Source of the DNA: Marinobacter daqiaonensis
GTDB lineage: Bacteria > Pseudomonadota > Gammaproteobacteria > Pseudomonadales > Oleiphilaceae
Assembly: GCF_900115285.1 (NCBI RefSeq)
Contig: NZ_FOYW01000001.1
Location: forward strand, 472,376 to 536,375
Direction of reading: 5' to 3'
DNA: 64,000 bases
The position numbers and the translations under genes are program-made. The notes under the pieces are model-generated. The model was not told the origin of the DNA. It was given only the letters and a program-made list of their open reading frames with translations, and did no database searches. Below are positions 1 to 64,000 of this stretch, piece after piece. Each line of letters opens with the position of its first letter. Position 1 is the stretch's first letter.

Positions 1-137
1 AGGCCGGCATAGGGCCCCGCCAGCAGCGCAACGAAAGCAATCGTATTGACGATCAGCAGGCCGGTAACGACGGGAATGGGCCCACGGCTGATCACTTCGT
101 TCTCGTTCATTCGTTCGCTTTTTTCCTCGGCGTTCAT
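1..137 (-). CDS. Small membrane protein, C-terminus cut off by window edge
   Basis: An open frame reads leftwards out of the window from an ATG. The visible 45 residues have a charged N-terminus rich in Glu, Lys and Arg, then one hydrophobic helix (PVVTGLLIVNTIAFVALLAG). This suggests an inner-membrane protein with a cytoplasmic N-terminus. The product is not recognised and its full length is unknown. It lies downstream of polX on the same strand across about 160 bases, with no clear terminator between them, so co-transcription is possible. Confidence 0.5.
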   Translation of the reverse strand, partial: MNAEEKSERMNENEVISRGPIPVVTGLLIVNTIAFVALLAGPYAG

Positions 138-301
138 AGCACTCCCCGGGTTGTGGAACTGGCACTCAGTTAACTATAGACGTGTGGCCCCACTCCCGGG
201 ACTACAACCCCGGCTGCCGGATCCACTGCCTGTCTGTTTTGAGAAACACCGGATACCAAGGCGGTTGTATCATCGAAAATGCCGCCGCCGAGGAGCTGCG
301 A

Positions 302-2017
302 TCAGCGCGCCAGCATTTTCTGCAGCTGTTTCAGGGTTCGGGTATTGAGCAGATGCTTCTTTTCCATCCAGCCCCGGCGGGCCTGGGCCACTCCCAGGTG
401 CATGAAATTCAGGTGGTCCACCGCATGGGCGTCTGTGGAAACGACGCCCGGCACGCCGGCGTCCCGCAGCATGCCTGCGTAACGGCCAGACAGGTCCAGC
501 CGACTGGGCTGGGCATTCAGCTCCAGGCAACAGCCCCGTTCGGCGGCCGCTTCAACAATTGCCTCCAGATCGATCCGGTAGGCTTCGCGCCTGTTGATCA
601 GGCGACCGGTGGGATGGCCAAGGATGTTGCATCGTGGGTTATCCATGGCCCGCAGCACCCGCTCCGTCTGCTTCTTCCGGGACAGGTCGAATTTGGAGTG
701 AACCGAGCAGACCGTTAGATCGAGCTCATCCAGTACGTCATCAGGCAGATCCAGCCTGCCATCCTCCAGGATGTCCACTTCGATCCCCTTGAGTACACGA
801 ATTCCGTCCAGCCCGTCGTTGAGTTCATCGATCTCTTCCATCTGTTGCCGCAGTCGCCTGGCGTCCAGGCCTTTGGCCATGGCCAGACGTTTCGAATGGT
901 CGGTGATGGCGATGTACTCATAACCAAGGCGTTTCGCCTCCTCCGCCATTTCCCGGAGATCATTTCGGCCATCGGTGGCGCTGGTGTGAAGGTGCAGGTC
1001 GCCCCTTATGTCCTTCTCCTGCACCAGATCCGGTAGCCGGTCTCCCTGAGCGGCTTCGATTTCACCCCGGTTTTCCCGGAGTTCGGGAGGAATCCAGGGC
1101 AGTCCCACCTGCTCGAACACCTCCTCCTCGGTCTCCCCGGCGATGCGCTTACGGCCACGGTAGACGCCGTATTCGTTCACCTTCAGCTTGCGTTCGACAG
1201 CCATCTTCCGGATCGCGACGTTATGGGCCTTGGAGCCGGTAAAATAATGCAGCGCTGCGCCAAAACTGGCGGTTTTAACAACCCGCAGATCCACCTGCAG
1301 GCCGGATTTGAGATGAACGGTAGCGCGGGTTTTGCCCTGGGACGCCACCTCCGCCACTTCCGGATGACTGGTGAACCGCTCCATGACAGGCCCGCTGTCG
1401 TCGCAGGCCACCAGGATGTCCAGGTCTCCCACCGTGTCCCTGCGCCGGCGGTAACTTCCGGCCACCTCGATCCGACTGACTTCGTCCAGCTCATCCAGGT
1501 ACCGCACAAGGGGGCCAGCCACCTGCTCGGCCTCCCCCAGCAGGATACGCTGATCTTCCCGCTCACTGAGCCTGGCCACCTCATCCGCTATCTTTCGTTC
1601 CGTCTTGGGGCCGAAACCGGAGAGCTCCCGGATCCTGCCCTCTTCCGCCGCTTTCTCCAGCTCCTCCAGTGACCCGATTCCCAGTGCATCGTAAATGGCG
1701 CGGGTCCGCTTCGGCCCCAACTGGTCCAGACGCATCAGTTCAGTAAGCTGTTCGGGCACTTCCCCCTGTAACTCCTGCAACTGTGGCAGATTGCCGGTTT
1801 TCACGAGCTCCTCTATCTTTCCCGCAAGATCATCGCCAATACCCCTTATGGCCGTCAGGTCCTCGCCGTCGGCCACCATGGATTCGATGGGCCGGGAGGA
1901 GCCCTCCACAATGCTGGCGGCGTTGCGGTAGGCCCGCACCCGGAATTCATTGGCGTCCTGGATCTCCAACAAGTCGGCCAGTTCATGAAACCTGCGGGCG
2001 ATCTCTGCGTTGTGCAT
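302..2017 (-). CDS. polX: DNA polymerase/3'-5' exonuclease PolX
   Basis: Family X DNA polymerase fused to a PHP phosphoesterase, a bacterial repair enzyme expected to fill short gaps and remove damaged 3' ends. The 571 residues match the usual bacterial PolX length. Residues 1-130 hold helix-hairpin-helix DNA-binding repeats. The nucleotidyltransferase core has GSYRRRRDTVGDLDIL with metal ligands near D198 and D200 and a third acid near D243. The PHP domain (about 335-570) has DLHLHT near 340-345, TDHS near 372-375, the Glu of GIEVDI, a GHPTGR motif and STDAHA near 528-532, so both active sites look intact. The start is supported by GGGAGG six bases upstream. Confidence 0.93.
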   Translation of the reverse strand: MHNAEIARRFHELADLLEIQDANEFRVRAYRNAASIVEGSSRPIESMVADGEDLTAIRGIGDDLAGKIEELVKTGNLPQLQELQGEVPEQLTELMRLDQLGPKRTRAIYDALGIGSLEELEKAAEEGRIRELSGFGPKTERKIADEVARLSEREDQRILLGEAEQVAGPLVRYLDELDEVSRIEVAGSYRRRRDTVGDLDILVACDDSGPVMERFTSHPEVAEVASQGKTRATVHLKSGLQVDLRVVKTASFGAALHYFTGSKAHNVAIRKMAVERKLKVNEYGVYRGRKRIAGETEEEVFEQVGLPWIPPELRENRGEIEAAQGDRLPDLVQEKDIRGDLHLHTSATDGRNDLREMAEEAKRLGYEYIAITDHSKRLAMAKGLDARRLRQQMEEIDELNDGLDGIRVLKGIEVDILEDGRLDLPDDVLDELDLTVCSVHSKFDLSRKKQTERVLRAMDNPRCNILGHPTGRLINRREAYRIDLEAIVEAAAERGCCLELNAQPSRLDLSGRYAGMLRDAGVPGVVSTDAHAVDHLNFMHLGVAQARRGWMEKKHLLNTRTLKQLQKMLAR

Positions 2018-2179
2018 GGATGGCCTCCCAATACCAGCTTTTCTCTCAATGGTGGTACATCGTATCTGTACGGCAGAATTACAGTCAGTCTAACAGCCAG
2101 CGCGGAGTCGGCCAGCCGCACTGGTCCCGGTGGGGATCGCTGTAACCGTTCTCAGGGGGGGCATGCCGGGAGTGGATTC

Positions 2180-2692
2180 TCAGCGCGGTCGTGCAAAAAC
2201 CTGGGTCCAGAAGGGAGAATATTGTGAGCCCGGCGCCTCGACCCTCGCTGCGCCCATCTCGGTGAATTTGGGACTCATGATGTTGGCGCAGTGGCCCGGG
2301 CTCGAGAGCCACCCATCCACCACGTCATCGACAGAGTTCTGGCCTGCGGCGATGTTCTCGCCCACCGCCGACCAGCGGTAACCCCTGTCGTTTACCCGCT
2401 CCCCGATCCGGACACCGTCAGGGCCGGTATGACTGAAGAATTCCAGTTCCGCCATCTCCGTGGAATGGGCCAGGGCGGCATCCTCGAGCTTGCAGTTCCA
2501 GGACAGTGGCTGTGCGGCATCAAAGCTTTCGTCACCGCATTGCCGGGCCTCGCCGCGGGCCTCATTGACTCGCTCCAGCAAGGCCTGCTCGGTTGCATCC
2601 AACCCACAGTCATCGGCCGCGGAACGATCGGCAAGCCCGGGCAGGAACACCAGGGCCAGGATCAGTAAGGAGTGGGATGCTGAAACAGTCAT
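2180..2692 (-). CDS. Secreted CAP-domain (SCP/PR1-like) protein
   Basis: Exported protein with one CAP (cysteine-rich secretory/antigen 5/PR-1) domain. The 170 residues start with a signal peptide (hydrophobic core SLLILALVFLPGLA, likely cleavage near residue 25). Family signatures follow in order: LLERVNEARGEAR, HSTEMAELEFFSH, GENIAAGQ, WLSSPGHCANIM and a C-terminal FWTQVFA. Biochemical function of bacterial CAP proteins is mostly unknown. A longer frame opens 39 bases upstream, but it runs back towards the terminator hairpin of the preceding gene and would bury the signal peptide, so the inner ATG was chosen. polX follows 162 bases downstream on the same strand. Confidence 0.85.
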   Translation of the reverse strand: MTVSASHSLLILALVFLPGLADRSAADDCGLDATEQALLERVNEARGEARQCGDESFDAAQPLSWNCKLEDAALAHSTEMAELEFFSHTGPDGVRIGERVNDRGYRWSAVGENIAAGQNSVDDVVDGWLSSPGHCANIMSPKFTEMGAARVEAPGSQYSPFWTQVFARPR

Positions 2693-2712
2693 GGCGGTAC
2701 CGGATACGCTAC

Positions 2713-2750
2713 AAAAAAACCCGGCCGGCACAGAAAAAGCGCCGGCCGGG
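2713..2750 (-). terminator. Rho-independent terminator of the EF-hand/PRC-barrel gene
   Basis: Perfect 10-bp GC stem (CCCGGCCGGC with GCCGGCCGGG) around an 11-base loop, followed on the minus strand by seven T. It lies 20 bases past the stop of the repeat-protein gene and just before the CAP-domain gene. Confidence 0.9.
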
Positions 2751-2769
2751 TGCCTCTTGTCAGCTTAGT

Positions 2770-4161
2770 TTACTGACCGGGGTTTTGCTTGAGCTCACCC
2801 ACGTTCCGGTAATTTTCGGAGGATACCTTGTTGTAGTTTCGCTCCTGGTAATCAGCTGAGTCCTCCAGTTCGTCTTTTGTCCTGGAGGTGTCCCACACCA
2901 GACGGTCGTCTTGCAGGTGCAGTTCATCCAGAGGCGCCATCACTTTCTCGGCACCCATGCCAAGAATACCACCGATGGAGAGCACCACCCCTGCTTTCCC
3001 CTGATCCCGGGACACCACCACGTGGTCGACATCACCAAGATCCTCGCCATTGGCGTTTACGATCTCCCGGCCTCTCAGCTCATCGATGCTCAGGTTGTCC
3101 AGGGTCTGCTGCCGGGCCTGCCGCTCTTCACTGGACATGCCCGCTGCGGGAGCATCCATTTCGTCCAGATTCTCCGCCGCCACTTCCTGGCCCCGTTCCT
3201 GTTGCTCACTCCGGGCCTGGTCGCGTTCTTCCCCCTGCACGTTTACACCGGCCTGCCCTGCAGTCTCGATGGTAACCTCAGGCTCTGCCTGGGTGATCTC
3301 CACCTGGGGCTCGGACTCCTCAATCTGGACCTGGGTCTCCCCCTCTGCCTGCTGTGTGGTTACATCGGCCTGCTGTTGGGTGTCGGTCATGCTCACGTCG
3401 GGCTTATCCCGCTGCAAAACCACTTCCGGTTGCTGCCCTTCCACCTCAACCTCGGGCTTCTCTCTCCTCACAGTGACCTCAGGCTCCTGCTGCTCGATCT
3501 GAACATCGGGCTGGCCCTGATCAACATTGACGTTGGGGTCCTGCTGGGTCACCTCGACCTCCGGCTTGGGCATGGTGATGGTTACCTCGGGCTTGGGTTG
3601 CCGCACGGTCACCTGTGGCGCCTGGGGTTTCACTGAAACGTCCGTCTCTGCCTGCTGCACCTGCACATCAGGAGACTTCTGTGTCACCTCCACTTGCGAC
3701 TGACCGGGATCGACCTGGACGTCGGCTGACTCAAGCTCGACCTCCCGCCGCTGCTGACCGGTCTGGCGTTCCTGCTCCGACTGCGCCCTGGCGGTCTGTC
3801 CGGTCTGACTTCCGGTCAGTCCCGCCTCCGTCACGAAGCGCTGGTACTCCTGGGGTTGCAGTGCGTCGTCGTCGTTCCGGTCAAACTCACTCATGAGTTT
3901 GTCCTGGTCCCACTTGTCCTTGGCATCCGCGTTCTCGAGCCTGGGCTCTATTTCGTCCCATTCCAGTTTCTGGTCGTTGTTCTCATCCAGTTGCTTGAAT
4001 TCCGCCCTGGCCGACTGTTCCATTTGCCGGTTCTTGTCCTGCCTGGCCTGATCAGTGGAGCCTGACTGGGCAGATACCGGCGATACCAGCAGCAAGGCGC
4101 TTACCCCGGCTGTGGCCAGTTGCAGACCAAGATCCCGCATCAACTTGTGTTCCTTGTTCAT
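2770..4161 (-). CDS. Exported EF-hand / nonapeptide-repeat / PRC-barrel protein
   Basis: A 463-residue modular protein with no recognised name. A signal peptide (about 1-31, cut after VSA) indicates export. Two EF-hand loops follow at 59-70 (D59, N61, D63, E70) and 94-105 (D94, N96, D98, E105), so calcium binding is plausible. Residues about 147-310 are roughly 18 nine-residue units of the form [DEQN]-V-x-[VI]-x-x-x-x-P, low in Cys and aromatics and rich in Gln, Glu and Lys. A Gln/Glu-rich linker leads to a PRC-barrel-like domain at about 355-430 (REIVNANGEDLGDVDHVVV). The ATG at 4161 was chosen over an ATG 69 bases upstream because it has GGGGAAA in front and begins a normal signal peptide. 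Location (periplasm or envelope) and role are inference. Confidence 0.85.
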   Translation of the reverse strand: MNKEHKLMRDLGLQLATAGVSALLLVSPVSAQSGSTDQARQDKNRQMEQSARAEFKQLDENNDQKLEWDEIEPRLENADAKDKWDQDKLMSEFDRNDDDALQPQEYQRFVTEAGLTGSQTGQTARAQSEQERQTGQQRREVELESADVQVDPGQSQVEVTQKSPDVQVQQAETDVSVKPQAPQVTVRQPKPEVTITMPKPEVEVTQQDPNVNVDQGQPDVQIEQQEPEVTVRREKPEVEVEGQQPEVVLQRDKPDVSMTDTQQQADVTTQQAEGETQVQIEESEPQVEITQAEPEVTIETAGQAGVNVQGEERDQARSEQQERGQEVAAENLDEMDAPAAGMSSEERQARQQTLDNLSIDELRGREIVNANGEDLGDVDHVVVSRDQGKAGVVLSIGGILGMGAEKVMAPLDELHLQDDRLVWDTSRTKDELEDSADYQERNYNKVSSENYRNVGELKQNPGQ

Positions 4162-4621
4162 ACCATTTCCCCTTAGCCGATTCGTCGGCTTCGCTTCTGT
4201 CCGCTCTCCGGTATAAACAGATACCTTCACGCCCGCATTTCAAAGAAGAGCGTCAATCAGACGTTGCACGGGCCGGTAATACTCAAACTGGTGTGGAGCA
4301 TCTTTCTTGCCAGGTCTCGTTATCCCGCTGTCCGGGGTCCTCTGCGGCCCTCCGGCAATGAAGAACCGGACTACCCCACGTAATAATTACTGGCGGGGCG
4401 GGAAATTTTTCCATATGTGGCGATTAACTTTGACAACTATTCCGAGTGTCGTTCGTCACGATTTGAAAAAGGCAGGGCAGGCTTCAAAGGCACCGCGAAC
4501 AGTTCAGTTGGCAACGTACCCGGTCTGGATCTCAGCAACTGATTGGGAACAGGGTTGGGTCAACCTGAAAGCAGGATGATAGATACCTTGAGGAAAACAG
4601 CTTAACTAACTGAAAATATTT
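4162..4621. other. Intergenic gap without a convincing gene
   Basis: This 460-base stretch between the repeat-protein gene and tRNA-Leu probably carries the minus-strand promoter of the repeat protein. It has AT-rich patches such as the run around 4402-4415. A 90-codon plus-strand frame lies inside it, but has no ribosome site or recognisable domain. No repeat or RNA gene was seen. Confidence 0.5.
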
Positions 4622-4708
4622 TGGTGCCCGGGGCCGGACTCGAACCGGCACGACCTAACGGTCAGGGGATTTTAAGTCCCCAGTGTCTACCAATTTCACC
4701 ACCCGGGC
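4622..4708 (-). tRNA. tRNA-Leu (anticodon UAA)
   Basis: An 87-base cloverleaf on the minus strand. The acceptor stem pairs GCCCGGG with CCCGGGC, the T-arm is GGTTCGAGTCC, and a long class II variable arm is present as expected for leucine. The anticodon loop reads CTTAAAA, giving UAA. The CCA end is encoded. Confidence 0.96.
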
Positions 4709-4735
4709 ATTGCAGGAAGGTGCTGGAGGGTCAGG

Positions 4736-4764
4736 ATTGTATAAGGCCCGGGCGGCCAACGCAA
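4736..4764 (-). promoter_or_regulatory. Likely sigma-70 promoter of tRNA-Leu
   Basis: On the minus strand TTGCGT is followed after 17 bases by TACAAT, about 28 bases before the tRNA 5' end. A GC-rich stretch follows the -10, as is common for stable-RNA promoters. Identified by pattern only. Confidence 0.5.
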
Positions 4765-4788
4765 TTATGGTCGGTGCGACCTGTCGGG

Positions 4789-5418
4789 TTAGCTCTGCGC
4801 TGCCACGATCGCCCTGCCCTGGTAGATGTAACCGGCGAAGCCGGGGGCCTTTGGAAGGTAGAAGGTCTCCAGTTCCACCACCTCGAAACCCGTCTCTCGG
4901 AGCATGTCCGCGATGGGCCGGTTCAGGTGGCAGCCGCCGGCCACATGTTTCCAGACGGGGGTGATCCGGTTCTGCCATTTGCGAACTGCCTGCTGGTCGG
5001 CTTCGCCGTGTTCGAGGAACAGGAGCTGACCGTCGCTCCGGAGGACGCGCCTCATCTGGCCCAGGGCCTTTCGCCAGTCCGGTATGGTACACAGGGTGAA
5101 CGTGGTCAGGACGGTATCCACCGAATTGTCGGCCAGGGGAATCTCCTCGCCCGGCAGGTTCAGCCACTCCACATCAAGTGGTGAGTTTTCTATCTGTGGC
5201 TGTGCCTTACGGCGCATTCCTTCCGACGGTTCGAGCCCGTAGAGTCGTTCCACCTTCTCCGGATCGTAGAACGGCAGATTGACCGCGGAGCCCATGCCGA
5301 TCTCCAGCACGACGCCCTCAGCCCTCGGCACAATCCGCTTCCGCAGCTTCATCAGCTGGCCGACGGAACAGGCGCAGTCCGTCAGATGGGGGAGAATCTT
5401 TTCTTCATAGAAGTTCAT
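4789..5418 (-). CDS. Class I SAM-dependent methyltransferase
   Basis: A 209-residue Rossmann-fold methyltransferase of the Methyltransf_11 / METTL7-like type. SAM-binding motif I is VLEIGMGSAVNLPFY near residues 37-51, followed by the acidic motif LYGLEPSEGM, the DTVLTTFTLCTIPD strand, and LFLEHGEA. Family members of this size methylate phospholipids, quinone precursors or small thiols, so the substrate cannot be assigned. Cysteines near the N-terminus (DCACS) are notable. It diverges from cydA across 177 bases that hold an FNR/ANR-like box, so oxygen-responsive control could act on either gene. Confidence 0.8.
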   Translation of the reverse strand: MNFYEEKILPHLTDCACSVGQLMKLRKRIVPRAEGVVLEIGMGSAVNLPFYDPEKVERLYGLEPSEGMRRKAQPQIENSPLDVEWLNLPGEEIPLADNSVDTVLTTFTLCTIPDWRKALGQMRRVLRSDGQLLFLEHGEADQQAVRKWQNRITPVWKHVAGGCHLNRPIADMLRETGFEVVELETFYLPKAPGFAGYIYQGRAIVAAQS

Positions 5419-5432
5419 GTTGTAAACCAGTC

Positions 5433-5446
5433 TTGAGATACATCAA
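5433..5446. promoter_or_regulatory. FNR/ANR-like box upstream of cydABDC
   Basis: TTGAG-ATAC-ATCAA differs by one base from the FNR/ANR consensus TTGAT-N4-ATCAA. It lies between the divergent methyltransferase gene and cydA, about 150 bases before the cydA start. ANR control of CIO-type oxidases is known in Pseudomonas, so the context fits, but binding is inferred. Confidence 0.5.
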
Positions 5447-5595
5447 CAACTGCGACATTTCGCCCTATCCGATCTGAGCTATGGTTACGGTAGCATGCTG
5501 TTATCTGCCGGTGAGAAAAACAACCGCATAAATTGCAGGCAGTCTGCCAAGGTCGGTGTTGTTTCCTGTGATAATGGTGGTTACCGGAGGTTCCA

Positions 5596-7008
5596 ATGGA
5601 GCTTGATCCCCTCTTGCTATCGCGAATTCAGTTCGCGTTCGTGGTGTCTTTCCACGCGATTTTCCCGGTCTTCACGATTGGCCTGGCTTCCTATATCGCT
5701 GTTCTGGAGGGCATTGGCTTCAAGACCGGCAACCCGATGTGGACCCGCCTTTCGACATTCTGGACCAAGGTTTTTGCCGTGGTGTTCGGCATGGGTGTGG
5801 TATCGGGCATCGTGATGTCCTTCCAGTTCGGCACCAACTGGTCCAACTTCTCTCAGGCAACCGCCAATTTCATGGGGCCAATGCTGAGTTATGAGGTAAT
5901 CACCGCGTTTTTTCTGGAGGCTGCCTTTCTAGGGGTTTTGCTCTTTGGCCGGGACAAGGTGCCCAAAGGCGTCCACCTGTTTGCGGCTATTATGGTTGCC
6001 CTCGGAACACTCATCTCAACATTCTGGATTCTGTCAGCCAATAGCTGGATGCACACTCCGGCGGGCGTGGAACTCCGTGACGGCACTTTTCAGGTGGTGT
6101 CCTGGACTGAAGCCATTTTCAACTCTTCCTTCCCCTATCGCTTCACCCACATGGTGTTGGCGTCGTTCCTGACAGGCGGCTTTGTGGTGGCCGGGGTCAG
6201 CGCCTGGTACCTGTTGCGGGGCCGAGAGGTGGAGGCCAATCGCAAGGCGCTTTCCATGTGCCTGTGGCTCCTGCTGATCATTGCACCCGCCCAGGCCGTG
6301 GTCGGTGATTTCCACGGACTCAATACCCTGGAACACCAGCCCATGAAAGTCGCGGCCATGGAGGGACTCTGGGAAACCGGCTCAGGAGTACCCTTGTTGC
6401 TGTTCGCCTGGCCGGATCAGGAAAACCAGACCAACCACTTTGAAGTGGGAATTCCCAAGCTGGCCAGCCTGATTCTGACCCATGACCTGGAAGGCGAGGT
6501 GCCGGGCCTTGATCAGGTCAGTGAGGATGAGCAGCCGCCGGTCGCCCTGATTTTCTGGAGTTTCCGGCTGATGGTGGGCCTCGGCCTGTTGATGATTGCC
6601 GTCGCCCTGGCGGGGCTGATCCTGCGCAAGGGTGGCCGCTATGCCACCAATCGCTGGTTCCTGCAGGGACTGAGGTTCATGTCGGTGACGCCATTTGTGG
6701 CGGTGTTGGCGGGATGGGTCGTCACCGAAACCGGTCGAGCGCCCTGGGTTGTCTACGGCATGATGAGCCAGGCTGAAGGGGTGACCCCATCTCTTACCGG
6801 AGGTATGGCGTTGTTTACGCTGATCGGGTATGTGGTGGTTTACCTGCTCGTTTTCTCCGCAGGTGTCTATTACCTCATGCGGGTGCTCCACGACGGTCTT
6901 GAGGCCAAGGACACCGAACACGAGTCCGATCACCCCAAACGTCCGTTCTCGGCGGCTCATGTGCCGTTCGAATACAACGAGGACGTTGTCCGCCAGGGAG
7001 GTTACTGA
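5596..7008 (+). CDS. cydA: Cytochrome bd-type (CIO-like) quinol oxidase subunit I
   Basis: Catalytic subunit of a bd-type oxidase that oxidises ubiquinol and reduces oxygen to water in the inner membrane. At 470 residues it is the short Q-loop form typical of cyanide-insensitive oxidases (cioA), rather than the E. coli long-loop form. Visible haem ligands and key residues are H20 (b595), H185 and M326 (b558), the acidic pair E100 and E108, and K251/E256 in the Q-loop signature HQPMKVAAMEG. The usual GRQPW motif reads GRAPW at 380-384. Start ATG follows GGAGG. cydB begins one base after the stop. CIO behaviour is inferred from length and Q-loop only. Confidence 0.94.
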   Translation: MELDPLLLSRIQFAFVVSFHAIFPVFTIGLASYIAVLEGIGFKTGNPMWTRLSTFWTKVFAVVFGMGVVSGIVMSFQFGTNWSNFSQATANFMGPMLSYEVITAFFLEAAFLGVLLFGRDKVPKGVHLFAAIMVALGTLISTFWILSANSWMHTPAGVELRDGTFQVVSWTEAIFNSSFPYRFTHMVLASFLTGGFVVAGVSAWYLLRGREVEANRKALSMCLWLLLIIAPAQAVVGDFHGLNTLEHQPMKVAAMEGLWETGSGVPLLLFAWPDQENQTNHFEVGIPKLASLILTHDLEGEVPGLDQVSEDEQPPVALIFWSFRLMVGLGLLMIAVALAGLILRKGGRYATNRWFLQGLRFMSVTPFVAVLAGWVVTETGRAPWVVYGMMSQAEGVTPSLTGGMALFTLIGYVVVYLLVFSAGVYYLMRVLHDGLEAKDTEHESDHPKRPFSAAHVPFEYNEDVVRQGGY

Positions 7009-7009
7009 T

Positions 7010-8011
7010 ATGGAACTGTTCGATCTGACCATGATATGGGCGCTTATTATTGGCTTCAGCGTGATCATGTATGTGCTTATGGACGGCTTTGATCTTGGCG
7101 TGGGGATTCTGTTTCCCTTCGCGCCGGATGAGGAGTCCCGAGATGTGATGATGAACACAGTGGCCCCGGTGTGGGATGGCAATGAGACCTGGCTGGTGCT
7201 CGGAGGGGCCGGGCTACTGGCGGCTTTCCCCCTGGTCTACTCGATCCTGCTGCCGGCTCTGTATATTGGCGTGTTCCTGATGCTGGCCGGCCTGATCTTC
7301 CGGGGTATCGCCTTCGAATTCCGCTTCAAGGCCCGCACCTCACGCTATCTCTGGAACTGGGCGTTCGCCGGCGGCTCCACCGTGGCGGCCTTTGCCCAGG
7401 GCGTTGTGGCCGGAGCCTATATCCAGGGTTTCGAGACCAGCAGCCGCGTCTACACCGGCGGTGCGCTGGACTGGCTCACCCCTTTCACGGTACTGACCGG
7501 ACTGGGACTGCTTGCCGGCTACAGCCTGCTGGGTTGCACCTGGCTGATCCTGAAGACCGAAGGGGAGCTGCAACAGTGGGCCCGTCGTCTGGCCCTGCCC
7601 CTGCTCGCGGCGGTTCTGGTGGTATTCGGCGTGATCAGTATCTGGACGCCCTTTGTGGACGAGTTTGTCCGCAACCGGTGGTTCGACCATCTCAGTGTTA
7701 TCTGGGTATTCCCTGTTGTCGGCCTGCTGTTCGCCTTCATGGTATTCCGGAGCGTTCGTGTCGGTGATGAGGCGGTTCCGTTTCTTGCCACCATGGGGCT
7801 GTTTATCTGTGCCTACCTGGGCCTGATTATCAGCAAGTGGCCCTACGTGGTGCCACCGGATTACACTCTGTGGGATGCGGCATCCGCCTACAATTCCCAG
7901 CTGTTCCTGTTGCTCGGCCTGTTGTTCGTGATTCCGGTGGTGCTGGGATACACCGCCTGGACCTACTGGGTGTTCCGGGGCAAGGTCCGCGCCGGTGAGG
8001 GCTATCATTAA
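7010..8011 (+). CDS. cydB: Cytochrome bd-type quinol oxidase subunit II
   Basis: A 333-residue integral membrane partner of subunit I with eight to nine predicted helices. It begins with the family N-terminus MELFDLTMIWALIIGFSVIMY, followed by DGFDLGVGILFPF and the conserved WDGNETWLVLGGAGLLAAFP. It structurally supports the haem-bearing subunit. The start follows GGGAGG and lies one base from the cydA stop, so translation is probably coupled. A longer frame reaching back into cydA is not used because the inner ATG matches the family N-terminus. No cydX-like small ORF fits after it, since cydD overlaps its last 17 bases. Confidence 0.95.
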   Translation: MELFDLTMIWALIIGFSVIMYVLMDGFDLGVGILFPFAPDEESRDVMMNTVAPVWDGNETWLVLGGAGLLAAFPLVYSILLPALYIGVFLMLAGLIFRGIAFEFRFKARTSRYLWNWAFAGGSTVAAFAQGVVAGAYIQGFETSSRVYTGGALDWLTPFTVLTGLGLLAGYSLLGCTWLILKTEGELQQWARRLALPLLAAVLVVFGVISIWTPFVDEFVRNRWFDHLSVIWVFPVVGLLFAFMVFRSVRVGDEAVPFLATMGLFICAYLGLIISKWPYVVPPDYTLWDAASAYNSQLFLLLGLLFVIPVVLGYTAWTYWVFRGKVRAGEGYH

Positions 8012-9677
8012 CACTTCCACCAATAGCGCGGCCGGCTGGCTGAGGGAGTACCAGAGCGTCGCCAACCGGCAGATCCGCGGTTCAGTGGTGGCCGGCACCC
8101 TGGCCGGAGCTGCTGCCATTGTCCAGCTGGGCATGATGGCCGCCCTGGCCCATCAGGCCCTTGTCGTGGAGGCACCGGTATCGGACTGGCTGCCATGGCT
8201 GGCGGGCATCATCGTGGCCCTGCTGGCCCGGGGTGCCGCCCTAGCGGTCCAGGGCCGGCTGTCCGCCATGGCCAGCCGGCACATCCGGGCGTTGCTGCGG
8301 CGTAACCTGTTGCAGGCGGTCCGCGCCCGGGGGCCGGTTGCCCTTGCCGATACCTCGTCGGGCACCCTCGCCTCGGAGTGGCTCGAGCAGGTGGACGCCC
8401 TCCATGGTTACTACGCCCATTTCCTGCCCCAGACCATCCTGTGCGTTTCGGTGCCGCTGATGATCCTGGCGGTCACCTTCTGGCTGGATTGGCTGGCGGC
8501 CCTGTTTCTGCTGCTCTCCGCTCCCCTGATCCCGTTGTTCATGGCCCTGGTGGGCATGGGCGCGGAAAGACTGAACCAGCAGCACATGCGCTCCCTGGGG
8601 CGCCTCTCCGGCCTGTTCCTGGACCGGATAAGGGGGCTGACCACCCTCCAGCTGTACCAGCGAACCGGCGCCGCTACCGCGGACATCCATTGGGCCACGG
8701 ACCACTACCGCCGCATCAACCTCAAAACCCTGCGGGTGGCCTTCCTGTCCTCGGCGGTACTGGAATTCTTCGCGTCCGTGGCAATCGCGGTGATCGCGAT
8801 CTACGTCGGATTCGGGCTGCTGGGTTATATCGATTACGGGCCGTCGGACCAGCTTACCCTGTTCAGCGGTCTGTTCGTGCTCCTGCTGGCGCCGGAGTTT
8901 TTCCAGCCATTGCGCCAGCTGGCCCAGCACTACCATGACCGGGCCACGGCCCTTGGAGCTGCCAGCCAGCTGGCGGCCCGTCTCGGTAGCGCGCCACCGA
9001 AGGAGGCATCCGCCGCCGCACCTGACCAGTCCCGTGGGGACCGTCCCGCGGTTCAGGTGGATGGCCTGACGGTGATCTACCCGGGTGACCGCCGGGCCCT
9101 GGACTCAGTTAGCTTTGCCGTCGAGGCCGGAGAGTTTGTGGCTATCCGCGGTCCCTCCGGCAGCGGTAAGTCCACCCTGCTCCAGGCTCTGGCCGGATTC
9201 CTGCCGTCCGCCTCAGGCACGGCGACAGTCCTCGGGCAGGAGCCCGGTGCCCTTCCCCTTGGCTGGCTGGGCCAGACGCCCTACCTGCGCCAGGATTCCT
9301 GGGCCGGCAACCTCAGGCTCGCCGCTCCGGATGCCTCGGACGCGGAACTGATGGACGCCCTGGAACAGGTCGGGCTCGCTCACGTTGTCCGTGGCAGGCC
9401 TGAAGGGCTGAATGCGCCAATCTCAGAGGAAGGCGTCGGGCTTTCGGGGGGGCAGGCCAGGCGACTCGCCCTGGCGCGGATCTTTCTGGCCCGCTATCCG
9501 CTGATACTGATGGACGAGCCCACCGCCGGGCTTGACCGCGCCAGTGAGGACCTCGTGATAGCAGCCATCCGGGCATTACGGCGGGATGGTTCGACCCTGG
9601 TGGTGGTCAGTCACCATCCAGCGGTAATGGAAGCGGCAGACCGATGCCTGAACATGGAACGGGGGCGGCTGTGCTGA
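7995..9677 (+). CDS. cydD: Thiol reductant ABC exporter subunit CydD
   Basis: One half of the heterodimeric ABC exporter CydDC, which moves cysteine and glutathione to the periplasm and is needed to assemble cytochrome bd. A six-helix membrane domain occupies about 1-310 and the ATPase follows. Walker A GPSGSGKST is near 386-394, the signature LSGGQARRLALAR lies about 100 residues later, then Walker B LILMDEPT and a switch His in VVSHHP. It starts with GTG inside the cydB tail, a tight overlap that points to co-translation. The 560-residue length is normal for CydD. Confidence 0.93.
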   Translation: MRAIINTSTNSAAGWLREYQSVANRQIRGSVVAGTLAGAAAIVQLGMMAALAHQALVVEAPVSDWLPWLAGIIVALLARGAALAVQGRLSAMASRHIRALLRRNLLQAVRARGPVALADTSSGTLASEWLEQVDALHGYYAHFLPQTILCVSVPLMILAVTFWLDWLAALFLLLSAPLIPLFMALVGMGAERLNQQHMRSLGRLSGLFLDRIRGLTTLQLYQRTGAATADIHWATDHYRRINLKTLRVAFLSSAVLEFFASVAIAVIAIYVGFGLLGYIDYGPSDQLTLFSGLFVLLLAPEFFQPLRQLAQHYHDRATALGAASQLAARLGSAPPKEASAAAPDQSRGDRPAVQVDGLTVIYPGDRRALDSVSFAVEAGEFVAIRGPSGSGKSTLLQALAGFLPSASGTATVLGQEPGALPLGWLGQTPYLRQDSWAGNLRLAAPDASDAELMDALEQVGLAHVVRGRPEGLNAPISEEGVGLSGGQARRLALARIFLARYPLILMDEPTAGLDRASEDLVIAAIRALRRDGSTLVVVSHHPAVMEAADRCLNMERGRLC

Positions 9678-11329
9678 TCGGCCCCCTTATTCCCTGGCTC
9701 AGGATGCTGCAGCGGCGCCGGGGACGCCTGATGGTAGGCGGGCTGTTGCTGTTTGTCACCATTCTTGCCGGCACCGGCCTGCTGGCACTCTCCGGCTGGT
9801 TCATTACCGCCACTGCCCTGACGGGACTGCTGATGGCAGCGGGAGTCCAGGCCTCACTGGAGATCTACGCGCCCGGGGGCGGTATCCGTTTTCTTGCAGT
9901 CGCGCGCACGGTCGCCCGTTATCTGGAGCGACTCTACAACCATGACACGGTACTCAGGCTGGTGGCGGACATCCGGGTTGAGCTGTTCCGCGGTCTTGCC
10001 CTTCAGCCCCTTAATTTGCGCCGGGCGCATCGTGCTGCGGACCGGGTGAACAGGCTTACCCGGGACGTGGACGCCCTGGATAATCTTTTCCTCCGGCTGG
10101 CAGCGCCCCCGGCCCTGGCATTCGGTTCGTTGCTGCTGGCGGCCATCCTGTTTCTGGTCGTGGCCCCCGTGATGATATGGGCGCTGGTCCCACTTTGTGT
10201 GCTGCCCCTGGTGCTGATCTGGCTTGCCCACCGCACCCTGACACCGACCCGGGAGGCCGGCCGTCACGAAGAGGAGCTTCGGGCCCGCCTGATCAATGCC
10301 CTGGAAGCGCAGCCGGAGCTCCAGGCCGCGCAGCTCTGGCATAAGGAAGCCGCGGACCTGCTCGACCGCAGCGACCGGGTCGACCAGAGCCGCGAGCAAG
10401 CCACCGTCACATCGGCGACGGCCAGCGGACTGACCCTGGTTACCATACAGCTTGCAACCGCCCTGGCCCTGATCCTCGGCCTGGCACTCTGGCGGGAAGG
10501 AACCATCAGTGGACCGGTAGCCATAATGCTTACCCTGGGTATCCTGGGCCTTGGCGAAGCTTTTCTGCCACTGCCGGCGGCCTTCAGCCAGCTCGGCGCC
10601 ACCCTGGGCGCAGCCGACCGCCTGAACGGGCAGACGGGTGCCGGCAAGGCATCAGGGGAGAACGGAGGCGAAGCCCCGTCCTCCGACACCGTCAGTCTTG
10701 AAGCGCTGTCGCTCCGGCGTTACGGGGAATGGGTGGTGCCACCGCTGACCGCAACACTGGAGCCGGGCGAGCGCCTGGCCATTCTGGGAAGCTCCGGCTC
10801 GGGAAAATCCACGCTGCTGGATGTGATCGCCGGGCTAGAGCCAGGCCATAGCGGGCGTCTGATGATCGGGGACCAGCCTGTCGATACTGCCCGTCATCTT
10901 CCCTGGGGCAACAGCCTGAGCTACCTGAGACAACAGACCCATCTTTTCAGCGACACGCTGCGGGCTAACCTGTTGCTCGCCCGCCCCGATGGCAGCGACG
11001 AGGAACTCGACGCTGTCCTCCACGCGGTCGCCCTGGACGAGCTGGTGTCGTCGCTGCCAGCGGGTCTCGATACCTGGGTCGGCGATCAGGGCCAGCGCCT
11101 GTCAGGGGGCGAGCGGCGGCGTCTGGCCCTGGCCCGGGCGCTGCTGCATCGCGGCTGGCTGGTATTGCTGGACGAACCCTTCACCGGCGTGGATCAGGCA
11201 ACGACGGCTCTGATTTCGCGACGCATGGAGCCATGGCTCCGGGGCCGGACCTGCATCATGGCCGCCCATGGCCAAGAGGCCCTGCCCGGGGTGAAACGCT
11301 GGCTGGATCTTGACAAAAAAGATTGCTGA
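9671..11329 (+). CDS. cydC: Thiol reductant ABC exporter subunit CydC
   Basis: Second half of the CydDC exporter. The membrane domain (LSGWFITATALTG near the N-terminus) is followed by an ATPase with Walker A GSSGSGKST, signature LSGGERRRLALARALL and Walker B LVLLDEPFTGVD. The GTG at 9671 is preferred because it overlaps the cydD stop, has GGAACGGGGG just upstream and gives the family-like N-terminus with the Pro-Trp-Leu segment close to residue 9. An in-frame ATG at 9644 would add nine residues and cannot be excluded. It ends the cydABDC operon, and the permease gene follows after 50 bases. Confidence 0.92.
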   Translation: MLIGPLIPWLRMLQRRRGRLMVGGLLLFVTILAGTGLLALSGWFITATALTGLLMAAGVQASLEIYAPGGGIRFLAVARTVARYLERLYNHDTVLRLVADIRVELFRGLALQPLNLRRAHRAADRVNRLTRDVDALDNLFLRLAAPPALAFGSLLLAAILFLVVAPVMIWALVPLCVLPLVLIWLAHRTLTPTREAGRHEEELRARLINALEAQPELQAAQLWHKEAADLLDRSDRVDQSREQATVTSATASGLTLVTIQLATALALILGLALWREGTISGPVAIMLTLGILGLGEAFLPLPAAFSQLGATLGAADRLNGQTGAGKASGENGGEAPSSDTVSLEALSLRRYGEWVVPPLTATLEPGERLAILGSSGSGKSTLLDVIAGLEPGHSGRLMIGDQPVDTARHLPWGNSLSYLRQQTHLFSDTLRANLLLARPDGSDEELDAVLHAVALDELVSSLPAGLDTWVGDQGQRLSGGERRRLALARALLHRGWLVLLDEPFTGVDQATTALISRRMEPWLRGRTCIMAAHGQEALPGVKRWLDLDKKDC

Positions 11330-11379
11330 AATGAGTCTTATCAAGAATCATTATCCCAGCCGGGTTAACATTCCGGCGG

Positions 11380-12915
11380 ATGGTCTCCGTCCTGTCACAG
11401 CTCAGCCTTGGTCCACAGGTATCGCCCGTGTCTGTCCTGAAATCGTTTATCCAGGCCTTCATGCATGCCCTGAAGAACCTGTTTCCCATTATTCTCGTGG
11501 TGGTAGTCTTCCAGGGACTGGTACTGCGGCAGATCCCGGACAATACCCTCGCCATGGCTCTGGGTCTGCTGGTGGTGGCGTTGGGAGTAGCCCTGTTCCT
11601 GCAGGGCCTGGAGCTGAGCATCTTTCCCGTTGGCAAGAGCCTGGCCAATCAGTTTTCTCGCCGGGGTTCGGTACCCATACTGCTGGCCTTCGGCTTTGCC
11701 ATTGGCTTCTCCGCTGTTATTGCGGAGCCGGCGCTGATTGCCGTGGCCCAACAGGCCCAGGAAATCAGTGCGGGGCGAATCGACGCCTTCAGGCTACGGC
11801 TGCTTATCGCCGTCTCCGTGGGACTGGTGACGGCCCTGGGGGTGTTTCGGACCATTTTTGGCTTCCCGCTGCACTGGTTCATGATCGTCGGCTACATTAC
11901 CGTGGTCATCATAACCTGGTTCGCCCCTGCGGAAATTGTCGGCCTTGCCTACGATTCTGGTGGCGTTACCACCAATATTGTCACTGTCCCCCTGATTGCC
12001 GCCCTGGGTATTGGTCTTGCCGGTTCGATCCGAGGCCGCAATCCACTGATTGACGGTTTCGGCCTGGTGGCCCTGGCGGTGATGGTTCCCATGATCAGCG
12101 TCCAGCTATACGGGATAATGGTGTTCGGCGACGACAACCCCGTCACCGCCCCTCTGACGACAGCCCCAGTCATTGCACCGGAGCCCATCGGGTTCTTCAA
12201 GGTACTTCTGGAGCTGGGCAGCATGATCCGGGATGTGCTGCCGATCATCGTCACTATCCTGTTTTTCCAGTATCTCGTTCTGCGCAAGGGGCTGCCCAAT
12301 CCGCCCAGGACCCTGCTTGGTTTTACCCTGGTAATACTGGGTCTGTACGCCTTCGTGATCGGTCTGAAACTCGGCCTGTTCCCCATTGGCACCGCCATGG
12401 CGGAGCAGCTCATCGGCCTGGACGGGTTTCTGTTTGTCTACCTTTTCGCCTTCGCCATCGGTTTTGCAACGACCATGGCGGAGCCTGCCCTGATCGCCAT
12501 CGGCCGACAAGCCGAGGAAGCGGCAGCCGGGCAGCTCAATGGCAATGTGATCCGGGTGCTGGTGGCTCTCGGGGTCGCCGTGGGCATCACGATCGGTGTG
12601 CACCGGATCATCACGGGGGGATCCATGCACTATTTTATTATCTCCGGGTATGCCCTGGTGATCCTGCTGACGTTTCTGGCACCCCGGTTTATCGTTGCCC
12701 TGGCTTACGATCTGGGCGGTGTAACGACCTCTGAAGTGACCGTCCCACTGGTTACGGCGCTGGGCATCGGTCTTGCGAGCAACATCGAGGGTCGCAATGT
12801 GCTGATGGACGGGTTCGGACTGATTGCGTTCGCGTCCATCTTCCCCATCGTGACGGTTATGTCCTACGCCATTGCTGTTCAGTGGCTCATTACACGACGT
12901 GAGGTAGAATCATGA
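11380..12915 (+). CDS. DUF1538 permease with two homologous halves
   Basis: A polytopic inner-membrane protein of 511 residues built from an internal duplication. Each half repeats the same landmarks: FP[VI]G near a helix end, an FAIGF...AEPALIAI motif, a Y-DxGGVTT-x-VTVPL stretch, and ALGIGLA followed by GRN-LxDGFGL. These paired glycine-rich re-entrant-like motifs resemble those of secondary transporters, so a transporter role is likely, but the substrate is unknown (family DUF1538). It overlaps the PII-like gene by four bases and a CBS protein follows, which suggests regulated transport. The ATG follows TTCCGGCGG. Confidence 0.85.
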   Translation: MVSVLSQLSLGPQVSPVSVLKSFIQAFMHALKNLFPIILVVVVFQGLVLRQIPDNTLAMALGLLVVALGVALFLQGLELSIFPVGKSLANQFSRRGSVPILLAFGFAIGFSAVIAEPALIAVAQQAQEISAGRIDAFRLRLLIAVSVGLVTALGVFRTIFGFPLHWFMIVGYITVVIITWFAPAEIVGLAYDSGGVTTNIVTVPLIAALGIGLAGSIRGRNPLIDGFGLVALAVMVPMISVQLYGIMVFGDDNPVTAPLTTAPVIAPEPIGFFKVLLELGSMIRDVLPIIVTILFFQYLVLRKGLPNPPRTLLGFTLVILGLYAFVIGLKLGLFPIGTAMAEQLIGLDGFLFVYLFAFAIGFATTMAEPALIAIGRQAEEAAAGQLNGNVIRVLVALGVAVGITIGVHRIITGGSMHYFIISGYALVILLTFLAPRFIVALAYDLGGVTTSEVTVPLVTALGIGLASNIEGRNVLMDGFGLIAFASIFPIVTVMSYAIAVQWLITRREVES

Positions 12916-13265
12916 AATTCTCCGTATTGGCCGCCATCGTTCCCGATGATCTCGAACAGGAGTGCATCGACGCCGCCAGGGATCTGGGCGCTGGAGGTAT
13001 CACCATAATGCCGGGCCGTGGCATCAGCAACACCACGCGCAAGACGTTCTTTGGCCTTGCCTACGATGGCAGCCAGAGCGTATTGCTGATGGTGCTTGAA
13101 AAAGGACTGTCCCTGGAGATTTTGAAGGCGGTTCACAAGATCATCATGCCGGAGGGGCGGGATTCGAAAGGAATCGTCTTCACACTACCCCTTGAGCACC
13201 TTGCCGGCATCGACTTCAGCCAGGTAGAAAAGTTCGAGCAACACCTGAAACATTCCATGGAATAA
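12912..13265 (+). CDS. PII-like signalling protein
   Basis: A 117-residue protein with the PII (GlnB/SbtB-like) ferredoxin-like fold, inferred from the pattern MKFSVLAAIVPDD...GAGGITIMPGRGI, where GRG matches the nucleotide-binding turn of PII strand 2, and from the later VLEKGLSLEILKAVHKII. The T-loop is short and lacks the uridylylated Tyr context of GlnB, so nitrogen regulation by GlnD is unlikely. Proteins of this kind often sit beside and gate a transporter by sensing adenine nucleotides. The four-base overlap with the DUF1538 gene makes that permease the obvious partner. This pairing is inference. Confidence 0.75.
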   Translation: MKFSVLAAIVPDDLEQECIDAARDLGAGGITIMPGRGISNTTRKTFFGLAYDGSQSVLLMVLEKGLSLEILKAVHKIIMPEGRDSKGIVFTLPLEHLAGIDFSQVEKFEQHLKHSME

Positions 13266-13277
13266 GAGGGACTTCCG

Positions 13278-13667
13278 ATGATCCTGGTCAAAGATGTGAT
13301 GGTTCGTGATGTTATCAAGGTGTCGCCGTTCGCGCCGATCCGTGAAGCCATCGGGCTGATGAAAGAACATCGCGTAAAATCTCTGGTGGTGGAGCAAACC
13401 CATGAACACGATGCCTGGGGCCTGATCACCTACACCGATATCCTGAAAACGGTTATCGCCGAAGACGGCGACATCGACCTGATCAACGTTTACGACATAT
13501 GCGCGAAACCAGTCATCAGCGTGGGCGAAAGCCTGGCGATACGTCACGTCGCGAGCCTGATGACTGCCCATAGAGTGAAGCGCTTGCTGGTACTGGATGA
13601 TAATCGGCTGCAGGGTTTCGTCACCATGGACGACATCATGGGTGCCCTTTTCGAAACCCTCGACTGA
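13278..13667 (+). CDS. Tandem CBS-domain protein
   Basis: A 129-residue stand-alone Bateman module. CBS1 begins MILVKDVMVRDVIKVSPFAPIREAI and contains VKSLVVEQT plus WGLITYTDIL. CBS2 runs from CAKPVISVGESLAIRHVASLM to GFVTMDDIMG. CBS pairs bind AMP, ATP or related nucleotides and act as energy sensors. Twelve bases separate it from the PII-like gene, with AGAGGGACTTCCG before the ATG. Together the two small genes could give the DUF1538 permease two nucleotide-sensing regulators. No DNA-binding or catalytic domain is attached. Confidence 0.85.
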   Translation: MILVKDVMVRDVIKVSPFAPIREAIGLMKEHRVKSLVVEQTHEHDAWGLITYTDILKTVIAEDGDIDLINVYDICAKPVISVGESLAIRHVASLMTAHRVKRLLVLDDNRLQGFVTMDDIMGALFETLD

Positions 13668-13683
13668 CCGCTCCGGTAAAACC

Positions 13684-13712
13684 AGCGCGGCCACGTGATA
13701 GCCGCGCTTTAC
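13684..13712. terminator. Weak bidirectional hairpin between convergent genes
   Basis: AGCGCGGC pairs with GCCGCGCT around a nine-base loop in the gap between the converging CBS gene and the saccharopine-dehydrogenase-like gene. Only three T follow on the plus strand, so the terminator call is tentative. Confidence 0.35.
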
Positions 13713-13718
13713 AGGCGG

Positions 13719-14978
13719 TCAGCGGCCCATTAGCACTTCAAACTTCATGGCGGCGTGCTGCTCCAGGCGTTTCAGCAGGTGCCCGTCCAGCAGGCTGGCG
13801 GGGGTCCAGAAACCGCCCCCGTGGTCTTCGCCGATATCAAAGGCCAGGCATTCCGCCGCCTGGGCAAGAATCCGGCTGGTGGAGCCATAACCGGGATCGC
13901 CCTGACCCGTCACCTTGGTGGTGATGGTCTGTCCACCTTCGGTCTTGCCGATGAAACGGAGATCGTAGAAACCTTTCGCCTGGGCTTCCTTGTCGGGACC
14001 CTCTCCCGGGCTAGGAACCACAAACTTCTCCAGTACCCAGCGGGTCGGCTTGATGGCCGTCGCCAGAGTAAAGCCGCCCAGGGCCCCCACCATGGCCAGG
14101 GCCCGTGCCCGTCCCTTGAGGCCACGGCCGGTCATCATGGCTTCGTCATACTGGAACTCGGTGCTGTAAGGCGCGTCCTGAAGGGCGTTTGAACGATGCA
14201 CCACCCGGGTATTGATGGCGGCCATCACGAAGGGGGCCACCCAGACCTCAAAGTCGCTGTCGTACTCGGCGGCCTTGACGTTGGGCTGGCGCTGTACCGA
14301 CCGGTGGTCCGGCGGACAGATGGAGAACGGGTCCGCCAGTTCCTTGCGCAGTGCCTTGTTGGAGGATGCTTCCCGGATTACGTTCATCAGGCTGGCGACC
14401 GTCCCGCCAGACAGCCCGCCCCGGGCGGCCTTCACCCGCATTTTCACCTGATGGCAGGGTGTCCCGAAACGGTCGATGGCCTCCTGCTGGAGATGCCATA
14501 CGCCCAGGTCCGACGGTACCGAGTCAAAACCACAGCAGTGAACGATCCGCGCCCCTGTGGCCTTTGCCCGCTCCTCGTACAGCTGCACCATCCGGCGAAT
14601 CCACTGAACCTCGCCGGTGAGGTCACAGTAGTCGGTACCAGACTCCACACAGGCACGCACCAGAGGTTCGCCGTGGAGAGCGTAAGGGCCAACGGTTGAG
14701 ATCACTACCCGGGTCTGCTCGCACAGGGCCCGCAGGGAATCGTCATCCTCCGCATCGGCAATGATCATGGGCAGGTCGGTCCCCGCGGGGCCGAGTTCGT
14801 CCCTGAGGGCATCCAGCCTGGCCTTGGAACGACCGGCGATGGCCCAGCGAACCGGTTTACCGTCGTTGCCGGACGCTTTCGTGCCATCGAACCCGTGGCG
14901 CTCGGCCAGCCGCTGGGTCACGATGCGGCCGACAAAGCTGGTGGCACCGAAAAGCACAATATCAAAGCCGGAATCCAT
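13719..14978 (-). CDS. Saccharopine dehydrogenase-like / trans-acting enoyl reductase family protein
   Basis: A 419-residue NAD(P)-binding oxidoreductase. The N-terminus holds the Rossmann motif VLFGATSFVGRIV, with WAIAGRSKARLDAL, VVISTVGPYALHGEPLV and the CVESGTDYCDLTGE stretch typical of the saccharopine dehydrogenase/TER family. Bacterial relatives act on lipids rather than lysine, so the substrate is open. The frame extends 48 bases further upstream, but AAGGAGAACGAC directly precedes the ATG at 14978, so that start was chosen. It is separated from etfA by a strong terminator and is likely transcribed alone. Confidence 0.82.
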   Translation of the reverse strand: MDSGFDIVLFGATSFVGRIVTQRLAERHGFDGTKASGNDGKPVRWAIAGRSKARLDALRDELGPAGTDLPMIIADAEDDDSLRALCEQTRVVISTVGPYALHGEPLVRACVESGTDYCDLTGEVQWIRRMVQLYEERAKATGARIVHCCGFDSVPSDLGVWHLQQEAIDRFGTPCHQVKMRVKAARGGLSGGTVASLMNVIREASSNKALRKELADPFSICPPDHRSVQRQPNVKAAEYDSDFEVWVAPFVMAAINTRVVHRSNALQDAPYSTEFQYDEAMMTGRGLKGRARALAMVGALGGFTLATAIKPTRWVLEKFVVPSPGEGPDKEAQAKGFYDLRFIGKTEGGQTITTKVTGQGDPGYGSTSRILAQAAECLAFDIGEDHGGGFWTPASLLDGHLLKRLEQHAAMKFEVLMGR

Positions 14979-15111
14979 GTCGTTCTCCTTACCTGTGTCG
15001 AGTGTTCCTGCCCCGGTTGCATCCACAAGGAGCCGGGGGTACCAAGAGTAAAAGCATCAGAAGGATAGCAGAGGCGGCGACAACAACCACCCTTCCGGAG
15101 CTGGAAAGCCA

Positions 15112-15145
15112 CAAAAAAGGGGCGCCCGAAGGCGCCCCTTTTTTA
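15112..15145 (-). terminator. Rho-independent terminator after etfBA
   Basis: GGGGCGCC and GGCGCCCC pair around CGAA, flanked by six A on one side and six T on the other, so it can act in both directions. It lies just past the etfA stop. Confidence 0.9.
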
Positions 15146-15160
15146 TTCTGAATCAGGCTC

Positions 15161-16102
15161 TTACAGGACCTTCTTCAGTTCCTCTTCAAGCTGGGGAATC
15201 GCTTCGAAAAGGTCAGCAACCAGACCGTAGTCTGCAACCTGGAAGATCGGCGCTTCCTCATCCTTGTTGATGGCAACGATCACCTTGGAGTCGCCCATAC
15301 CTGCCAGGTGCTGGATGGCACCGGAAATGCCCACCGCGATGTACAGCTGCGGTGCGACGATCTTACCGGTCTGACCAACCTGCATGTCGTTGGGTACAAA
15401 GCCCGCGTCAACCGCGGCCCGGGAGGCACCGACGCCAGCGCCCAGAAGGTCGGCAACCTTCTCGAGCATCTTGAAGTTCTCGCCGTTCTGCATACCGCGA
15501 CCACCGGAGATAACGATGTCAGCGGTTGCCAGGTCCGGACGGTCGGACTCGGCCAGCTGCTCGCTCACGAAGGAGGACAGGCCGGCGTCCTTGACGATGT
15601 CCAGGTTCTCAACGCTGGCGGAACCGCCTTCGCCGGAAACCGGATCAAAGCCGGTTGAACGGACAGTGATCAGCTTGGTGCTGTCGGACGACTTGACCGT
15701 GGCAATGGCGTTACCGGCGTAGATCGGACGCACGAAGGTGTCGGAATCGACAACGGCCATGATGTCGGAAATCTGGGCAACGTCCAGCAGAGCGGCTACG
15801 CGCGGCATGAAGTCCTTACCGACAGTACCGGCGCTGGCCAGGATGTGGCTATAGCCCTTGCCCGCTTCCGCCACCAGGTCCGCCAGGTTCTCACCCAGGA
15901 AGTGACCATAGGCCGCGTTGTCGGCAACCAGAACCTTGTTCACGCCTTCGGCCTTGGCGGCCTGCTCGGCAACCGCACCACAGTTCTCGCCGGCAACCAG
16001 AACGTCGACATCGCCACCAATGGCCTTGGCAGCCGCCAGGACACTCAGGGTAGCCTGCTTCAGGCTGCTGTTATCGTGTTCAGCAAATACCAGGATGCTC
16101 AT
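15161..16102 (-). CDS. etfA: Electron transfer flavoprotein subunit alpha
   Basis: The FAD-bearing subunit of the ETF heterodimer, which collects electrons from acyl-CoA and other dehydrogenases in the cytoplasm. The 313 residues show the ETF alpha C-terminal FAD-binding segment: SGGRGMQN, then [34 protein letters not shown] and [12 protein letters not shown]. The N-terminal half has the expected alpha/beta fold ([15 protein letters not shown]). Its ATG lies directly against the etfB stop with no gap, so the subunits are made together. The final electron acceptor, ETF:quinone oxidoreductase, is encoded divergently nearby. Confidence 0.97.
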
Positions 16103-16852
16103 TTAGATCACCTTCGCTTCGTTCTTCAGTTTGTCGACAAGCTGGGCCACGTCTTCGACCATGATGCCACCCTTGCGTGCCGCAGGCGCCTCAACCTTCA
16201 CGGTCTCCAGGCGGGGAGCGATGTCCACGCCCAGGTCAGCGGGAGTCGTGGCGTCCAGGGGCTTCTTCTTGGCCTTCATGATGTTCGGCAGCGAAGCGTA
16301 ACGCGGCTCGTTCAGGCGCAGGTCAGTGGTAATGACCGCAGGGAGGTTCAGGGAGACAGTCATCAGACCGCCGTCCACCTCACGGGTGACATTGACCTTC
16401 TCGCCTTCAACAACAACTTCGGAAGCGAACGTGCCCTGACCCATGCCAGCCAGCGCTGCCAGCATCTGGCCAGTCTGGTTGTTGTCAGAATCAATGGACT
16501 GTTTGCCGAGGATCACCATTTTCGGCTCTTCCTTGTCAACGACAGCCTTGAGCAGCTTCGCGGCTGCGAGGGACTGGACTTCTTCGTCCGTCTCGATGTG
16601 GATACCGCGATCAGCACCCAGAGCCAGGGCTGTGCGGATTTGCTCCTGAGCAGCCTTCGGGCCGATGGATACCACAACAATCTCGCTGGCGACGCCCTTT
16701 TCCTTCAGACGAACCGCTTCTTCGACCGCGATTTCACAGAAGGGGTTCATCGCCATCTTGACGTTGGCAAGATCAACACCGGAATTGTCCGGCTTGACGC
16801 GCACCTTCACGTTGTAGTCGATAACTCGTTTTACAGCGACCAGAACCTTCAT
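16103..16852 (-). CDS. etfB: Electron transfer flavoprotein subunit beta
   Basis: The AMP-binding subunit of ETF, 249 residues. Recognisable stretches are [19 protein letters not shown] at the N-terminus, [19 protein letters not shown], and [14 protein letters not shown] near the nucleotide site, followed by [17 protein letters not shown]. It is the first gene of the etfBA operon. The promoter should lie in the 709-base divergent region shared with the quinone oxidoreductase gene, which carries PsrA-like operators. Fatty-acid-responsive control is therefore likely. Confidence 0.97.
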
Positions 16853-17561
16853 AGATTCCTCGTTCTTCTACGATGGGTTTAATGACTCGTAATCAAAAAA
16901 ACTCTCGACCAACCCGCCTGGGACACAATCACCGCCGGGGGCAACACCAGAGTATTCATGATTCCTGTCGCTCCGGCCGCAATGAGCAACGGCCGAACGT
17001 TGATTCAAACAGCAAAAACTCCATTGGACCTGCTGTCAGGGCGCCATAATACTGAAGGCAAAGACCCGGTGGGTCAATAGCAAAAGCCGTTTTGGCGCCC
17101 CTCCAGGCCCGTTTTTCCCGGATTATCAGTGGCTCCGGTACCGAACCGTGTTCTGTTTTCGGCCGTGAAAACCCCATTTTTGCGGTATTTTCGGAACACT
17201 GTTTCGCAAAATTATGGTATAACCCACTTTGCTTGCTATCCGGTTGGATCCGAGACTGACCGGACGCTTTAACGATGCCAGAACCGGCCGATAAATTCAA
17301 ACGTGCGTTTGAAACCGGCAAAAAGCGGGGTAAACTGTCGTTTATCAGCCGCTTGTCCGGTACCATGTAAGCTTTGCATGTATACATGGGCCACCCGATA
17401 AGGGACCCGGTCGCTATCGTTACAATGAGATTTGGGCGTAAAAACGTGACGGGACGTGCAGCGCCGGCCGGAAAGAGCCGCCTGCCCCGGGAAACTTCCG
17501 TGAGAATCCCGACGTACCAGATTGCCTTTTATTCACTGATGAGACGTTTGAGGAGACCATC
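16853..17561. other. Divergent regulatory region between etfBA and ETF-QO
   Basis: This 709-base gap holds no convincing gene. A 143-codon minus-strand frame exists but has no domain and no ribosome site. The right half carries two palindromes of the PsrA type and is the likely shared control region of the electron-transfer flavoprotein system. The left half, next to etfB, is unassigned. Confidence 0.6.
17296..17344. promoter_or_regulatory. Pair of PsrA-like operators
   Basis: Site 1 (17296-17313) is TTCAAACG-TG-CGTTTGAA, containing CAAAC-N4-GTTTG, the published PsrA pattern from Pseudomonas. Site 2 (17331-17344) is TAAAC-TGTC-GTTTA, with the same spacing and degenerate outer bases. The two centres lie 33 bases apart, about three helical turns. 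PsrA is a fatty-acid-responsive TetR repressor that controls beta-oxidation and ETF genes in pseudomonads. The regulator itself is not in this window. Confidence 0.65.
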
Positions 17562-19214
17562 GTGGAACGCGAATCAATGGAAGTTGATGTTCTGATCGTC
17601 GGCGGGGGGCCCGCGGGCCTGGCGGCAGCTTGCCGCACCATGCAGCTGGCCCAGGAAGCCGGTGAGGAACTGACCGTTTGTGTCGTAGAGAAAGGCTCCG
17701 AGATCGGCGCCCACATCATTGCCGGCACGGTATTCGAACCGACTGCCCTCAACGAACTCTTTCCCGACTGGAAGGACCGGGGTGCGCCGCTGAATACACC
17801 GGTGACCCGTGACGACATCTTCCTGCTCAGGAACGAGGACAAGGCGACCAAGATCCCCAACGCCTTCGTGCCAAAGAACATGCATAATGAAGGGAACTAC
17901 ATCATCAGCCTGGGCAACCTGTGCCGCTGGCTGGCCGAACAGGCCGAAGCCCTGGGTGTTGAGGTGTATCCCGGCTTCCCCGCTTCCGAGATGATTATCG
18001 AGGATGGCCAGGTCAAGGGCATCATCACCGGTGACATGGGCATCGCCCGTGATGGCAGCAAAAAAGACAGCTACATGCCGGGCATGGAACTGCGCGCCAA
18101 GTACACCCTCTTTACCGAAGGCACCCGCGGCCACCTGGGCAAGCAGCTGATCAACGACTTCAAGCTCAACGAAGGCAAGGATCCGCAGCACTACGGCATC
18201 GGGATCAAGGAACTGTGGGACATCGATCCGGAGAAGCACGAGCCGGGGCTGGTCATTCACACGACCGGCTGGCCGCTGAACGAGTCCGGCAGCACCGGTG
18301 GTTCGTTCCTGTACCACCTGGAAAATGGCCAGGCGTACGTGGGACTGATCACTGACCTGTCCTATAGCAACCCTCACATGAGCCCGTTCCACGAGTTCCA
18401 GCGCCTGAAGCTGCACCCGGAAATCCGCAAGCACCTCGAGGGTGGCAAGCGCGTTTCCTACGGCGCGAGGGCCCTCACCAAGGGTGGTCTCAACTCCCTG
18501 CCGAAGATGAGCTTCCCGGGCGGCCTGCTGCTGGGCTGCAACGCCGGAACCCTGAACAGTTCCAAGATCAAGGGCTCCCATTCCGCCATGAAGTCCGGCA
18601 TGTTGGGCGCCGAGGCGGTGTTCGAGGCAATCAAGGAGGGCAAGACCGGTGAGGAAATCACCAGCTTCCAGGAGCGCTTCGAGAACAGTTGGCTGTACAA
18701 GGAGCTCTATAACGAGCGCAACTTCTCGCCGGCAATGCACAAGTTCGGTAATGTTGGCGGCGGCGCCATTGCCTTCATCGAGCAGAACATCCTGGGCCGT
18801 CCGCTGCCCATGACGTTCCACGATACCACGCCGGACTACGCCACCCTGAAGCCGGCCGATCAGGCCAAGAAGATCGATTATCCGAAGCCGGACAATTCCC
18901 TCATCTTCGACCGCCTGTCCTCGGTGTTCATTTCCAACACCAACCATGAGGAAGATCAGCCGATCCATCTGAAGCTGAAGGATCCCTCGATTCCCATCGA
19001 GCACAACCTGCCGAAGTATGACGAACCGGCCCAGCGGTACTGCCCGGCAGCGGTTTACGAGGTGGTTGAAGCGGAAGACGGCAGTGGCAAGAAGTTCCAG
19101 ATCAACGCCCAGAACTGCGTTCACTGCAAGACCTGTGACATCAAGGATCCGGCCCAGAACATAACCTGGGTTACCCCGGAAGGGGGCGGCGGTCCCAACT
19201 ATCCGAACATGTAA
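17562..19214 (+). CDS. Electron transfer flavoprotein-ubiquinone oxidoreductase
   Basis: Membrane-bound flavoprotein with a 4Fe-4S cluster that passes electrons from reduced ETF to ubiquinone, linking fatty-acid oxidation to respiration. The 550 residues open with the FAD dinucleotide-binding motif LIVGGGPAGLAAA near residues 11-22, followed by VEKGSEIGAH. The last 60 residues carry the cluster region: YCPAAVYE, then NCVHCKTCDIKDP and a closing GGGGPNYPNM. The start is GTG with GAGGAG eight bases upstream; an ATG five codons later is possible. It is divergent from etfBA, and PsrA-like palindromes lie in the gap. Confidence 0.96.
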   Translation: MERESMEVDVLIVGGGPAGLAAACRTMQLAQEAGEELTVCVVEKGSEIGAHIIAGTVFEPTALNELFPDWKDRGAPLNTPVTRDDIFLLRNEDKATKIPNAFVPKNMHNEGNYIISLGNLCRWLAEQAEALGVEVYPGFPASEMIIEDGQVKGIITGDMGIARDGSKKDSYMPGMELRAKYTLFTEGTRGHLGKQLINDFKLNEGKDPQHYGIGIKELWDIDPEKHEPGLVIHTTGWPLNESGSTGGSFLYHLENGQAYVGLITDLSYSNPHMSPFHEFQRLKLHPEIRKHLEGGKRVSYGARALTKGGLNSLPKMSFPGGLLLGCNAGTLNSSKIKGSHSAMKSGMLGAEAVFEAIKEGKTGEEITSFQERFENSWLYKELYNERNFSPAMHKFGNVGGGAIAFIEQNILGRPLPMTFHDTTPDYATLKPADQAKKIDYPKPDNSLIFDRLSSVFISNTNHEEDQPIHLKLKDPSIPIEHNLPKYDEPAQRYCPAAVYEVVEAEDGSGKKFQINAQNCVHCKTCDIKDPAQNITWVTPEGGGGPNYPNM

Positions 19215-19230
19215 TCGTTCGGTATAAGCG

Positions 19231-19258
19231 AAAAACGGCCCCTCGGGGCCGTTTTTTT
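19231..19258 (+). terminator. Rho-independent terminator after ETF-QO
   Basis: ACGGCC and GGCCGT pair across CCTCGG, followed by seven T. It lies about 20 bases past the stop of the quinone oxidoreductase gene. Confidence 0.88.
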
Positions 19259-19302
19259 GTGGGTGTTCTCCGCCCAGGCGTGGCGGTGGTTGCCAGTCGG
19301 CC

Positions 19303-19339
19303 AAAAATAAAAAAAGCGGCCCGCGGGCCGCTTTTTTAT
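19303..19339 (-). terminator. Rho-independent terminator after the FKBP isomerase gene
   Basis: AGCGGCCC and GGGCCGCT form a GC-rich palindrome flanked by A and T tracts on either side. It serves the minus-strand FKBP gene and may also back up the plus-strand terminator next to it. Confidence 0.8.
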
Positions 19340-19364
19340 TACCAGATCGCCTGGCGACTCAGAG

Positions 19365-19826
19365 TCAGTGCACGTGACCGTGCTCCTGCTCCTCGTCCGT
19401 TGCGGGACGGGCTTCAACGACTTCCACGTCGAAATGCAGGGTTTCACCGGCGAGAGGGTGGTTGGCATCAATGGTCACGGTCTCATCGTTCACTTCAACC
19501 ACGCGAACGACCTGGGGACCGCCCGGAGTCTGCGCCTGGAACTGCATTCCCGGCTCGATGGTTTCCACGCCTTCAAAGGCGGAACGGGGAACCGGCTGGA
19601 CCAGCTCTTCGTTCTTTTCACCGTAACCCTCGGCCGGTGACACGGTAACCTTTACCTGATCGCCGGCTGCCTTCTCGGTAAGGGCGCTTTCCAGACCACC
19701 GATGATGTTCTGCGCACCTTCCAGATATGCCAGCGGCTCACGACCTTCCACACGGGAGGAGTCAAGCTGCTCTCCCTGATCATTGGTCAGTGTATAGTGG
19801 ATGGTTACAACGCGAGGTTCGGCCAT
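19365..19826 (-). CDS. SlyD-like FKBP-type peptidyl-prolyl isomerase
   Basis: A 153-residue cytoplasmic FKBP of the SlyD/FkpB type, which isomerises prolyl bonds and has chaperone activity. Visible motifs are VTIHYTLTNDQGEQLDSS, PLAYLEGAQNIIGGLESAL, the SPAEGYGEKNEELVQPVPR strand into the inserted flap domain, and DANHPLAGETLHFDVEV. The C-terminus EEQEHGHVH is short but His-rich, which suggests weak metal binding compared with the long tail of E. coli SlyD. The ATG at 19826 is chosen over one 15 bases upstream because AAGGAG sits five bases before it. Confidence 0.92.
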   Translation of the reverse strand: MAEPRVVTIHYTLTNDQGEQLDSSRVEGREPLAYLEGAQNIIGGLESALTEKAAGDQVKVTVSPAEGYGEKNEELVQPVPRSAFEGVETIEPGMQFQAQTPGGPQVVRVVEVNDETVTIDANHPLAGETLHFDVEVVEARPATDEEQEHGHVH

Positions 19827-20038
19827 GGTTTCTCCTTGCATGTCTCAATGACTGTATATGTTAAAACGGATGATCGAAAGTGATCGTGAACAGCCGGACT
19901 GCACAGAGGAACTAACGACCACAGGGCACCCCTACCGGGGCTGCCGGGCTCGATAACATGATTGAACGCACAGTCTAACAAGGGTCAGACCGTCATTTCC
20001 ACCGTGTTACTTCCTTGGTGGAGGCAACGGACCGTATT

Positions 20039-20605
20039 TCAACCTTGCCCCACCTCAAAAAACTGACCATTACTCCAGATGCCGAGCGTCTTGCCCTCGT
20101 CGGTGGTTTCTTCCACCAGCAGGTCGGCCAGTTCATAGTAGGCTGCCGTCGTCAGTCTTGCCTCCAGGCCCCGGCGAACGTGAACAACCGGGCGGGGAGT
20201 GCTGTCACTGTCGTAGGCACCCACCTCAAGGGGATGATCCGCCCCCACGACGACATGCTCGCCCAGGTTGGTAGTGACACCCAGCAACTGCATCTCGCCC
20301 TCACCCTCGACTTCCAGAGTGTGTGCCAGAAAAGGGGTGTCCTCCACCTGGATGCGCCATTTTTCGACCGGGGTCACAAGGTAATACTCACCATCGTCTT
20401 CCCGCCTGAGAATGGTGGAAAACAGCCGGGGGATCGTCTCTCTCTGCATGGGCTCCCCTTCATGGAACCAGGTGCCATCGCGGGCGATGAGGATATCAAT
20501 ATCGCCTGACAGCTCGGGATTCCACTGCTCGATGGGGGGCAAGCCCTTACCCTCCACCTGAGCGGCCTTCACCTGTTCTTCCAGACGTTTCGGATCCTGG
20601 CTCAT
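20039..20605 (-). CDS. DUF1285 domain protein
   Basis: A 188-residue soluble protein of the DUF1285 family. Its conserved core includes GDIDILIARDGTWFHEGEPM, RLFSTILRREDDGEYYLVTPVEKWRI and VEDTPFLAHTLEV. No enzymatic residues are evident and the function is unknown. In the same strand order it precedes sixA and gpsA in position, but as the last gene transcribed it lies about 130 bases beyond sixA. The ATG at 20605 has AGGAG five bases upstream; a GTG two codons earlier would overlap that site. Confidence 0.8.
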   Translation of the reverse strand: MSQDPKRLEEQVKAAQVEGKGLPPIEQWNPELSGDIDILIARDGTWFHEGEPMQRETIPRLFSTILRREDDGEYYLVTPVEKWRIQVEDTPFLAHTLEVEGEGEMQLLGVTTNLGEHVVVGADHPLEVGAYDSDSTPRPVVHVRRGLEARLTTAAYYELADLLVEETTDEGKTLGIWSNGQFFEVGQG

Positions 20606-20738
20606 AGGCACTCCTGATCAGTATGGAAATATGGGGCTGGTGGTTTTCGTTTCAGCCACCGGCCATATATCCAGAGAATGGGGGCAGACACAATCGGTTC
20701 CAACCCAAACGACGACCCCCTGGTTTGCAGCGTCCACG

Positions 20739-21191
20739 TCAGGGGAGAAACTGGCTCTTCAGGTCGGCACAGCCGGGGCCGATCACCGGCATGTCCAGCA
20801 ACACGGCCTGGCTGGTCATGAACGGAATGCCCCGCCGGTGACCGTCCACCAGCAGGGTGGACAGCGAACCCACCAGCGGCATGTGGGAAACCAGCATCAA
20901 GGGCCCGTCCACTGACATGTCCAGCAAGGCATCAAGGCACTTGCCGGGATCGTCGTCCGGGGTGAGGAATATCTTCTCATCCACTGGACAATTGAGGATC
21001 TCGGACACGACCGCTGCCGTCTGCCGGGCCCGGACCAGGGGGCTGGCCCAGATTTCGACCGGCCGCCAGGGGGATCTGGCGATCTGTCGGGCGACGATTC
21101 CGGCGGCCTTCCGGCCCGCGTCCGTCAGTTGCCGCTGCTGGTCAATGGAATGCCAGCCGGCCTCGCCATGGCGCATTACCAGCAGGTGCAC
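20739..21191 (-). CDS. sixA: Phosphohistidine phosphatase SixA
   Basis: A 150-residue histidine-phosphatase-superfamily protein. The catalytic motif LLVMRHGEA lies at residues 3-11, with H8 as the phospho-acceptor. Further signature parts are WASPLVRARQTAAVV and LMLVSHMPLVGSLSTLL, which supply the second active-site Arg and His. SixA removes phosphate from His-containing phosphotransfer or PTS proteins. It begins with GTG three bases after the gpsA stop, so the pair is co-transcribed. Its phosphoprotein target here is unknown; the nearby HsbR/HsbA system uses serine, not histidine. Confidence 0.9.
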   Translation of the reverse strand: MHLLVMRHGEAGWHSIDQQRQLTDAGRKAAGIVARQIARSPWRPVEIWASPLVRARQTAAVVSEILNCPVDEKIFLTPDDDPGKCLDALLDMSVDGPLMLVSHMPLVGSLSTLLVDGHRRGIPFMTSQAVLLDMPVIGPGCADLKSQFLP

Positions 21192-21194
21192 GGC

Positions 21195-22295
21195 TCAGGC
21201 CTGCCCTGTCAGTGTACGGGGCAGTATGAACTCCACATCCGAGTTCTGTACCGCAGTCATGAGACTGCTGATCACGGCCTTGATGGAGGCTCCGCCGTAC
21301 AGAATATCGTACAGGCCCCGAACCAGGGGCATGTAGATGCCAACCTCCTCAGCCTTCTCTTTCACCAGCAGCAGGGTATGGATTCCCTCGGCCACCTGTC
21401 CCAGCTCCGCAACGGCATCCTCCAGCCGGTCACCGCGGCCCACTGCATAGCCCACCCGGTAATTCCGGCTCTTGGCGGAGGTGCAGGTCACCACCAGGTC
21501 TCCGATACCCGCCAGACCCATGAAGGTCATGGGGTTGGCCCCGAGGCTCACGGCGAAGCGGCTCATCTCGGCAAGGCTGCGAGTCATCAGCATGGCGCGG
21601 GCGTTTTCACCCAGCTCGAGAGCAGACGCCATACCCGATACAATGGCGTAGATATTCTTCAGGGCCCCTGCCAGCTCCACGCCGTAGACATCCACGTTGG
21701 CGTAGACCCGGAAGTACTCGCAGCCCAGCAGCGCCTGCACCGTTCGCCGCACTTCAGGAACCTTGGCGGCGATGACCGTGGCAGTAAGCTCCCGGTTGAC
21801 GATCTCCGCCGCGAGATTGGGCCCGCTCAGCACGCCGATGCGGGTTTTGGGAATCTCCTCCTGGAGTATCTCGCTCATCAGCTTGAAACCGTCCCGCTCG
21901 ATACCCTTGGTCAGACTCACGACGATCTGACCGGGGCGGAAGGCACCGGCATGGCTGCGAATGACATCGCGGAAGGCTTTACTGGGGATGGCGACAAAAA
22001 CGGTATCCACCTGCGCGACGGCGTCGGCGAAATCGGTGGTCGGACAAAGGTCGCCGGAAAGCGTCACGCCGGGCATGTAGCGGCTGTTGGTGCCTTTCTC
22101 GGACAGCTCCCTAGCCTGGGCCTCGTCCCGCATCCAGAAATGAACCCTGTGGCCATTCTCGGTGAGGACCTTGGCCATGGCTGTGCCGAAACTGCCGCCG
22201 CCGAGCACGGCAACTTCGTGCTTCTCAGACTGTCCGGAGTAGGTTTTCTGTATCTCGGAGGGTTGCCCGTCACCGGGCTGTCTATTCTCAGGCAT
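21195..22295 (-). CDS. gpsA: Glycerol-3-phosphate dehydrogenase [NAD(P)+]
   Basis: Makes sn-glycerol-3-phosphate from dihydroxyacetone phosphate for phospholipid synthesis. The NAD(P) motif [17 protein letters not shown] starts near residue 28, then [30 protein letters not shown], the catalytic-Lys segment [14 protein letters not shown] and the late [15 protein letters not shown]. At 366 residues it is about 25-30 longer than typical because of a polar N-terminal extension ([16 protein letters not shown]). The ATG is nonetheless backed by GGAAG seven bases upstream. It is followed at once by sixA. Confidence 0.95.
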
Positions 22296-22348
22296 AGTGC
22301 TTCCGTTTCGGCTCGCCGATGCATGGGAATGGTGCCTTCACGACCGTA

Positions 22349-22840
22349 TCAGCCGATATCTTCGCATTCCAGTGCGCGCACCAGATTACGAAATTCCTCC
22401 CGATTACGGCTGTTCAGGCCCATCAGCACCCGGTGGGCATCCAGTACCTTGTCCCGGACTTCCTGCTCGCTGGCACGCAGAACAGGAATCTCTTCCAGTT
22501 CTTCAATCCTTGAGGCAGGCTCCCGGACAATGATGAAAATCCGGTCGAACCCCATGGAGGTAATAATCCGGGTAACGTCCGGATTGGTGGATATGAGTGT
22601 GGGCAGAAAATGACTCTTCTTGTTGGCCGCCATGGCGATTTTCGCCAACAGCCCCAGAGTCGTACTGTCGATGACCTCGGTCTCCGTGAGGTCAATCACA
22701 ACCGTCTTGAATGCCGGATCAGAGGTAATGGACTCCACCAGATTATCCAACGTGGAACAGAGGTTGAGTCGTATTTCACCAATGAACTTGAGGACGTAGA
22801 TCCCCTGCTTTTCAGCCTGCAGAATCTTGTAGCCAGCCAT
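22349..22840 (-). CDS. hsbA: STAS-domain anti-anti-sigma factor, HsbA-like
   Basis: A 163-residue protein with an N-terminal STAS domain (about 1-110), IDLTETEVIDSTTLGLLAKI, in which the Ser near residue 59 is the expected phosphorylation site. A helical C-terminal tail of about 50 residues extends beyond the fold. In Pseudomonas, HsbA is dephosphorylated by HsbR and switches between binding FlgM and the diguanylate cyclase HsbD, choosing motility or biofilm. The gene lies directly after an HsbR-like gene on the same strand (78-base gap), the same pairing as in Pseudomonas. Assignment of those partners here is inference. Confidence 0.82.
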   Translation of the reverse strand: MAGYKILQAEKQGIYVLKFIGEIRLNLCSTLDNLVESITSDPAFKTVVIDLTETEVIDSTTLGLLAKIAMAANKKSHFLPTLISTNPDVTRIITSMGFDRIFIIVREPASRIEELEEIPVLRASEQEVRDKVLDAHRVLMGLNSRNREEFRNLVRALECEDIG

Positions 22841-22918
22841 GTCTTTACTGCCAGTCGTTCGACAAAACGGAACCGCCGGAAAGCCTTGGCTTATCCAGCA
22901 CCCGCCGGCTTCCCGGCA

Positions 22919-24130
22919 TCAGTTTCCGATACGTTTGTTTTCATTTGCATCGGACATAGTCACATCAGTGACCGAGACAATCGCGATATCGTCTGGTAGC
23001 TCTGCCATCCCATCGAGATGAAGGGCCTCATTTAGCGATGCGATAGTGTGACGGCCTCCTGAAATGAGTTCAAGTAGTTGCTCTTCCTTTTTAATAAGGC
23101 TCTCAGCCTTCAGGACTTCAAGTATGCCATCTGAAAACAGGAACAGGCTGAAAGGCGTCGATAACGGTATCTCGTAGACCTCCCACTCAGGATCCTCAAA
23201 CAGTCCCACTGGCAGTCCCGATCCCTCCAGAAAACGGGTCTCGCCCGGCTGAGCGATCACCGGCATCGGGAAATGCGCCCCAACAGCGTAACGGAGTGTT
23301 CTGGCGGCGGATGAGATGATCCCCACAAAAACCGTAACGTGCTTGCCAAGCCCGGTATCCAGTAACTCTGAATTGATACGCTGGAGAAAGCGTTCCGGAT
23401 ACAGAATGTCATCAGAGGAGCCCCGGCGCATGTTACGTTGAAGCCGGTTTGTGAGGTTCTTGAGCAACACCGTCACAAAGGCGGAGCTGGCTCCGTGCCC
23501 GGATACATCGGCGATGTAGACCAGGGTCTGGTCGTCGGAGATCCGGAAATAGTCCAGAAAATCGCCGCTGAGAAAAAGTGAGGGTTTGATCAGGTGATCG
23601 ATGGCCAGGCCGTTGAGCATGACCTGATGGTCTGGCAGCATCCTCAACTGGACCTTGCGCCCGGCCCGCTGATCGGCCCGAAGTTCCGATATGCCCTCGC
23701 GCAGGTCCGAGTTGGCTTCTTCCAGTTCCTGGCGGTAGAGATGGTTCAGGCGGTGGATCCGGATCCGGTCAAACAGGCGCCCCAGTACATCATCGACCAC
23801 GGACTTGTCACTGAGGGGCTTGAGGATGAAATCCGCTGCGCCGGCGCGCAACGCCTCGATAACCTGAGTGGCGTCGGTGGCATGGGAACAGGCGACGAGC
23901 GGGGTAAGGCCGACAGTGACATTCAGTACCGACACCAGCTCCGAGATGGCGCTGGGTGAAAGGTCGGCAAAAATCACATCCGGTGGTTGCTCGGTGAAGA
24001 GCTGCCGGCATTCGGAAATACTGGCGCAGCCCTGGGCGTAGAAGCCCCGGGATATCAGGTATTGATCAAGATCGTTCCTGGCAGCTTCATCAGGATCAAT
24101 GATAAGAATGCGCTCAGTGCGCGCTGTCAT
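22919..24130 (-). CDS. hsbR: Response regulator with PP2C/SpoIIE phosphatase output, HsbR-like
   Basis: A 403-residue two-domain protein. The receiver domain (1-120) has the acidic pocket IDPDE, phospho-acceptor D56 in VIFADLS and K104 in FILKPLS. A coiled-coil linker (about 130-165) leads to a SpoIIE-type PP2C phosphatase (about 180-390) with metal-binding segments GDFLDYF, ADVSGHGASSA, FLFSDGILEV and PDDIAIVSV. It lacks the extra kinase-like C-terminal module seen in longer relatives. Next to hsbA it should dephosphorylate the STAS serine when its receiver is phosphorylated. No histidine kinase or HPt gene is nearby. Confidence 0.85.
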   Translation of the reverse strand: MTARTERILIIDPDEAARNDLDQYLISRGFYAQGCASISECRQLFTEQPPDVIFADLSPSAISELVSVLNVTVGLTPLVACSHATDATQVIEALRAGAADFILKPLSDKSVVDDVLGRLFDRIRIHRLNHLYRQELEEANSDLREGISELRADQRAGRKVQLRMLPDHQVMLNGLAIDHLIKPSLFLSGDFLDYFRISDDQTLVYIADVSGHGASSAFVTVLLKNLTNRLQRNMRRGSSDDILYPERFLQRINSELLDTGLGKHVTVFVGIISSAARTLRYAVGAHFPMPVIAQPGETRFLEGSGLPVGLFEDPEWEVYEIPLSTPFSLFLFSDGILEVLKAESLIKKEEQLLELISGGRHTIASLNEALHLDGMAELPDDIAIVSVTDVTMSDANENKRIGN

Positions 24131-24268
24131 GCTTCTGCCTTAGCGTTGTTGGTAAAGCCTGCCCATGGCCGGTCCATAACGTGTGTTATAGCGGGGCTCA
24201 TACCGGGTATTCTGGCATGGTGCTGTGATATAACAAGTACCACATTGTTTTTCCTGTGAGGTTTAATC

Positions 24269-25747
24269 ATGCGCAAGGCGGTAAACGACCTGCTCGGAGC
24301 CTATGACAAGATCATTATGGATCCGGTTCACGGCGGTATTCCCCTGTACCGCCATGAGATCAAGGTCATTGACCATCCGCTGTTCCAGCGGCTGCGAAAT
24401 ATCTGCCAGAACGACATCCTGAGCCTCGTCTTTCCCGGCGCAACCCACTCCCGTTTCCTGCACAGCGTGGGCGTCATGCATGTGGGCGGGCGGATGTTCC
24501 GGGCCATGATCGATGCCTATCTGCGGGAAAGACAGCTCAGCGAACAGGTGGACCTGACCCTGAGCCAGCTCGACGCCATTGACTACCTGGCCAAGACCAT
24601 CCGCCTGGGATGCCTGCTTCACGACAGCGGCCATTCCAGCTTCTCCCACCAGTTCACCCAGGCGGCCCGCATCCACGATCTGATGGAGCAACCCGGACTG
24701 TTCGAGCAGCTATGGGAAGGTGTTGACTACCGGCGCTACTTCAGGGAGCCGCCGGAGGGACTGGAACACGAACACTATTCCGTCAGGGTGGCCCATGACA
24801 TCCTCACCAGCATCGACCTGGCGGAGGCGGGACTCTACATTGAAGACGTGATGGGCATCATGGAAACAACGGATGTCACCCCCAGCGACGCCTTCTGTCG
24901 CCACGCCAATACCTTCTGGGAATTCATTGCCGGCGAGGACTCCGGCTCGGGCAAGCTCCGCAGCGCCGATATACCCGCCCTGGTAATGAACATGCTGTCG
25001 TCCATAGTCTCGGGGGAAATTGACGCGGACCGTGCCGACTACATGCTTCGCGACGGTTTCCACTCCTCGGTGACCATCGGCGGGTTCAACCTGGACCACC
25101 TGCTCAGTAACCTCCGCTTCGGCTGGGATACCAGGGCGCCGTGGCTGGGACTGGCCATCACTCACAAGGGGCTGGGCGCGCTGGAGGACTTCGTCTACAG
25201 CCGCTATCAGATGTATCGCAAGGTATACGCCCACAAGACCGCCCTCGGCTTCGACTGGCTCCTGCGGGAAGCCATAAACGAGGCCCTGGAGGCGCCGGAC
25301 ATCTATAACTGGGTGAATACCTGCCTGAGCGACATGAACTACTTCGCGGATCTCACCGACAGCTTCTTCTGGGAGGCCTTTCGCAAAATTGCCCGGCAAC
25401 GGTCGGCCAGTTACTCACGGTGCATTGTGGACCGGGTCAAACTGCAGCACCTGGATACCCGCGAGGACCTCAGCACGGCGGAAACCGGCGCCCATCGTCA
25501 CTGGCTTGCCCGGGAACTCGCCCTCGAGCCGGCGGAAGTGGTGACATGCACCATGCGGGCACGGTTCTCGAAGATCGGCGAGAATTTCGAGGGTATCAAG
25601 GTGCTGGTGCGGGATCCTGTCAGCCGACGCCGGTCCTTGCGGCGGATTACCGAGGTAAGCGCTTTCTTCAGCAAATTCGGTGATGGCACCATCACCCACT
25701 TCTACGTGCGGCCGCCAGGGGTCAGCGCTGCCGGGCCGAAGCCCTGA
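24269..25747 (+). CDS. HD-domain phosphohydrolase (dGTPase-like)
   Basis: A 492-residue metal-dependent phosphohydrolase related to SAMHD1-type and YdhJ-type HD proteins. Metal ligands are seen as H65 in SRFLHSVGV, the HD pair H118-D119 in CLLHDSGHSSFSHQF, and a later Asp in SGEIDADRADYMLRDG near residue 260. The N-terminal KIIMDPVHGGIPL and the RLRNICQ segment are typical of the family. Likely substrates are deoxynucleoside triphosphates or other nucleotides, but none is proven. It is a single gene between divergent hsbR and convergent renalase-like genes, with TGTGAGG upstream of the ATG. Confidence 0.86.
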   Translation: MRKAVNDLLGAYDKIIMDPVHGGIPLYRHEIKVIDHPLFQRLRNICQNDILSLVFPGATHSRFLHSVGVMHVGGRMFRAMIDAYLRERQLSEQVDLTLSQLDAIDYLAKTIRLGCLLHDSGHSSFSHQFTQAARIHDLMEQPGLFEQLWEGVDYRRYFREPPEGLEHEHYSVRVAHDILTSIDLAEAGLYIEDVMGIMETTDVTPSDAFCRHANTFWEFIAGEDSGSGKLRSADIPALVMNMLSSIVSGEIDADRADYMLRDGFHSSVTIGGFNLDHLLSNLRFGWDTRAPWLGLAITHKGLGALEDFVYSRYQMYRKVYAHKTALGFDWLLREAINEALEAPDIYNWVNTCLSDMNYFADLTDSFFWEAFRKIARQRSASYSRCIVDRVKLQHLDTREDLSTAETGAHRHWLARELALEPAEVVTCTMRARFSKIGENFEGIKVLVRDPVSRRRSLRRITEVSAFFSKFGDGTITHFYVRPPGVSAAGPKP

Positions 25748-25772
25748 GCGCTGTCAGCCCCTGCCCCGGCAG

Positions 25773-26849
25773 TCAGCTCTGTACTTCTGCATCCGGCTGC
25801 GGCGCCGGCACCAGGCCCAGGGACTCGAGCCTCCGTACCAGGCCGTCGGCACTGTTGAACGCGCCCTCCACACGACCCCCCTCGAGCCAGTCCCCCATGA
25901 TGCCAATGCGGTGGTCGTCGAACCAGAGGTGGCCAGGCCCCGTGCGGGCCCGGGGCCGCGCATAGAGCCATCGGTGCAGCAAGGTTTCACTGGGTTCGGC
26001 GGTGATGCCGCTGATGCTGAGAAACTCGTCAAGCAGCTGCCGCCGGACTTCCTCGGGATCGGTTTCGGTATTGGCATCGGACCAGTCCGGGTCTCCATGG
26101 AGCACCCACCACTCGCCCTCATCCTCCCGACCGGGTTTACTGGAGTTGTTACCGGCCCAGTGCAGCAGGCGACTGTTGGGCATATAGCCGCTGATATCGG
26201 TGCCGGTGCCCGTTGGAAAACGGACGACGACGGTCCAGCAGGCCTGCAGGCGACTGATCCGTATGTTCAGGTCGTTCGCCAGGCTGTCCAGCCGGCTGGC
26301 TTTCAGCAGCTCTTCGGTCTGGGCCGGCGGTGGCGTCAGCAGCACTGCATCAAACCCGTCATGCACACCGCCGTCCGTGTCCGTCAACCGCCAGAGCCCC
26401 CCAGTGCCCTGATCCAGGGACTGGATACGGATACCGGCTTTTATCTCCAGGGACGTGGAAAGGGCCCTGGTGATGGCGGTCATTCTCGGGATGCCCACAA
26501 AGCGTTCCGCCGGGCGCAACTGCTGCCAGACATTATCCGCACCCTGGAACCGGAAGATGCCGGACCACTCGCCGTAACTTTCACGGCCTGCGTACTGGTC
26601 GAGAAAGCTGCGAAAAGCAGGATTTCGGATAGTGAAGTATTGGGCTCCGATATCCGCCGAACTGGCGCTTCCCGCAATCTCCGGCAGACGTTTGGCTGCC
26701 ATCCGGCCCCCGGGACCGCGGCTTTTCTCGAACAGAACAACATCGATACCGGCTGCCCGGAGCTGACGACCTGCGGTCAGGCCGGCGAGCCCTGAACCAA
26801 CGATGGCGATCCTGCGTAATGGTAGGTGTGGGTTTGAACTATTAAACAT
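25773..26849 (-). CDS. Renalase-like FAD/NAD(P)-dependent oxidoreductase
   Basis: A 358-residue flavoprotein with the N-terminal dinucleotide motif IAIVGSGLAGLTAGRQL (residues 14-30) followed by VLFEKSRGPGGRMAAKR, the renalase/amine-oxidase signature. Further family stretches are DIGAQYFTIRNPAF and the C-terminal GIMGDWLEGGRVEGAFNSA, which closes the FAD site. Bacterial renalases oxidise isomeric dihydronicotinamides or amines, and the substrate is not determined here. It starts 96 bases from the divergent desaturase gene, so it may share control with the lipid operon. Confidence 0.85.
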   Translation of the reverse strand: MFNSSNPHLPLRRIAIVGSGLAGLTAGRQLRAAGIDVVLFEKSRGPGGRMAAKRLPEIAGSASSADIGAQYFTIRNPAFRSFLDQYAGRESYGEWSGIFRFQGADNVWQQLRPAERFVGIPRMTAITRALSTSLEIKAGIRIQSLDQGTGGLWRLTDTDGGVHDGFDAVLLTPPPAQTEELLKASRLDSLANDLNIRISRLQACWTVVVRFPTGTGTDISGYMPNSRLLHWAGNNSSKPGREDEGEWWVLHGDPDWSDANTETDPEEVRRQLLDEFLSISGITAEPSETLLHRWLYARPRARTGPGHLWFDDHRIGIMGDWLEGGRVEGAFNSADGLVRRLESLGLVPAPQPDAEVQS

Positions 26850-26945
26850 GTGTTAAGAGGCATCCAAAAGAGTGATGGAAAACGTAAAAGTCAATGCAGC
26901 GATTTCTGCGGCACTACACGCTTATCTGCAAAAGGTTGTATCGGC

Positions 26946-27902
26946 ATGACCAGAGTTCAGTCCTGGCTCACAAACATTCTGAGATGGTTCGACTCAAACG
27001 CCGGTTCGGATCAGCTTGATATAGAGTCGCGCCAATTCAATGCCCTCCGGGTGCTGCCCTTCATTGCCCTGCACCTGGCCTGCCTGCTGGCTTTCGTTAC
27101 CGGTGTCAGTGCCTTTGCCCTGGGCTTCGCAGTGGCTTTCTTTGCCGTCCGCATGTTCGCCATAACCGGTTTCTACCACAGGTACTTTTCCCACAAGACC
27201 TTCAGAACCACCCGTGGCTGGCAATTCCTGTTCGCCCTGCTCGGGGCAAGTGCCGCCCAGCGGGGACCACTGTGGTGGGCGGCACACCACCGCCACCATC
27301 ACCAGCATTCCGACCGGGAAGAGGATCTGCACTCCCCCCACCACGGTGGCTTCTGGTGGTCCCACGTCGGATGGTTCACCTGCGACGCCGGCTTCCGCAC
27401 CGATGAGCGAAGGGTGAAGGACTGGCTGCGATTCCCGGAACTGCGTTTTATCAACCGCTTCGACGCCCTGGTTCCCGCCGCTGCGGCTGTGCTGATCTAT
27501 ACCCTCGGCGAAGCGCTAGCGGCCTGGGCCCCGGGCCTCGGCACCAATGGCCCACAGTTACTGGTGTGGGGCTTTTTCATCTCCACCGTGGCGCTGTTTC
27601 ACGCCACCGTTTCCATCAACTCGCTATCCCATGTCTGGGGCTCCCGGCGTTTTGACACCCCCGACAACAGTCGCAACAATTTCTGGCTTGCCCTGATCAC
27701 CTTTGGCGAGGGCTGGCACAACAACCACCACCGCTGGCCCCAGTCGGCCCGCCAGGGTTTCCGCTGGTACGAAATCGACCTCACCTACTACGGTCTCTGG
27801 TTGCTGTCCAGGCTCGGCATCGTCCACGACCTCAAGCCAATACCGGAAACCGTTCGGGATGAAACCCGTCGCATTGACCAGCAACGAGGAAATCGCCCAT
27901 GA
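26946..27902 (+). CDS. Acyl-CoA/acyl-lipid delta-9-type fatty acid desaturase
   Basis: A 318-residue membrane diiron desaturase. All three histidine boxes are present: HRYFSH at 78-83, HHRHHHQHSD at 114-123 and HNNHH at 258-262, with hydrophobic hairpins at about 38-75 and 180-225. It should introduce a cis double bond into saturated acyl chains. The frame runs 96 bases further upstream, but the ATG at 26946 begins the conserved domain and has AAAGG upstream, so it was chosen. The downstream NTF2-fold gene overlaps by four bases, making this the first gene of the eight-gene lipid operon. Confidence 0.9.
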   Translation: MTRVQSWLTNILRWFDSNAGSDQLDIESRQFNALRVLPFIALHLACLLAFVTGVSAFALGFAVAFFAVRMFAITGFYHRYFSHKTFRTTRGWQFLFALLGASAAQRGPLWWAAHHRHHHQHSDREEDLHSPHHGGFWWSHVGWFTCDAGFRTDERRVKDWLRFPELRFINRFDALVPAAAAVLIYTLGEALAAWAPGLGTNGPQLLVWGFFISTVALFHATVSINSLSHVWGSRRFDTPDNSRNNFWLALITFGEGWHNNHHRWPQSARQGFRWYEIDLTYYGLWLLSRLGIVHDLKPIPETVRDETRRIDQQRGNRP

Positions 27903-28375
27903 CGATCCAGACCGCACCCGCCAGCGCAACAGACATCTACCGCAACCAATCCGTTGAGGGGACCGTGGACCGGTTCCAGCGCCTCTTCAACACCATGTGT
28001 GCCGGCAACGTCGGCAACCTGGACGATGTCTACGGCTCTGATGTCCAATTTATAGACCCTTTCGGCGAAGTTGACGGTATTGTCGGTCTCCGGGCCTATT
28101 TTGAAAAGGTCTACAGCAACGTCAGCTCGTGCCATTTCGAGTTCTCTGACACGGTCTTCAATGGCAACCAGGCCTGCGTTACCTGGACCATGTACCTTAA
28201 ACACCCCAGGTTGCGCCGGGGGCGCGAGGTCACTGTTGCCGGTATGAGCCACCTGCAGGTAAGTGAGGGCCGGGTCCGTTATCACCGGGACTATTTCGAT
28301 GCCGGCGAGTTGCTTTACCAGAACCTGCCGCTACTCGGCACCGTGATTCGCTGGATCAGGAAGTTCGCATCATGA
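27899..28375 (+). CDS. NTF2/SnoaL-fold protein
   Basis: A 158-residue protein of the nuclear transport factor 2-like (SnoaL) fold: a helix with RFQRLFNTMCAG, then VYGSDVQFIDPFGEVDG and the closing strand region EGRVRYHRDYFDAGELLYQNLP. Such proteins form small barrels that act as isomerases, hydratases or binding subunits. It overlaps the desaturase by four bases and the SDR gene by four bases. Gene order NTF2-SDR-flavoprotein-DUF1365-cyclopropane synthase is recurrent in proteobacteria, and the exact role of this member is unknown. Confidence 0.8.
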   Translation: MTIQTAPASATDIYRNQSVEGTVDRFQRLFNTMCAGNVGNLDDVYGSDVQFIDPFGEVDGIVGLRAYFEKVYSNVSSCHFEFSDTVFNGNQACVTWTMYLKHPRLRRGREVTVAGMSHLQVSEGRVRYHRDYFDAGELLYQNLPLLGTVIRWIRKFAS

Positions 28376-29160
28376 GCGGTTTTCTGTCCAGACCGACTTC
28401 CATCTGGCTGACCGGAGCGACGTCCGGTATCGGTGAAGCACTGGCCGAGGCGCTGACCCGACAGGGGCACCGGCTGGTGGTGACCGGGCGCCGTCAGGAG
28501 GCGCTCGACAAACTGGTGGCTCAGGCGCCCGACCGCATCGTTGCCGCGGCGGCGGACACGACCAGTGTGGACCAGCTGGCGCGGATCGAACCGGCCCTTG
28601 AGCAGTTCGGTTCTCTGAATATGGCCATTCTGAACGCGGGTACCTGTGAATACGTTGATCCAGATCATTTCGACAGCGCTCTGATCGGCCGCAATATCGA
28701 AACCAACGTCATGGGCACCGTGCGTAGTGTGGAGCGTGCACTGCCCGCACTGAGGCGTGCCCGGGCCAAAGGCGAGAAGGCTGCCCTGGTTATCGTCGGC
28801 TCCTCCGCCTGGTGGTTTCCGTTTACCCGGGCCGAAGGCTACGGTGCGTCCAAGGCGGCACTGAGCTATTTCACGCAGTCGCTGCGGGCGGATCTCGCGT
28901 CAGAGGGTATCGAGGTATTCCTGGTCTCGCCAGGTTTCGTCAAGACGCCCCTGACCGACCAGAACGACTTTCCGATGCCCTTTCTGATTTCAGCCGAGGA
29001 CGCGGCCGACCGGATCCTGCGGGGCCTCAGGAAAGGCAGGCACAGCATCGAGTTCCCGCGGCGCTTCACCTGGACCCTGAGGCTTCTGTCCAACCTGCCC
29101 CAGCCCCTGATCGACAAAATGGCCGCCAGAATGGCGCGAGACACCACCCGGGAAAACTGA
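28372..29160 (+). CDS. Short-chain dehydrogenase/reductase
   Basis: A 262-residue NAD(P)-dependent SDR. The cofactor motif TGATSGIGEALAEAL occurs near residue 15, the strand NAG motif in MAILNAGTCEYVD, the catalytic Ser in IVGSSAWWF and the Tyr-x3-Lys motif YGASK. A C-terminal hydrophobic tail suggests loose membrane association. It lies in the lipid-modification operon, so a long-chain acyl or modified-lipid substrate is likely but unproven. Start and stop overlap or abut both neighbours. Confidence 0.9.
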   Translation: MSGFLSRPTSIWLTGATSGIGEALAEALTRQGHRLVVTGRRQEALDKLVAQAPDRIVAAAADTTSVDQLARIEPALEQFGSLNMAILNAGTCEYVDPDHFDSALIGRNIETNVMGTVRSVERALPALRRARAKGEKAALVIVGSSAWWFPFTRAEGYGASKAALSYFTQSLRADLASEGIEVFLVSPGFVKTPLTDQNDFPMPFLISAEDAADRILRGLRKGRHSIEFPRRFTWTLRLLSNLPQPLIDKMAARMARDTTREN

Positions 29161-29166
29161 ATCATA

Positions 29167-30432
29167 ATGAGCAACACCCGCGAACGAATTGCCGTGATCG
29201 GCGCTGGCGTGGCCGGACTCACCACGGCCTGGCTGTTATCCGAACACCACGACGTCACCCTGTTTGAGGCCGGTGATTACGCCGGCGGCCATACCAACAC
29301 ACGCCCGGTCAGCGCCGGTGGCCGCGACTGGCCGGTCAACACGGGGTTCATTGTGTTCAACGACTGGACCTACCCCAATTTCATCAGGCTGATGGAACGG
29401 CTCGGTGTCGACTCCGAGCCAAGCGACATGAGCTTCAGCGTCGACTCCGCCGCCAACGGGCTCCAGTACAATGGCACCAACGTCAATGCCCTGTTCGCCC
29501 AGCGTCGCAATGTTTTAAACCTGCCCTTTCTCAAGATGGTGCGGGAGATTCTCCGGTTCAACGACCAGACCCGTGGCGATCTTGGCGCCGGAACCCTGGA
29601 CGATACCGAGACCCTGGGCAGCTACCTCGACAGACACCGGTTTTCCCGTTATTTCCGGAACCACTATATTGTGCCAATGGGTTCTGCCATCTGGTCGGCG
29701 CCGGAAATCGTCCTGGAGCAGTTCCCTATTCGCTTTTTCCTTCAGTTTTTCAACAATCACGGCATGCTGTCGGTGGACCAAAGACCCCAGTGGCGGGTGA
29801 TCAGCGGGGGTTCGGCCCGCTACGTGGACCGGATGATGGAGCGCCTGGAAGATCTTACCCACCTGAACAGTCCGGTGGAGCATGTTACCCGTGGCGCCTC
29901 TGGTGTCACCATGCGGGTTCATGGTGAGAACCTGGCCTTCGACCAGGTGGTTTTTGCCTGCCACAGTGACCAGGCGCTGGCCATGCTGGGGGACCCGACC
30001 CCGGAGGAGTCCGAAATTCTCGCGGCAATTCCGTATCAGAACAACGACGTGGTCCTGCACACGGACAGCTCGGTTCTGCCGTCCAACCGGCGGGCCTGGG
30101 CCGCATGGAACTATTACATTCCCCAGCGGCAGGACCAGCCGGTATCGGTCAGTTACAACATGAACATTCTCCAGAATTTCCACGACGCCCCGGAAACCTT
30201 CTGCGTCACCCTGAACCGGACACGGGATATCGACGAGCGGCGAATCATTGAGCGTTATGAGTACGCCCACCCTGTGTTTTCCCTCGCTGCCGTTGCGGCT
30301 CAGCAGCGCTATCATGAAATCGGCAACCGCAACCGTACCCACTATTGTGGCGCCTACTGGTTCAACGGTTTTCATGAGGATGGGGTTCGCAGCGCCCTGA
30401 GAGTAACCGAAGACTTGGGGGTGAGCCTGTGA
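29167..30432 (+). CDS. Flavin amine-oxidase-type oxidoreductase of fatty-acid-modification cluster
   Basis: A 421-residue FAD enzyme: IAVIGAGVAGLTTAWLL at residues 8-24 then VTLFEAGDYAGGHTNT binds the ADP part of FAD, and the C-terminal YCGAYWFNGFHEDGVRSAL completes it. The family is usually annotated as NAD/FAD-binding protein next to DUF1365 and cyclopropane synthase genes. Related flavoproteins in Rhodobacter-type furan fatty acid clusters (UfaD) desaturate methylated acyl chains. That role is plausible here but rests on context. The downstream DUF1365 gene overlaps by four bases. Confidence 0.85.
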   Translation: MSNTRERIAVIGAGVAGLTTAWLLSEHHDVTLFEAGDYAGGHTNTRPVSAGGRDWPVNTGFIVFNDWTYPNFIRLMERLGVDSEPSDMSFSVDSAANGLQYNGTNVNALFAQRRNVLNLPFLKMVREILRFNDQTRGDLGAGTLDDTETLGSYLDRHRFSRYFRNHYIVPMGSAIWSAPEIVLEQFPIRFFLQFFNNHGMLSVDQRPQWRVISGGSARYVDRMMERLEDLTHLNSPVEHVTRGASGVTMRVHGENLAFDQVVFACHSDQALAMLGDPTPEESEILAAIPYQNNDVVLHTDSSVLPSNRRAWAAWNYYIPQRQDQPVSVSYNMNILQNFHDAPETFCVTLNRTRDIDERRIIERYEYAHPVFSLAAVAAQQRYHEIGNRNRTHYCGAYWFNGFHEDGVRSALRVTEDLGVSL

Positions 30433-31370
30433 GTGATACCCAGGTGCTGGCCAGCAGCTGGCTGGAAGGCACGATCCGTCACCGACGCCGGCAACCGGTC
30501 AGCCATGAGTTCGAATACCGGACGGGGATGCTGGCCCTCAACCTCGACGAGTGGTCGCGCCTTGGCCGTTTCAGCCGCCTGGTGTCAGTGGAAGGCTTCA
30601 ACTGGCTCTCAATGCATCGGCGGGATTACCTGGACCCGGCGGAGCCGAACCTGAAGCAGGCGGTCCGGGACCGGGTGGAGGCGGCCACCGGCTGGCTCCC
30701 CGACGGCGATATCGAGTTGATTACCCATCCACGGCACTTCGGTTATGTTTTCAATCCGGTGAGCTTTTACTTCTGCTACCGCAGCGGAGACCGTCCCGCC
30801 GACGGTGCCGTGCCCAGGGTGATCCTCGCCCAGATCACCAACACCCCATGGCATGAGCGTCACCTTTACTGCCTGGATGTGGGCGACGTCAGCGTCACCG
30901 GAACAGGCTGGCAGACGGTAAAGGCCGGTTTCGGCAAGCGCTTTCATGTTTCGCCCTTCAATCCCATGGACCAGCAATACCAGTGGAGCTTCAGCTTCCG
31001 GGGCCCGGAGCTGCGCATCCATATGAACGTGAATCGCCCTGGCAGCCCGGGGGCACCCCACCAACGCAAGGTTTTTGATGCCACCCTGGTGGTCCAGCGC
31101 ACCCCTGTGACTCGTAAACAGATCAGACACAGCCTGAGGCGTTTTCCCCTGGAATCTTTCAAGGTGGTCGCCGGCATCTACTGGCACGCGCTCAGACTGA
31201 AACTCAAGGGGGTCCCGTTTCACACCCACCCGGACAAACTTCCGTCAGACCATCCCCAGCAGGGGCGGGGCAATGAGGACCAGGGGCTGGATGTGGGACT
31301 CGCCGACACCAAAACCGAACCACACTTTTCCGGCGCCAAGGCCACGAGGATCAGCTCATGGAGAACGTAA
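30429..31370 (+). CDS. DUF1365 domain protein
   Basis: A 313-residue member of DUF1365. Landmarks are the start LASSWLEGTIRHRRRQPVSHEF, the central SMHRRDYL, THPRHFGYVFNPVSFYFCY, TNTPWHERHLYCL, then FHVSPFNPMDQQYQW. No catalytic mechanism is known for the family, which almost always accompanies the flavoprotein and cyclopropane synthase encoded on either side. The GTG start lies within the previous stop overlap. The C-terminal 35 residues are polar and poorly conserved-looking, and they overlap the methyltransferase start by 13 bases. Confidence 0.88.
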   Translation: MSDTQVLASSWLEGTIRHRRRQPVSHEFEYRTGMLALNLDEWSRLGRFSRLVSVEGFNWLSMHRRDYLDPAEPNLKQAVRDRVEAATGWLPDGDIELITHPRHFGYVFNPVSFYFCYRSGDRPADGAVPRVILAQITNTPWHERHLYCLDVGDVSVTGTGWQTVKAGFGKRFHVSPFNPMDQQYQWSFSFRGPELRIHMNVNRPGSPGAPHQRKVFDATLVVQRTPVTRKQIRHSLRRFPLESFKVVAGIYWHALRLKLKGVPFHTHPDKLPSDHPQQGRGNEDQGLDVGLADTKTEPHFSGAKATRISSWRT

Positions 31371-32653
31371 ACAACCGCACCCGCCAGGACACCAGCAGCA
31401 CGGCGTCGCCCCGGGATATGCCGGTGGCCAGCAGCTGGGCCAGGAAGCTCGTTTTCACCCAGTTGGCAGAACTGGGTCACGGCGAACTGGTGGTGAGGGA
31501 GCGCGGCTTCGACGACCGGGTGTTCGGCGATGGCGACTTCACCTGGCCTGCGGCCCGGATCGATGTGCACGATCACAGTGTCTGGCGGGACCTGCTTACC
31601 GGGGGTGGTGTGGGCGCGGCGGAGGCCTACGTCGCCGGTGACTGGAGTTCGCCGGACTTGACCGCCCTGCTCCGCTTCTTTACCCGTAACGTGGACCGGA
31701 TGAATGCCTTCGAGGACCGCTTCAGCTGGCTGACGAAACCCGCTCTCAAGGGGCTGCACTGGCTCAACCGCAATACCCGGGAGGGATCCCGCAAGAACAT
31801 ATCCGCCCATTACGATCTGGGCAATGACCTCTTCGAGACTTTTCTCGACCCCACCATGATGTATTCCTCGGCGGTATATCCCCGCCAGGAGGCCACCCTG
31901 GAAGAGGCAGCGGTCCACAAGCTTGATCTGATCTGCCGCAAACTGGACCTTCAGCCCGGCGACCGGGTGATGGAAATCGGTACCGGCTGGGGCGGTTTTG
32001 CGGTTCATGCAGCCAAACATTATGGCTGCCATGTCACCACCACCACCATTTCCAGCGAACAGCTGGCCCTGGCCAGGAGGCGGGTCGAAAAGGAAGGTCT
32101 GCAGGACCGGGTCACCCTGCTGTTCGATGACTACCGGGATCTGGAAGGCCAGTTCGATAAACTGGTCTCCATCGAGATGATTGAAGCGGTGGGGCCGCAG
32201 TTCCTGGACAGCTATCTGAGCCAGATCAGCCGCCTGCTCAAACCTGACGGGCTGGCTCTCGTGCAGGCGATCACCATGCCGGAGCAGCGCTATCACCGGG
32301 CGCTGAAGAACGTGGATTTCATTCAGCGGTTCATCTTCCCCGGGAGTTTCATTCCCTCTTTCGGCGCCATTCTCGGCTCGGTCCGGCGGGAAACCGATCT
32401 GGTGCTGACCCACGCCGAAGACTTCGGCTTCCACTATGCCCGTACATTGCGGGACTGGCGCGAGCGCTTCATGGCCAAAGCCGGCGAGCTGGAGTCCCTT
32501 GGCTACGACGAGGCCTTCCGGCGGCTCTGGCACTTCTATTTCGCGTACTGTGAGGCGGGGTTCAGCGAGCGGGCCATCGGGGTCAACCAGCTGGTACTGG
32601 CCAAGCCCCACAACAGGCGGCCGAACCTGATTTCCGATACGGCGCAGGGCTGA
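31358..32653 (+). CDS. Cyclopropane-fatty-acyl-phospholipid synthase family methyltransferase
   Basis: A 431-residue SAM-dependent enzyme that acts on unsaturated acyl chains of membrane phospholipids. N-terminal substrate region to about 135, then ISAHYDLGNDLFETFLDPTMMYSSAVY. SAM motif I is VMEIGTGWGGFAVHAA, followed by SIEMIEAVGPQFLDSY and the C-terminal YFAYCEAGF, which carries the usual active-site Cys. It could make cyclopropane rings or, as UfaM does in furan fatty acid synthesis, add a methyl branch. Sequence alone does not tell these apart. The ATG overlaps the DUF1365 tail. Confidence 0.9.
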   Translation: MENVNNRTRQDTSSTASPRDMPVASSWARKLVFTQLAELGHGELVVRERGFDDRVFGDGDFTWPAARIDVHDHSVWRDLLTGGGVGAAEAYVAGDWSSPDLTALLRFFTRNVDRMNAFEDRFSWLTKPALKGLHWLNRNTREGSRKNISAHYDLGNDLFETFLDPTMMYSSAVYPRQEATLEEAAVHKLDLICRKLDLQPGDRVMEIGTGWGGFAVHAAKHYGCHVTTTTISSEQLALARRRVEKEGLQDRVTLLFDDYRDLEGQFDKLVSIEMIEAVGPQFLDSYLSQISRLLKPDGLALVQAITMPEQRYHRALKNVDFIQRFIFPGSFIPSFGAILGSVRRETDLVLTHAEDFGFHYARTLRDWRERFMAKAGELESLGYDEAFRRLWHFYFAYCEAGFSERAIGVNQLVLAKPHNRRPNLISDTAQG

Positions 32654-32659
32654 TCCGCC

Positions 32660-33175
32660 GTGGCACGTGATACCACGCTGAAGGTGATCAATTTCCTGCT
32701 GTTCCAGGCAGGCTGGTTTCTGTGCGTATGGCTTACCAACTGGATCGCCGTGGTGATCAGCCTGGTCATTGTCATGGTCCACCTGACCGTGATCAGTCGA
32801 CGCCCCTGGCCGGAACTCCGTTTCATTCTGCTGGGTGTGGTGCTCGGCACTCTGCTGGACGGACTGTGGTTTCAGACCGGGATCCTCCGGGACGCCAGCG
32901 GCAGCGTCTGGACGCCGCCCTGGCTGATGGCGATCTGGGCGCTGTTCCTGACCACCCCGGGCCACTCCCTGGTATGGATGCAGGAACGTCTCTGGCTGCC
33001 CTTCGTGCTTGCTCCTGTCGCCGGGCCTTTCGCCTATTTCGCCGCCAATCGCCTGGACGCCATCTCCTTCCCCCACTTTACCGAATCTCTGGTCGCGCTG
33101 GCCCTGGGCTGGCTTCTGATCTTCCCTCTGCTGCTATGGCTCCAGCGACATTTTTTCCGGGAGACGATGACATGA
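32660..33175 (+). CDS. DUF2878 integral membrane protein
   Basis: A 171-residue protein with about five membrane helices, starting with LKVINFLLFQAGWFLCVWL and including LTTPGHSLVWM and LAPVAGPFAYFAANRL. It belongs to DUF2878, which regularly follows the cyclopropane-synthase gene in this cluster type. It begins six bases after that gene with a GTG and shares four bases with the next. A role in handling or flipping modified lipid is possible but speculative. Confidence 0.8.
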   Translation: MARDTTLKVINFLLFQAGWFLCVWLTNWIAVVISLVIVMVHLTVISRRPWPELRFILLGVVLGTLLDGLWFQTGILRDASGSVWTPPWLMAIWALFLTTPGHSLVWMQERLWLPFVLAPVAGPFAYFAANRLDAISFPHFTESLVALALGWLLIFPLLLWLQRHFFRETMT

Positions 33176-33924
33176 CAGTGCTTCGCGTTCACCCATTCAT
33201 CCCCCTCGCCCTGCTGTTGGTCAGCGTCACCGGGGCGCGGGCCGCGGATTTCGCCTTTGAAGGGACTGCCAGGGACCAGCAGGGGGAAGTCATATACCAG
33301 GAGCGGCACCGGGTTTCCGGCAGCTGCAAAGAAGGTAGCTGGCGGCCGGGCAGCCAGAAGGTTGATTATATCCGCCCGGATGGGGACTCCCCCTTTGCCA
33401 AAAAAAGCCTCACCTACCCTGACACTCTCATCCGTCCGGAAGTGGACTTCCGCCAGCCGGATTTCAACGAAACGCTCGAAGTAACCTTCGGAGATCAGCA
33501 AGAGGTGGCGCGGGTCGAATGGTCCCTGGGGAATGGCGAGGCGGAACGCTGGAAACTTGAGGTAACCCCCCGGCTGGTTGTGGACGCCGGTTTCGACCAC
33601 TTTATCCGGGCCAACTGGGACACGCTCAGGGAGGGTGGCTCCGTTGAGTTCCGGTTCCTGGCCCCGACCCGGGGCGAAGCCTATGATTTTGTGGCGGAGC
33701 CTGACCCTGACCCGCTGGATGGAGCCAGGCATGCCTTCCGCATCAAGCCTTCGGGCTTCCTGATGGGCATGCTGGTGGATCCGATCCGACTGGGCTATGA
33801 CGAGCAGGGTTTCCTCACCCATTACTCGGGCCTGGGCAACATCCGCCGGAACCAGGAAGAAAACTACGTGGTTGACCTGCGCTACCGGGTCACCGAGCCA
33901 GCGGACTGCCCGCTGTTACCCTGA
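33172..33924 (+). CDS. Periplasmic protein of unknown function in lipid operon
   Basis: A 250-residue protein with a signal peptide (core FIPLALLLVSVTGARA, cleavage near residue 23). The mature part is mainly beta strand, with GTARDQQGEVIYQERHRVSG, RPEVDFRQPDFNETLEV and FRIKPSGFLMGMLVDPIRL, possibly a lipid-binding beta barrel or half-barrel. I do not recognise a family. It is translationally coupled to the DUF2878 gene (four-base overlap) and ends the operon. The longer frame starting 450 bases upstream is a shadow of DUF2878 and was discarded. Confidence 0.8.
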   Translation: MTVLRVHPFIPLALLLVSVTGARAADFAFEGTARDQQGEVIYQERHRVSGSCKEGSWRPGSQKVDYIRPDGDSPFAKKSLTYPDTLIRPEVDFRQPDFNETLEVTFGDQQEVARVEWSLGNGEAERWKLEVTPRLVVDAGFDHFIRANWDTLREGGSVEFRFLAPTRGEAYDFVAEPDPDPLDGARHAFRIKPSGFLMGMLVDPIRLGYDEQGFLTHYSGLGNIRRNQEENYVVDLRYRVTEPADCPLLP

Positions 33925-33938
33925 CAGGGGCCTGAAAC

Positions 33939-33960
33939 GGCCCGGGAGAACCGGGCCTTG
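33939..33960 (+). terminator. Possible weak terminator after the lipid operon
   Basis: GGCCCGG and CCGGGCC pair around GAGAA just past the operon end. Only a poor T tract follows, so efficiency is doubtful. Confidence 0.4.
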
Positions 33961-34022
33961 GTGCTTCCGCTGGCTGTGATAGACTTTGCCGGCATCCTCA
34001 CTGAATGGCAGAGTCCCTTTCC

Positions 34023-34835
34023 ATGAAATTCGTGTCCTTCAACGTCAACAGTATCCGTACCCGTCTCCACCAGCTGGAGGCCGTTGTCGATCAGCTCCAG
34101 CCGGATATCATCGGACTCCAGGAAACCAAGGTCAGCGATGACCAGTTTCCGGTGGAAGACGTCGAAGCCATGGGCTACCACGTCAACTTCCATGGTCAGA
34201 AAGGCCACTATGGCGTCGCGCTACTGTCCAAAGAGGCGCCGGCTGGAGTCCACAAAGGTTATCCCTGGGATGGTGAGGAGTCCCAGCGGCGCTTGATCCG
34301 GGGCCGGTTCCGGGTCAACGACAAGACCCTGACAGTCATCAACGGCTACTTCCCCCAGGGGGAGAGCCGGGATCATCCCCTTAAATTCCCGGCCAAGGAA
34401 AAGTTCTACCAGGACCTGATGAAACTGCTGGACGAAACCAGAACCCAGTCGGACTATCTGCTGGTCATGGGCGATATGAACATCGCCCCCACCGACCGTG
34501 ACCTGGGCATTGGTGACGCCAACGTGAAACGCTGGCTGAGGGAGGGCAAGACCAGTTTTCTGCCGGAAGAACGGGAGTGGATGGCGCGGCTGGAGCAGCG
34601 GGGCCTGACGGATGTGTTCCGCCACCTCCATCCCGAGGAGGAGGACACCTTCAGCTGGTTCGACTATCGCAGCCGGGGCTTTGAACGGGATCCCCGTCGC
34701 GGCCTGCGGATTGACCTGATCATGGCCGACGAAGCGCTGCTGTCCCGGGCCCGGTCGGCCGGTGTCAGCTACGAAATCCGGGCCATGAAAAAGCCCTCGG
34801 ACCACTGCCCGGTGTGGGCGGACTTCGACCTGTAA
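34023..34835 (+). CDS. xthA: Exodeoxyribonuclease III
   Basis: AP endonuclease and 3'-5' exonuclease for base-excision repair. The 270 residues carry the expected active-site segments: [14 protein letters not shown] at the start, GLQETKV with the metal-binding Glu, [13 protein letters not shown] with catalytic Asp and Asn, and the closing [11 protein letters not shown] with the Asp-His pair. An ATG 18 bases upstream would add MAESLS, which is not part of the conserved N-terminus, so the inner ATG was taken. It lies alone between the lipid operon and a TetR gene, with 25 bases to the latter. Confidence 0.95.
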
Positions 34836-34860
34836 ACCCGTTCCGGCCAGGGAGGTGGCA

Positions 34861-35487
34861 GTGAAGGTTAAAACCCGCGATCGCATACTGTCCGCCAGCC
34901 TCGCCCTGTTCAATGAGCTGGGCGAACCCAATGTCACCACCCTGCTGATCTCCGACGAACTGGATATCAGCCCGGGCAATCTCTACTACCACTTCCGCAG
35001 CAAGGGTGACATTGTCGGTGAGCTGTTCGGGCATTACCGGGAAGCGATGGATGATCTGCTGGCGATACCGGATGACGTGGAGGTGAGTCTGGACCAGCTG
35101 GGCTTCTTCCTGCACCTGCTGTTCGAGACCCTGGAGCGGTACCGCTTCCTTTACCACGATCTGGTGAATATCCTCACCCGCTATCCCGAGTTGAAAACCC
35201 CGTTCCGCAGAATTCTCAAACGCAAGGAAGCGGGGTTCCATACGCTCTGCCGCAGTCTGTCACGGCAGAATATGATGAGCCTGGATGACCCGGGTGTGGA
35301 GGCCCTGTGCCAGCAGCTGACTCTGACGGTCTGCTATTGGGAAAGTTACGATTCACTTCGGGACCTGGGTAACCGCAACGGTGTCGACCCCGGCCGGGGC
35401 GTCTACCAGGTGCTGTACCTGCTGATGCCCCACCTGCCCGGCCCGGTCCGGGATGAGCTGGAACTTATCGCCCGGGATTACCAGTAA
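34861..35487 (+). CDS. TetR-family regulator, PhaD-like
   Basis: A 208-residue TetR/AcrR protein. The helix-turn-helix is RILSASLALFNELGEPNVTTLLISDELDISPGNLYYHF at residues 7-44, a close match to PhaD of Pseudomonas polyhydroxyalkanoate clusters. The ligand domain (RYRFLYHDLVNILTRYPEL) also fits. PhaD activates phasin and pha genes in response to a CoA-type intermediate. A phasin gene lies convergent 16 bases away, but no PHA synthase is in the window. GTG at 34861 was chosen because GGAGG is five bases upstream; a GTG two codons earlier would overlap that site. Confidence 0.8.
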   Translation: MKVKTRDRILSASLALFNELGEPNVTTLLISDELDISPGNLYYHFRSKGDIVGELFGHYREAMDDLLAIPDDVEVSLDQLGFFLHLLFETLERYRFLYHDLVNILTRYPELKTPFRRILKRKEAGFHTLCRSLSRQNMMSLDDPGVEALCQQLTLTVCYWESYDSLRDLGNRNGVDPGRGVYQVLYLLMPHLPGPVRDELELIARDYQ

Positions 35488-35503
35488 CCCGCCCCTGATC
35501 TCC

Positions 35504-35968
35504 CTATTCCTCTTCATCCCGACCGGGGTTCCGGACGGGACTTCCCCCAGACGTCTCCCTGAGCTCAGCAAGCTCCCTTTCGACCTCGGCCAGCCTTTGC
35601 TGCAACGCCTCCATCTCCTCCCGGTGGGGGATACCCAGCCGACGCAGGGCGCCGGAAACCCGCTCGTCGAAAAGGGTCTCCAGGCGATCCCAGGTGCCGG
35701 TGGCCCGGTCACGGACGTCCTCGACCCGATGCTCCACGGCCTTGACCCTGCGTCCCACGATACCGCGGGTTTTGGATTCAATCTCCTCGCCCTCCGACAC
35801 CAGGCGCTCGAATAAGCGGCCGGCGTCACCTTCCGCCTTGGTGTAGGCGCCCAGACCGGCCAGCCAGATCTGGCGGGCGGACTCGCGGATCCGGCCAGCC
35901 ATCTGGGAATCTTCTTCACTCTGCTCTGGGGCCGGCTCGACCTGCGGAGGATGCTTCTTGTCGGCCAT
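35504..35968 (-). CDS. PHA granule phasin (PhaI/PhaF N-terminal type)
   Basis: A 154-residue phasin family protein that should coat polyhydroxyalkanoate granules. The conserved region SARQIWLAGLGAYTKAEGDAGRLFERLVSEGEEIE is followed by an amphipathic helix with GRRVKAVEHRVEDVRDRA and a leucine-zipper-like coil REEMEALQQRLAEVERELAELRE that promotes oligomerisation. It lacks the Lys/Ala-rich histone-like tail of PhaF. Upstream GGAAGGCGAACA precedes the ATG. Its head-to-head partner is the PhaD-like regulator. Confidence 0.82.
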   Translation of the reverse strand: MADKKHPPQVEPAPEQSEEDSQMAGRIRESARQIWLAGLGAYTKAEGDAGRLFERLVSEGEEIESKTRGIVGRRVKAVEHRVEDVRDRATGTWDRLETLFDERVSGALRRLGIPHREEMEALQQRLAEVERELAELRETSGGSPVRNPGRDEEE

Positions 35969-36138
35969 TGTTCGCCTTCCTGTTCTGTGATGTTCAAACG
36001 AGAGTTCTCTGGGCTCCAGTGTATTACATCAACCGATCCGATTCCTAAGGCAGTGCCTGAAACAAGCCAATCCATTGCCGTAAACCATAAGAGAGCCGCT
36101 GATATTCAAAAACAGTTTGAAATAACACCCCTGATTCC

Positions 36139-36265
36139 TTGAAGTGTTTAAATTTTGGTCAATACTGAAAGTGACCGACTTCTCCATGACGTCGGTTTGT
36201 CTGGAAGTCTTTCATGGATACTACTCGCACGCCTCTGCCCGGCCACCAGTGCCGGGCCTTTTTTT
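36139..36265 (+). ncRNA. Candidate small RNA with promoter and terminator
   Basis: A sigma-70-like pair, TTGAAG and AATACT 16 bases apart, starts at 36139 and would initiate near 36173. The transcript would hold a hairpin with ACCGAC pairing to GTCGGT around an 11-base loop and end at GCCCGGC / GCCGGGC followed by seven T. That is about 90 bases. No plus-strand gene upstream explains the terminator. Everything here is pattern-based. Confidence 0.35.
36237..36265 (+). terminator. Rho-independent terminator without an annotated upstream gene
   Basis: A seven-bp stem, GCCCGGC with GCCGGGC, loop CACCAGT, then seven T. On the plus strand no gene precedes it for over 700 bases. Confidence 0.75.
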
Positions 36266-36399
36266 GCCCGGAAATACGGTGACGAGCATCTCCCGCTCCG
36301 CCTCCACCGAGAAAATAATCGTTTGGATATAAGCATAGAATCATTTATTATATACCTCCGTTATGAATCGTCGAGTCCAACTGATTTCAGGAGAGCGTC

Positions 36400-36837
36400 A
36401 TGATCCAGATAGCCTGGGAAAGTTTTACCCCCTGGTCCGCCCTGATCGGCGGCCTGGTAATAGGCCTGGCCGCTGCACTGTTTGTCCTTCTCAACGGTCG
36501 CATTGCCGGCATCAGCGGTATTCTCGGTGGCCTTTTGACACCGGTGAGAAGCGATATCGGCTGGCGGGTCGCCTTTCTGGCGGGCATGATCCTGGCACCG
36601 GCAATCTGGGTGGCCTTTGCGCCGATGCCGGCCATCGAGGTAAACGCGAGCTATCCGGTCATCATTGTTGCCGGTCTGCTGGTGGGTGTCGGGACCCGAT
36701 ACGGTTCCGGTTGTACCAGCGGGCATGGCGTCTGCGGCTTGTCACGGTTTTCCCTGCGCTCGCTGCTGGCGACGCTGACCTTCATGGTGGCGGGTTTCGT
36801 CACCGTGTTCCTGATTCGCCATGCCTTCGGCGGCTGA
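36400..36837 (+). CDS. YeeE/YedE family sulfur-compound transporter component A
   Basis: A 145-residue membrane protein of the YeeE/YedE (TsuA-like) family with four helices. The signature GVGTRYGSGCTSGHGVCGLSR carries conserved Cys residues thought to handle thiosulfate or sulfane sulfur. It is a half-size unit that works with the adjacent second half. The start follows CAGGAG. Upstream lies an AT-rich inverted repeat. A sulfur-transferase-like protein follows the pair, so the operon likely serves sulfide or sulfane-sulfur handling. Confidence 0.88.
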   Translation: MIQIAWESFTPWSALIGGLVIGLAAALFVLLNGRIAGISGILGGLLTPVRSDIGWRVAFLAGMILAPAIWVAFAPMPAIEVNASYPVIIVAGLLVGVGTRYGSGCTSGHGVCGLSRFSLRSLLATLTFMVAGFVTVFLIRHAFGG

Positions 36838-36862
36838 ACCCACACAACAGGGCGATACTGCA

Positions 36863-37294
36863 ATGAAATACACGATAACTTCCTTTTTCGCCGGCCTGAT
36901 ATTCGGCTTCGGCCTGCTGATTTCGGGGATGGCGAATCCTGAAAAAGTACTTGGCTTCCTGGATATCGCCGGTGCCTGGGACCCATCCCTGGCGCTGGTT
37001 ATGGTGGGAGCTATTGCCGTTGGTGTGGTCGCTTTTGCCATAGCGCGCCGTCGTCACCTATCCTTTCTGGGTTTCGATATGCGACTTCCCAAGGCGGACG
37101 AGATTACCACGCGGCTGCTGGTAGGCAGCATGCTGTTCGGAGCTGGCTGGGGTCTGGCGGGCTTCTGCCCGGGGCCGGGGCTCGTCGCCCTGGGGGCCGG
37201 CGAAACCAAGGCGGTCGTCTTTGTGGCTGCCATGGTTGCGGGCATGGCCCTTTTCCAGCTGCTGGAACGTCGTCACGCTGCTGTCAGCGCGTAA
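36863..37294 (+). CDS. YeeE/YedE family (DUF6691) sulfur-compound transporter component B
   Basis: A 143-residue partner with four membrane helices. GLLISGMANPEKVLGFLDI and the Cys-bearing GAGWGLAGFCPGPGLVALG are typical of the second half of split YeeE/YedE transporters. The ATG at 36863 has AGGGCGA upstream; the frame's earlier ATG at 36821 lies inside the preceding gene and adds only a polar leader. It is 25 bases from component A, so they are one operon. Confidence 0.88.
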   Translation: MKYTITSFFAGLIFGFGLLISGMANPEKVLGFLDIAGAWDPSLALVMVGAIAVGVVAFAIARRRHLSFLGFDMRLPKADEITTRLLVGSMLFGAGWGLAGFCPGPGLVALGAGETKAVVFVAAMVAGMALFQLLERRHAAVSA

Positions 37295-37381
37295 CGGACC
37301 GGGGCGCCCGGCAGGCTGTGTTAACCCGCGGTTTTCTGTAGAATTTGAAAATCGCAGATCACTCGGACCAAAGGGCTCCCC

Positions 37382-37816
37382 ATGGATATTCGCAAGATCG
37401 ACGACGACCTCTCTGTTGCTCCCCAGATCCAGCCGGAGGAGGTCGCCGAACTGGCAAGGCTCGGCTTCAGAACCCTTATTGCCAATCGGCCGGACCGGGA
37501 AGAACCCGGGCAGCCGCCAATGGCGGATCTGGAAGCTGCCGCCAGGGAACATGGCCTCCACTGGGTCTACCTCCCCGTGGAATCCGGCAACATTACCGAT
37601 CAGGACATCGACGCCTTCGACCCGGTCTTTGAGGAGGCCGAGAAACCCGTGCTGGCGTTCTGCCGCTCCGGCACCCGCTGCAGTGTGCTCTGGGCCCTGA
37701 GCTCGGCCCGGCGTATGCCTCTGGAGCCGATCATCCAGCGCGCCGGCCAGGCCGGTTACGATCTCCGTGGCCTCATTCCCCGCCTTCAGCAGCAGGCGGC
37801 CAACCGCAAGGACTGA
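37382..37816 (+). CDS. TIGR01244-type sulfur transferase / phosphatase-like (Blh N-domain)
   Basis: A 144-residue protein with the tyrosine-phosphatase-like fold found in Blh and related sulfur proteins. MDIRKIDDDLSVAPQIQPEEV and FRTLIANRPDREEP open it, and the active-site loop reads FCRSGTRCSVLWAL with C94 and R99. The family is linked to persulfide metabolism together with ETHE1 dioxygenase, YeeE/YedE and BigR regulators. It lies 87 bases after the transporter pair on the same strand. No BigR-type regulator is visible here. Confidence 0.85.
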   Translation: MDIRKIDDDLSVAPQIQPEEVAELARLGFRTLIANRPDREEPGQPPMADLEAAAREHGLHWVYLPVESGNITDQDIDAFDPVFEEAEKPVLAFCRSGTRCSVLWALSSARRMPLEPIIQRAGQAGYDLRGLIPRLQQQAANRKD

Positions 37817-37895
37817 TCCCGAAACCCGTAGCGACCGTACTCCAGGTGCTCAGACCGCATCGCTTCCATTGACCGTTTCGAGGATCAGCAGCCCC

Positions 37896-38993
37896 ATGAA
37901 TTACAAGGGTGAGGACAGTTTTCGCCACGACCAGCCGGCAAGGCTGGGCATTCTGGTCACCAATCTGGGCACTCCCGATGCGCCCACCAAAAGCGCCCTT
38001 GGCCGCTACCTTGGGGAGTTTCTCTGGGACCCCCGGGTTGTGGAGGTGCCACGTCCTCTGTGGTGGCTGATTCTCCACGGCGTCATTCTGCGGATTCGCC
38101 CCTCCCGCTCGGCAAAGGCCTACAAGTCTGTGTGGCAGCCCGGCGGCTCGCCCCTGCTGACCCACACGGCGGACCAGTGCGAAGGCATTCGCGCGGCCCT
38201 GCAGCAAAAATACGGCGATAACGTGGTGGTGGGCTTCGCCATGCGCTATGGCAACCCTTCGATTCCCAGCGTGATCGATGAGATGAGTCGTCAGGGCATG
38301 CGGCAACTGCTCGTGCTGCCTCTTTATCCCCAGTATTCCGCATCCACCAGCGCCTCCACCTTTGACGCCGTCTCGGCCGACTTCCGCCGCCGCCGCTGGC
38401 TGCCGGACTTTCGCTTCATCAGCCATTACCATGACTTCCCTCCCTATATCGAAGCCATGGCAAGCCACATCGAAAGGCACTGGGCGGAGCATGGCAGGCA
38501 CCAGAAACTGGTTCTCTCCTATCACGGCGTGCCCAAGAAATACCTGCTGCGGGGCGACCCCTATCACTGCGAATGTCACAAGACATCACGCCTGCTGGCG
38601 GAACGGCTTGGCCTCGGGGCCGATGACTACATGACCACCTTCCAGTCAAGGTTCGGCCGCGAGGAATGGCTCCGGCCCTACACGGACGAAACCCTCAAGG
38701 GACTCCCGGACCAGGGCGTGAGTTCAATCGACGTATTCTGCCCGGGGTTTGCCGCTGACTGCCTGGAAACCATAGAGGAGATCAACGAGGAAAACCGGGA
38801 GTACTTCCTCGAAGCCGGCGGGTCCGCGTTTCACTATATTCCGGCACTGAACGCCACCAGGGGGCACATTGACGCTCTGGTGGCCCTGATCGAAAAGAAC
38901 CTGCAAGGCTGGGACCTGCCATCGAATGAGCCTTCCAGACTGACGAGGCGCCAGGAGCGGGCGGAAGAGGTCAGAGAGGACCTTGGATGGTAG
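37896..38993 (+). CDS. hemH: Ferrochelatase
   Basis: Inserts ferrous iron into protoporphyrin IX, the last step of haem synthesis. The 365 residues show [14 protein letters not shown] at the N-terminus, the conserved [28 protein letters not shown], and [11 protein letters not shown] with the catalytic His. [14 protein letters not shown] and the closing [17 protein letters not shown] match as well. The frame is open further upstream, but the ATG at 37896 starts the family domain. Haem made here would feed the bd oxidase and siroheme-independent haem enzymes. Confidence 0.95.
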
Positions 38994-39039
38994 ACTGGAG
39001 CGAGCACGCCAGTACAGCGATCAGCACCGGATACCCGAT

Positions 39040-39783
39040 ATGAAACTGAACTGCGACCTCGGCGAGAGTTTCGGCGCCTGGACCATGGGACAGGATGAGC
39101 AGGTCATGCCGTATATTGACATGGCCAACATCGCCTGCGGCTTCCACGCCTCGGACCCGTCCATCATGACCCGCACCGTATCCCTGGCGCTCAGTCACGG
39201 TGTCCAGATCGGTGCCCACCCCTCCTATCAGGATCTGGCCGGTTTCGGCCGGCGCTCCATTCACCATACCGCTGATGAAATCCGGGGGCTGCTCTGGTAT
39301 CAGACCGGGGCGCTGGAAGGCATCTGCCGGGCCCAGGGCACAACGGTGGAGTATGTGAAACCCCATGGCGCGCTCAACAACGACATGATGCGCTCCCCTG
39401 ACATCCTCACGGCGGTAATGGAAGGCGTCGCGGCGTATCGCTCCGGACTGCCGCTGATGATTCCAGCCACACTGGATGCGGAGCATCATCGGGAGCTGGC
39501 GAAGCGGGTTGGCCTGCCCCTGATATTTGAAGCCTTTGCCGACCGGGCCTACGACGACCAGGGCCTGCTGGTATCCCGGATTGAGACCGGCGCGGTCCAT
39601 GACGATCCGCAGGTCATTGTGGAACAGGCCCTGTCCCTTGCCAACCGCGGTGGCATTCGCAGCGTCAGCGGCAAGTGGCTTGCCCTGCCAGCCCAGAGCC
39701 TCTGTGTCCACGGAGATAACGGCCACGCCCTCGCGGCGACCCGGGCCATACGATCGGCCCTGAGCGGCCAGGTCAACGGCTAG
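39040..39783 (+). CDS. pxpA: 5-oxoprolinase subunit PxpA
   Basis: LamB/YcsF-family subunit of the ATP-dependent 5-oxoprolinase PxpABC, which opens pyroglutamate to glutamate. The 247 residues begin [21 protein letters not shown] and contain [25 protein letters not shown] and [12 protein letters not shown], all hallmark metal/substrate-site stretches. The ATG at 39040 was chosen because it starts this conserved N-terminus; the frame opens earlier with a TTG within hemH. Only seven bases separate it from pxpB. Confidence 0.94.
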
Positions 39784-39790
39784 CCAGACT

Positions 39791-40492
39791 GTGGATATTC
39801 GCCCCCTGTCCGAATGCTCGATCGTGGTGGTGTGGGGGAACGAGATCGACCCGGCGCTCACCCCCGCCATTGCAGGCGCCGTTGCCCGTATCCGCAGCAG
39901 TCTGGCTGAACTGGTAACCGATGTGGTTCCGTCCTACACGACAGTTACGGTTTACTACGACCCTGTCCGAATCGACTTCCGTAGATTTATCATAATGCTA
40001 CGGCCTCTTCTTGAAGAAAACTCTGGAAACCACGAGCCACCGCCGGGTCGTCGCATCGAGCTGCCCGTCTGGTATCATCCGGATGCCGGACCGGACCTGC
40101 CTGCCCTCGCCCGCGCCTGCGGGTTGAGCATTGACGACGTTATCGAACGCCATACCACCGCGACCTACCAGGTCTACGCCCTCGGCTTCAGCCCCGGCTT
40201 CGGCTTCCTGGGCCAGGTGGACCCAACCATAGCCAGGCCACGCCTGGAAAGCCCCCGGGTACGGGTCCCCGCTGGCAGTGTCGGCATTGCAGGCCGGCAG
40301 ACGGCAGTGTACCCGTCGGCCTCCCCGGGCGGCTGGCAGCTGATTGGCCGCTGCCCGGTCAGGCTGTTCGATGAGCAGAACCTTGCCCTGTTATCGGTGG
40401 GCGACCAGGTCACTTTCCGCCCGGTGGACCGCCAGGCCTTCCTGGAACTCGGTGGTGACGCGCTGGAAGCGGCCGATAGGGGTGCCGGGTGA
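39791..40492 (+). CDS. pxpB: 5-oxoprolinase subunit PxpB
   Basis: A 233-residue allophanate-hydrolase-subunit-1 (KipI-like) protein. Landmarks: VTVYYDPVRIDF, IELPVWYHPDAGPDLPALA, and GFSPGFGFLGQVDP followed by PRVRVPAGSVGIAGRQTAVYP. It forms the complex with PxpC that phosphorylates 5-oxoproline. The start is GTG. The stop overlaps the pxpC start by four bases. Confidence 0.93.
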   Translation: MDIRPLSECSIVVVWGNEIDPALTPAIAGAVARIRSSLAELVTDVVPSYTTVTVYYDPVRIDFRRFIIMLRPLLEENSGNHEPPPGRRIELPVWYHPDAGPDLPALARACGLSIDDVIERHTTATYQVYALGFSPGFGFLGQVDPTIARPRLESPRVRVPAGSVGIAGRQTAVYPSASPGGWQLIGRCPVRLFDEQNLALLSVGDQVTFRPVDRQAFLELGGDALEAADRGAG

Positions 40493-41442
40493 CCGGGCTC
40501 TGGGTTGACAACCCCGGTCCCCGCGCCACGGTCCAGGACCTGGGCCGGCATGGGTACCAGCATCACGGGCTGTCACCGGGAGGCGCTGCAGACCTGCATG
40601 CCTTCCGCTGGGCCAACCGCCTGCTGGACAACGGCCCCGGGGATGCCTGCCTGGAAATCACCCTGGGCGGTTTCACAGCGACGGCCGAGGCGACCCTGAG
40701 GGTTTCATTGACCGGCGCGGACTGCAACGCCCGCGTCAACGGGACGGCCGTCGCCAACTGGCGGACCTTCCTGTTGAAAAAGGGCGACCGCATACAGCTG
40801 GGAGTCCCCGCCACGGGACTTCTGACCTACCTGGGGGTGACCGGCGGCTGGCGGACCCGCAGCTTCTGCGGCAGCCGCTCGGTGGTGGCCCGGGAAGGAC
40901 TGGCCGGGCTTTCGCCCGTCAAAGCCGGCTCGCGGCTACCCGCTGACCTGCCGGAACGGGCCCGGCTCCCTGATCGCCAGTTGCCACACCACCTGCAAAA
41001 ACACTATGGCATGGCGCCCTGTCTGAAGGTCATGCCGGCCCTGTCACCAGAAGGACTTGATCCAGGCGATCCTGTGCGGTTTATCCACTCGTCCTACCGG
41101 ATCGGCCGGCAGTCGGACCGGATGGGCTACCGCCTTGAGGGCCCGGCGCTCCAGTCTGACGGTGGGGTGGTCTCCCGCGGCGTGTCCTGCGGCACCATCC
41201 AGGTCCCGGGCGATGGAAAGCCGATGATCCTGATGAACGACCGCCAGACCATCGGTGGATATCCCGTGCTCGGAACCGTTCCGGTTCTTGATTGCAGCCG
41301 TCTCGCCCAGTGCCGGCCAGGCCAGTCTGTCAGCTTCCAGTGGGCGGATGTCGCCGACTGCCAGGCGGAGCGGCAACTCTTTGAGAGGCTTCTGACCCGG
41401 ACCACCTGGGATAAACACGGCAACTGCCTGAACCAGTCCTGA
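40489..41442 (+). CDS. pxpC: 5-oxoprolinase subunit PxpC
   Basis: A 317-residue allophanate-hydrolase-subunit-2 (KipA-like) protein that completes PxpABC. It shows TVQDLGRHGYQHHGLSPGGAADLHAFRWANRLL near the N-terminus and SDRMGYRLEGPAL plus GTIQVPGDGKPMILMNDRQTIGGYPVL later, all typical. A GTG start overlaps pxpB. The operon ends here, and tRNA-Ser follows 88 bases on with its own promoter. Confidence 0.94.
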   Translation: MTGLWVDNPGPRATVQDLGRHGYQHHGLSPGGAADLHAFRWANRLLDNGPGDACLEITLGGFTATAEATLRVSLTGADCNARVNGTAVANWRTFLLKKGDRIQLGVPATGLLTYLGVTGGWRTRSFCGSRSVVAREGLAGLSPVKAGSRLPADLPERARLPDRQLPHHLQKHYGMAPCLKVMPALSPEGLDPGDPVRFIHSSYRIGRQSDRMGYRLEGPALQSDGGVVSRGVSCGTIQVPGDGKPMILMNDRQTIGGYPVLGTVPVLDCSRLAQCRPGQSVSFQWADVADCQAERQLFERLLTRTTWDKHGNCLNQS

Positions 41443-41463
41443 AAATCCATGGAATACGGGGCG

Positions 41464-41491
41464 TTGACACGACTATCGATTCCGGTATCAT
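41464..41491 (+). promoter_or_regulatory. Sigma-70 promoter of tRNA-Ser
   Basis: A perfect TTGACA is followed after 16 bases by TATCAT, about 40 bases before the tRNA. Transcription would begin just ahead of the mature 5' end. Confidence 0.7.
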
Positions 41492-41530
41492 GCTCGTCGC
41501 TGTCGCAATGACGGCATAATTTGGATAAAC

Positions 41531-41621
41531 GGTGGGCTGGCAGAGTGGCTGAATGCAGCGGTCTTGAAAACCGCCGAAGGTTAATAGCCTTCCCGGGGTT
41601 CGAATCCCTGGCCCACCGCCA
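41531..41621 (+). tRNA. tRNA-Ser (anticodon UGA)
   Basis: A 91-base class II tRNA with acceptor GGTGGGC paired to GCCCACC, anticodon loop CTTGAAA (UGA), a long variable arm and T-arm GGTTCGAATCC. G73 and an encoded CCA fit serine identity. A T tract follows. Confidence 0.96.
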
Positions 41622-41645
41622 TTTTTTTCCAATCTTTCCCAATTT

Positions 41646-42221
41646 CTATCCCCGTTCGTACTTCAGCACTCTTTTCACTGCACCCAGATAGAGCCTGACG
41701 GCGGTCCTGTCGGCCTCCGGTACTTTTGTCACCTTGGCCAGCAGTGCGGCGCTGTGACTCAACATATTCCGCATACTCGCTTTCTGTTCGGCCGAGAAAT
41801 TCGGGTTATTGGCCAGATCTGCGCTTATGTGGGGGATTTCCGCCTCCAGCGTGGGTGCCGTATCACCCATTTCCAGACTCATGACTGCCAGCATCACCCG
41901 GTCGCCAACACTGGACCAGGTATCGACATCGGCGAAACCATGCTCCTCAACGAGCCGCTCCAGGACGTCATGGGCGTCATGGCCCACCAGGAGCGCCACC
42001 GTATCCGAGACCAGCACCGACACCGGGGTGTCCTTCTGTTTCATCCCCTGATCCCATGCCTCGTCCAGCGCGTGGAGATAGGTGTCACTGGTCTGTAATG
42101 CCTCCATCACCGCCACGAACCGCTTGACCTGCCCTTCGCTGAGGGGCGAGGACCATGCCTGCGCCGCCACCAGGAATCCCGCCAGGAAAAATACCAGTAT
42201 CCCCGAGTATGCCCTTGTCAC
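41646..42221 (-). CDS. Exported protein of unknown function
   Basis: A 191-residue protein with a signal peptide (core GILVFFLAGFLVAAQAWS, cut near residue 24). The mature part is predicted almost wholly helical and acidic, with SEGQVKRFVAVMEAL, DTVALLVGHDAHDVLERLVEEHGF and SMRNMLSHSAALLAKVTKV. No family is recognised, and there is no lipobox. The start is GTG with GGGAGG eight bases before it. It is convergent with tRNA-Ser and divergent from the GNAT gene across 160 bases. Confidence 0.72.
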   Translation of the reverse strand: MTRAYSGILVFFLAGFLVAAQAWSSPLSEGQVKRFVAVMEALQTSDTYLHALDEAWDQGMKQKDTPVSVLVSDTVALLVGHDAHDVLERLVEEHGFADVDTWSSVGDRVMLAVMSLEMGDTAPTLEAEIPHISADLANNPNFSAEQKASMRNMLSHSAALLAKVTKVPEADRTAVRLYLGAVKRVLKYERG

Positions 42222-42381
42222 TGTGACCGCCTCCCATTCAGTCTACCGATGACCGCCTATCATGATCCCTGGCTCCCGCCGGGACAAGGCTGTCGCTTTC
42301 CCGCCGAACCCGTGTCACAAAATGGTCTTTCCCGTCAGGCGCCGCCACAGGACACTGTTCCGCCAGAGACAGGAGCTCACT

Positions 42382-42984
42382 ATGACATGTCACTTCACCT
42401 GGATAGATTCCCCATTGCCCGTGGATGCCCTCGGCGGTGCCCTGTGGCGCCTCCTGGGAGCCACGGCAGGGGAAGACGCCATTCTCGGCATTGATGATCA
42501 GCACGACAGCAAGGCGCAGGAAGCCCTTCTGCGCCAACTGAAACAGACGCTGGCCGGCGGTGGTCACCTGCTGATCGGCAGCGTTCATGGGCGGCTGGTG
42601 GTTGCCTGCGTGCTCAAGCCCCAGTCCTTGCCCACGACCTGCCACCTTGCGGAATTGCAGAAGGGTGTTATCGCACCCGAGTACCGGGGCCAGGGTCTGC
42701 TGCCTGCCGCCCTGCGCCAGATCACCGAAAAAGCCCGCCAGCTGGGAGTCAGTCGGCTTTTGCTGGACGTCAGGGCGGGCTCCCTGCCTCACCGGCTCTG
42801 GCAGCACTGGGGCTTCAGGACGTTTGGCGTGCTGGAGGACTATGCCCGTCACAACGGTGAGGTATTTGCCGGCCACTTCATGCAGCAGAGCGTCGACGAC
42901 CTCGCCATCCGGGTTGCCCGTCGCCTGAACAAAAGCCGTTACCCAAAGGACACCGGGGCCACGACGGCCTCATCGGATCAATGA
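42382..42984 (+). CDS. GNAT-family N-acetyltransferase
   Basis: A 200-residue GCN5-related acyltransferase. The acetyl-CoA motif A is LQKGVIAPEYRGQGLLPAALRQI near residues 94-116, with the RGQG loop clear, and HRLWQHWGFRTFGVLEDY is the typical C-terminal strand and Tyr region. The frame runs back 120 bases, but GGAG six bases before the ATG at 42382 favours the inner start. It appears to be the first gene of a five-gene operon with the diiron enzyme. Substrate unknown. Confidence 0.83.
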   Translation: MTCHFTWIDSPLPVDALGGALWRLLGATAGEDAILGIDDQHDSKAQEALLRQLKQTLAGGGHLLIGSVHGRLVVACVLKPQSLPTTCHLAELQKGVIAPEYRGQGLLPAALRQITEKARQLGVSRLLLDVRAGSLPHRLWQHWGFRTFGVLEDYARHNGEVFAGHFMQQSVDDLAIRVARRLNKSRYPKDTGATTASSDQ

Positions 42985-43008
42985 CCACAATCTCCAAGGA
43001 ACCGAGAT

Positions 43009-43731
43009 ATGCTGATGGAACGTAATGAATTTCGTGCTGAACTGAACCGTACTCTCCAGCACAACCTGACCCTGAGCCACCCGCTCTTCGCCCTGCTCCT
43101 GAATGCCGATAACCCGGACATCCACCTGCTCCGGAAAGTGGCGCTACAGGGCTACCAGCTTACCCGGCACTTCCTGACCTACATAGAGCATCTGTTTTTC
43201 TTCTGCCCGTTGCCGAAGCACAAGCGCCACCTGCTGTTCAACATGTTCGAGGAAGAAACCGGCCGGCTCTCCCGCACCAAGAACCACGTCCACCTCATGG
43301 AGGACTTCCTGCGTGCCCTGGGCATCAGCGACCAGGAGCGGGACAAGGTGACTGCCCTGCCCGCCACCCAGGAGCTGATCGATTACCGCATGGACGCCTG
43401 CACCAACCCGGAGCGCTATCACATCGGCGCGGCGGCGGTACTGGTTGCCAGCGAAGGGCAGAATCTCGAGACCCTGGGTGAAGATGCGAGGCACACGATT
43501 CTGGGCCGGGTATTCGGGCTTCAGGAAAAAGATCTGCTGTTCTTTTCCGTTCATCAGAAGGAGGATGTGGCCCACGTCCGGCAGGGTCTGGACCTGGTCG
43601 CCGATCTCTGTACCACGGCGGCCATGCAGAAAGAGGCGCTGTTTGCGGTGAACCATACCTGCCGGCTTTTCTATGGCATGTACGAGGGCATCTACCAGAC
43701 CCTCGGACAGCCGGAACAGGCTCATGTCTGA
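43009..43731 (+). CDS. Haem-oxygenase-like diiron oxidase/oxygenase (HDO) family protein
   Basis: A 240-residue all-helical protein of the TenA/PqqC-like, 'iron-containing redox enzyme' superfamily. A full diiron ligand set can be read: one of E81-E83 in FEEETG, H93 in NHVHLMEDFLRALG, E149 in VASEGQ, and H182-D186-H189 in HQKEDVAHVRQG (H-x3-D-x2-H). This fits HDO enzymes (UndA, BesC, SznF type) rather than cofactor-free PqqC. Such enzymes cleave or oxygenate amino or fatty acids. It overlaps the MFS gene by eight bases. AAGGAACCGAG precedes the start. The reaction is unknown. Confidence 0.8.
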   Translation: MLMERNEFRAELNRTLQHNLTLSHPLFALLLNADNPDIHLLRKVALQGYQLTRHFLTYIEHLFFFCPLPKHKRHLLFNMFEEETGRLSRTKNHVHLMEDFLRALGISDQERDKVTALPATQELIDYRMDACTNPERYHIGAAAVLVASEGQNLETLGEDARHTILGRVFGLQEKDLLFFSVHQKEDVAHVRQGLDLVADLCTTAAMQKEALFAVNHTCRLFYGMYEGIYQTLGQPEQAHV

Positions 43732-45034
43732 CGCCATCCCATCCGCAAACGCCTCCCGGCAACTATGGGGGGTCGTTGCCGTCGGCTTTGGCGTTATGTT
43801 CCTCAGTTCGTCCATCAAGGGCGCCTACCAGGTCTATTTCCGGGACCTGGCAGACCTGTTCGATCTGGGGCGCGGCCAGTTCGCCCTGAGCGGGGCGCTG
43901 TTCGGTCTCTGCCTTGGTGTGGTTTCACCGCTGGTGGGCACCATTTGTGATCGCTACGGTCCCTACCGGTCGATGATCTCCGGCGCCCTGGTAGCGGCAC
44001 TGGCGTTTGTGTTGCTGGGAGTCTTCCAGAACTTCCCGCTGTTCCTGATCGCCTACGGCGTGCTTGCAGCCTACGCCCTGGCGGCCATGACCTTCGTGCC
44101 GATGGGGGTCTGGATCGACAGCGTCTTCGCCGAGCGCCACAAGGGGCTGGCCTATGCCGCGGTCAGCAACGGGGTGGCCATCGGCTTTATTGTGCTGTCG
44201 CCACTTTGGGTCTGGCTGAACACCTGGCTCCACTGGTCGGCCCTGGCGCTGGCCATCGGCTTCGGCTTCCTGATGGCCGTGGCCGCGCCCCTACACTGGG
44301 CGGCCCGTCATCTCCCTGTCGACAGGCCGTCGGATACCAGTGGCCGGCCATCCGGTCGGCCGGTGGCCGGCATCCTGGCGGAGCTTCACCAGCCCCTGTT
44401 CATTCTGCTGGCCATCAGTTTCGCCGGATGCGGCTCTTCCATGGCCTTCATCGATCTGCACTTCGTCCCCCTGGTGCAGGAAACGCCGGTCACCGCCCAC
44501 CAGGACACCTCCACGGTGCTTGCCCTGTCCCTGAGCATTCTGGGTGTTTTCGAGCTCGCCGGCGCGATGGCGGCGGGTTACCTGGCGGGCAAGGTCCAAC
44601 CCGCCATGCTGCTGGCGCTCCTGTACGGCGTGAGGGCCCTGATCCTGACCTGGCTCGCCGTCTCTCCCAGCAGCGTGACCTTTGTGGTGTTCGCGGCGGT
44701 CTTCGGGGCAACCTATATGGGCACGGTGATTCTGACGTCGCTGCTGTGTCTCCGACTCTATGGCCCGGCAATCAAAGGCCGGATGTTCGGCCTGCTTTTC
44801 ACCGTCCACCAACTCGCGGTCTTTGGCACCGCCTGGGCTGGCGGACTGGCCAGGGACATCACTGGCAGCTACATGCTCACCACCCTCGGCGTTGCGGCTT
44901 TCTGTACACTGTCGGTGGTCGCCGCCATTGTCCTGCTTGCCGTCGCGCAGAAGGCAGAAAACGATACCGCTGAACAGGCGCCGGACCCGATCGCCAGTGC
45001 GGGTATGCCCGGCGGCCAGGGGCAGGGACACTGA
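43724..45034 (+). CDS. MFS transporter
   Basis: A 436-residue major facilitator carrier with about 12 helices and two homologous halves. Motif-A-like DRYGPYRSMISGALVAAL follows helix 2, with a central hydrophilic loop near SDTSGRPSGRPVAGI. Overall pattern resembles monocarboxylate/oxalate-type MFS members. It may export the product of the surrounding enzymes or import their substrate. The ATG overlaps the diiron gene and has GGAACAGG before it; the longer upstream frame is inside that gene and was rejected. Confidence 0.85.
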   Translation: MSDAIPSANASRQLWGVVAVGFGVMFLSSSIKGAYQVYFRDLADLFDLGRGQFALSGALFGLCLGVVSPLVGTICDRYGPYRSMISGALVAALAFVLLGVFQNFPLFLIAYGVLAAYALAAMTFVPMGVWIDSVFAERHKGLAYAAVSNGVAIGFIVLSPLWVWLNTWLHWSALALAIGFGFLMAVAAPLHWAARHLPVDRPSDTSGRPSGRPVAGILAELHQPLFILLAISFAGCGSSMAFIDLHFVPLVQETPVTAHQDTSTVLALSLSILGVFELAGAMAAGYLAGKVQPAMLLALLYGVRALILTWLAVSPSSVTFVVFAAVFGATYMGTVILTSLLCLRLYGPAIKGRMFGLLFTVHQLAVFGTAWAGGLARDITGSYMLTTLGVAAFCTLSVVAAIVLLAVAQKAENDTAEQAPDPIASAGMPGGQGQGH

Positions 45035-45114
45035 TGCCCCCGCAGACACAATACCTGACCGGCCCGGCACAAGTAGGGCCCGTTCATACGGAGCATCGAC
45101 CACAAGGAGACGTC

Positions 45115-46308
45115 ATGCCATCGCACAATAACCTCACCCAGGCACTTCACTGCACGAGGGCCAACGGCGACGACGCCCACGCCGCTCCCATCTGGATGAC
45201 TTCCGCCTATGATTTTGATTCCGCTGAGCAGGCCAGCGACCGCTTCAACAATCTATGTCCGGGCAATATCTACAGCAGGTTCACCAACCCCTCCGTGAGC
45301 GATTTCGAGCGCCGTCTCGCGATTCTTGAACACGGTGAGGAAGCTGTCGGCACCGCATCCGGCATGGGCGCGTACCTGGCACTGGCGATGGCGTTTCTGG
45401 GCCAGGGTGACCACGTTCTCCTGGGCGCCGGCATGTTCGGCTCCACGGCGCACCTGTTCCGACAGTATCTGGGACAGTTCGGTGTCGAGAGCCAGACTCT
45501 GCCAGTGGGCCATACCAGCCTGTGGGCGCAGTCCATTCGCCCCAATACCAGGATGCTGATTCTGGAGACGCCGCTGAACCCCACGATGGAGGTGGCGGAT
45601 ATCGCGGCCCTGTCGGTGATTGCCCGGGACAACGGTGTCCTGCTGGTCGTGGACAATACTGTCCTCTCTCCCATATGCCAACAACCGCTACGCTTCGGCG
45701 CAGACCTGGTGGTGCAGTCCGCGGGCAAGTTTATCGACGGTCAGGGCCGGTGTGTCGGAGGAGCCCTGGTGGGTGATTCCCAGCGGATCCAGTCGGTGCG
45801 GGGCGTGCTGAGAAGCGCGGGCATGTGCATGAGCCCCTTCAATGCCTGGGTCCTTGCCGCCAGCCTGGAGACACTCCATGCCCGCATGCGCCTGCACGAG
45901 ATCAATGCCCGGCAACTGTGCTGCTGGCTCGAACGCCATCCGATGGTGACGGCCGTGCATTATACCGGCCTCCCCGGGCGGCCCGACGAGACCCTGATTG
46001 CCCGCCAGCAAACCGGTCATGGCGCCCTGATCAGCGTCGACATCAAGGGTGGCCAGCCTGCTGCCTGGGCGTTTATCAATGCCCTGCGCCTGGTTGCCCG
46101 GTGCACCAATATCGGCGATGCCCGCACCATGGTCACCCATCCCTGGTCCACCACCCACTGTCGATACACCCCCGATGAAAAAACCGCGAGCGGAATCGGT
46201 CCGGGGCTGGTCCGCTTCTCGGTAGGCCTTGAACCACCGGAAGACGTCATCGGCGACATCGAGCAGGCCCTGGCCCAGGCGTCCCAAACCCAGAGGAAAA
46301 CCGCATGA
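45115..46308 (+). CDS. Cys/Met-metabolism PLP enzyme (MetZ-like, gamma-elimination/replacement)
   Basis: A 397-residue fold-type I PLP enzyme related to O-succinylhomoserine sulfhydrylase and cystathionine synthases. AAPIWMTSAYDFDSAEQA, YSRFTNPSVSDFERRLA and GMGAYLALAMAFL are typical, and the PLP-Lys lies in VVQSAGKFIDGQGRCVGG. The usual motif is SATK[YF]-x-DG[HQ], so Thr is replaced by Gly just before the lysine. The C-terminal THPWSTTHCRY and GLVRFSVGLE bind the substrate carboxylate. The ATG at 45115 has AAGGAG five bases upstream. The role may be biosynthetic for methionine or for a specialised sulfur amino acid. Confidence 0.88.
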   Translation: MPSHNNLTQALHCTRANGDDAHAAPIWMTSAYDFDSAEQASDRFNNLCPGNIYSRFTNPSVSDFERRLAILEHGEEAVGTASGMGAYLALAMAFLGQGDHVLLGAGMFGSTAHLFRQYLGQFGVESQTLPVGHTSLWAQSIRPNTRMLILETPLNPTMEVADIAALSVIARDNGVLLVVDNTVLSPICQQPLRFGADLVVQSAGKFIDGQGRCVGGALVGDSQRIQSVRGVLRSAGMCMSPFNAWVLAASLETLHARMRLHEINARQLCCWLERHPMVTAVHYTGLPGRPDETLIARQQTGHGALISVDIKGGQPAAWAFINALRLVARCTNIGDARTMVTHPWSTTHCRYTPDEKTASGIGPGLVRFSVGLEPPEDVIGDIEQALAQASQTQRKTA

Positions 46309-47183
46309 TCCGATTGATACATCTTTGGACCCTGTTGCTGGCGCTCTCAACCACAGCGGTTGCCGATGAAACATCCGCAACGCCCTGGCCCTGGAACTAC
46401 CGGTTCGTCGCCTTCCCGGTACCGGGGCTCGACTCGCCGGTGGCCGGGCGTCTCAGTTTCCCGGCTACGGTGGAGACGGCTGTACCCGCGGTCATCATCG
46501 CCCATGGCTCCGGGGGCGTGGATGCCAGGGGCCCGCTGTACGCGAGGCGACTCAATGAGGCAGGCATCGCCACCCTGGAAATCGACATGTGGTCCGCCCG
46601 GGGCATGAACGGTGGCCTTGACCGTCCGACCCATGTCCGGGAGACATTCCCGGATGCCCGCGCCGCCCGTGATTACCTGGCCTCCCTGAGCGACATCCGC
46701 GGCGAGCGTATCGGCCTGATGGGCTTTTCCTGGGGTGGGGTGATGGCCATGCTCAGCGCTGGCGGGACGGAAGCCGATCCCGGGGGGTTCGACGCGCTGG
46801 TTGCCCTTTATCCGGTGTGCTGGGGATACAACCGGGTGCCCGGATACGAGCTTGAGGCCATCGCCGTCGACGACCTGCTGATCATCGCCGGAACCCAGGA
46901 CGACTACGATGGCCGGGATGACTGCGACAGGCTGGTGTCTTCGCTTCCGGAACAGGATCGGCGCAAGGTTGAGTTACTGGTACTCAACGAGGCCACTCAT
47001 GCCTTCGACCAGCGCGCACCGGCAACCACCTTCAATGACCCCTATGCTCACCGGGGCAAGGGGGGCGATGTGGCCATACGGTACAATCCCGCCGCGACCA
47101 AACATGCGCTGTCCCGGGTGACCACGTTCTTTTCCGAGAACCTTTCCGGGACACCTGGTCAGAAACAGGCAGATGCTCATTAG
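46305..47183 (+). CDS. Exported dienelactone-hydrolase-like alpha/beta hydrolase
   Basis: A 292-residue alpha/beta hydrolase with a signal peptide (about 1-20, ending TAVADE). The catalytic Ser lies in LMGFSWGGVMAML, the acid in GTQDDYDGRDD and the His in EATHAFDQRAP. AHGSGGVDARGPLY forms the oxyanion region. It is periplasmic by prediction, so it is likely to act on an imported or exported ester or lactone. A four-base overlap with the PLP enzyme gene puts it in the same operon, and the GlxA-type gene converges on it seven bases away. Confidence 0.85.
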   Translation: MIRLIHLWTLLLALSTTAVADETSATPWPWNYRFVAFPVPGLDSPVAGRLSFPATVETAVPAVIIAHGSGGVDARGPLYARRLNEAGIATLEIDMWSARGMNGGLDRPTHVRETFPDARAARDYLASLSDIRGERIGLMGFSWGGVMAMLSAGGTEADPGGFDALVALYPVCWGYNRVPGYELEAIAVDDLLIIAGTQDDYDGRDDCDRLVSSLPEQDRRKVELLVLNEATHAFDQRAPATTFNDPYAHRGKGGDVAIRYNPAATKHALSRVTTFFSENLSGTPGQKQADAH

Positions 47184-47190
47184 TGTCCCG

Positions 47191-48171
47191 CTATGGGGCG
47201 TCGGGCCGCCTGCCCTCCTGCTCCCGGGGATGCCCCCTGAGGAGGCTCGGCGCGGTGTCGTATTTCCGCATCCAGGCCTCCCGGAAGGCCCGGGTACTCT
47301 GGAAGCCGGACTTTTCCGCTACCAGCTCGATGGAGTCCCGTCCATCGGCCAGCAGCTCTCTCGCCTTTTCCAGTCGCAGAGCGGTCAGGTAACCCTTGAT
47401 GGAGATGCCCGTGCTGGCCTTGAAAAGACGCTGCAGGTGTCTCGTTGAGACCCGGTGGGCCGCCGCCAGACCGGAGACTGTCAGCGGCTCCCGGAAAGCC
47501 CGCACCATGTGGTCCTGCACCTCATGGATCAGCGGACTGACGTGATTGTGGTGCCGGAGATGCTCGGAAATCTGGGGATCCTCCCCCATCCGGCGGTTAT
47601 GCACCACCAGTTCCCTGGCAGTGTCGATTGCCACCCGGCAGCCCCGAAGGCGGGCGATGAGATATAGGGTCAGGTCGATACCCGCGGTCACCCCCGCTGA
47701 CGTCAACAGGTTGCCATCTTCCACGAAAATGCGTTCGCGGGTCACCCTCGCTTTTGGAAACGCCTCGTTCAGTGCCTGCAGCAGTCGATGATGGGTGGTA
47801 CATTGGCGGTCGTCCAGCAGGCCCGCCTCCCCCAGAACGAAAGTCCCTGTACAGATTCCCACCAGGGTTGCACCCAATCTGTCCGCGCGATTCAGCCAGT
47901 CAGTCAGCCGGCTGTCCCGGGCCGCAGCCATAACCTGAGGCGTCAGTTTCATACCACAGACGAAAATCAGGCTATCGGCGGTGACGGTCTCCGGCAATGG
48001 CTCGACATTTCCGATTGCTGGCCCCTGCCAGCAATTGACTGAGGCCCCGAGGCCCACGAAACGCGGTCGGAAAAAGCCTCCGTGAAGCTCATTACACTCA
48101 TGGATAGCCTGCACCGGGCCTGCCATGTCAAGCAGATGAACGTCCGGAAGCAGCAGGAAATAAACATCCAT
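47191..48171 (-). CDS. GlxA-family transcriptional regulator (DJ-1/PfpI + AraC HTH)
   Basis: A 326-residue regulator. Residues 1-185 form a class I glutamine-amidotransferase-like (DJ-1/PfpI) domain that opens FLLLPDVHLLDMAGPVQA and holds GTFVLGEAGLLDDRQCTTHH. Residues about 220-320 are an AraC-type double helix-turn-helix with LAAAHRVSTRHLQRLFKASTG and AEKSGFQSTRAFREAW. Related regulators control catabolism of quaternary amines and amino acids. It faces the diiron/PLP operon tail to tail and diverges from the TRAP genes, so either could be a target. AAAGGAG precedes the ATG. Confidence 0.9.
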   Translation of the reverse strand: MDVYFLLLPDVHLLDMAGPVQAIHECNELHGGFFRPRFVGLGASVNCWQGPAIGNVEPLPETVTADSLIFVCGMKLTPQVMAAARDSRLTDWLNRADRLGATLVGICTGTFVLGEAGLLDDRQCTTHHRLLQALNEAFPKARVTRERIFVEDGNLLTSAGVTAGIDLTLYLIARLRGCRVAIDTARELVVHNRRMGEDPQISEHLRHHNHVSPLIHEVQDHMVRAFREPLTVSGLAAAHRVSTRHLQRLFKASTGISIKGYLTALRLEKARELLADGRDSIELVAEKSGFQSTRAFREAWMRKYDTAPSLLRGHPREQEGRRPDAP

Positions 48172-48367
48172 GTCGGCTCCTTTTGTTTGAGTAAAGGGGG
48201 CGGTTTTCTTGCCTTATTATCAATGTTTTGCCAGTCTAAAAAAGCATTAACGCAAAAAACCGCGGCGAGCTCCGGGGCATTCCTACCCGGGGTCGGGGCC
48301 CATTTTTATAATAATAAAGCCGGTCAGAGCCCAGCCGTACCTCTTGAGGACGATGGAGAAGAAAGGC

Positions 48368-49399
48368 ATGAACAAGAGCACAACTTTACGCAAGATCACT
48401 GGCGCATCCTGCCTCACCCTGGCTGCAGCCATCGGCGCAACCAGTGTGGCCAACGCCGCCAACTGGCGGTATGCCCACGAGGAGTATGATGGTGATGTGC
48501 AGGACGTGTACGCCGAGCACTTCAAGGATTACGTGGAGGAGAACTCCGACCACACCATCCAGATTTTCGAATTCGGTCAGCTGGGTGAATCCGACGACAT
48601 CATGGAGCAGACCCAGAACGGGATTCTGCAGTTCGTCAACCAGTCTCCCGGCTTCACCGGTTCGCTGATTCCGGAAGCCCAGATTTTCTTCATACCCTAT
48701 CTGATGCCCACGGACATGGACACGGTCGTCGAGTTCTTCCGGGAGAGTGAAGCCATCAACGAGATGTTCCCCAAGCTCTACGCGGATGCTGGTCTCGAGC
48801 TTCTTCAGATGTATCCGGAAGGGGAAATGGTGATCACCCTTGACGAGCCGGTGACTTCTCCGGAAGGGATGAAGAACAAGAAGATCCGGGTCATGACCAA
48901 CCCCCTGCTGTCGGCCACTTACGAGGCCTTCGGTGCCACGCCCACACCCCTGCCCTGGGGCGAGGTATACGGCGCCCTGCAGACCAATATGATCGATGGC
49001 CAGGAGAACCCCATCTTCTGGATCGAGTCAGGTGGTCTCTACGAGGTCTCTCCGAACCTGGTCTTCACCGGTCACGGCTGGTTCACCACCGCCATCATGG
49101 CCAACAAGGACTTCTATGACGGCCTCTCCGATGAAGACCAGAAGCTGGTCAGGGACGCGTCCGACTACGCCTTCGAGAAGATCATTGTCCACATCGACGG
49201 CCTCGCGGATGAGTCCCTTGAGGAAATCAAGAAAGCCAGCGACAAGGTAACGGTGACCCGCCTGAACGAGGAGCAGATTGAAGCTTTCCGCAAGCGTGCG
49301 CCCAAGGTCGAGGAAGCCTTCATTGACATGACTGGCGAAAGCGGCAAGGAGCTGCTTGAGCAGTTCAAGGAAGACCTGAAGGAAGTCCAGAAGGACTGA
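48368..49399 (+). CDS. teaA: TRAP substrate-binding protein, TeaA-like (ectoine/hydroxyectoine)
   Basis: A 343-residue periplasmic DctP-type solute receptor. Signal peptide to about residue 30 (ANA cut). In mature numbering the residues known to bind ectoine in Halomonas TeaA appear at the same positions: E9, F66, R144, W167, N184, W188 and F209. This ligand set is recalled from the TeaA structure and not re-checked. Import of ectoine fits a salt-adapted organism. The ATG follows AGAAAGGC; an ATG 24 bases upstream is less likely. A 16-bp hairpin separates it from the permease genes. Confidence 0.85.
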   Translation: MNKSTTLRKITGASCLTLAAAIGATSVANAANWRYAHEEYDGDVQDVYAEHFKDYVEENSDHTIQIFEFGQLGESDDIMEQTQNGILQFVNQSPGFTGSLIPEAQIFFIPYLMPTDMDTVVEFFRESEAINEMFPKLYADAGLELLQMYPEGEMVITLDEPVTSPEGMKNKKIRVMTNPLLSATYEAFGATPTPLPWGEVYGALQTNMIDGQENPIFWIESGGLYEVSPNLVFTGHGWFTTAIMANKDFYDGLSDEDQKLVRDASDYAFEKIIVHIDGLADESLEEIKKASDKVTVTRLNEEQIEAFRKRAPKVEEAFIDMTGESGKELLEQFKEDLKEVQKD

Positions 49400-49407
49400 A
49401 TCAGGCA

Positions 49408-49441
49408 ACGCCTGGGGCAGAGCAGGCTCTGCCCCAGGCGT
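49408..49441 (+). other. Intercistronic mRNA hairpin between teaA and teaB
   Basis: ACGCCTGGGGCAGAGC pairs perfectly with GCTCTGCCCCAGGCGT across a two-base gap. There is no T tract, so it is unlikely to be a full terminator. It may protect the receptor mRNA and lower permease expression, a common layout in binding-protein transporters. Confidence 0.75.
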
Positions 49442-49475
49442 ACCTCCCCGCGGTTGACCAAATGGAGTTCTCATC

Positions 49476-50066
49476 ATGACCAATTCAGCCACTGAACCGG
49501 ATGAGGCGGAAGGCTACGCTTCCGGACTGCCCGGCGTGCTGGGTGTTATTGACCTCGCGATTGCGAAGGTAGAGGCGTTCATGCTGGCCGCGGGCGTTCT
49601 GCTGATGGCGCTGAACACCTGTATCAACGTCATCGCCCGCTTTGTATTCGGTGAGGGTCTTTTCTTTTCCGGTGAGATCAACCGGATCCTCATCATTCTG
49701 ATCACCTTCGCCGGCATCGGTTACGCGGCCCGCCACGGCCGTCACATCCGCATGTCCGCGATTTACGACACCCTGCCCCCCAAGGGGCGCAAGGCACTGA
49801 TGATCTTCATCTCCCTGTTCACCGCCGCGATGATGTTCTTCATCTGCTACTACTCGGTGGAATACATTCTCAATCTCTACGCCCGGGGCCGGGTCCTGCC
49901 GGCATTGGGAATTCCGATCTGGACCATTTATGTCTGGGTGCCGGTTGGCACCGCCATCACTGGCATCCAGTATGTGCTGACGGCAATCCGTAACCTGACT
50001 GCCCGCGATGTCTATATTTCCACGGCCGTGCTGGACGGGTACACCGACAACGAGTCAGAAGTCTGA
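49476..50066 (+). CDS. teaB: TRAP transporter small permease, TeaB-like
   Basis: DctQ-type four-helix subunit, 196 residues. The first helix is [30 protein letters not shown], and [21 protein letters not shown] is the conserved loop after helix 2. It scaffolds the large permease in a sodium-driven tripartite transporter. Family identity is firm, and TeaB naming follows from the receptor and the Usp partner downstream. Confidence 0.9.
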
Positions 50067-50096
50067 CCATCGGAAGAACGAAAAAAGGAACAAGAA

Positions 50097-51380
50097 ATGG
50101 CTACCACGCTGATAGTGATCATGATCGTGCTGCTTCTGCTTGGCTTTCCGATGATGATCCCGCTTCTCACCGCTGCGGTGGTCGGCTTCTACACCATGTT
50201 CGATGGCTTCGGCCAGATGACCACACTGATCCAGCAGATGATGGGGGGCATCCGCCCCGCTTCCCTGATTGCCGTTCCCATGTTCATCCTGGCAGCCGAC
50301 ATCATGACCCGGGGCCAGTCCGCCGACCGGCTGATCAACATGGTCATGGCGTTCATCGGTCATATCAAAGGCGGCCTGGCAATCAGTACCGCCACCTCCT
50401 GCACCCTGTTCGGGGCGGTTTCCGGCTCCACCCAGGCCACCGTGGTGGCGGTTGGCTCACCCCTGCGGCCAAAACTGCTCAAGGCCGGCTACTCGGATTC
50501 CTTTACCCTGGCTCTGATCATCAATGCCAGTGACATTGCCTTCCTGATACCCCCCAGTATCGGGATGATCATCTACGGGGTCATCTCTGAAACCTCCATT
50601 GCAGAGCTGTTCATCGCCGGGATTGGTCCCGGGGTCATGATCCTGATCATGTTCTCCCTGTACAGCCTGATCTACGCCTACGTCAACAAGGTTCCCACCG
50701 AGACCCGGTCCACTTGGACGGAGCGCATGCGTTCGGTCCAGCAGGCGCTCTGGCCCCTGTTCTTTCCTGTTATCATCGTCGGCGGTATCTACGGGGGCAT
50801 TTTCAGCCCCACCGAGGCCGCTGCGGTCTGCGTGCTCTACGCCCTTTTGCTGGAATTCGTGATCTTCCGGTCACTGAAGGTGATGGATATCCACCGGATC
50901 GCCAAGTCCACGGGTCTGATCACTGCAGTGGTCTTCATACTGGTTGCCGCGGGTAACGGTTTCTCCTGGATCATTTCCTTTGCCCAGATTCCCCAGGCCA
51001 TCCTGGAGGCTGTGGGGGTCAATGATGCAGGCCCGGTCGGGGTTCTCGTCGCCATCTGCATCTCGTTCTTCATTGCCTGCATGTTCGTGGATCCCATCGT
51101 GGTTATTCTGGTGCTGACGCCCATATTCGCACCGGCGATCCAGGCCACGGGGCTGGATCCCGTGCTGGTGGGTGTTCTGATCACCCTTCAGGTCGCGATC
51201 GGCTCAGCCACACCGCCCTTCGGCTGCGACATCTTCACGGCAATCGCGATCTTCAAGCGGCCCTATTGGGAGGTCATCCGGGGAACACCACCCTTCATCT
51301 TTATGCTGATCCTTGCGGCTGCCCTTATCATTGCGTTCCCGCAAATCGCCCTGTTCCTCAGGGACATGGCATTCCGTTAA
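50097..51380 (+). CDS. teaC: TRAP transporter large permease, TeaC-like
   Basis: DctM-type channel subunit of 427 residues with about 12 helices. Characteristic stretches are IPMFILAADIMTRG-like PMFILAADIMTRGQSADRLI, SGSTQATVVAVGS, NASDIAFLIPPSIGMIIYG and GVLITLQVAIGSATPPFGCDIF. It moves the solute in symport with sodium. AAAAAGGAACAAGAA precedes the ATG, and the gene lies 30 bases from teaB. Confidence 0.93.
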   Translation: MATTLIVIMIVLLLLGFPMMIPLLTAAVVGFYTMFDGFGQMTTLIQQMMGGIRPASLIAVPMFILAADIMTRGQSADRLINMVMAFIGHIKGGLAISTATSCTLFGAVSGSTQATVVAVGSPLRPKLLKAGYSDSFTLALIINASDIAFLIPPSIGMIIYGVISETSIAELFIAGIGPGVMILIMFSLYSLIYAYVNKVPTETRSTWTERMRSVQQALWPLFFPVIIVGGIYGGIFSPTEAAAVCVLYALLLEFVIFRSLKVMDIHRIAKSTGLITAVVFILVAAGNGFSWIISFAQIPQAILEAVGVNDAGPVGVLVAICISFFIACMFVDPIVVILVLTPIFAPAIQATGLDPVLVGVLITLQVAIGSATPPFGCDIFTAIAIFKRPYWEVIRGTPPFIFMLILAAALIIAFPQIALFLRDMAFR

Positions 51381-51438
51381 CGATAAAGGGGCCCCAGGGC
51401 CCCATGAAATGACGCGGTCCGGCGTTGAGGAGGTGAAC

Positions 51439-51879
51439 ATGTTCAAGCGAATCCTGGTAGCCGTGGACGGCTCGAAGTCCGCCCTCGACGCACTGAAACA
51501 GGCGGTTGAGCTGCAAAAGCTCAGCCAGTCTGAGCTCTACATCATCTGCGTCTATAAGCACCACAGCCTGTTCTCGGCCTCTCTCTCCATCGCGCGACCG
51601 GAGGAGCTGCGGATTCCAGACGAGGCCCTGTCGCAATATGCCCGCGATGTGGTTGAGCACGCCAAGGCAATCGCCGTAGAAAACGGCGCCCCCACGGTCA
51701 AGGGCTATACAGACAGCGGCCGACCGTCAAAGACCATTGTCGAATTTGCATCCAAACACGATATCGACCTGATAGTTCTGGGTGCTCGTGGCACTCACGG
51801 TGCAAAAGATGGCATACTGCTGGGCAGTGTATCGCAGCGGGTCGCAGGCATGGCCAAATGCCCCATACTGTTGGTCTGA
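51439..51879 (+). CDS. teaD: Universal stress protein A family, TeaD-like
   Basis: A 146-residue UspA-fold protein: MFKRILVAVDGSKSALDALKQAV, then DLIVLGARGTHGAKDGILLGSVSQRV, the ATP-phosphate loop. The loop reads G-x2-G-x10-G-S, one residue longer than the common G-x2-G-x9-G-S. In Halomonas, TeaD binds ATP and modulates TeaABC uptake, and the same gene order is seen here. GAGGAGG lies six bases before the ATG at 51439; the upstream part of the frame overlaps teaC and is not used. Confidence 0.88.
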   Translation: MFKRILVAVDGSKSALDALKQAVELQKLSQSELYIICVYKHHSLFSASLSIARPEELRIPDEALSQYARDVVEHAKAIAVENGAPTVKGYTDSGRPSKTIVEFASKHDIDLIVLGARGTHGAKDGILLGSVSQRVAGMAKCPILLV

Positions 51880-51955
51880 GCCTTGATTCCGGTGATATCG
51901 ACCGCATATTCGAGCCCATAGGGATCACGATCCCCACACCATTCGGAGATGCGTC

Positions 51956-52189
51956 ATGACAACGCCAGAGAGTTCACCCTCCAAGCCACCCGAGCGGGCC
52001 TCGGAGCAACCTCAGGATCGCCGGTTTTCCGTGTCGTCGAATCGCGGCAAAGCCCGCCACCAGATTCGTTACGTCGAATCGGGAGGAGCAATCGTGGACA
52101 CCGAGGACTGCACATTCTGTCAGCCAAATCCCCAGCTGGACTGGGATGAGGGCAGCGACAATTCCTCAGAGGCACCGGACAAACATTAA
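51956..52189 (+). CDS. Small hydrophilic protein with a CxxC motif
   Basis: A 77-residue polar protein with no known domain. The first 30 residues are disordered-looking (Ser, Pro, Glu). Then RHQIRYVESGGAIVDTEDCTFCQPNP holds a single CTFC pair that could bind metal or form a disulfide. GGAG lies eight bases before the ATG. It is 76 bases after teaD, so it may be read with the tea operon. No membrane or signal segment. Confidence 0.55.
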   Translation: MTTPESSPSKPPERASEQPQDRRFSVSSNRGKARHQIRYVESGGAIVDTEDCTFCQPNPQLDWDEGSDNSSEAPDKH

Positions 52190-52205
52190 ATCAATTTAAT
52201 AAAAC

Positions 52206-52280
52206 CTTTCACGAAGGGCTCTGTCGAAGTTTCGTGAAAGTTGCGGATTGAAAGTTTATACCGGTCCATTATTATGGACC
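52206..52280 (+). promoter_or_regulatory. BI-1 gene promoter with two inverted repeats
   Basis: TTGAAA (52248) and TATTAT (52270) stand 16 bases apart. The -10 lies inside the palindrome GGTCCAT-TATT-ATGGACC (52263-52280). Upstream CTTTCACGAA (52206) is repeated inverted as TTCGTGAAAG (52231). Both repeats are perfect in their arms and could be operators. The upstream one could also be a hairpin ending the preceding transcript, though it has no T tract. Confidence 0.6.
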
Positions 52281-52323
52281 CCAGAATCCCAATCACCAGA
52301 TGTGATCGATAACGGAGAGCAAC

Positions 52324-53043
52324 ATGGAAAACAGGCGTTTTAACGTCAACCAGAATCAGGGTGCCTACTCGGTCCCCCGCGCGGAAGCCGGTGGCCAGAT
52401 CAGCGCCGAGGCCAGAAAGGTACTGCGCAATACCTATATGCTGCTGGCGATGACTCTTGTGTTCAGCGCCGTCATGGCGGGCGTTGCCATGGCCGCTGGC
52501 GTTGGTCAGGGTGTCAGCCTTATCGCGATGCTCGGCGCACTGGCACTGGTATGGCTGGTTCTGCCCCGCACCGCCAACAGCTCCGCCGGTATCGTTACGG
52601 TGTTTGCCTTCACAGGTCTGCTGGGCTTCTCGCTCGGCCCGATCCTGACCCACTACCTGTCCATGGCTAACGGCGGCACAATCGTCATGCAGGCTCTGGG
52701 TGGAACCGCCCTGATTTTCTTCGCCCTGTCCGGCTACGTGCTGACTACCAAGAAGGATTTCTCCTTCATGCGGAGTTTCCTGGTTGCCGGCCTGATGGTT
52801 GTGGTCCTGGCCATGGTAGGCGGCCTGGTTGCCAGCCTGTTCGGAGTTGAAATCAGCGCCTTCAGCCTGGCACTGAGCGCGGCGGTGGTGCTGCTGATGT
52901 CCGGCTTCATGCTGTATGACACCAGCCGGATCGTCAACGGCGGCGAGACCAACTACATCATGGCCACCACGGCCCTGTACCTGAACGTCTACAACCTGTT
53001 TGTGCACCTGCTGCACCTGCTGGGTGCCTTCAGCAACGAGTAA
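52324..53043 (+). CDS. Bax inhibitor-1 / YccA family membrane protein
   Basis: A 239-residue seven-helix protein. After a polar N-terminus, helices start at VLRNTYMLLAMTLVFSAVMAGV, and the last loop contains LMSGFMLYDTSRIVNGGETNYIMA, where the Asp-rich stretch matches the proton/calcium-sensing site of the TMBIM family. YccA is a substrate and modulator of FtsH. In Pseudomonas the gene lies upstream of tusDCBE, as here. CGGAGAGC precedes the start. Confidence 0.92.
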   Translation: MENRRFNVNQNQGAYSVPRAEAGGQISAEARKVLRNTYMLLAMTLVFSAVMAGVAMAAGVGQGVSLIAMLGALALVWLVLPRTANSSAGIVTVFAFTGLLGFSLGPILTHYLSMANGGTIVMQALGGTALIFFALSGYVLTTKKDFSFMRSFLVAGLMVVVLAMVGGLVASLFGVEISAFSLALSAAVVLLMSGFMLYDTSRIVNGGETNYIMATTALYLNVYNLFVHLLHLLGAFSNE

Positions 53044-53072
53044 ACCCGTCGACTGACAAACCGGTTTTGCCA

Positions 53073-53098
53073 AAGCCCCGCTTCGCGGGGCTTTTTTA
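53073..53098 (+). terminator. Rho-independent terminator after BI-1 gene
   Basis: AAGCCCCGC and GCGGGGCTT pair around TTC and run into six T. It separates the BI-1 gene from tusDCBE. Confidence 0.92.
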
Positions 53099-53132
53099 TG
53101 GCAGAATATCGCTTTTGGTTGTGGAGGACAGT

Positions 53133-53558
53133 ATGGATTCAACGCCCGCTGCCGGTCTTCCCGGCTACTCCCTGGTCATCTCCGGTGGACTCTATTCCAG
53201 TCAGGCCCCCGCCACTGCACTCGCCTTTGCCAAGGCCCTGGTGAGTACAGGGCATCGGATCGACCGGGTATTTCTTTATGGCGAAGGGGTTTCCCTTGCC
53301 TCGGCACTAAACACCCCGCCCTCCGATGAAACCGACTGGACCCGGGCTTGGCAGGAGCTGCTCACCGATCAAGATATCCCCGCGTTTGCGTGCATTGCCT
53401 CGGCCCTACGCAGGGGGCTCCTCAACCAGCAGGAGGCGGACCGCTACCAGCGACCTGCCGCCAATCTTGCGGATGGGTTCGTTATCGCCGGTCTCGGGGA
53501 ATGGGTACAGGCCCTGGCCGACTCGGACCGCGTTATTCACTTTCCCGGAGGAGCCTGA
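53133..53558 (+). CDS. tusD: Sulfurtransferase complex subunit TusD
   Basis: A 141-residue DsrE-like protein that accepts persulfide sulfur from TusA and passes it to TusE for 2-thiolation of tRNA wobble uridine. The fold starts YSLVISGGLYSSQAPATALAFAKAL, and the sulfur-carrying Cys is C87 in IPAFACIASALRRG. The frame is open upstream, but GGAGG lies six bases before the ATG at 53133. First of four tightly packed tus genes. Confidence 0.92.
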   Translation: MDSTPAAGLPGYSLVISGGLYSSQAPATALAFAKALVSTGHRIDRVFLYGEGVSLASALNTPPSDETDWTRAWQELLTDQDIPAFACIASALRRGLLNQQEADRYQRPAANLADGFVIAGLGEWVQALADSDRVIHFPGGA

Positions 53559-53559
53559 G

Positions 53560-53910
53560 ATGACCGATTCCGCTGTTCTTGTGGTGATCGACCAGCCGCC
53601 CTACGGCGACTGGCAGGGTCGCGAGGCTCTGGACATGGCCTTCTCACTGGCCGCGTTTGACCGCCCGGTTGCGCTGCTGTTCCGGGGCCCCGGGGTGAAC
53701 TGGCTCAGACCGGGCCAGGATGCGGGCCCTCTGGGCCAGAAAACCGTAAGCAGGAACCTGGGCGCCGCCACCATTTTTGGCGTGGAAGCACTGTACGCGG
53801 ACACAACCTCGCTGGCGCACTTCGGCCTCCGGGATATGGAACCCCCGGCGGAAACGGTTTCTCCTGACGCCGCCTTCTACCGTTCCTTCAGTCATGTGGT
53901 GCAGCTATGA
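53560..53910 (+). CDS. tusC: Sulfurtransferase complex subunit TusC
   Basis: A 116-residue DsrF-like subunit of TusBCD. VLVVIDQPPYGDWQGREALDMAFSLAAFDRPVALLF is typical of the fold, with the aromatic Tyr pair in the loop. It lacks a catalytic Cys, as expected for TusC. The ATG follows GGAGGAGCCTGAG, two bases after the tusD stop. The tusB start overlaps its stop by four bases. Confidence 0.9.
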   Translation: MTDSAVLVVIDQPPYGDWQGREALDMAFSLAAFDRPVALLFRGPGVNWLRPGQDAGPLGQKTVSRNLGAATIFGVEALYADTTSLAHFGLRDMEPPAETVSPDAAFYRSFSHVVQL

Positions 53911-54218
53911 GCAAGCCCGATAGCAAAGTCCCGCCGGTGACCGCTACCCTTCACCTGGTGAACAAGACGCCGGACCATTCCCGCTTCGCCGAGTGCCTGC
54001 TCGCCATGGGGCAAGGCGATTACCTGTTGTTGATGGAAAACGCGGTGGTCGCCGTCGCGGACTGCCGCCACCGCCTACCGCCTGATACCGGCTTCCTGGT
54101 GGCCGATGCCCGCGCCCGGGGTCTCGGCGATGAGCCATCAGAAAAAGGACCGCAGCCCCTGGAATACGCGGATATGGTTCGCCTCACGGACCGATTCCAC
54201 CGTATCGTCAGCTGGTAA
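53907..54218 (+). CDS. tusB: Sulfurtransferase complex subunit TusB
   Basis: A 103-residue DsrH-like protein. TLHLVNKTPDHSRFAECL and GDYLLLMENAVVAV fit the family, then EYADMVRLTDRFHRIVSW at the C-terminus. It completes the TusBCD hexamer. Overlap with tusC implies coupled translation. Confidence 0.88.
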   Translation: MSKPDSKVPPVTATLHLVNKTPDHSRFAECLLAMGQGDYLLLMENAVVAVADCRHRLPPDTGFLVADARARGLGDEPSEKGPQPLEYADMVRLTDRFHRIVSW

Positions 54219-54241
54219 TGGTTGACCCGGAGAGATGATGC

Positions 54242-54559
54242 ATGTCATTGCCTGAACGCAACAATGAAGGTTTCCTCGAGAATGCCAGTGAATGGGACGA
54301 AGCTGTGGCAAGGGCCATTGCCGCCGAGTCTGGCATCGATCTGACGGAGAAACACTGGGAAATACTGTTCCTGCTGAGGGAGTTCTATAAGCGGCACGAG
54401 GTGTCGCCTCCCTCCAACCGGCTGTTCGTCAAGGCGGTCAAGGATTCCCTGGACGAGGACAAGGGCAACAGCATCTACCTGATGCAGCTTTTCCCGGGAA
54501 CACCCGCCAAGACAGCCTGCCGGATCGCGGGGCTTCCCCGCCCCACCAACTGCCTGTGA
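54242..54559 (+). CDS. tusE: TusE/DsrC-type sulfur relay protein
   Basis: A 105-residue DsrC-family protein. NNEGFLENASEWDEAVARAIAAESGI and WEILFLLREFYKRHEVSP match, and the flexible C-terminal arm ends GLPRPTNCL with the penultimate Cys (C104) that carries sulfur to MnmA. Only this one C-terminal Cys is conserved in the arm, as in TusE rather than dissimilatory DsrC, which has a second Cys ten residues before. It follows tusB by 23 bases. Confidence 0.92.
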   Translation: MSLPERNNEGFLENASEWDEAVARAIAAESGIDLTEKHWEILFLLREFYKRHEVSPPSNRLFVKAVKDSLDEDKGNSIYLMQLFPGTPAKTACRIAGLPRPTNCL

Positions 54560-54573
54560 CGAGCGCCTGGCCA

Positions 54574-54611
54574 ATAAAAAACCCCGGACCGGTGTTAAGC
54601 CGGACCGGGGC
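54574..54611 (-). terminator. Rho-independent terminator after nfuA, shared with tus operon
   Basis: An 11-bp stem with one internal mismatch (CCCCGGACCGG with CCGGACCGGGG) around TGTTAAG, preceded by AATAAAAAA, which gives the minus strand a T tract. It stands between converging tusE and nfuA. Confidence 0.8.
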
Positions 54612-54629
54612 TTCCTGTGCCTGTAGCGC

Positions 54630-55217
54630 TTACTGGTAGTAGGCGTTTTCCTTCACGGAGTGATCTGTCACATCCCTTACCGCCGTAATCTCCGGCACCC
54701 GTTCCTTCAGAGTGGACTCGACCCCCTGTTTCAGGGTCAGGCTGACCGCGCTGCAGCCCTGGCAACCGCCTCCGAACCGCAGCACCGCCACGGATTCATC
54801 GACGATTTCCACCAGCTGTACATCGCCGCCGTGGGAGGCCAGTCCCGGGTTGATCTCGGAGGCCAGGATGTAGTTGACGCGATCCGGCAGGGGCGCATCA
54901 TCGTCAATCTTGGGTACCTTGGCATTGGGCGCCTTGATGGTCAGCTGGCCGCCCATCTGATCCTTGGCGTAATCCACGTAGGCTTCCTCGAGGAAGGGAA
55001 CCGAGTTGTGGTCCAGGTACAGGGTGAACTTCTCCAGATCCACCTGCTCGTCGGTGGGCACCACCTCATTGGGCGGGCAGTAGGCCAGGCAGGTCTCGGC
55101 GTGTTTGGTTCCCGGCTGCGTCACGAAAATACGCACGCCCATGCCTTCCACATCCTGCTTGTTGATCAGTTCGGCCAGATAGTCTCTTGCGGAGTCAGTT
55201 ACGGTTACCAATGCCAT
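54630..55217 (-). CDS. nfuA: Fe-S biogenesis protein NfuA
   Basis: A 195-residue Fe-S carrier. The N-terminal degenerate A-type (ErpA/IscA-like) domain spans 1-95 and the Nfu domain about 110-190, with the cluster-binding pair C152-x2-C155 in GGGCQGCSA. NfuA supplies 4Fe-4S clusters under oxidative or iron stress and repairs lipoyl synthase and aconitase. It points against tusE and diverges from metH, so it stands alone. Confidence 0.95.
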
Positions 55218-55442
55218 TTCTTCAACCTGTCAGCAAATGTGGGTTTATTTTACCGGAGATCGCGGAATCCTGAAAGACCAAGTAAAATAGTCAGACTTTA
55301 CCAAAGGTAAGGACGCGAAGGCCCTGTTTCAAGGGCTGGATGGCCCGATGGACGCCACCTGCAACAGGACGCACTGGCGCAATTTTGCTATTATGCGCCG
55401 TTCACAACGGTACACATTCATTAATCCCGGACAGTTCAGACC

Positions 55443-59141
<3,699 letters not shown>

Positions 59142-59211
59142 CCTGACCGGCAGCCCCCGGCACCAGAGTCCTCGCCGGGGGCTTCAACCGGCCTAACCAT
59201 CAGGAGTTGTG

Positions 59212-59466
59212 ATGAACGAGAGGGATTCAGATCGCGATCAGTCAACTGATCAGCGCAAGCCGGATCAACCGAAGAAGGGACCCGGCGTTCTCAAAGTGAT
59301 GCAGAGCGTCGCCGCCGGTGCCTTTGGCGTTCAGTCAGGCAAACGCCATGAAGAAGATTTCGCCAGTCACAGCCCATGGCCCTACATCATTGCGGGTATT
59401 CTGTTTACGGTCGGATTTGTCGGTGTGCTGGCGCTCATCGTGCAGTGGGTGCTCTCCAGCCAGTAA
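59212..59466 (+). CDS. DUF2970 small membrane protein
   Basis: An 84-residue protein with a charged, Lys/Asp/Gln-rich N-terminal half and one C-terminal helix (YIIAGILFTVGFVGVLALIVQWVL). The middle VLKVMQSVAAGAFGVQSGKRHEEDF is the DUF2970 core. The function is unknown. AGGAG stands five bases before the ATG; a GTG just upstream is less likely. It trails metH by 70 bases. Confidence 0.8.
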   Translation: MNERDSDRDQSTDQRKPDQPKKGPGVLKVMQSVAAGAFGVQSGKRHEEDFASHSPWPYIIAGILFTVGFVGVLALIVQWVLSSQ

Positions 59467-59557
59467 GGAGCGGTCACGCCTCCTCATGCCACTGACTTGA
59501 GTGGGGAGGCCAGGCAGGTCCACCAGAGGATGCACCCACCCTGCCAGCACTGCATGT

Positions 59558-59662
59558 CTACTGGCCAGCTACCCAGCTCACGGCAAAAGCAACCACCAGA
59601 AGTACCAGCATGGTAAAGGCGATGGCGTCCACCTGACTGTCCTTGAGTGTACTCTTTTTCAT
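59558..59662 (-). CDS. 34-residue single-pass membrane protein
   Basis: A very short ORF with start ATG and GGGAG eight bases upstream. Ten charged and polar residues (MKKSTLKDSQ) are followed by one helix, AIAFTMLVLLVVAFAVSWVAG. The longer frame that contains it starts 114 bases upstream with arginine-rich sequence that looks non-coding. No homologue is recalled. It sits between DUF2970 and cysI on the opposite strand, facing away from cysI. Confidence 0.55.
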   Translation of the reverse strand: MKKSTLKDSQVDAIAFTMLVLLVVAFAVSWVAGQ

Positions 59663-59949
59663 TTCCGGTTCTCCCTTTTCAGTCTTGTTGGTCTTGTTGT
59701 CCCGGAGAACCCGCGGGCTCCGTCTCCGGAGACTATAATTTAGGCTACCCGGGAGTCCAAGTCTAGCGTCTCGCAAGGGTCCTGAAAGTCGGTTTCTTTA
59801 TCACCTTAATCGATTACCATATTTTGAAATAATCATTTTAACAATAAGGGGGGAGTGATATCCTGCCGCCAATCCATCCCCTTGACCCATGTCATGGGAG
59901 CGCAGTGATTCACGGACTGCGGCAAGACACCATTCAGGAACACCCGATT

Positions 59950-61602
59950 ATGTACGTTTACGATGAACACGACCGGCAGATACTGGAGGAGCGCGTCGCC
60001 CAGTTCCGGGACCAGACCGATCGTGCACTGGCCGGGGAACTGAGCGAGAGCGAATTCCTGCCCCTTCGCCTGCAGAACGGGCTCTATGTTCAGCGCCTGG
60101 CGCCCATGTTGCGGATCTGCATTCCTTACGGCATGCTCCGTTCCGAGCAACTCCGGCGGCTGGCCCGCATAACCCGTGATTACGACAAGGGCTATGCCCA
60201 CTTCACCACGCGCCAGAATGTCCAGCTCAACTGGCCGGCGTTGGAAGATGTGCCGGATATCCTCGCGGAACTGGCGGAAGTGGAAATGCACGCCAACCAG
60301 ACCAGCGGCAACTGCATCCGCAACACCACCACGGATCAGTTCGCCGGTGTCCAGTCAGACGAAATCACCGATCCCCGGCCCTACTGCGAGATTATCCGCC
60401 AGTGGTCCACCTACCACCCGGAGTTCGCGTTCCTGCCCCGCAAGTTCAAGGTGGCCGTAAACGCCTCCGAGCATTCCGACAGGGCCGCCATCCAGGTTCA
60501 CGACATCGGCCTGCAAATGGTACGCAATGACGCTGGCGAGCTGGGATTCCGGGTCCACGTGGGTGGCGGCCTCGGCCGTACGCCGATGGTTGGCCCCGTA
60601 ATACGGGAATTCCTGCCTGAACTGGACCTGCTGACCTACCTGGAGGCCATTCTGCGGGTCTACAACCGCTACGGCCGCCGGGACAACAAGTACAAGGCGC
60701 GCATCAAGATTCTGGTGAAAGCACTGACACCGGAAGGCTTCGCCGAAAGGGTGGAAGCGGAGTGGTCGCACATCAAGGATTCCCCGACCCGACTGACCCG
60801 GGAGGCCATCGATGGCATGAAGGAATACTTCACCGAGCCCGACTATGAGGCCCTGGAGGACAACCCCACGGAGTTGGCGGAAGCGCGCAGCCAGAGCAAG
60901 GCCTTCGATAACTGGGTGAGTCGTAACATCGACCAACACAAGAAGCCCGGCTATGCCATTGTCACCCTGACCCTCAAAAAGACCGGAACGCCTCCCGGCG
61001 ATGTCAGCGACCTGCAGCTTGAGCAGATTGCCGAGATCGCCGACCGCTTCAGCCTCGGCGAGGCAAGGGTCACTCACGAGCAGAACGTGGTACTGGCGGA
61101 TGTACGGCAGGATCAGCTTCACGAGCTCTGGCAGGCGATTCGCCCCATGGGCTTCGCCACCGCCAACCTGAATACCCTGACCGACATGATCTGCTGCCCT
61201 GGCGGTGACTACTGCGCTCTTGCCAACGCCAAGTCGATCCCAGTGGCGGAGTCGATCCAGCGCAGGTTCGACAACCTGGATTTCCTCTATGACCTCGGGA
61301 ACATCGACCTGAACATTTCCGGCTGCATGAACGCCTGCGGTCACCACCATGTCGGCCACATCGGTGTCCTGGGGGTCGACAAGAAAGGCGAGGAGTATTA
61401 CCAGATCAGCCTTGGCGGATCCTCCCAGCACGATGCCACCATCGGCAAGATCCTGGGCCCGTCCTTTGCCCGGGAGGACATGCCCGAGGTGGTGGAAAAA
61501 CTGATTGGCGTCTATGTGGAAAATCGCACCGAAGAGGAAGAATTCCTCGACACCTATCGCCGGATCGGTATTGCCCCGTTCAAGGAGCGTGTGTATGCCT
61601 AA
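59950..61602 (+). CDS. cysI: Nitrite/sulfite reductase, hemoprotein beta-component (CysI)
   Basis: Assimilatory sulfite reductase that reduces sulfite to sulfide for cysteine synthesis, 550 residues. The N-terminal ferredoxin-like half holds HFTTRQNVQLNW and SGNCIRNTT. The siroheme-4Fe-4S centre uses Cys residues in CCPGGDYC and in NISGCMNACGHHHVGH. The ATG at 59950 starts the conserved region; one 45 bases upstream adds a polar leader. The flavoprotein CysJ is not adjacent. A DUF934 protein, overlapping by eight bases, is its constant partner in this family. Confidence 0.93.
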   Translation: MYVYDEHDRQILEERVAQFRDQTDRALAGELSESEFLPLRLQNGLYVQRLAPMLRICIPYGMLRSEQLRRLARITRDYDKGYAHFTTRQNVQLNWPALEDVPDILAELAEVEMHANQTSGNCIRNTTTDQFAGVQSDEITDPRPYCEIIRQWSTYHPEFAFLPRKFKVAVNASEHSDRAAIQVHDIGLQMVRNDAGELGFRVHVGGGLGRTPMVGPVIREFLPELDLLTYLEAILRVYNRYGRRDNKYKARIKILVKALTPEGFAERVEAEWSHIKDSPTRLTREAIDGMKEYFTEPDYEALEDNPTELAEARSQSKAFDNWVSRNIDQHKKPGYAIVTLTLKKTGTPPGDVSDLQLEQIAEIADRFSLGEARVTHEQNVVLADVRQDQLHELWQAIRPMGFATANLNTLTDMICCPGGDYCALANAKSIPVAESIQRRFDNLDFLYDLGNIDLNISGCMNACGHHHVGHIGVLGVDKKGEEYYQISLGGSSQHDATIGKILGPSFAREDMPEVVEKLIGVYVENRTEEEEFLDTYRRIGIAPFKERVYA

Positions 61603-62128
61603 CATTGTCCGCCACGACGGCACCATCACGTCGGACGACTGGACCGTCGTCCCTCAGCCCGCCGAGGGCGAATCCCTGGAATTGCCAAAAGGTCCTGCGT
61701 TGATTCCGGCCGAGCTGTGGCTGGCCGGCCGCGAGCATTTCGAGGGCAATCCGGAGATCGGCGTCTGGCTTGACAGCCATGAGGAGCCGGAAATCCTGAA
61801 GGACCACCTGGACAAGCTGCCCATCATTGCCATCAACTTCCCGAAGTTTGCCGATGGTCGCGGCTACAGTTCAGCACGCCTGCTGAGAGAAAGGTTTGGC
61901 TACCGCGGAGAGCTCCGAGCGATCGGCGATGTACTGCTGGACCAGCTGCAGTTCATGAAACGCTGTGGCTTCGACAGCTATGCCCTGCGCCCTGACAAGG
62001 ACATCAACAAGGCGCCCCGCTGTCTGCAGTTCTTCACCAACGCCTATCAGGCCGCCACCGATAACGACGAACCGCTGTTCCGGCGCCGGGGTGAATTCCC
62101 GGTAGCGGTGGCCGAAGAAACCGCCTGA
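61595..62128 (+). CDS. DUF934 sulfite-reductase-associated protein
   Basis: A 177-residue cytoplasmic protein of DUF934. LIPAELWLAGREHFEGNPEIGVWL, INFPKFADGRGYSSARLLRERFGYRGELRAIGDVL and DQLQFMKRCGFDSYALRPD are the conserved parts. The gene occurs almost always just after cysI in proteobacteria, and the protein may help electron transfer or assembly of the reductase, but biochemical proof is lacking. AAGGAG lies ahead of the ATG, and the start overlaps the cysI stop. Confidence 0.9.
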   Translation: MPNIVRHDGTITSDDWTVVPQPAEGESLELPKGPALIPAELWLAGREHFEGNPEIGVWLDSHEEPEILKDHLDKLPIIAINFPKFADGRGYSSARLLRERFGYRGELRAIGDVLLDQLQFMKRCGFDSYALRPDKDINKAPRCLQFFTNAYQAATDNDEPLFRRRGEFPVAVAEETA

Positions 62129-62148
62129 CGACTTGACCGCGACACCAG

Positions 62149-62177
62149 AAAAGCAGGCCGGGGGGCCTGCTTTTTTT
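62149..62177. terminator. Rho-independent terminator between DUF934 and acuI
   Basis: AAGCAGGCC and GGCCTGCTT pair around GGGG with a T tract on the plus side and A-rich sequence on the other, so it probably serves both converging transcripts. Confidence 0.88.
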
Positions 62178-62198
62178 GTTTACGTGGTTCTGGTCCGC

Positions 62199-63194
62199 CT
62201 ACAGACTGTGGTCCAGCACGATCTTGCCGCTGGATTCACCCTTGAGGAAGGCCTGCAGTGCCTTGTCCAGGTCCTTGCGACCGATATCCCGGGCCGTAGC
62301 CTCTGTCTTGGGGCAGGCCCACTCACCTGCCAGTTTCTGCCAGACGGCCTGCTTGTCCGCCAGAGGAATTTCAACCGAGTCCACACCAAGCAGGTTTACC
62401 CCCCGCAGGATAAACGGCATGACCGTGGTCTCCAGCTTCGGGCCGGCTACCAGGCCACAGCAGGCAACGGAGCCACCAGGGTGAATCTGCTTCAGCAGTT
62501 CAGCCAGGGGACCACCGCCGACGGTGTCCACAGCATTGGCGTAGGCCGGCTTCAGCATCGGTTTTTTCGACGTCTCGAGAGCGTCACGCCCCACCACATC
62601 GGTGGCACCGAGTTCCTTGAGGGTATCGGCCTGATCTGCCTTGCCGCTTACCGCCACCACCTTGAAACCCTGCCCCGCCAGAATCTCCACAGCCACGCTA
62701 CCGACGGCGCCGCTGGCGCCGGTCACGGCAACGGGCCCCTGATCCGGCACGGCACCCATGCGCAGTAACTTGGCCACACACAGTCCGGCGGTCAGACCAG
62801 CCGTACCGTAGATCATCGCGGTCCGTGCGTCCCAGCCGGAGGGCATCTCAACACACCAGTCCGCCGGAACCCGGATGTACTCGCCAAAGCCGCCGTCGGT
62901 GTTCATACCCAGGTCATAGCCGGTGACAATCACCTGCCGGCCAACCGCCGGACGTCCGTTGGATTCGACCACCTCACCGGCGGCATCGATACCCGGTGTA
63001 TGGGGGAAGTTACGGGTGACACCCTTGTTGCCGGAGGCAGACAGAGCGTCCTTGTAATTAAGGGACGAGTGGCTGACCCGGATCAGCACGTCGTTGTCGG
63101 GCAGGTCTTCAATACGGCGGGTTTCCTCGGCACCCTCGTACTTGCCGTCTTTCTCATGAACACGCCACGCCTTGAATTCGGTATCGGTTGTCAT
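62199..63194 (-). CDS. acuI: MDR-family oxidoreductase, acrylyl-CoA reductase (AcuI/YhdH type)
   Basis: A 331-residue NADPH-dependent enoyl reductase of the zinc-free MDR group. SLNYKDALSASGNKGVTRNFPHTPGIDAAGEVV near the N-terminus and the cofactor motif TGASGAVGSVAVEILAGQG are typical. AcuI reduces acryloyl-CoA to propionyl-CoA and is important for DMSP and 3-hydroxypropionate metabolism in marine bacteria. No dmd or prp genes are nearby, so physiological substrate is inference. It is 21 bases downstream of sohB and may be co-transcribed with it. Confidence 0.9.
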   Translation of the reverse strand: MTTDTEFKAWRVHEKDGKYEGAEETRRIEDLPDNDVLIRVSHSSLNYKDALSASGNKGVTRNFPHTPGIDAAGEVVESNGRPAVGRQVIVTGYDLGMNTDGGFGEYIRVPADWCVEMPSGWDARTAMIYGTAGLTAGLCVAKLLRMGAVPDQGPVAVTGASGAVGSVAVEILAGQGFKVVAVSGKADQADTLKELGATDVVGRDALETSKKPMLKPAYANAVDTVGGGPLAELLKQIHPGGSVACCGLVAGPKLETTVMPFILRGVNLLGVDSVEIPLADKQAVWQKLAGEWACPKTEATARDIGRKDLDKALQAFLKGESSGKIVLDHSL

Positions 63195-63215
63195 GGGGCT
63201 TCTCCTCGGTTGTCG

Positions 63216-64000
63216 TTATTGGATGTTCTGGTTCCGGAAGGAACCGACGATACGCCAGAAGGTGCTTTCTGCTGCGGTACTGGCCGCCAGTCCGAGTTTC
63301 TCCGGCAGGGTTCGTTTGCGCTCATAGGAGACCGTCACCACATCGGAACGGTCACAGGCCTCAATCAGGTACTCATCCGATGTTTTCAGTTCATCGATGA
63401 GCTTCATCTTGAGAGCCCGGGTACCAAACCAGATATCGCCGGTGGCCACCGCGTCGATATCCAGCTCCGGGCGCCGCTCACTGACGTAATCCTTGAACAG
63501 GTGATGAGTGTCCTCGAGATCTTCAAGGAACTTCTTCCGACCTTTCTCGGTATTCTCGCCAAACAGGGTCAGCGTTCGCTTGTGCTCCCCTGCCGTGAGG
63601 ATTTCATAGTCCACATCGTGTTTCTTCAGCACCCTGTGGAAATTGGGCAGCTGGGCCACCACACCAATAGACCCAAGCACCGCAAACGGTGATGCCACGA
63701 TGCGGTCCGCCACACAGGCCATCATGTAGCCGCCACTGGCCGCCACCTTGTCGACACAGGCAGTCAGGCGAATGCCCTTACTGCGCACGCGGTCGAGCTG
63801 CGCTGCAGCCAGGCCATAGGCATGGACCAGGCCACCACCACTTTCCAGGCGCACAACCACTTCGTCCCGACCAGGTTCCGCCACCGACAACACGGTGGTG
63901 ATGGCCTTGCGCAGAGTTTCATTGTCACTGGCCTTAATATCGCCGTCGAAGTCCACCACGAAGGTCCGGGGCCGCTTTTTGTCGGCGTCGCTGTCTTTAT
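63216..64000 (-). CDS. sohB: SohB-like S49 family protease, 5' part outside window
   Basis: The visible 261 codons cover the catalytic half of a signal-peptide-peptidase-type protease anchored in the inner membrane. FVVDFDGDIKASDNETLRKAITTVL opens the visible domain, VRLESGGGLVHAYGLAAAQL forms the oxyanion-helix region, and the nucleophile Ser lies in VAASGGYMMACVADRIVASP. A Lys-containing LKKHDVDYEILTAGEHKRT follows and likely supplies the general base. The N-terminal membrane helix is cut off by the window edge. Frame continues to the edge. Confidence 0.9.
   Translation of the reverse strand, partial: KDSDADKKRPRTFVVDFDGDIKASDNETLRKAITTVLSVAEPGRDEVVVRLESGGGLVHAYGLAAAQLDRVRSKGIRLTACVDKVAASGGYMMACVADRIVASPFAVLGSIGVVAQLPNFHRVLKKHDVDYEILTAGEHKRTLTLFGENTEKGRKKFLEDLEDTHHLFKDYVSERRPELDIDAVATGDIWFGTRALKMKLIDELKTSDEYLIEACDRSDVVTVSYERKRTLPEKLGLAASTAAESTFWRIVGSFRNQNIQ

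What the first reader, a model, noticed from the sequence alone, without database searches (positions are those of the whole stretch)
42382..47183. Five-gene operon joining a haem-oxygenase-like diiron enzyme, a gamma-type PLP enzyme, an MFS carrier, a GNAT and an exported hydrolase
Genes are packed with 24-base, overlap, 80-base and overlap spacings. The diiron protein keeps a full ligand set (E81-83, H93, E149, H182, D186, H189), as in HDO enzymes that make alkenes, nitroso groups or cleaved amino acids. The PLP enzyme is of the homoserine/cystathionine class, and the carrier plus periplasmic hydrolase suggest that a product or precursor crosses the membrane. I know no described pathway with this set. 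It is the best candidate for an undescribed small-molecule system in the window.
Basis: partly seen in the sequence, partly recalled or inferred. Interest (0 to 1): 0.72.

Follow-up and report, generated by a model that had tools for sequence, protein, structure and literature searches.

The report
Undescribed diiron-enzyme amino-acid operon
A small set of genes that travels together in scattered bacteria looks like an undescribed route to an exported amino-acid-like compound, built around an oxygen-using iron enzyme and an altered relative of a toxin-resistance enzyme; the gene set is real, but its product is unknown.

Summary
In detail: five ORFs at the stated places and spacings, and an HDO protein with an intact ligand set (invariant in 19 of 19 aligned relatives) and the HDO fold. 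The unit differs from the one proposed: across ten loci GNAT-HDO-MFS-PLP keeps one order in 8; a GATase/AraC regulator, here 47191-48171 (-), is present in 10; the exported hydrolase in 2. Elsewhere the HDO-GNAT pair lacks this MFS and gamma-PLP but sits with an SbnA-type PLP enzyme (8 of 8 loci) or a nicotianamine-synthase-family enzyme (2 of 3): three unrelated families that attach an aminocarboxyalkyl group to a nucleophile. The GNAT's nearest solved relative is tabtoxin-resistance protein; the family kept its pocket residues and lost its acetyl-CoA motif. The HDO lacks the sacrificial residues of PABA synthases. Best reading: biosynthesis and export of a gamma-substituted 2-aminobutanoate, worked on by the HDO. 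Conservation is shown; substrates, product and chemistry are inferred. My paper searches found no description.

The parts
42382..42984 (+). GNAT-fold protein, tabtoxin-resistance-like; keeps TTR's E92/K95/D130 equivalents (E91, K94, D129) but has W140 for Y141 and RGQGLL for motif A
43009..43731 (+). HDO diiron protein of a clade next to CADD/PabS; ligands E82, H93, E149, H182, D186, H189; F27 and R161 where CADD has Tyr27 and Lys152; 4-residue insert between E82 and H93
43724..45034 (+). MFS carrier, weakly closest to lactate/oxalate-formate (OFA/MCT) carriers
45115..46308 (+). gamma-type PLP enzyme, MetZ paralogue with SAGK instead of SATK at the PLP lysine (alternative start 45034)
46305..47183 (+). 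DLH-type alpha/beta hydrolase with a signal-peptide-like N-terminus (by eye); accessory, 2 of 10 loci
47191..48171 (-). DJ-1/PfpI plus AraC HTH regulator (FtrA/GbdR-like), homologue present in 10 of 10 loci of this context

Best explanation
A biosynthetic operon for an exported, non-proteinogenic alpha-amino acid. SHOWN: conserved gene set and regulator; intact HDO ligand set and fold; a MetZ paralogue beside a true MetZ elsewhere in the genome; a TTR-like GNAT with conserved pocket residues; the HDO-GNAT pair recurring with an SbnA-type PLP enzyme or a nicotianamine-synthase (NAS) family enzyme in place of the gamma-type PLP enzyme. INFERRED: the gamma-type PLP enzyme replaces the leaving group of an O-acyl-homoserine (as MetZ does with sulfide) by a nucleophile X, probably an amine, giving a 2-amino-4-X-butanoate. 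NAS/CntL enzymes make the same skeleton from SAM, and SbnA makes the one-carbon-shorter one from a serine ester; so the constant HDO-GNAT pair acts on X or on the joined product, using O2. The GNAT binds, and perhaps acylates, the amino acid, as TTR, PAT and ArsN1 do with 2-amino-4-X-butanoate inhibitors of glutamine synthetase. The MFS exports the product and the regulator senses an amino-acid-like ligand. Use: an antimetabolite is my first guess, a nicotianamine- or staphylopine-like metallophore the second.
For: Order GNAT-HDO-MFS-PLP in 8 of 10 loci, regulator in 10 of 10. HDO-GNAT within 5 kb in 18 of 21 loci read. Partner enzyme: gamma-PLP in 9 of 10 context-A loci; SbnA-type PLP in 8 of 8 of contexts B and C (two tested, 324 and 320 bits against a cut-off of 350); NAS family in 2 of 3 of contexts D and E (70 and 65 bits, Pfam cut-off 27; thermoNicotianamine synthase 7e-21 and 3e-21, then CntL). 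Own MetZ L041 scores over both MetZ cut-offs, four context-A copies tested score under both; SAGK in 9 of 9 context-A copies. GNAT: TTR first by profile (6e-15, next 1.9e-6) and fold (Z 21.6, rmsd 2.1, 169 residues, next 19.3).
Against: No product, substrate or nucleophile is known and no reaction is shown. The GNAT family lacks the acetyl-CoA motif (0 of 16 have G/A at its last position; 8 of 16 have G at the fourth) and TTR's general acid (W in 16 of 16), so acylation is doubtful. The MFS and regulator resemble proteins of uptake and catabolism. L028 has the HDO with no GNAT and no such partner gene; L062 has only a remnant of the PLP gene. Context-A HDOs do not form one well-supported clade. 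The NAS-like proteins score far under the CntL model (23-24 bits against 350). That SbnA and NAS/CntL use amine nucleophiles is recalled.
Confidence: 0.48

Rival explanations
1. Catabolic or detoxifying operon: the MFS imports a toxic or nutrient amino acid (canavanine-like or thioether-like), the gamma-type PLP enzyme cleaves it as a gamma-lyase, the GNAT-like protein and HDO modify it or its fragments, and the GATase/AraC regulator induces the operon.
For: Regulator hits FtrA and GbdR models (179 and 138 bits, below cut-off) and the MFS hits lactate/oxalate-formate carriers. PLP-dependent gamma-lyases for canavanine exist (passages of PMC10018355). The GNAT relatives TTR, PAT and ArsN are detoxifiers.
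Against: The same HDO-GNAT pair (HDO 54-62% identical) is built into PKS/NRPS clusters, which are biosynthetic, and NAS/SbnA-type partners build rather than cleave. The canavanine-lyase paper is not held, so its sequence was not compared.
Confidence: 0.22
2. BesC/BesB-like logic: the HDO cleaves or desaturates a free amino acid (for example lysine) to an unsaturated amino acid, and the gamma-type PLP enzyme then works on its beta/gamma carbons, giving an allyl-, vinyl- or alkynyl-glycine that is exported.
For: BesC-BesB is the known HDO plus PLP pair: BesC fragments 4-chlorolysine, BesB eliminates chloride (passages of PMC10187165; section 7 of PMC13108848; that BesB is a gamma-type PLP enzyme is recalled). 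BesC is the next HDO after the PABA synthases in the profile search (2e-9).
Against: No halogenase among the eight genes tested, and BesB uses the chlorine as leaving group. Fold match to BesC (Z 19.4) is below CADD 27.0, HrmI 23.8, UndA 21.9 and FlcD 21.8. It does not explain the SbnA-type and NAS-type partners elsewhere.
Confidence: 0.14
3. The HDO is a PABA synthase of the CADD/PabS type and the neighbours are incidental.
For: Nearest solved relatives are CADD and the Nitrosomonas enzyme.
Against: The sacrificial Tyr27 and Lys152 of CADD (passages of PMC11965152) are replaced: no Tyr in 17 of 17 clade sequences that reach position 27, and Arg161 in 18 of 18 at the Lys column, while the PabS-like control L021 has Tyr and Lys. 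One pairwise alignment puts D159 at the Lys column instead; that is no Lys in the window either. NCBIfam CADD score 86.7 against a cut-off of 200.
Confidence: 0.02

Closest known systems
BesC/BesB of the beta-ethynylserine pathway
   Same: HDO in one pathway with a PLP enzyme, acting on free amino acids
   Different: No halogenase; HDO closer to CADD than to BesC; GNAT, MFS and regulator instead
CADD / NePabS self-sacrificing PABA synthases
   Same: Closest HDO fold and sequence; six metal ligands
   Different: Sacrificial Tyr and Lys replaced; 4-residue insert before the ligand His; embedded in a conserved operon
Tabtoxin-resistance protein (TTR) and PAT/ArsN1/methionine-sulfoximine acetyltransferases
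   Same: Best sequence and fold match; pocket/base residues E/D91, K94, D129
   Different: Last position of the acetyl-CoA motif lost in 16 of 16; Tyr141 replaced by Trp in 16 of 16; tied to an HDO
MetZ (O-succinylhomoserine sulfhydrylase)
   Same: 50% identical to this genome's own MetZ; PLP lysine, DGQGR stretch
   Different: SAGK for SATK; below both MetZ model cut-offs in the four copies tested
SbnA and nicotianamine synthase / CntL
   Same: Their relatives take the place of the gamma-type PLP enzyme beside the HDO-GNAT pair in other bacteria
   Different: Not in the window; both kinds score below the SbnA and CntL equivalog cut-offs
Mangotoxin MboA and its cluster
   Same: HDO in a compact cluster for an amino-acid-derived antimetabolite
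   Different: ATP-grasp ligases and a dedicated redox partner there, none here (PMC13185094: first part of the text and passages seen)

Membership tests
HDO superfamily | 3 His / 3 carboxylate ligand set | tested here: met
   E82, H93, E149, H182, D186, H189 invariant in 19 of 19 aligned sequences
HDO superfamily | haem-oxygenase-like helical fold | tested here: met
   model pLDDT 92.5; CADD 1rcw Z 27.0, rmsd 1.8, 211 residues
HDO superfamily | diiron binding and O2-dependent turnover | not testable with these tools
   needs protein; coordinates of the model were not available either
CADD/PabS PABA synthase | sacrificial Tyr27 | tested here: not met
   F27 in the window; F, V, I or L in 17 of 17 clade sequences that reach it; Tyr in control L021
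CADD/PabS PABA synthase | amine-donor Lys152 | tested here: not met
   Arg161 in 18 of 18 clade sequences, Lys in control L021; one search aligns D159 instead
BesB/BesC-type pathway | HDO and gamma-type PLP gene in one operon | tested here: met
   9 of 10 context-A loci
BesB/BesC-type pathway | Fe/2OG halogenase that installs the leaving group | tested here: not met
   none among the eight genes tested
TTR acetyltransferase | E92/K95/D130 pocket and base residues | tested here: met
   E 8 and D 8 of 16; K 15 and R 1 of 16; D 16 of 16 (roles from passages of PMC4964394 and PMC3202874)
TTR acetyltransferase | motif A (R/Q)xxGx(G/A) for acetyl-CoA | tested here: not met
   last position G/A in 0 of 16, fourth position G in 8 of 16; TTR and the next two PDB relatives have it
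TTR acetyltransferase | general acid Tyr141 | tested here: not met
   Trp in 16 of 16
MetZ O-succinylhomoserine sulfhydrylase | NCBIfam equivalog cut-offs (522 and 510 bits) | tested here: not met
   window 466 and 430.5; L024 515 and 484, L009 495 and 468, L022 471 and 424; own L041 685 and 575
MetZ O-succinylhomoserine sulfhydrylase | S-x-T-K around the PLP lysine | tested here: not met
   SAGK in 9 of 9 context-A copies; SATK in L041, SLTK in L042
Canavanine gamma-lyase | sequence or activity match to the characterised enzyme | not tested
   paper not held

The most novel reading that the evidence does not exclude
The GNAT-fold partner is no longer an acetyltransferase: it kept the amino-acid pocket of a toxin-resistance enzyme, lost the CoA machinery, and now binds and presents an aminocarboxyalkyl compound to a diiron HDO, as a dedicated partner that in two lineages shares its reading frame. 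This two-part oxidase would be a movable module that evolution has joined to three unrelated enzymes (gamma-type PLP, SbnA-type PLP, nicotianamine-synthase type) which all make its substrate or use its product.
Probability: 0.22. Interest if true: 0.8.

Novelty: new variant of a known kind. Interest (0 to 1): 0.6.

Why it matters
The HDO review seen here says about a dozen HDOs are functionally validated among more than 10,000 sequences (PMC13108848 section 4). This clade offers a compact pathway with its own regulator, and three natural experiments (gamma-PLP, SbnA-type and NAS-type partners) that narrow the substrate to an aminocarboxyalkyl compound and make the HDO step testable. If the product inhibits glutamine synthetase or binds metal it is of direct interest; if the GNAT has become a non-acylating HDO partner it is a new enzyme arrangement.

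Tried and rejected
PABA synthase: rejected on the sacrificial residues. Known RNA control: only two tRNAs at gathering scores in 126 kb from five sources. Plasmid carriage: no match in 72,556 plasmid records at 1e-10. FVG (gvg) cluster as a relative: passages show carbamoyltransferase-based genes, the term heme does not occur. Naming the product of the PKS/NRPS clusters: I read genes over about 74 kb of one Burkholderia region (L012, L038-L040) but could not tie it to a known compound; one search found no paper. A seventh carboxylate ligand (E60): could be of the 3H/4C type, not testable without coordinates. Paper searches aimed at the gene set that found nothing on it; several listings were cut (15 of 179 papers shown, 12 of 107, 25 of 39, 12 of 17). 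Searches were about canavanine, FVG and tabtoxin-type resistance. SznF did not appear in the fold or profile listings; that excludes nothing.

Caution on the shared frames: in L024 and L018 GNAT and HDO lie in one open frame (447 and 475 codons stop to stop), but an internal Met precedes the HDO in both, and near relative L061 has stops between them, so one translated protein is not shown. L019 (MAG) lacks the HDO N-terminus and a GNAT hit; L062 lacks a GNAT hit, HDO residues 1-39 and nearly all of the PLP gene: both are kept in the counts. In three strong hits (G1192, G1247, G1162) I saw only the HDO and left them out of the counts; three others (G1066, G954, G1185) have the coordinates of L012, L014, L017 and are not counted twice. 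Weak HDO hits (26-35% identity) are not counted.

Full report
WHAT IS THERE. The window is part of a 3.93 Mb genome (G000, contig 8). Five co-directional ORFs follow one another: GNAT 42382-42984, HDO 43009-43731, MFS 43724-45034, PLP enzyme 45115-46308 (or from 45034), DLH-type hydrolase 46305-47183. Pfam assigns PF00583, PF14518, PF07690, PF01053 and PF01738. The next gene, 47191-48171 on the minus strand, is a DJ-1/PfpI plus AraC-type regulator. The stretch 42382-47183 is 63.1% GC, the window 60.4%.

THE HDO. Six ligands (E82, H93, E149, H182, D186, H189) are invariant in all 19 sequences of alignment A1. AlphaFold2 gives mean pLDDT 92.5. Closest solved folds are CADD (1rcw, Z 27.0, rmsd 1.8, 211 residues), then PqqC 24.0, HrmI 23.8, UndA 21.9, FlcD 21.8, BesC 19.4, HamA 18.9, PolF 18.5. 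By profile the 4-aminobenzoate synthase 9pj4 (3.4e-73) and CADD (2e-39) lead, then BesC (2e-9) and UndA (2e-8); A1 contains one PabS-like row (L021), which favours the first two. CADD's sacrificial Tyr27 and Lys152 (passages of PMC11965152) are replaced by F/V/I/L (17 of 17 that reach the position) and Arg (18 of 18). A 4-residue insert separates E82 and H93 relative to CADD. I had no coordinates, so the grouping of the ligands in space is inferred from the match to CADD, not measured.

HOW FAR THE OPERON IS CONSERVED. In 163 genomes of the same family, 5 match the HDO; three hold orthologues (own, 79%, 74%), the others only 26-27% matches. In a sample of 398 genomes of the phylum 3 match at 1e-15 (own, one at 65%, one PabS-like at 35%), in 369 of the class 3 (own, one with two copies at 52 and 49%, the PabS-like one), and in 349 of the family of G487 eleven, of which ten at 59-67% identity and one at 29%; the samples overlap. 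A pattern scan of GTDB genomes gave 12 loci. So it is sporadic. I read the neighbourhood of 21 loci. Context A (window, L022, L023, L008, L009, L019, L024, L060, L061, L062): regulator 10 of 10, HDO 10 of 10, MFS 10 of 10, PLP 9 of 10, GNAT 8 of 10, hydrolase 2 of 10 (window and L022); GNAT-HDO-MFS-PLP in the same order and strand in 8 of 10. L019, a Pseudonocardiales MAG contig, has another order and a truncated HDO; L062 looks decayed.

THE HDO-GNAT PAIR ELSEWHERE. Context B is seven loci (L010, L011, L012, L014-L017; Burkholderia, Variovorax, Pelomonas, Mitsuaria, Cupriavidus). There the HDO is followed by an AMP-ligase, an AMP-ligase/carrier protein and a PKS, and in the one cluster read further by two condensation-domain proteins (families tested on the L012/L038 cluster; gene calls are mine). 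GNAT, a PF00291 PLP enzyme and an Amidohydro_2 protein lie within about 5 kb on the other strand; homologues of the PLP enzyme, AMP-ligase and amidohydrolase are in 7 of 7. In L013 (context C) GNAT-HDO is followed by a related PLP enzyme and an AMP-ligase fused to NRPS-like parts. Both PLP enzymes tested score best against SbnA (324 and 320 bits, cut-off 350). L018 (D) has GNAT and HDO in one frame with an AMP-ligase, an Amidohydro_2 protein, a PanP-like decarboxylase (495 bits, cut-off 606), an NRPS and a NAS-family protein. G589 has L027 (E), where a NAS-family protein lies between HDO and GNAT, and L028, with HDO alone. The two NAS-family proteins are 44% identical to each other and match thermoNicotianamine synthase (3e-21 and 7e-21) and, weakly, CntL, 'D-histidine 2-aminobutanoyltransferase'. 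In all, GNAT is within 5 kb of HDO in 18 of 21 loci, and a gamma-PLP, SbnA-type or NAS-family gene is present in 19 of 21. In the HDO tree the seven context-B loci and three whose context I did not read form one clade (99/99), while context A is not joined into one well-supported clade.

THE GAMMA-TYPE PLP ENZYME. It is nearest MetZ (PDB 9iqh). The genome has two further PF01053 enzymes over the Pfam cut-off: L041, a MetZ by both models and 50% identical to this one, and L042, over the O-acetylhomoserine/O-acetylserine sulfhydrylase cut-off. Four context-A copies tested fall under both MetZ cut-offs. All nine context-A copies carry SAGK at the PLP lysine, against SATK in L041 and SLTK in L042; that this residue touches the PLP phosphate in relatives is recalled. 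A DNA pattern for this stretch hit 3 of 398 sampled genomes: two context-A genomes and one other protein, by eye.

THE GNAT. Profile search of the PDB puts tabtoxin-resistance protein first (6e-15; next 1.9e-6), and so does the fold (model pLDDT 89.5; 1ghe Z 21.6, rmsd 2.1, 169 residues; next 19.3; many PAT, ArsN and PA4866-type acetyltransferases at 17-18). In TTR E92 and D130 are the proposed base, Y141 the general acid, and (R/Q)xxGx(G/A) binds acetyl-CoA (passages of PMC4964394); K95 helps to form the pocket (passage of PMC3202874). In 16 aligned family members the pocket residues are kept (E 8 or D 8; D 16 of 16; K 15 and R 1), but the Tyr is Trp in 16 of 16 and the motif's last position is never G or A. 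NCBIfam gives only weak hits (RimI in 13 of 16, ArsN1 in 4 of 16).

WHAT IT MOST LIKELY DOES. The constant element is HDO plus GNAT; the partner is one of three unrelated enzyme types whose known members attach a 3-amino-3-carboxypropyl (MetZ-like, NAS/CntL) or 2-amino-2-carboxyethyl (SbnA) group to a nucleophile (recalled apart from the PDB names). This points to an aminocarboxyalkyl compound as substrate or product of the pair. The GNAT's relatives act on phosphinothricin and arsinothricin (passages), methionine sulfoximine and tabtoxinine-beta-lactam; that all four are 2-amino-4-X-butanoates is recalled chemistry. A MetZ paralogue makes that skeleton. Hence the proposal of a gamma-substituted amino acid, exported by the MFS. 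The nucleophile, the HDO step, the role of the GNAT and the use of the product (antimetabolite or metallophore) are not known; catabolism (0.22) and BesC/BesB-like fragmentation (0.14) remain open.

NOVELTY. Seven searches of an open-licence full-text library aimed at such a set found no paper describing it; subscription papers are mostly missing from it and longer listings were cut. The parts are of known kinds; their combination, the reuse of the HDO-GNAT pair with three kinds of partner, and the loss of the CoA motif are what is new.

Noticed in passing
window 41531-41621: A tRNA-Ser(TGA) gene lies about 0.75 kb upstream of the operon; in fetched loci of relatives without the operon the surroundings of this tRNA differ (four have hemH on the other strand), so it may be a rearrangement or insertion hot spot.
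   Followed up: partly
L012 and L038-L040 (Burkholderia sp. MS389, chromosome 3): An AMP-ligase/PKS/NRPS cluster with the HDO-GNAT pair, an SbnA-like enzyme, a MauG-like protein, a RidA-like protein, a terminal NAD_binding_4 (reductase-like) domain and, by eye, a second cysteine-synthase-like gene; related clusters in Variovorax, Pelomonas, Mitsuaria and Cupriavidus. Product unknown to me.
   Followed up: partly
   Followed up: partly
window 43186-43188 (HDO Glu60): Glu60 is conserved in 15 of 15 sequences of contexts A-D that reach it, Gly in L027/L028 and Ser in L021; it could be an extra carboxylate ligand as in 3H/4C HDOs.
   Followed up: no
L062 (G1141): A decayed copy of the operon: regulator, partial HDO and MFS remain, only a C-terminal remnant of the PLP gene and no GNAT hit.
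   Followed up: partly
window 41646-42221, minus strand: A 191-aa exported-looking protein beside the operon has no Pfam or NCBIfam match at 0.001.
   Followed up: no
window 48344-51380: A DctP-type TRAP transporter operon follows the regulator; its DctP gene was not found in the two same-genus loci read (L022, L023).
   Followed up: no
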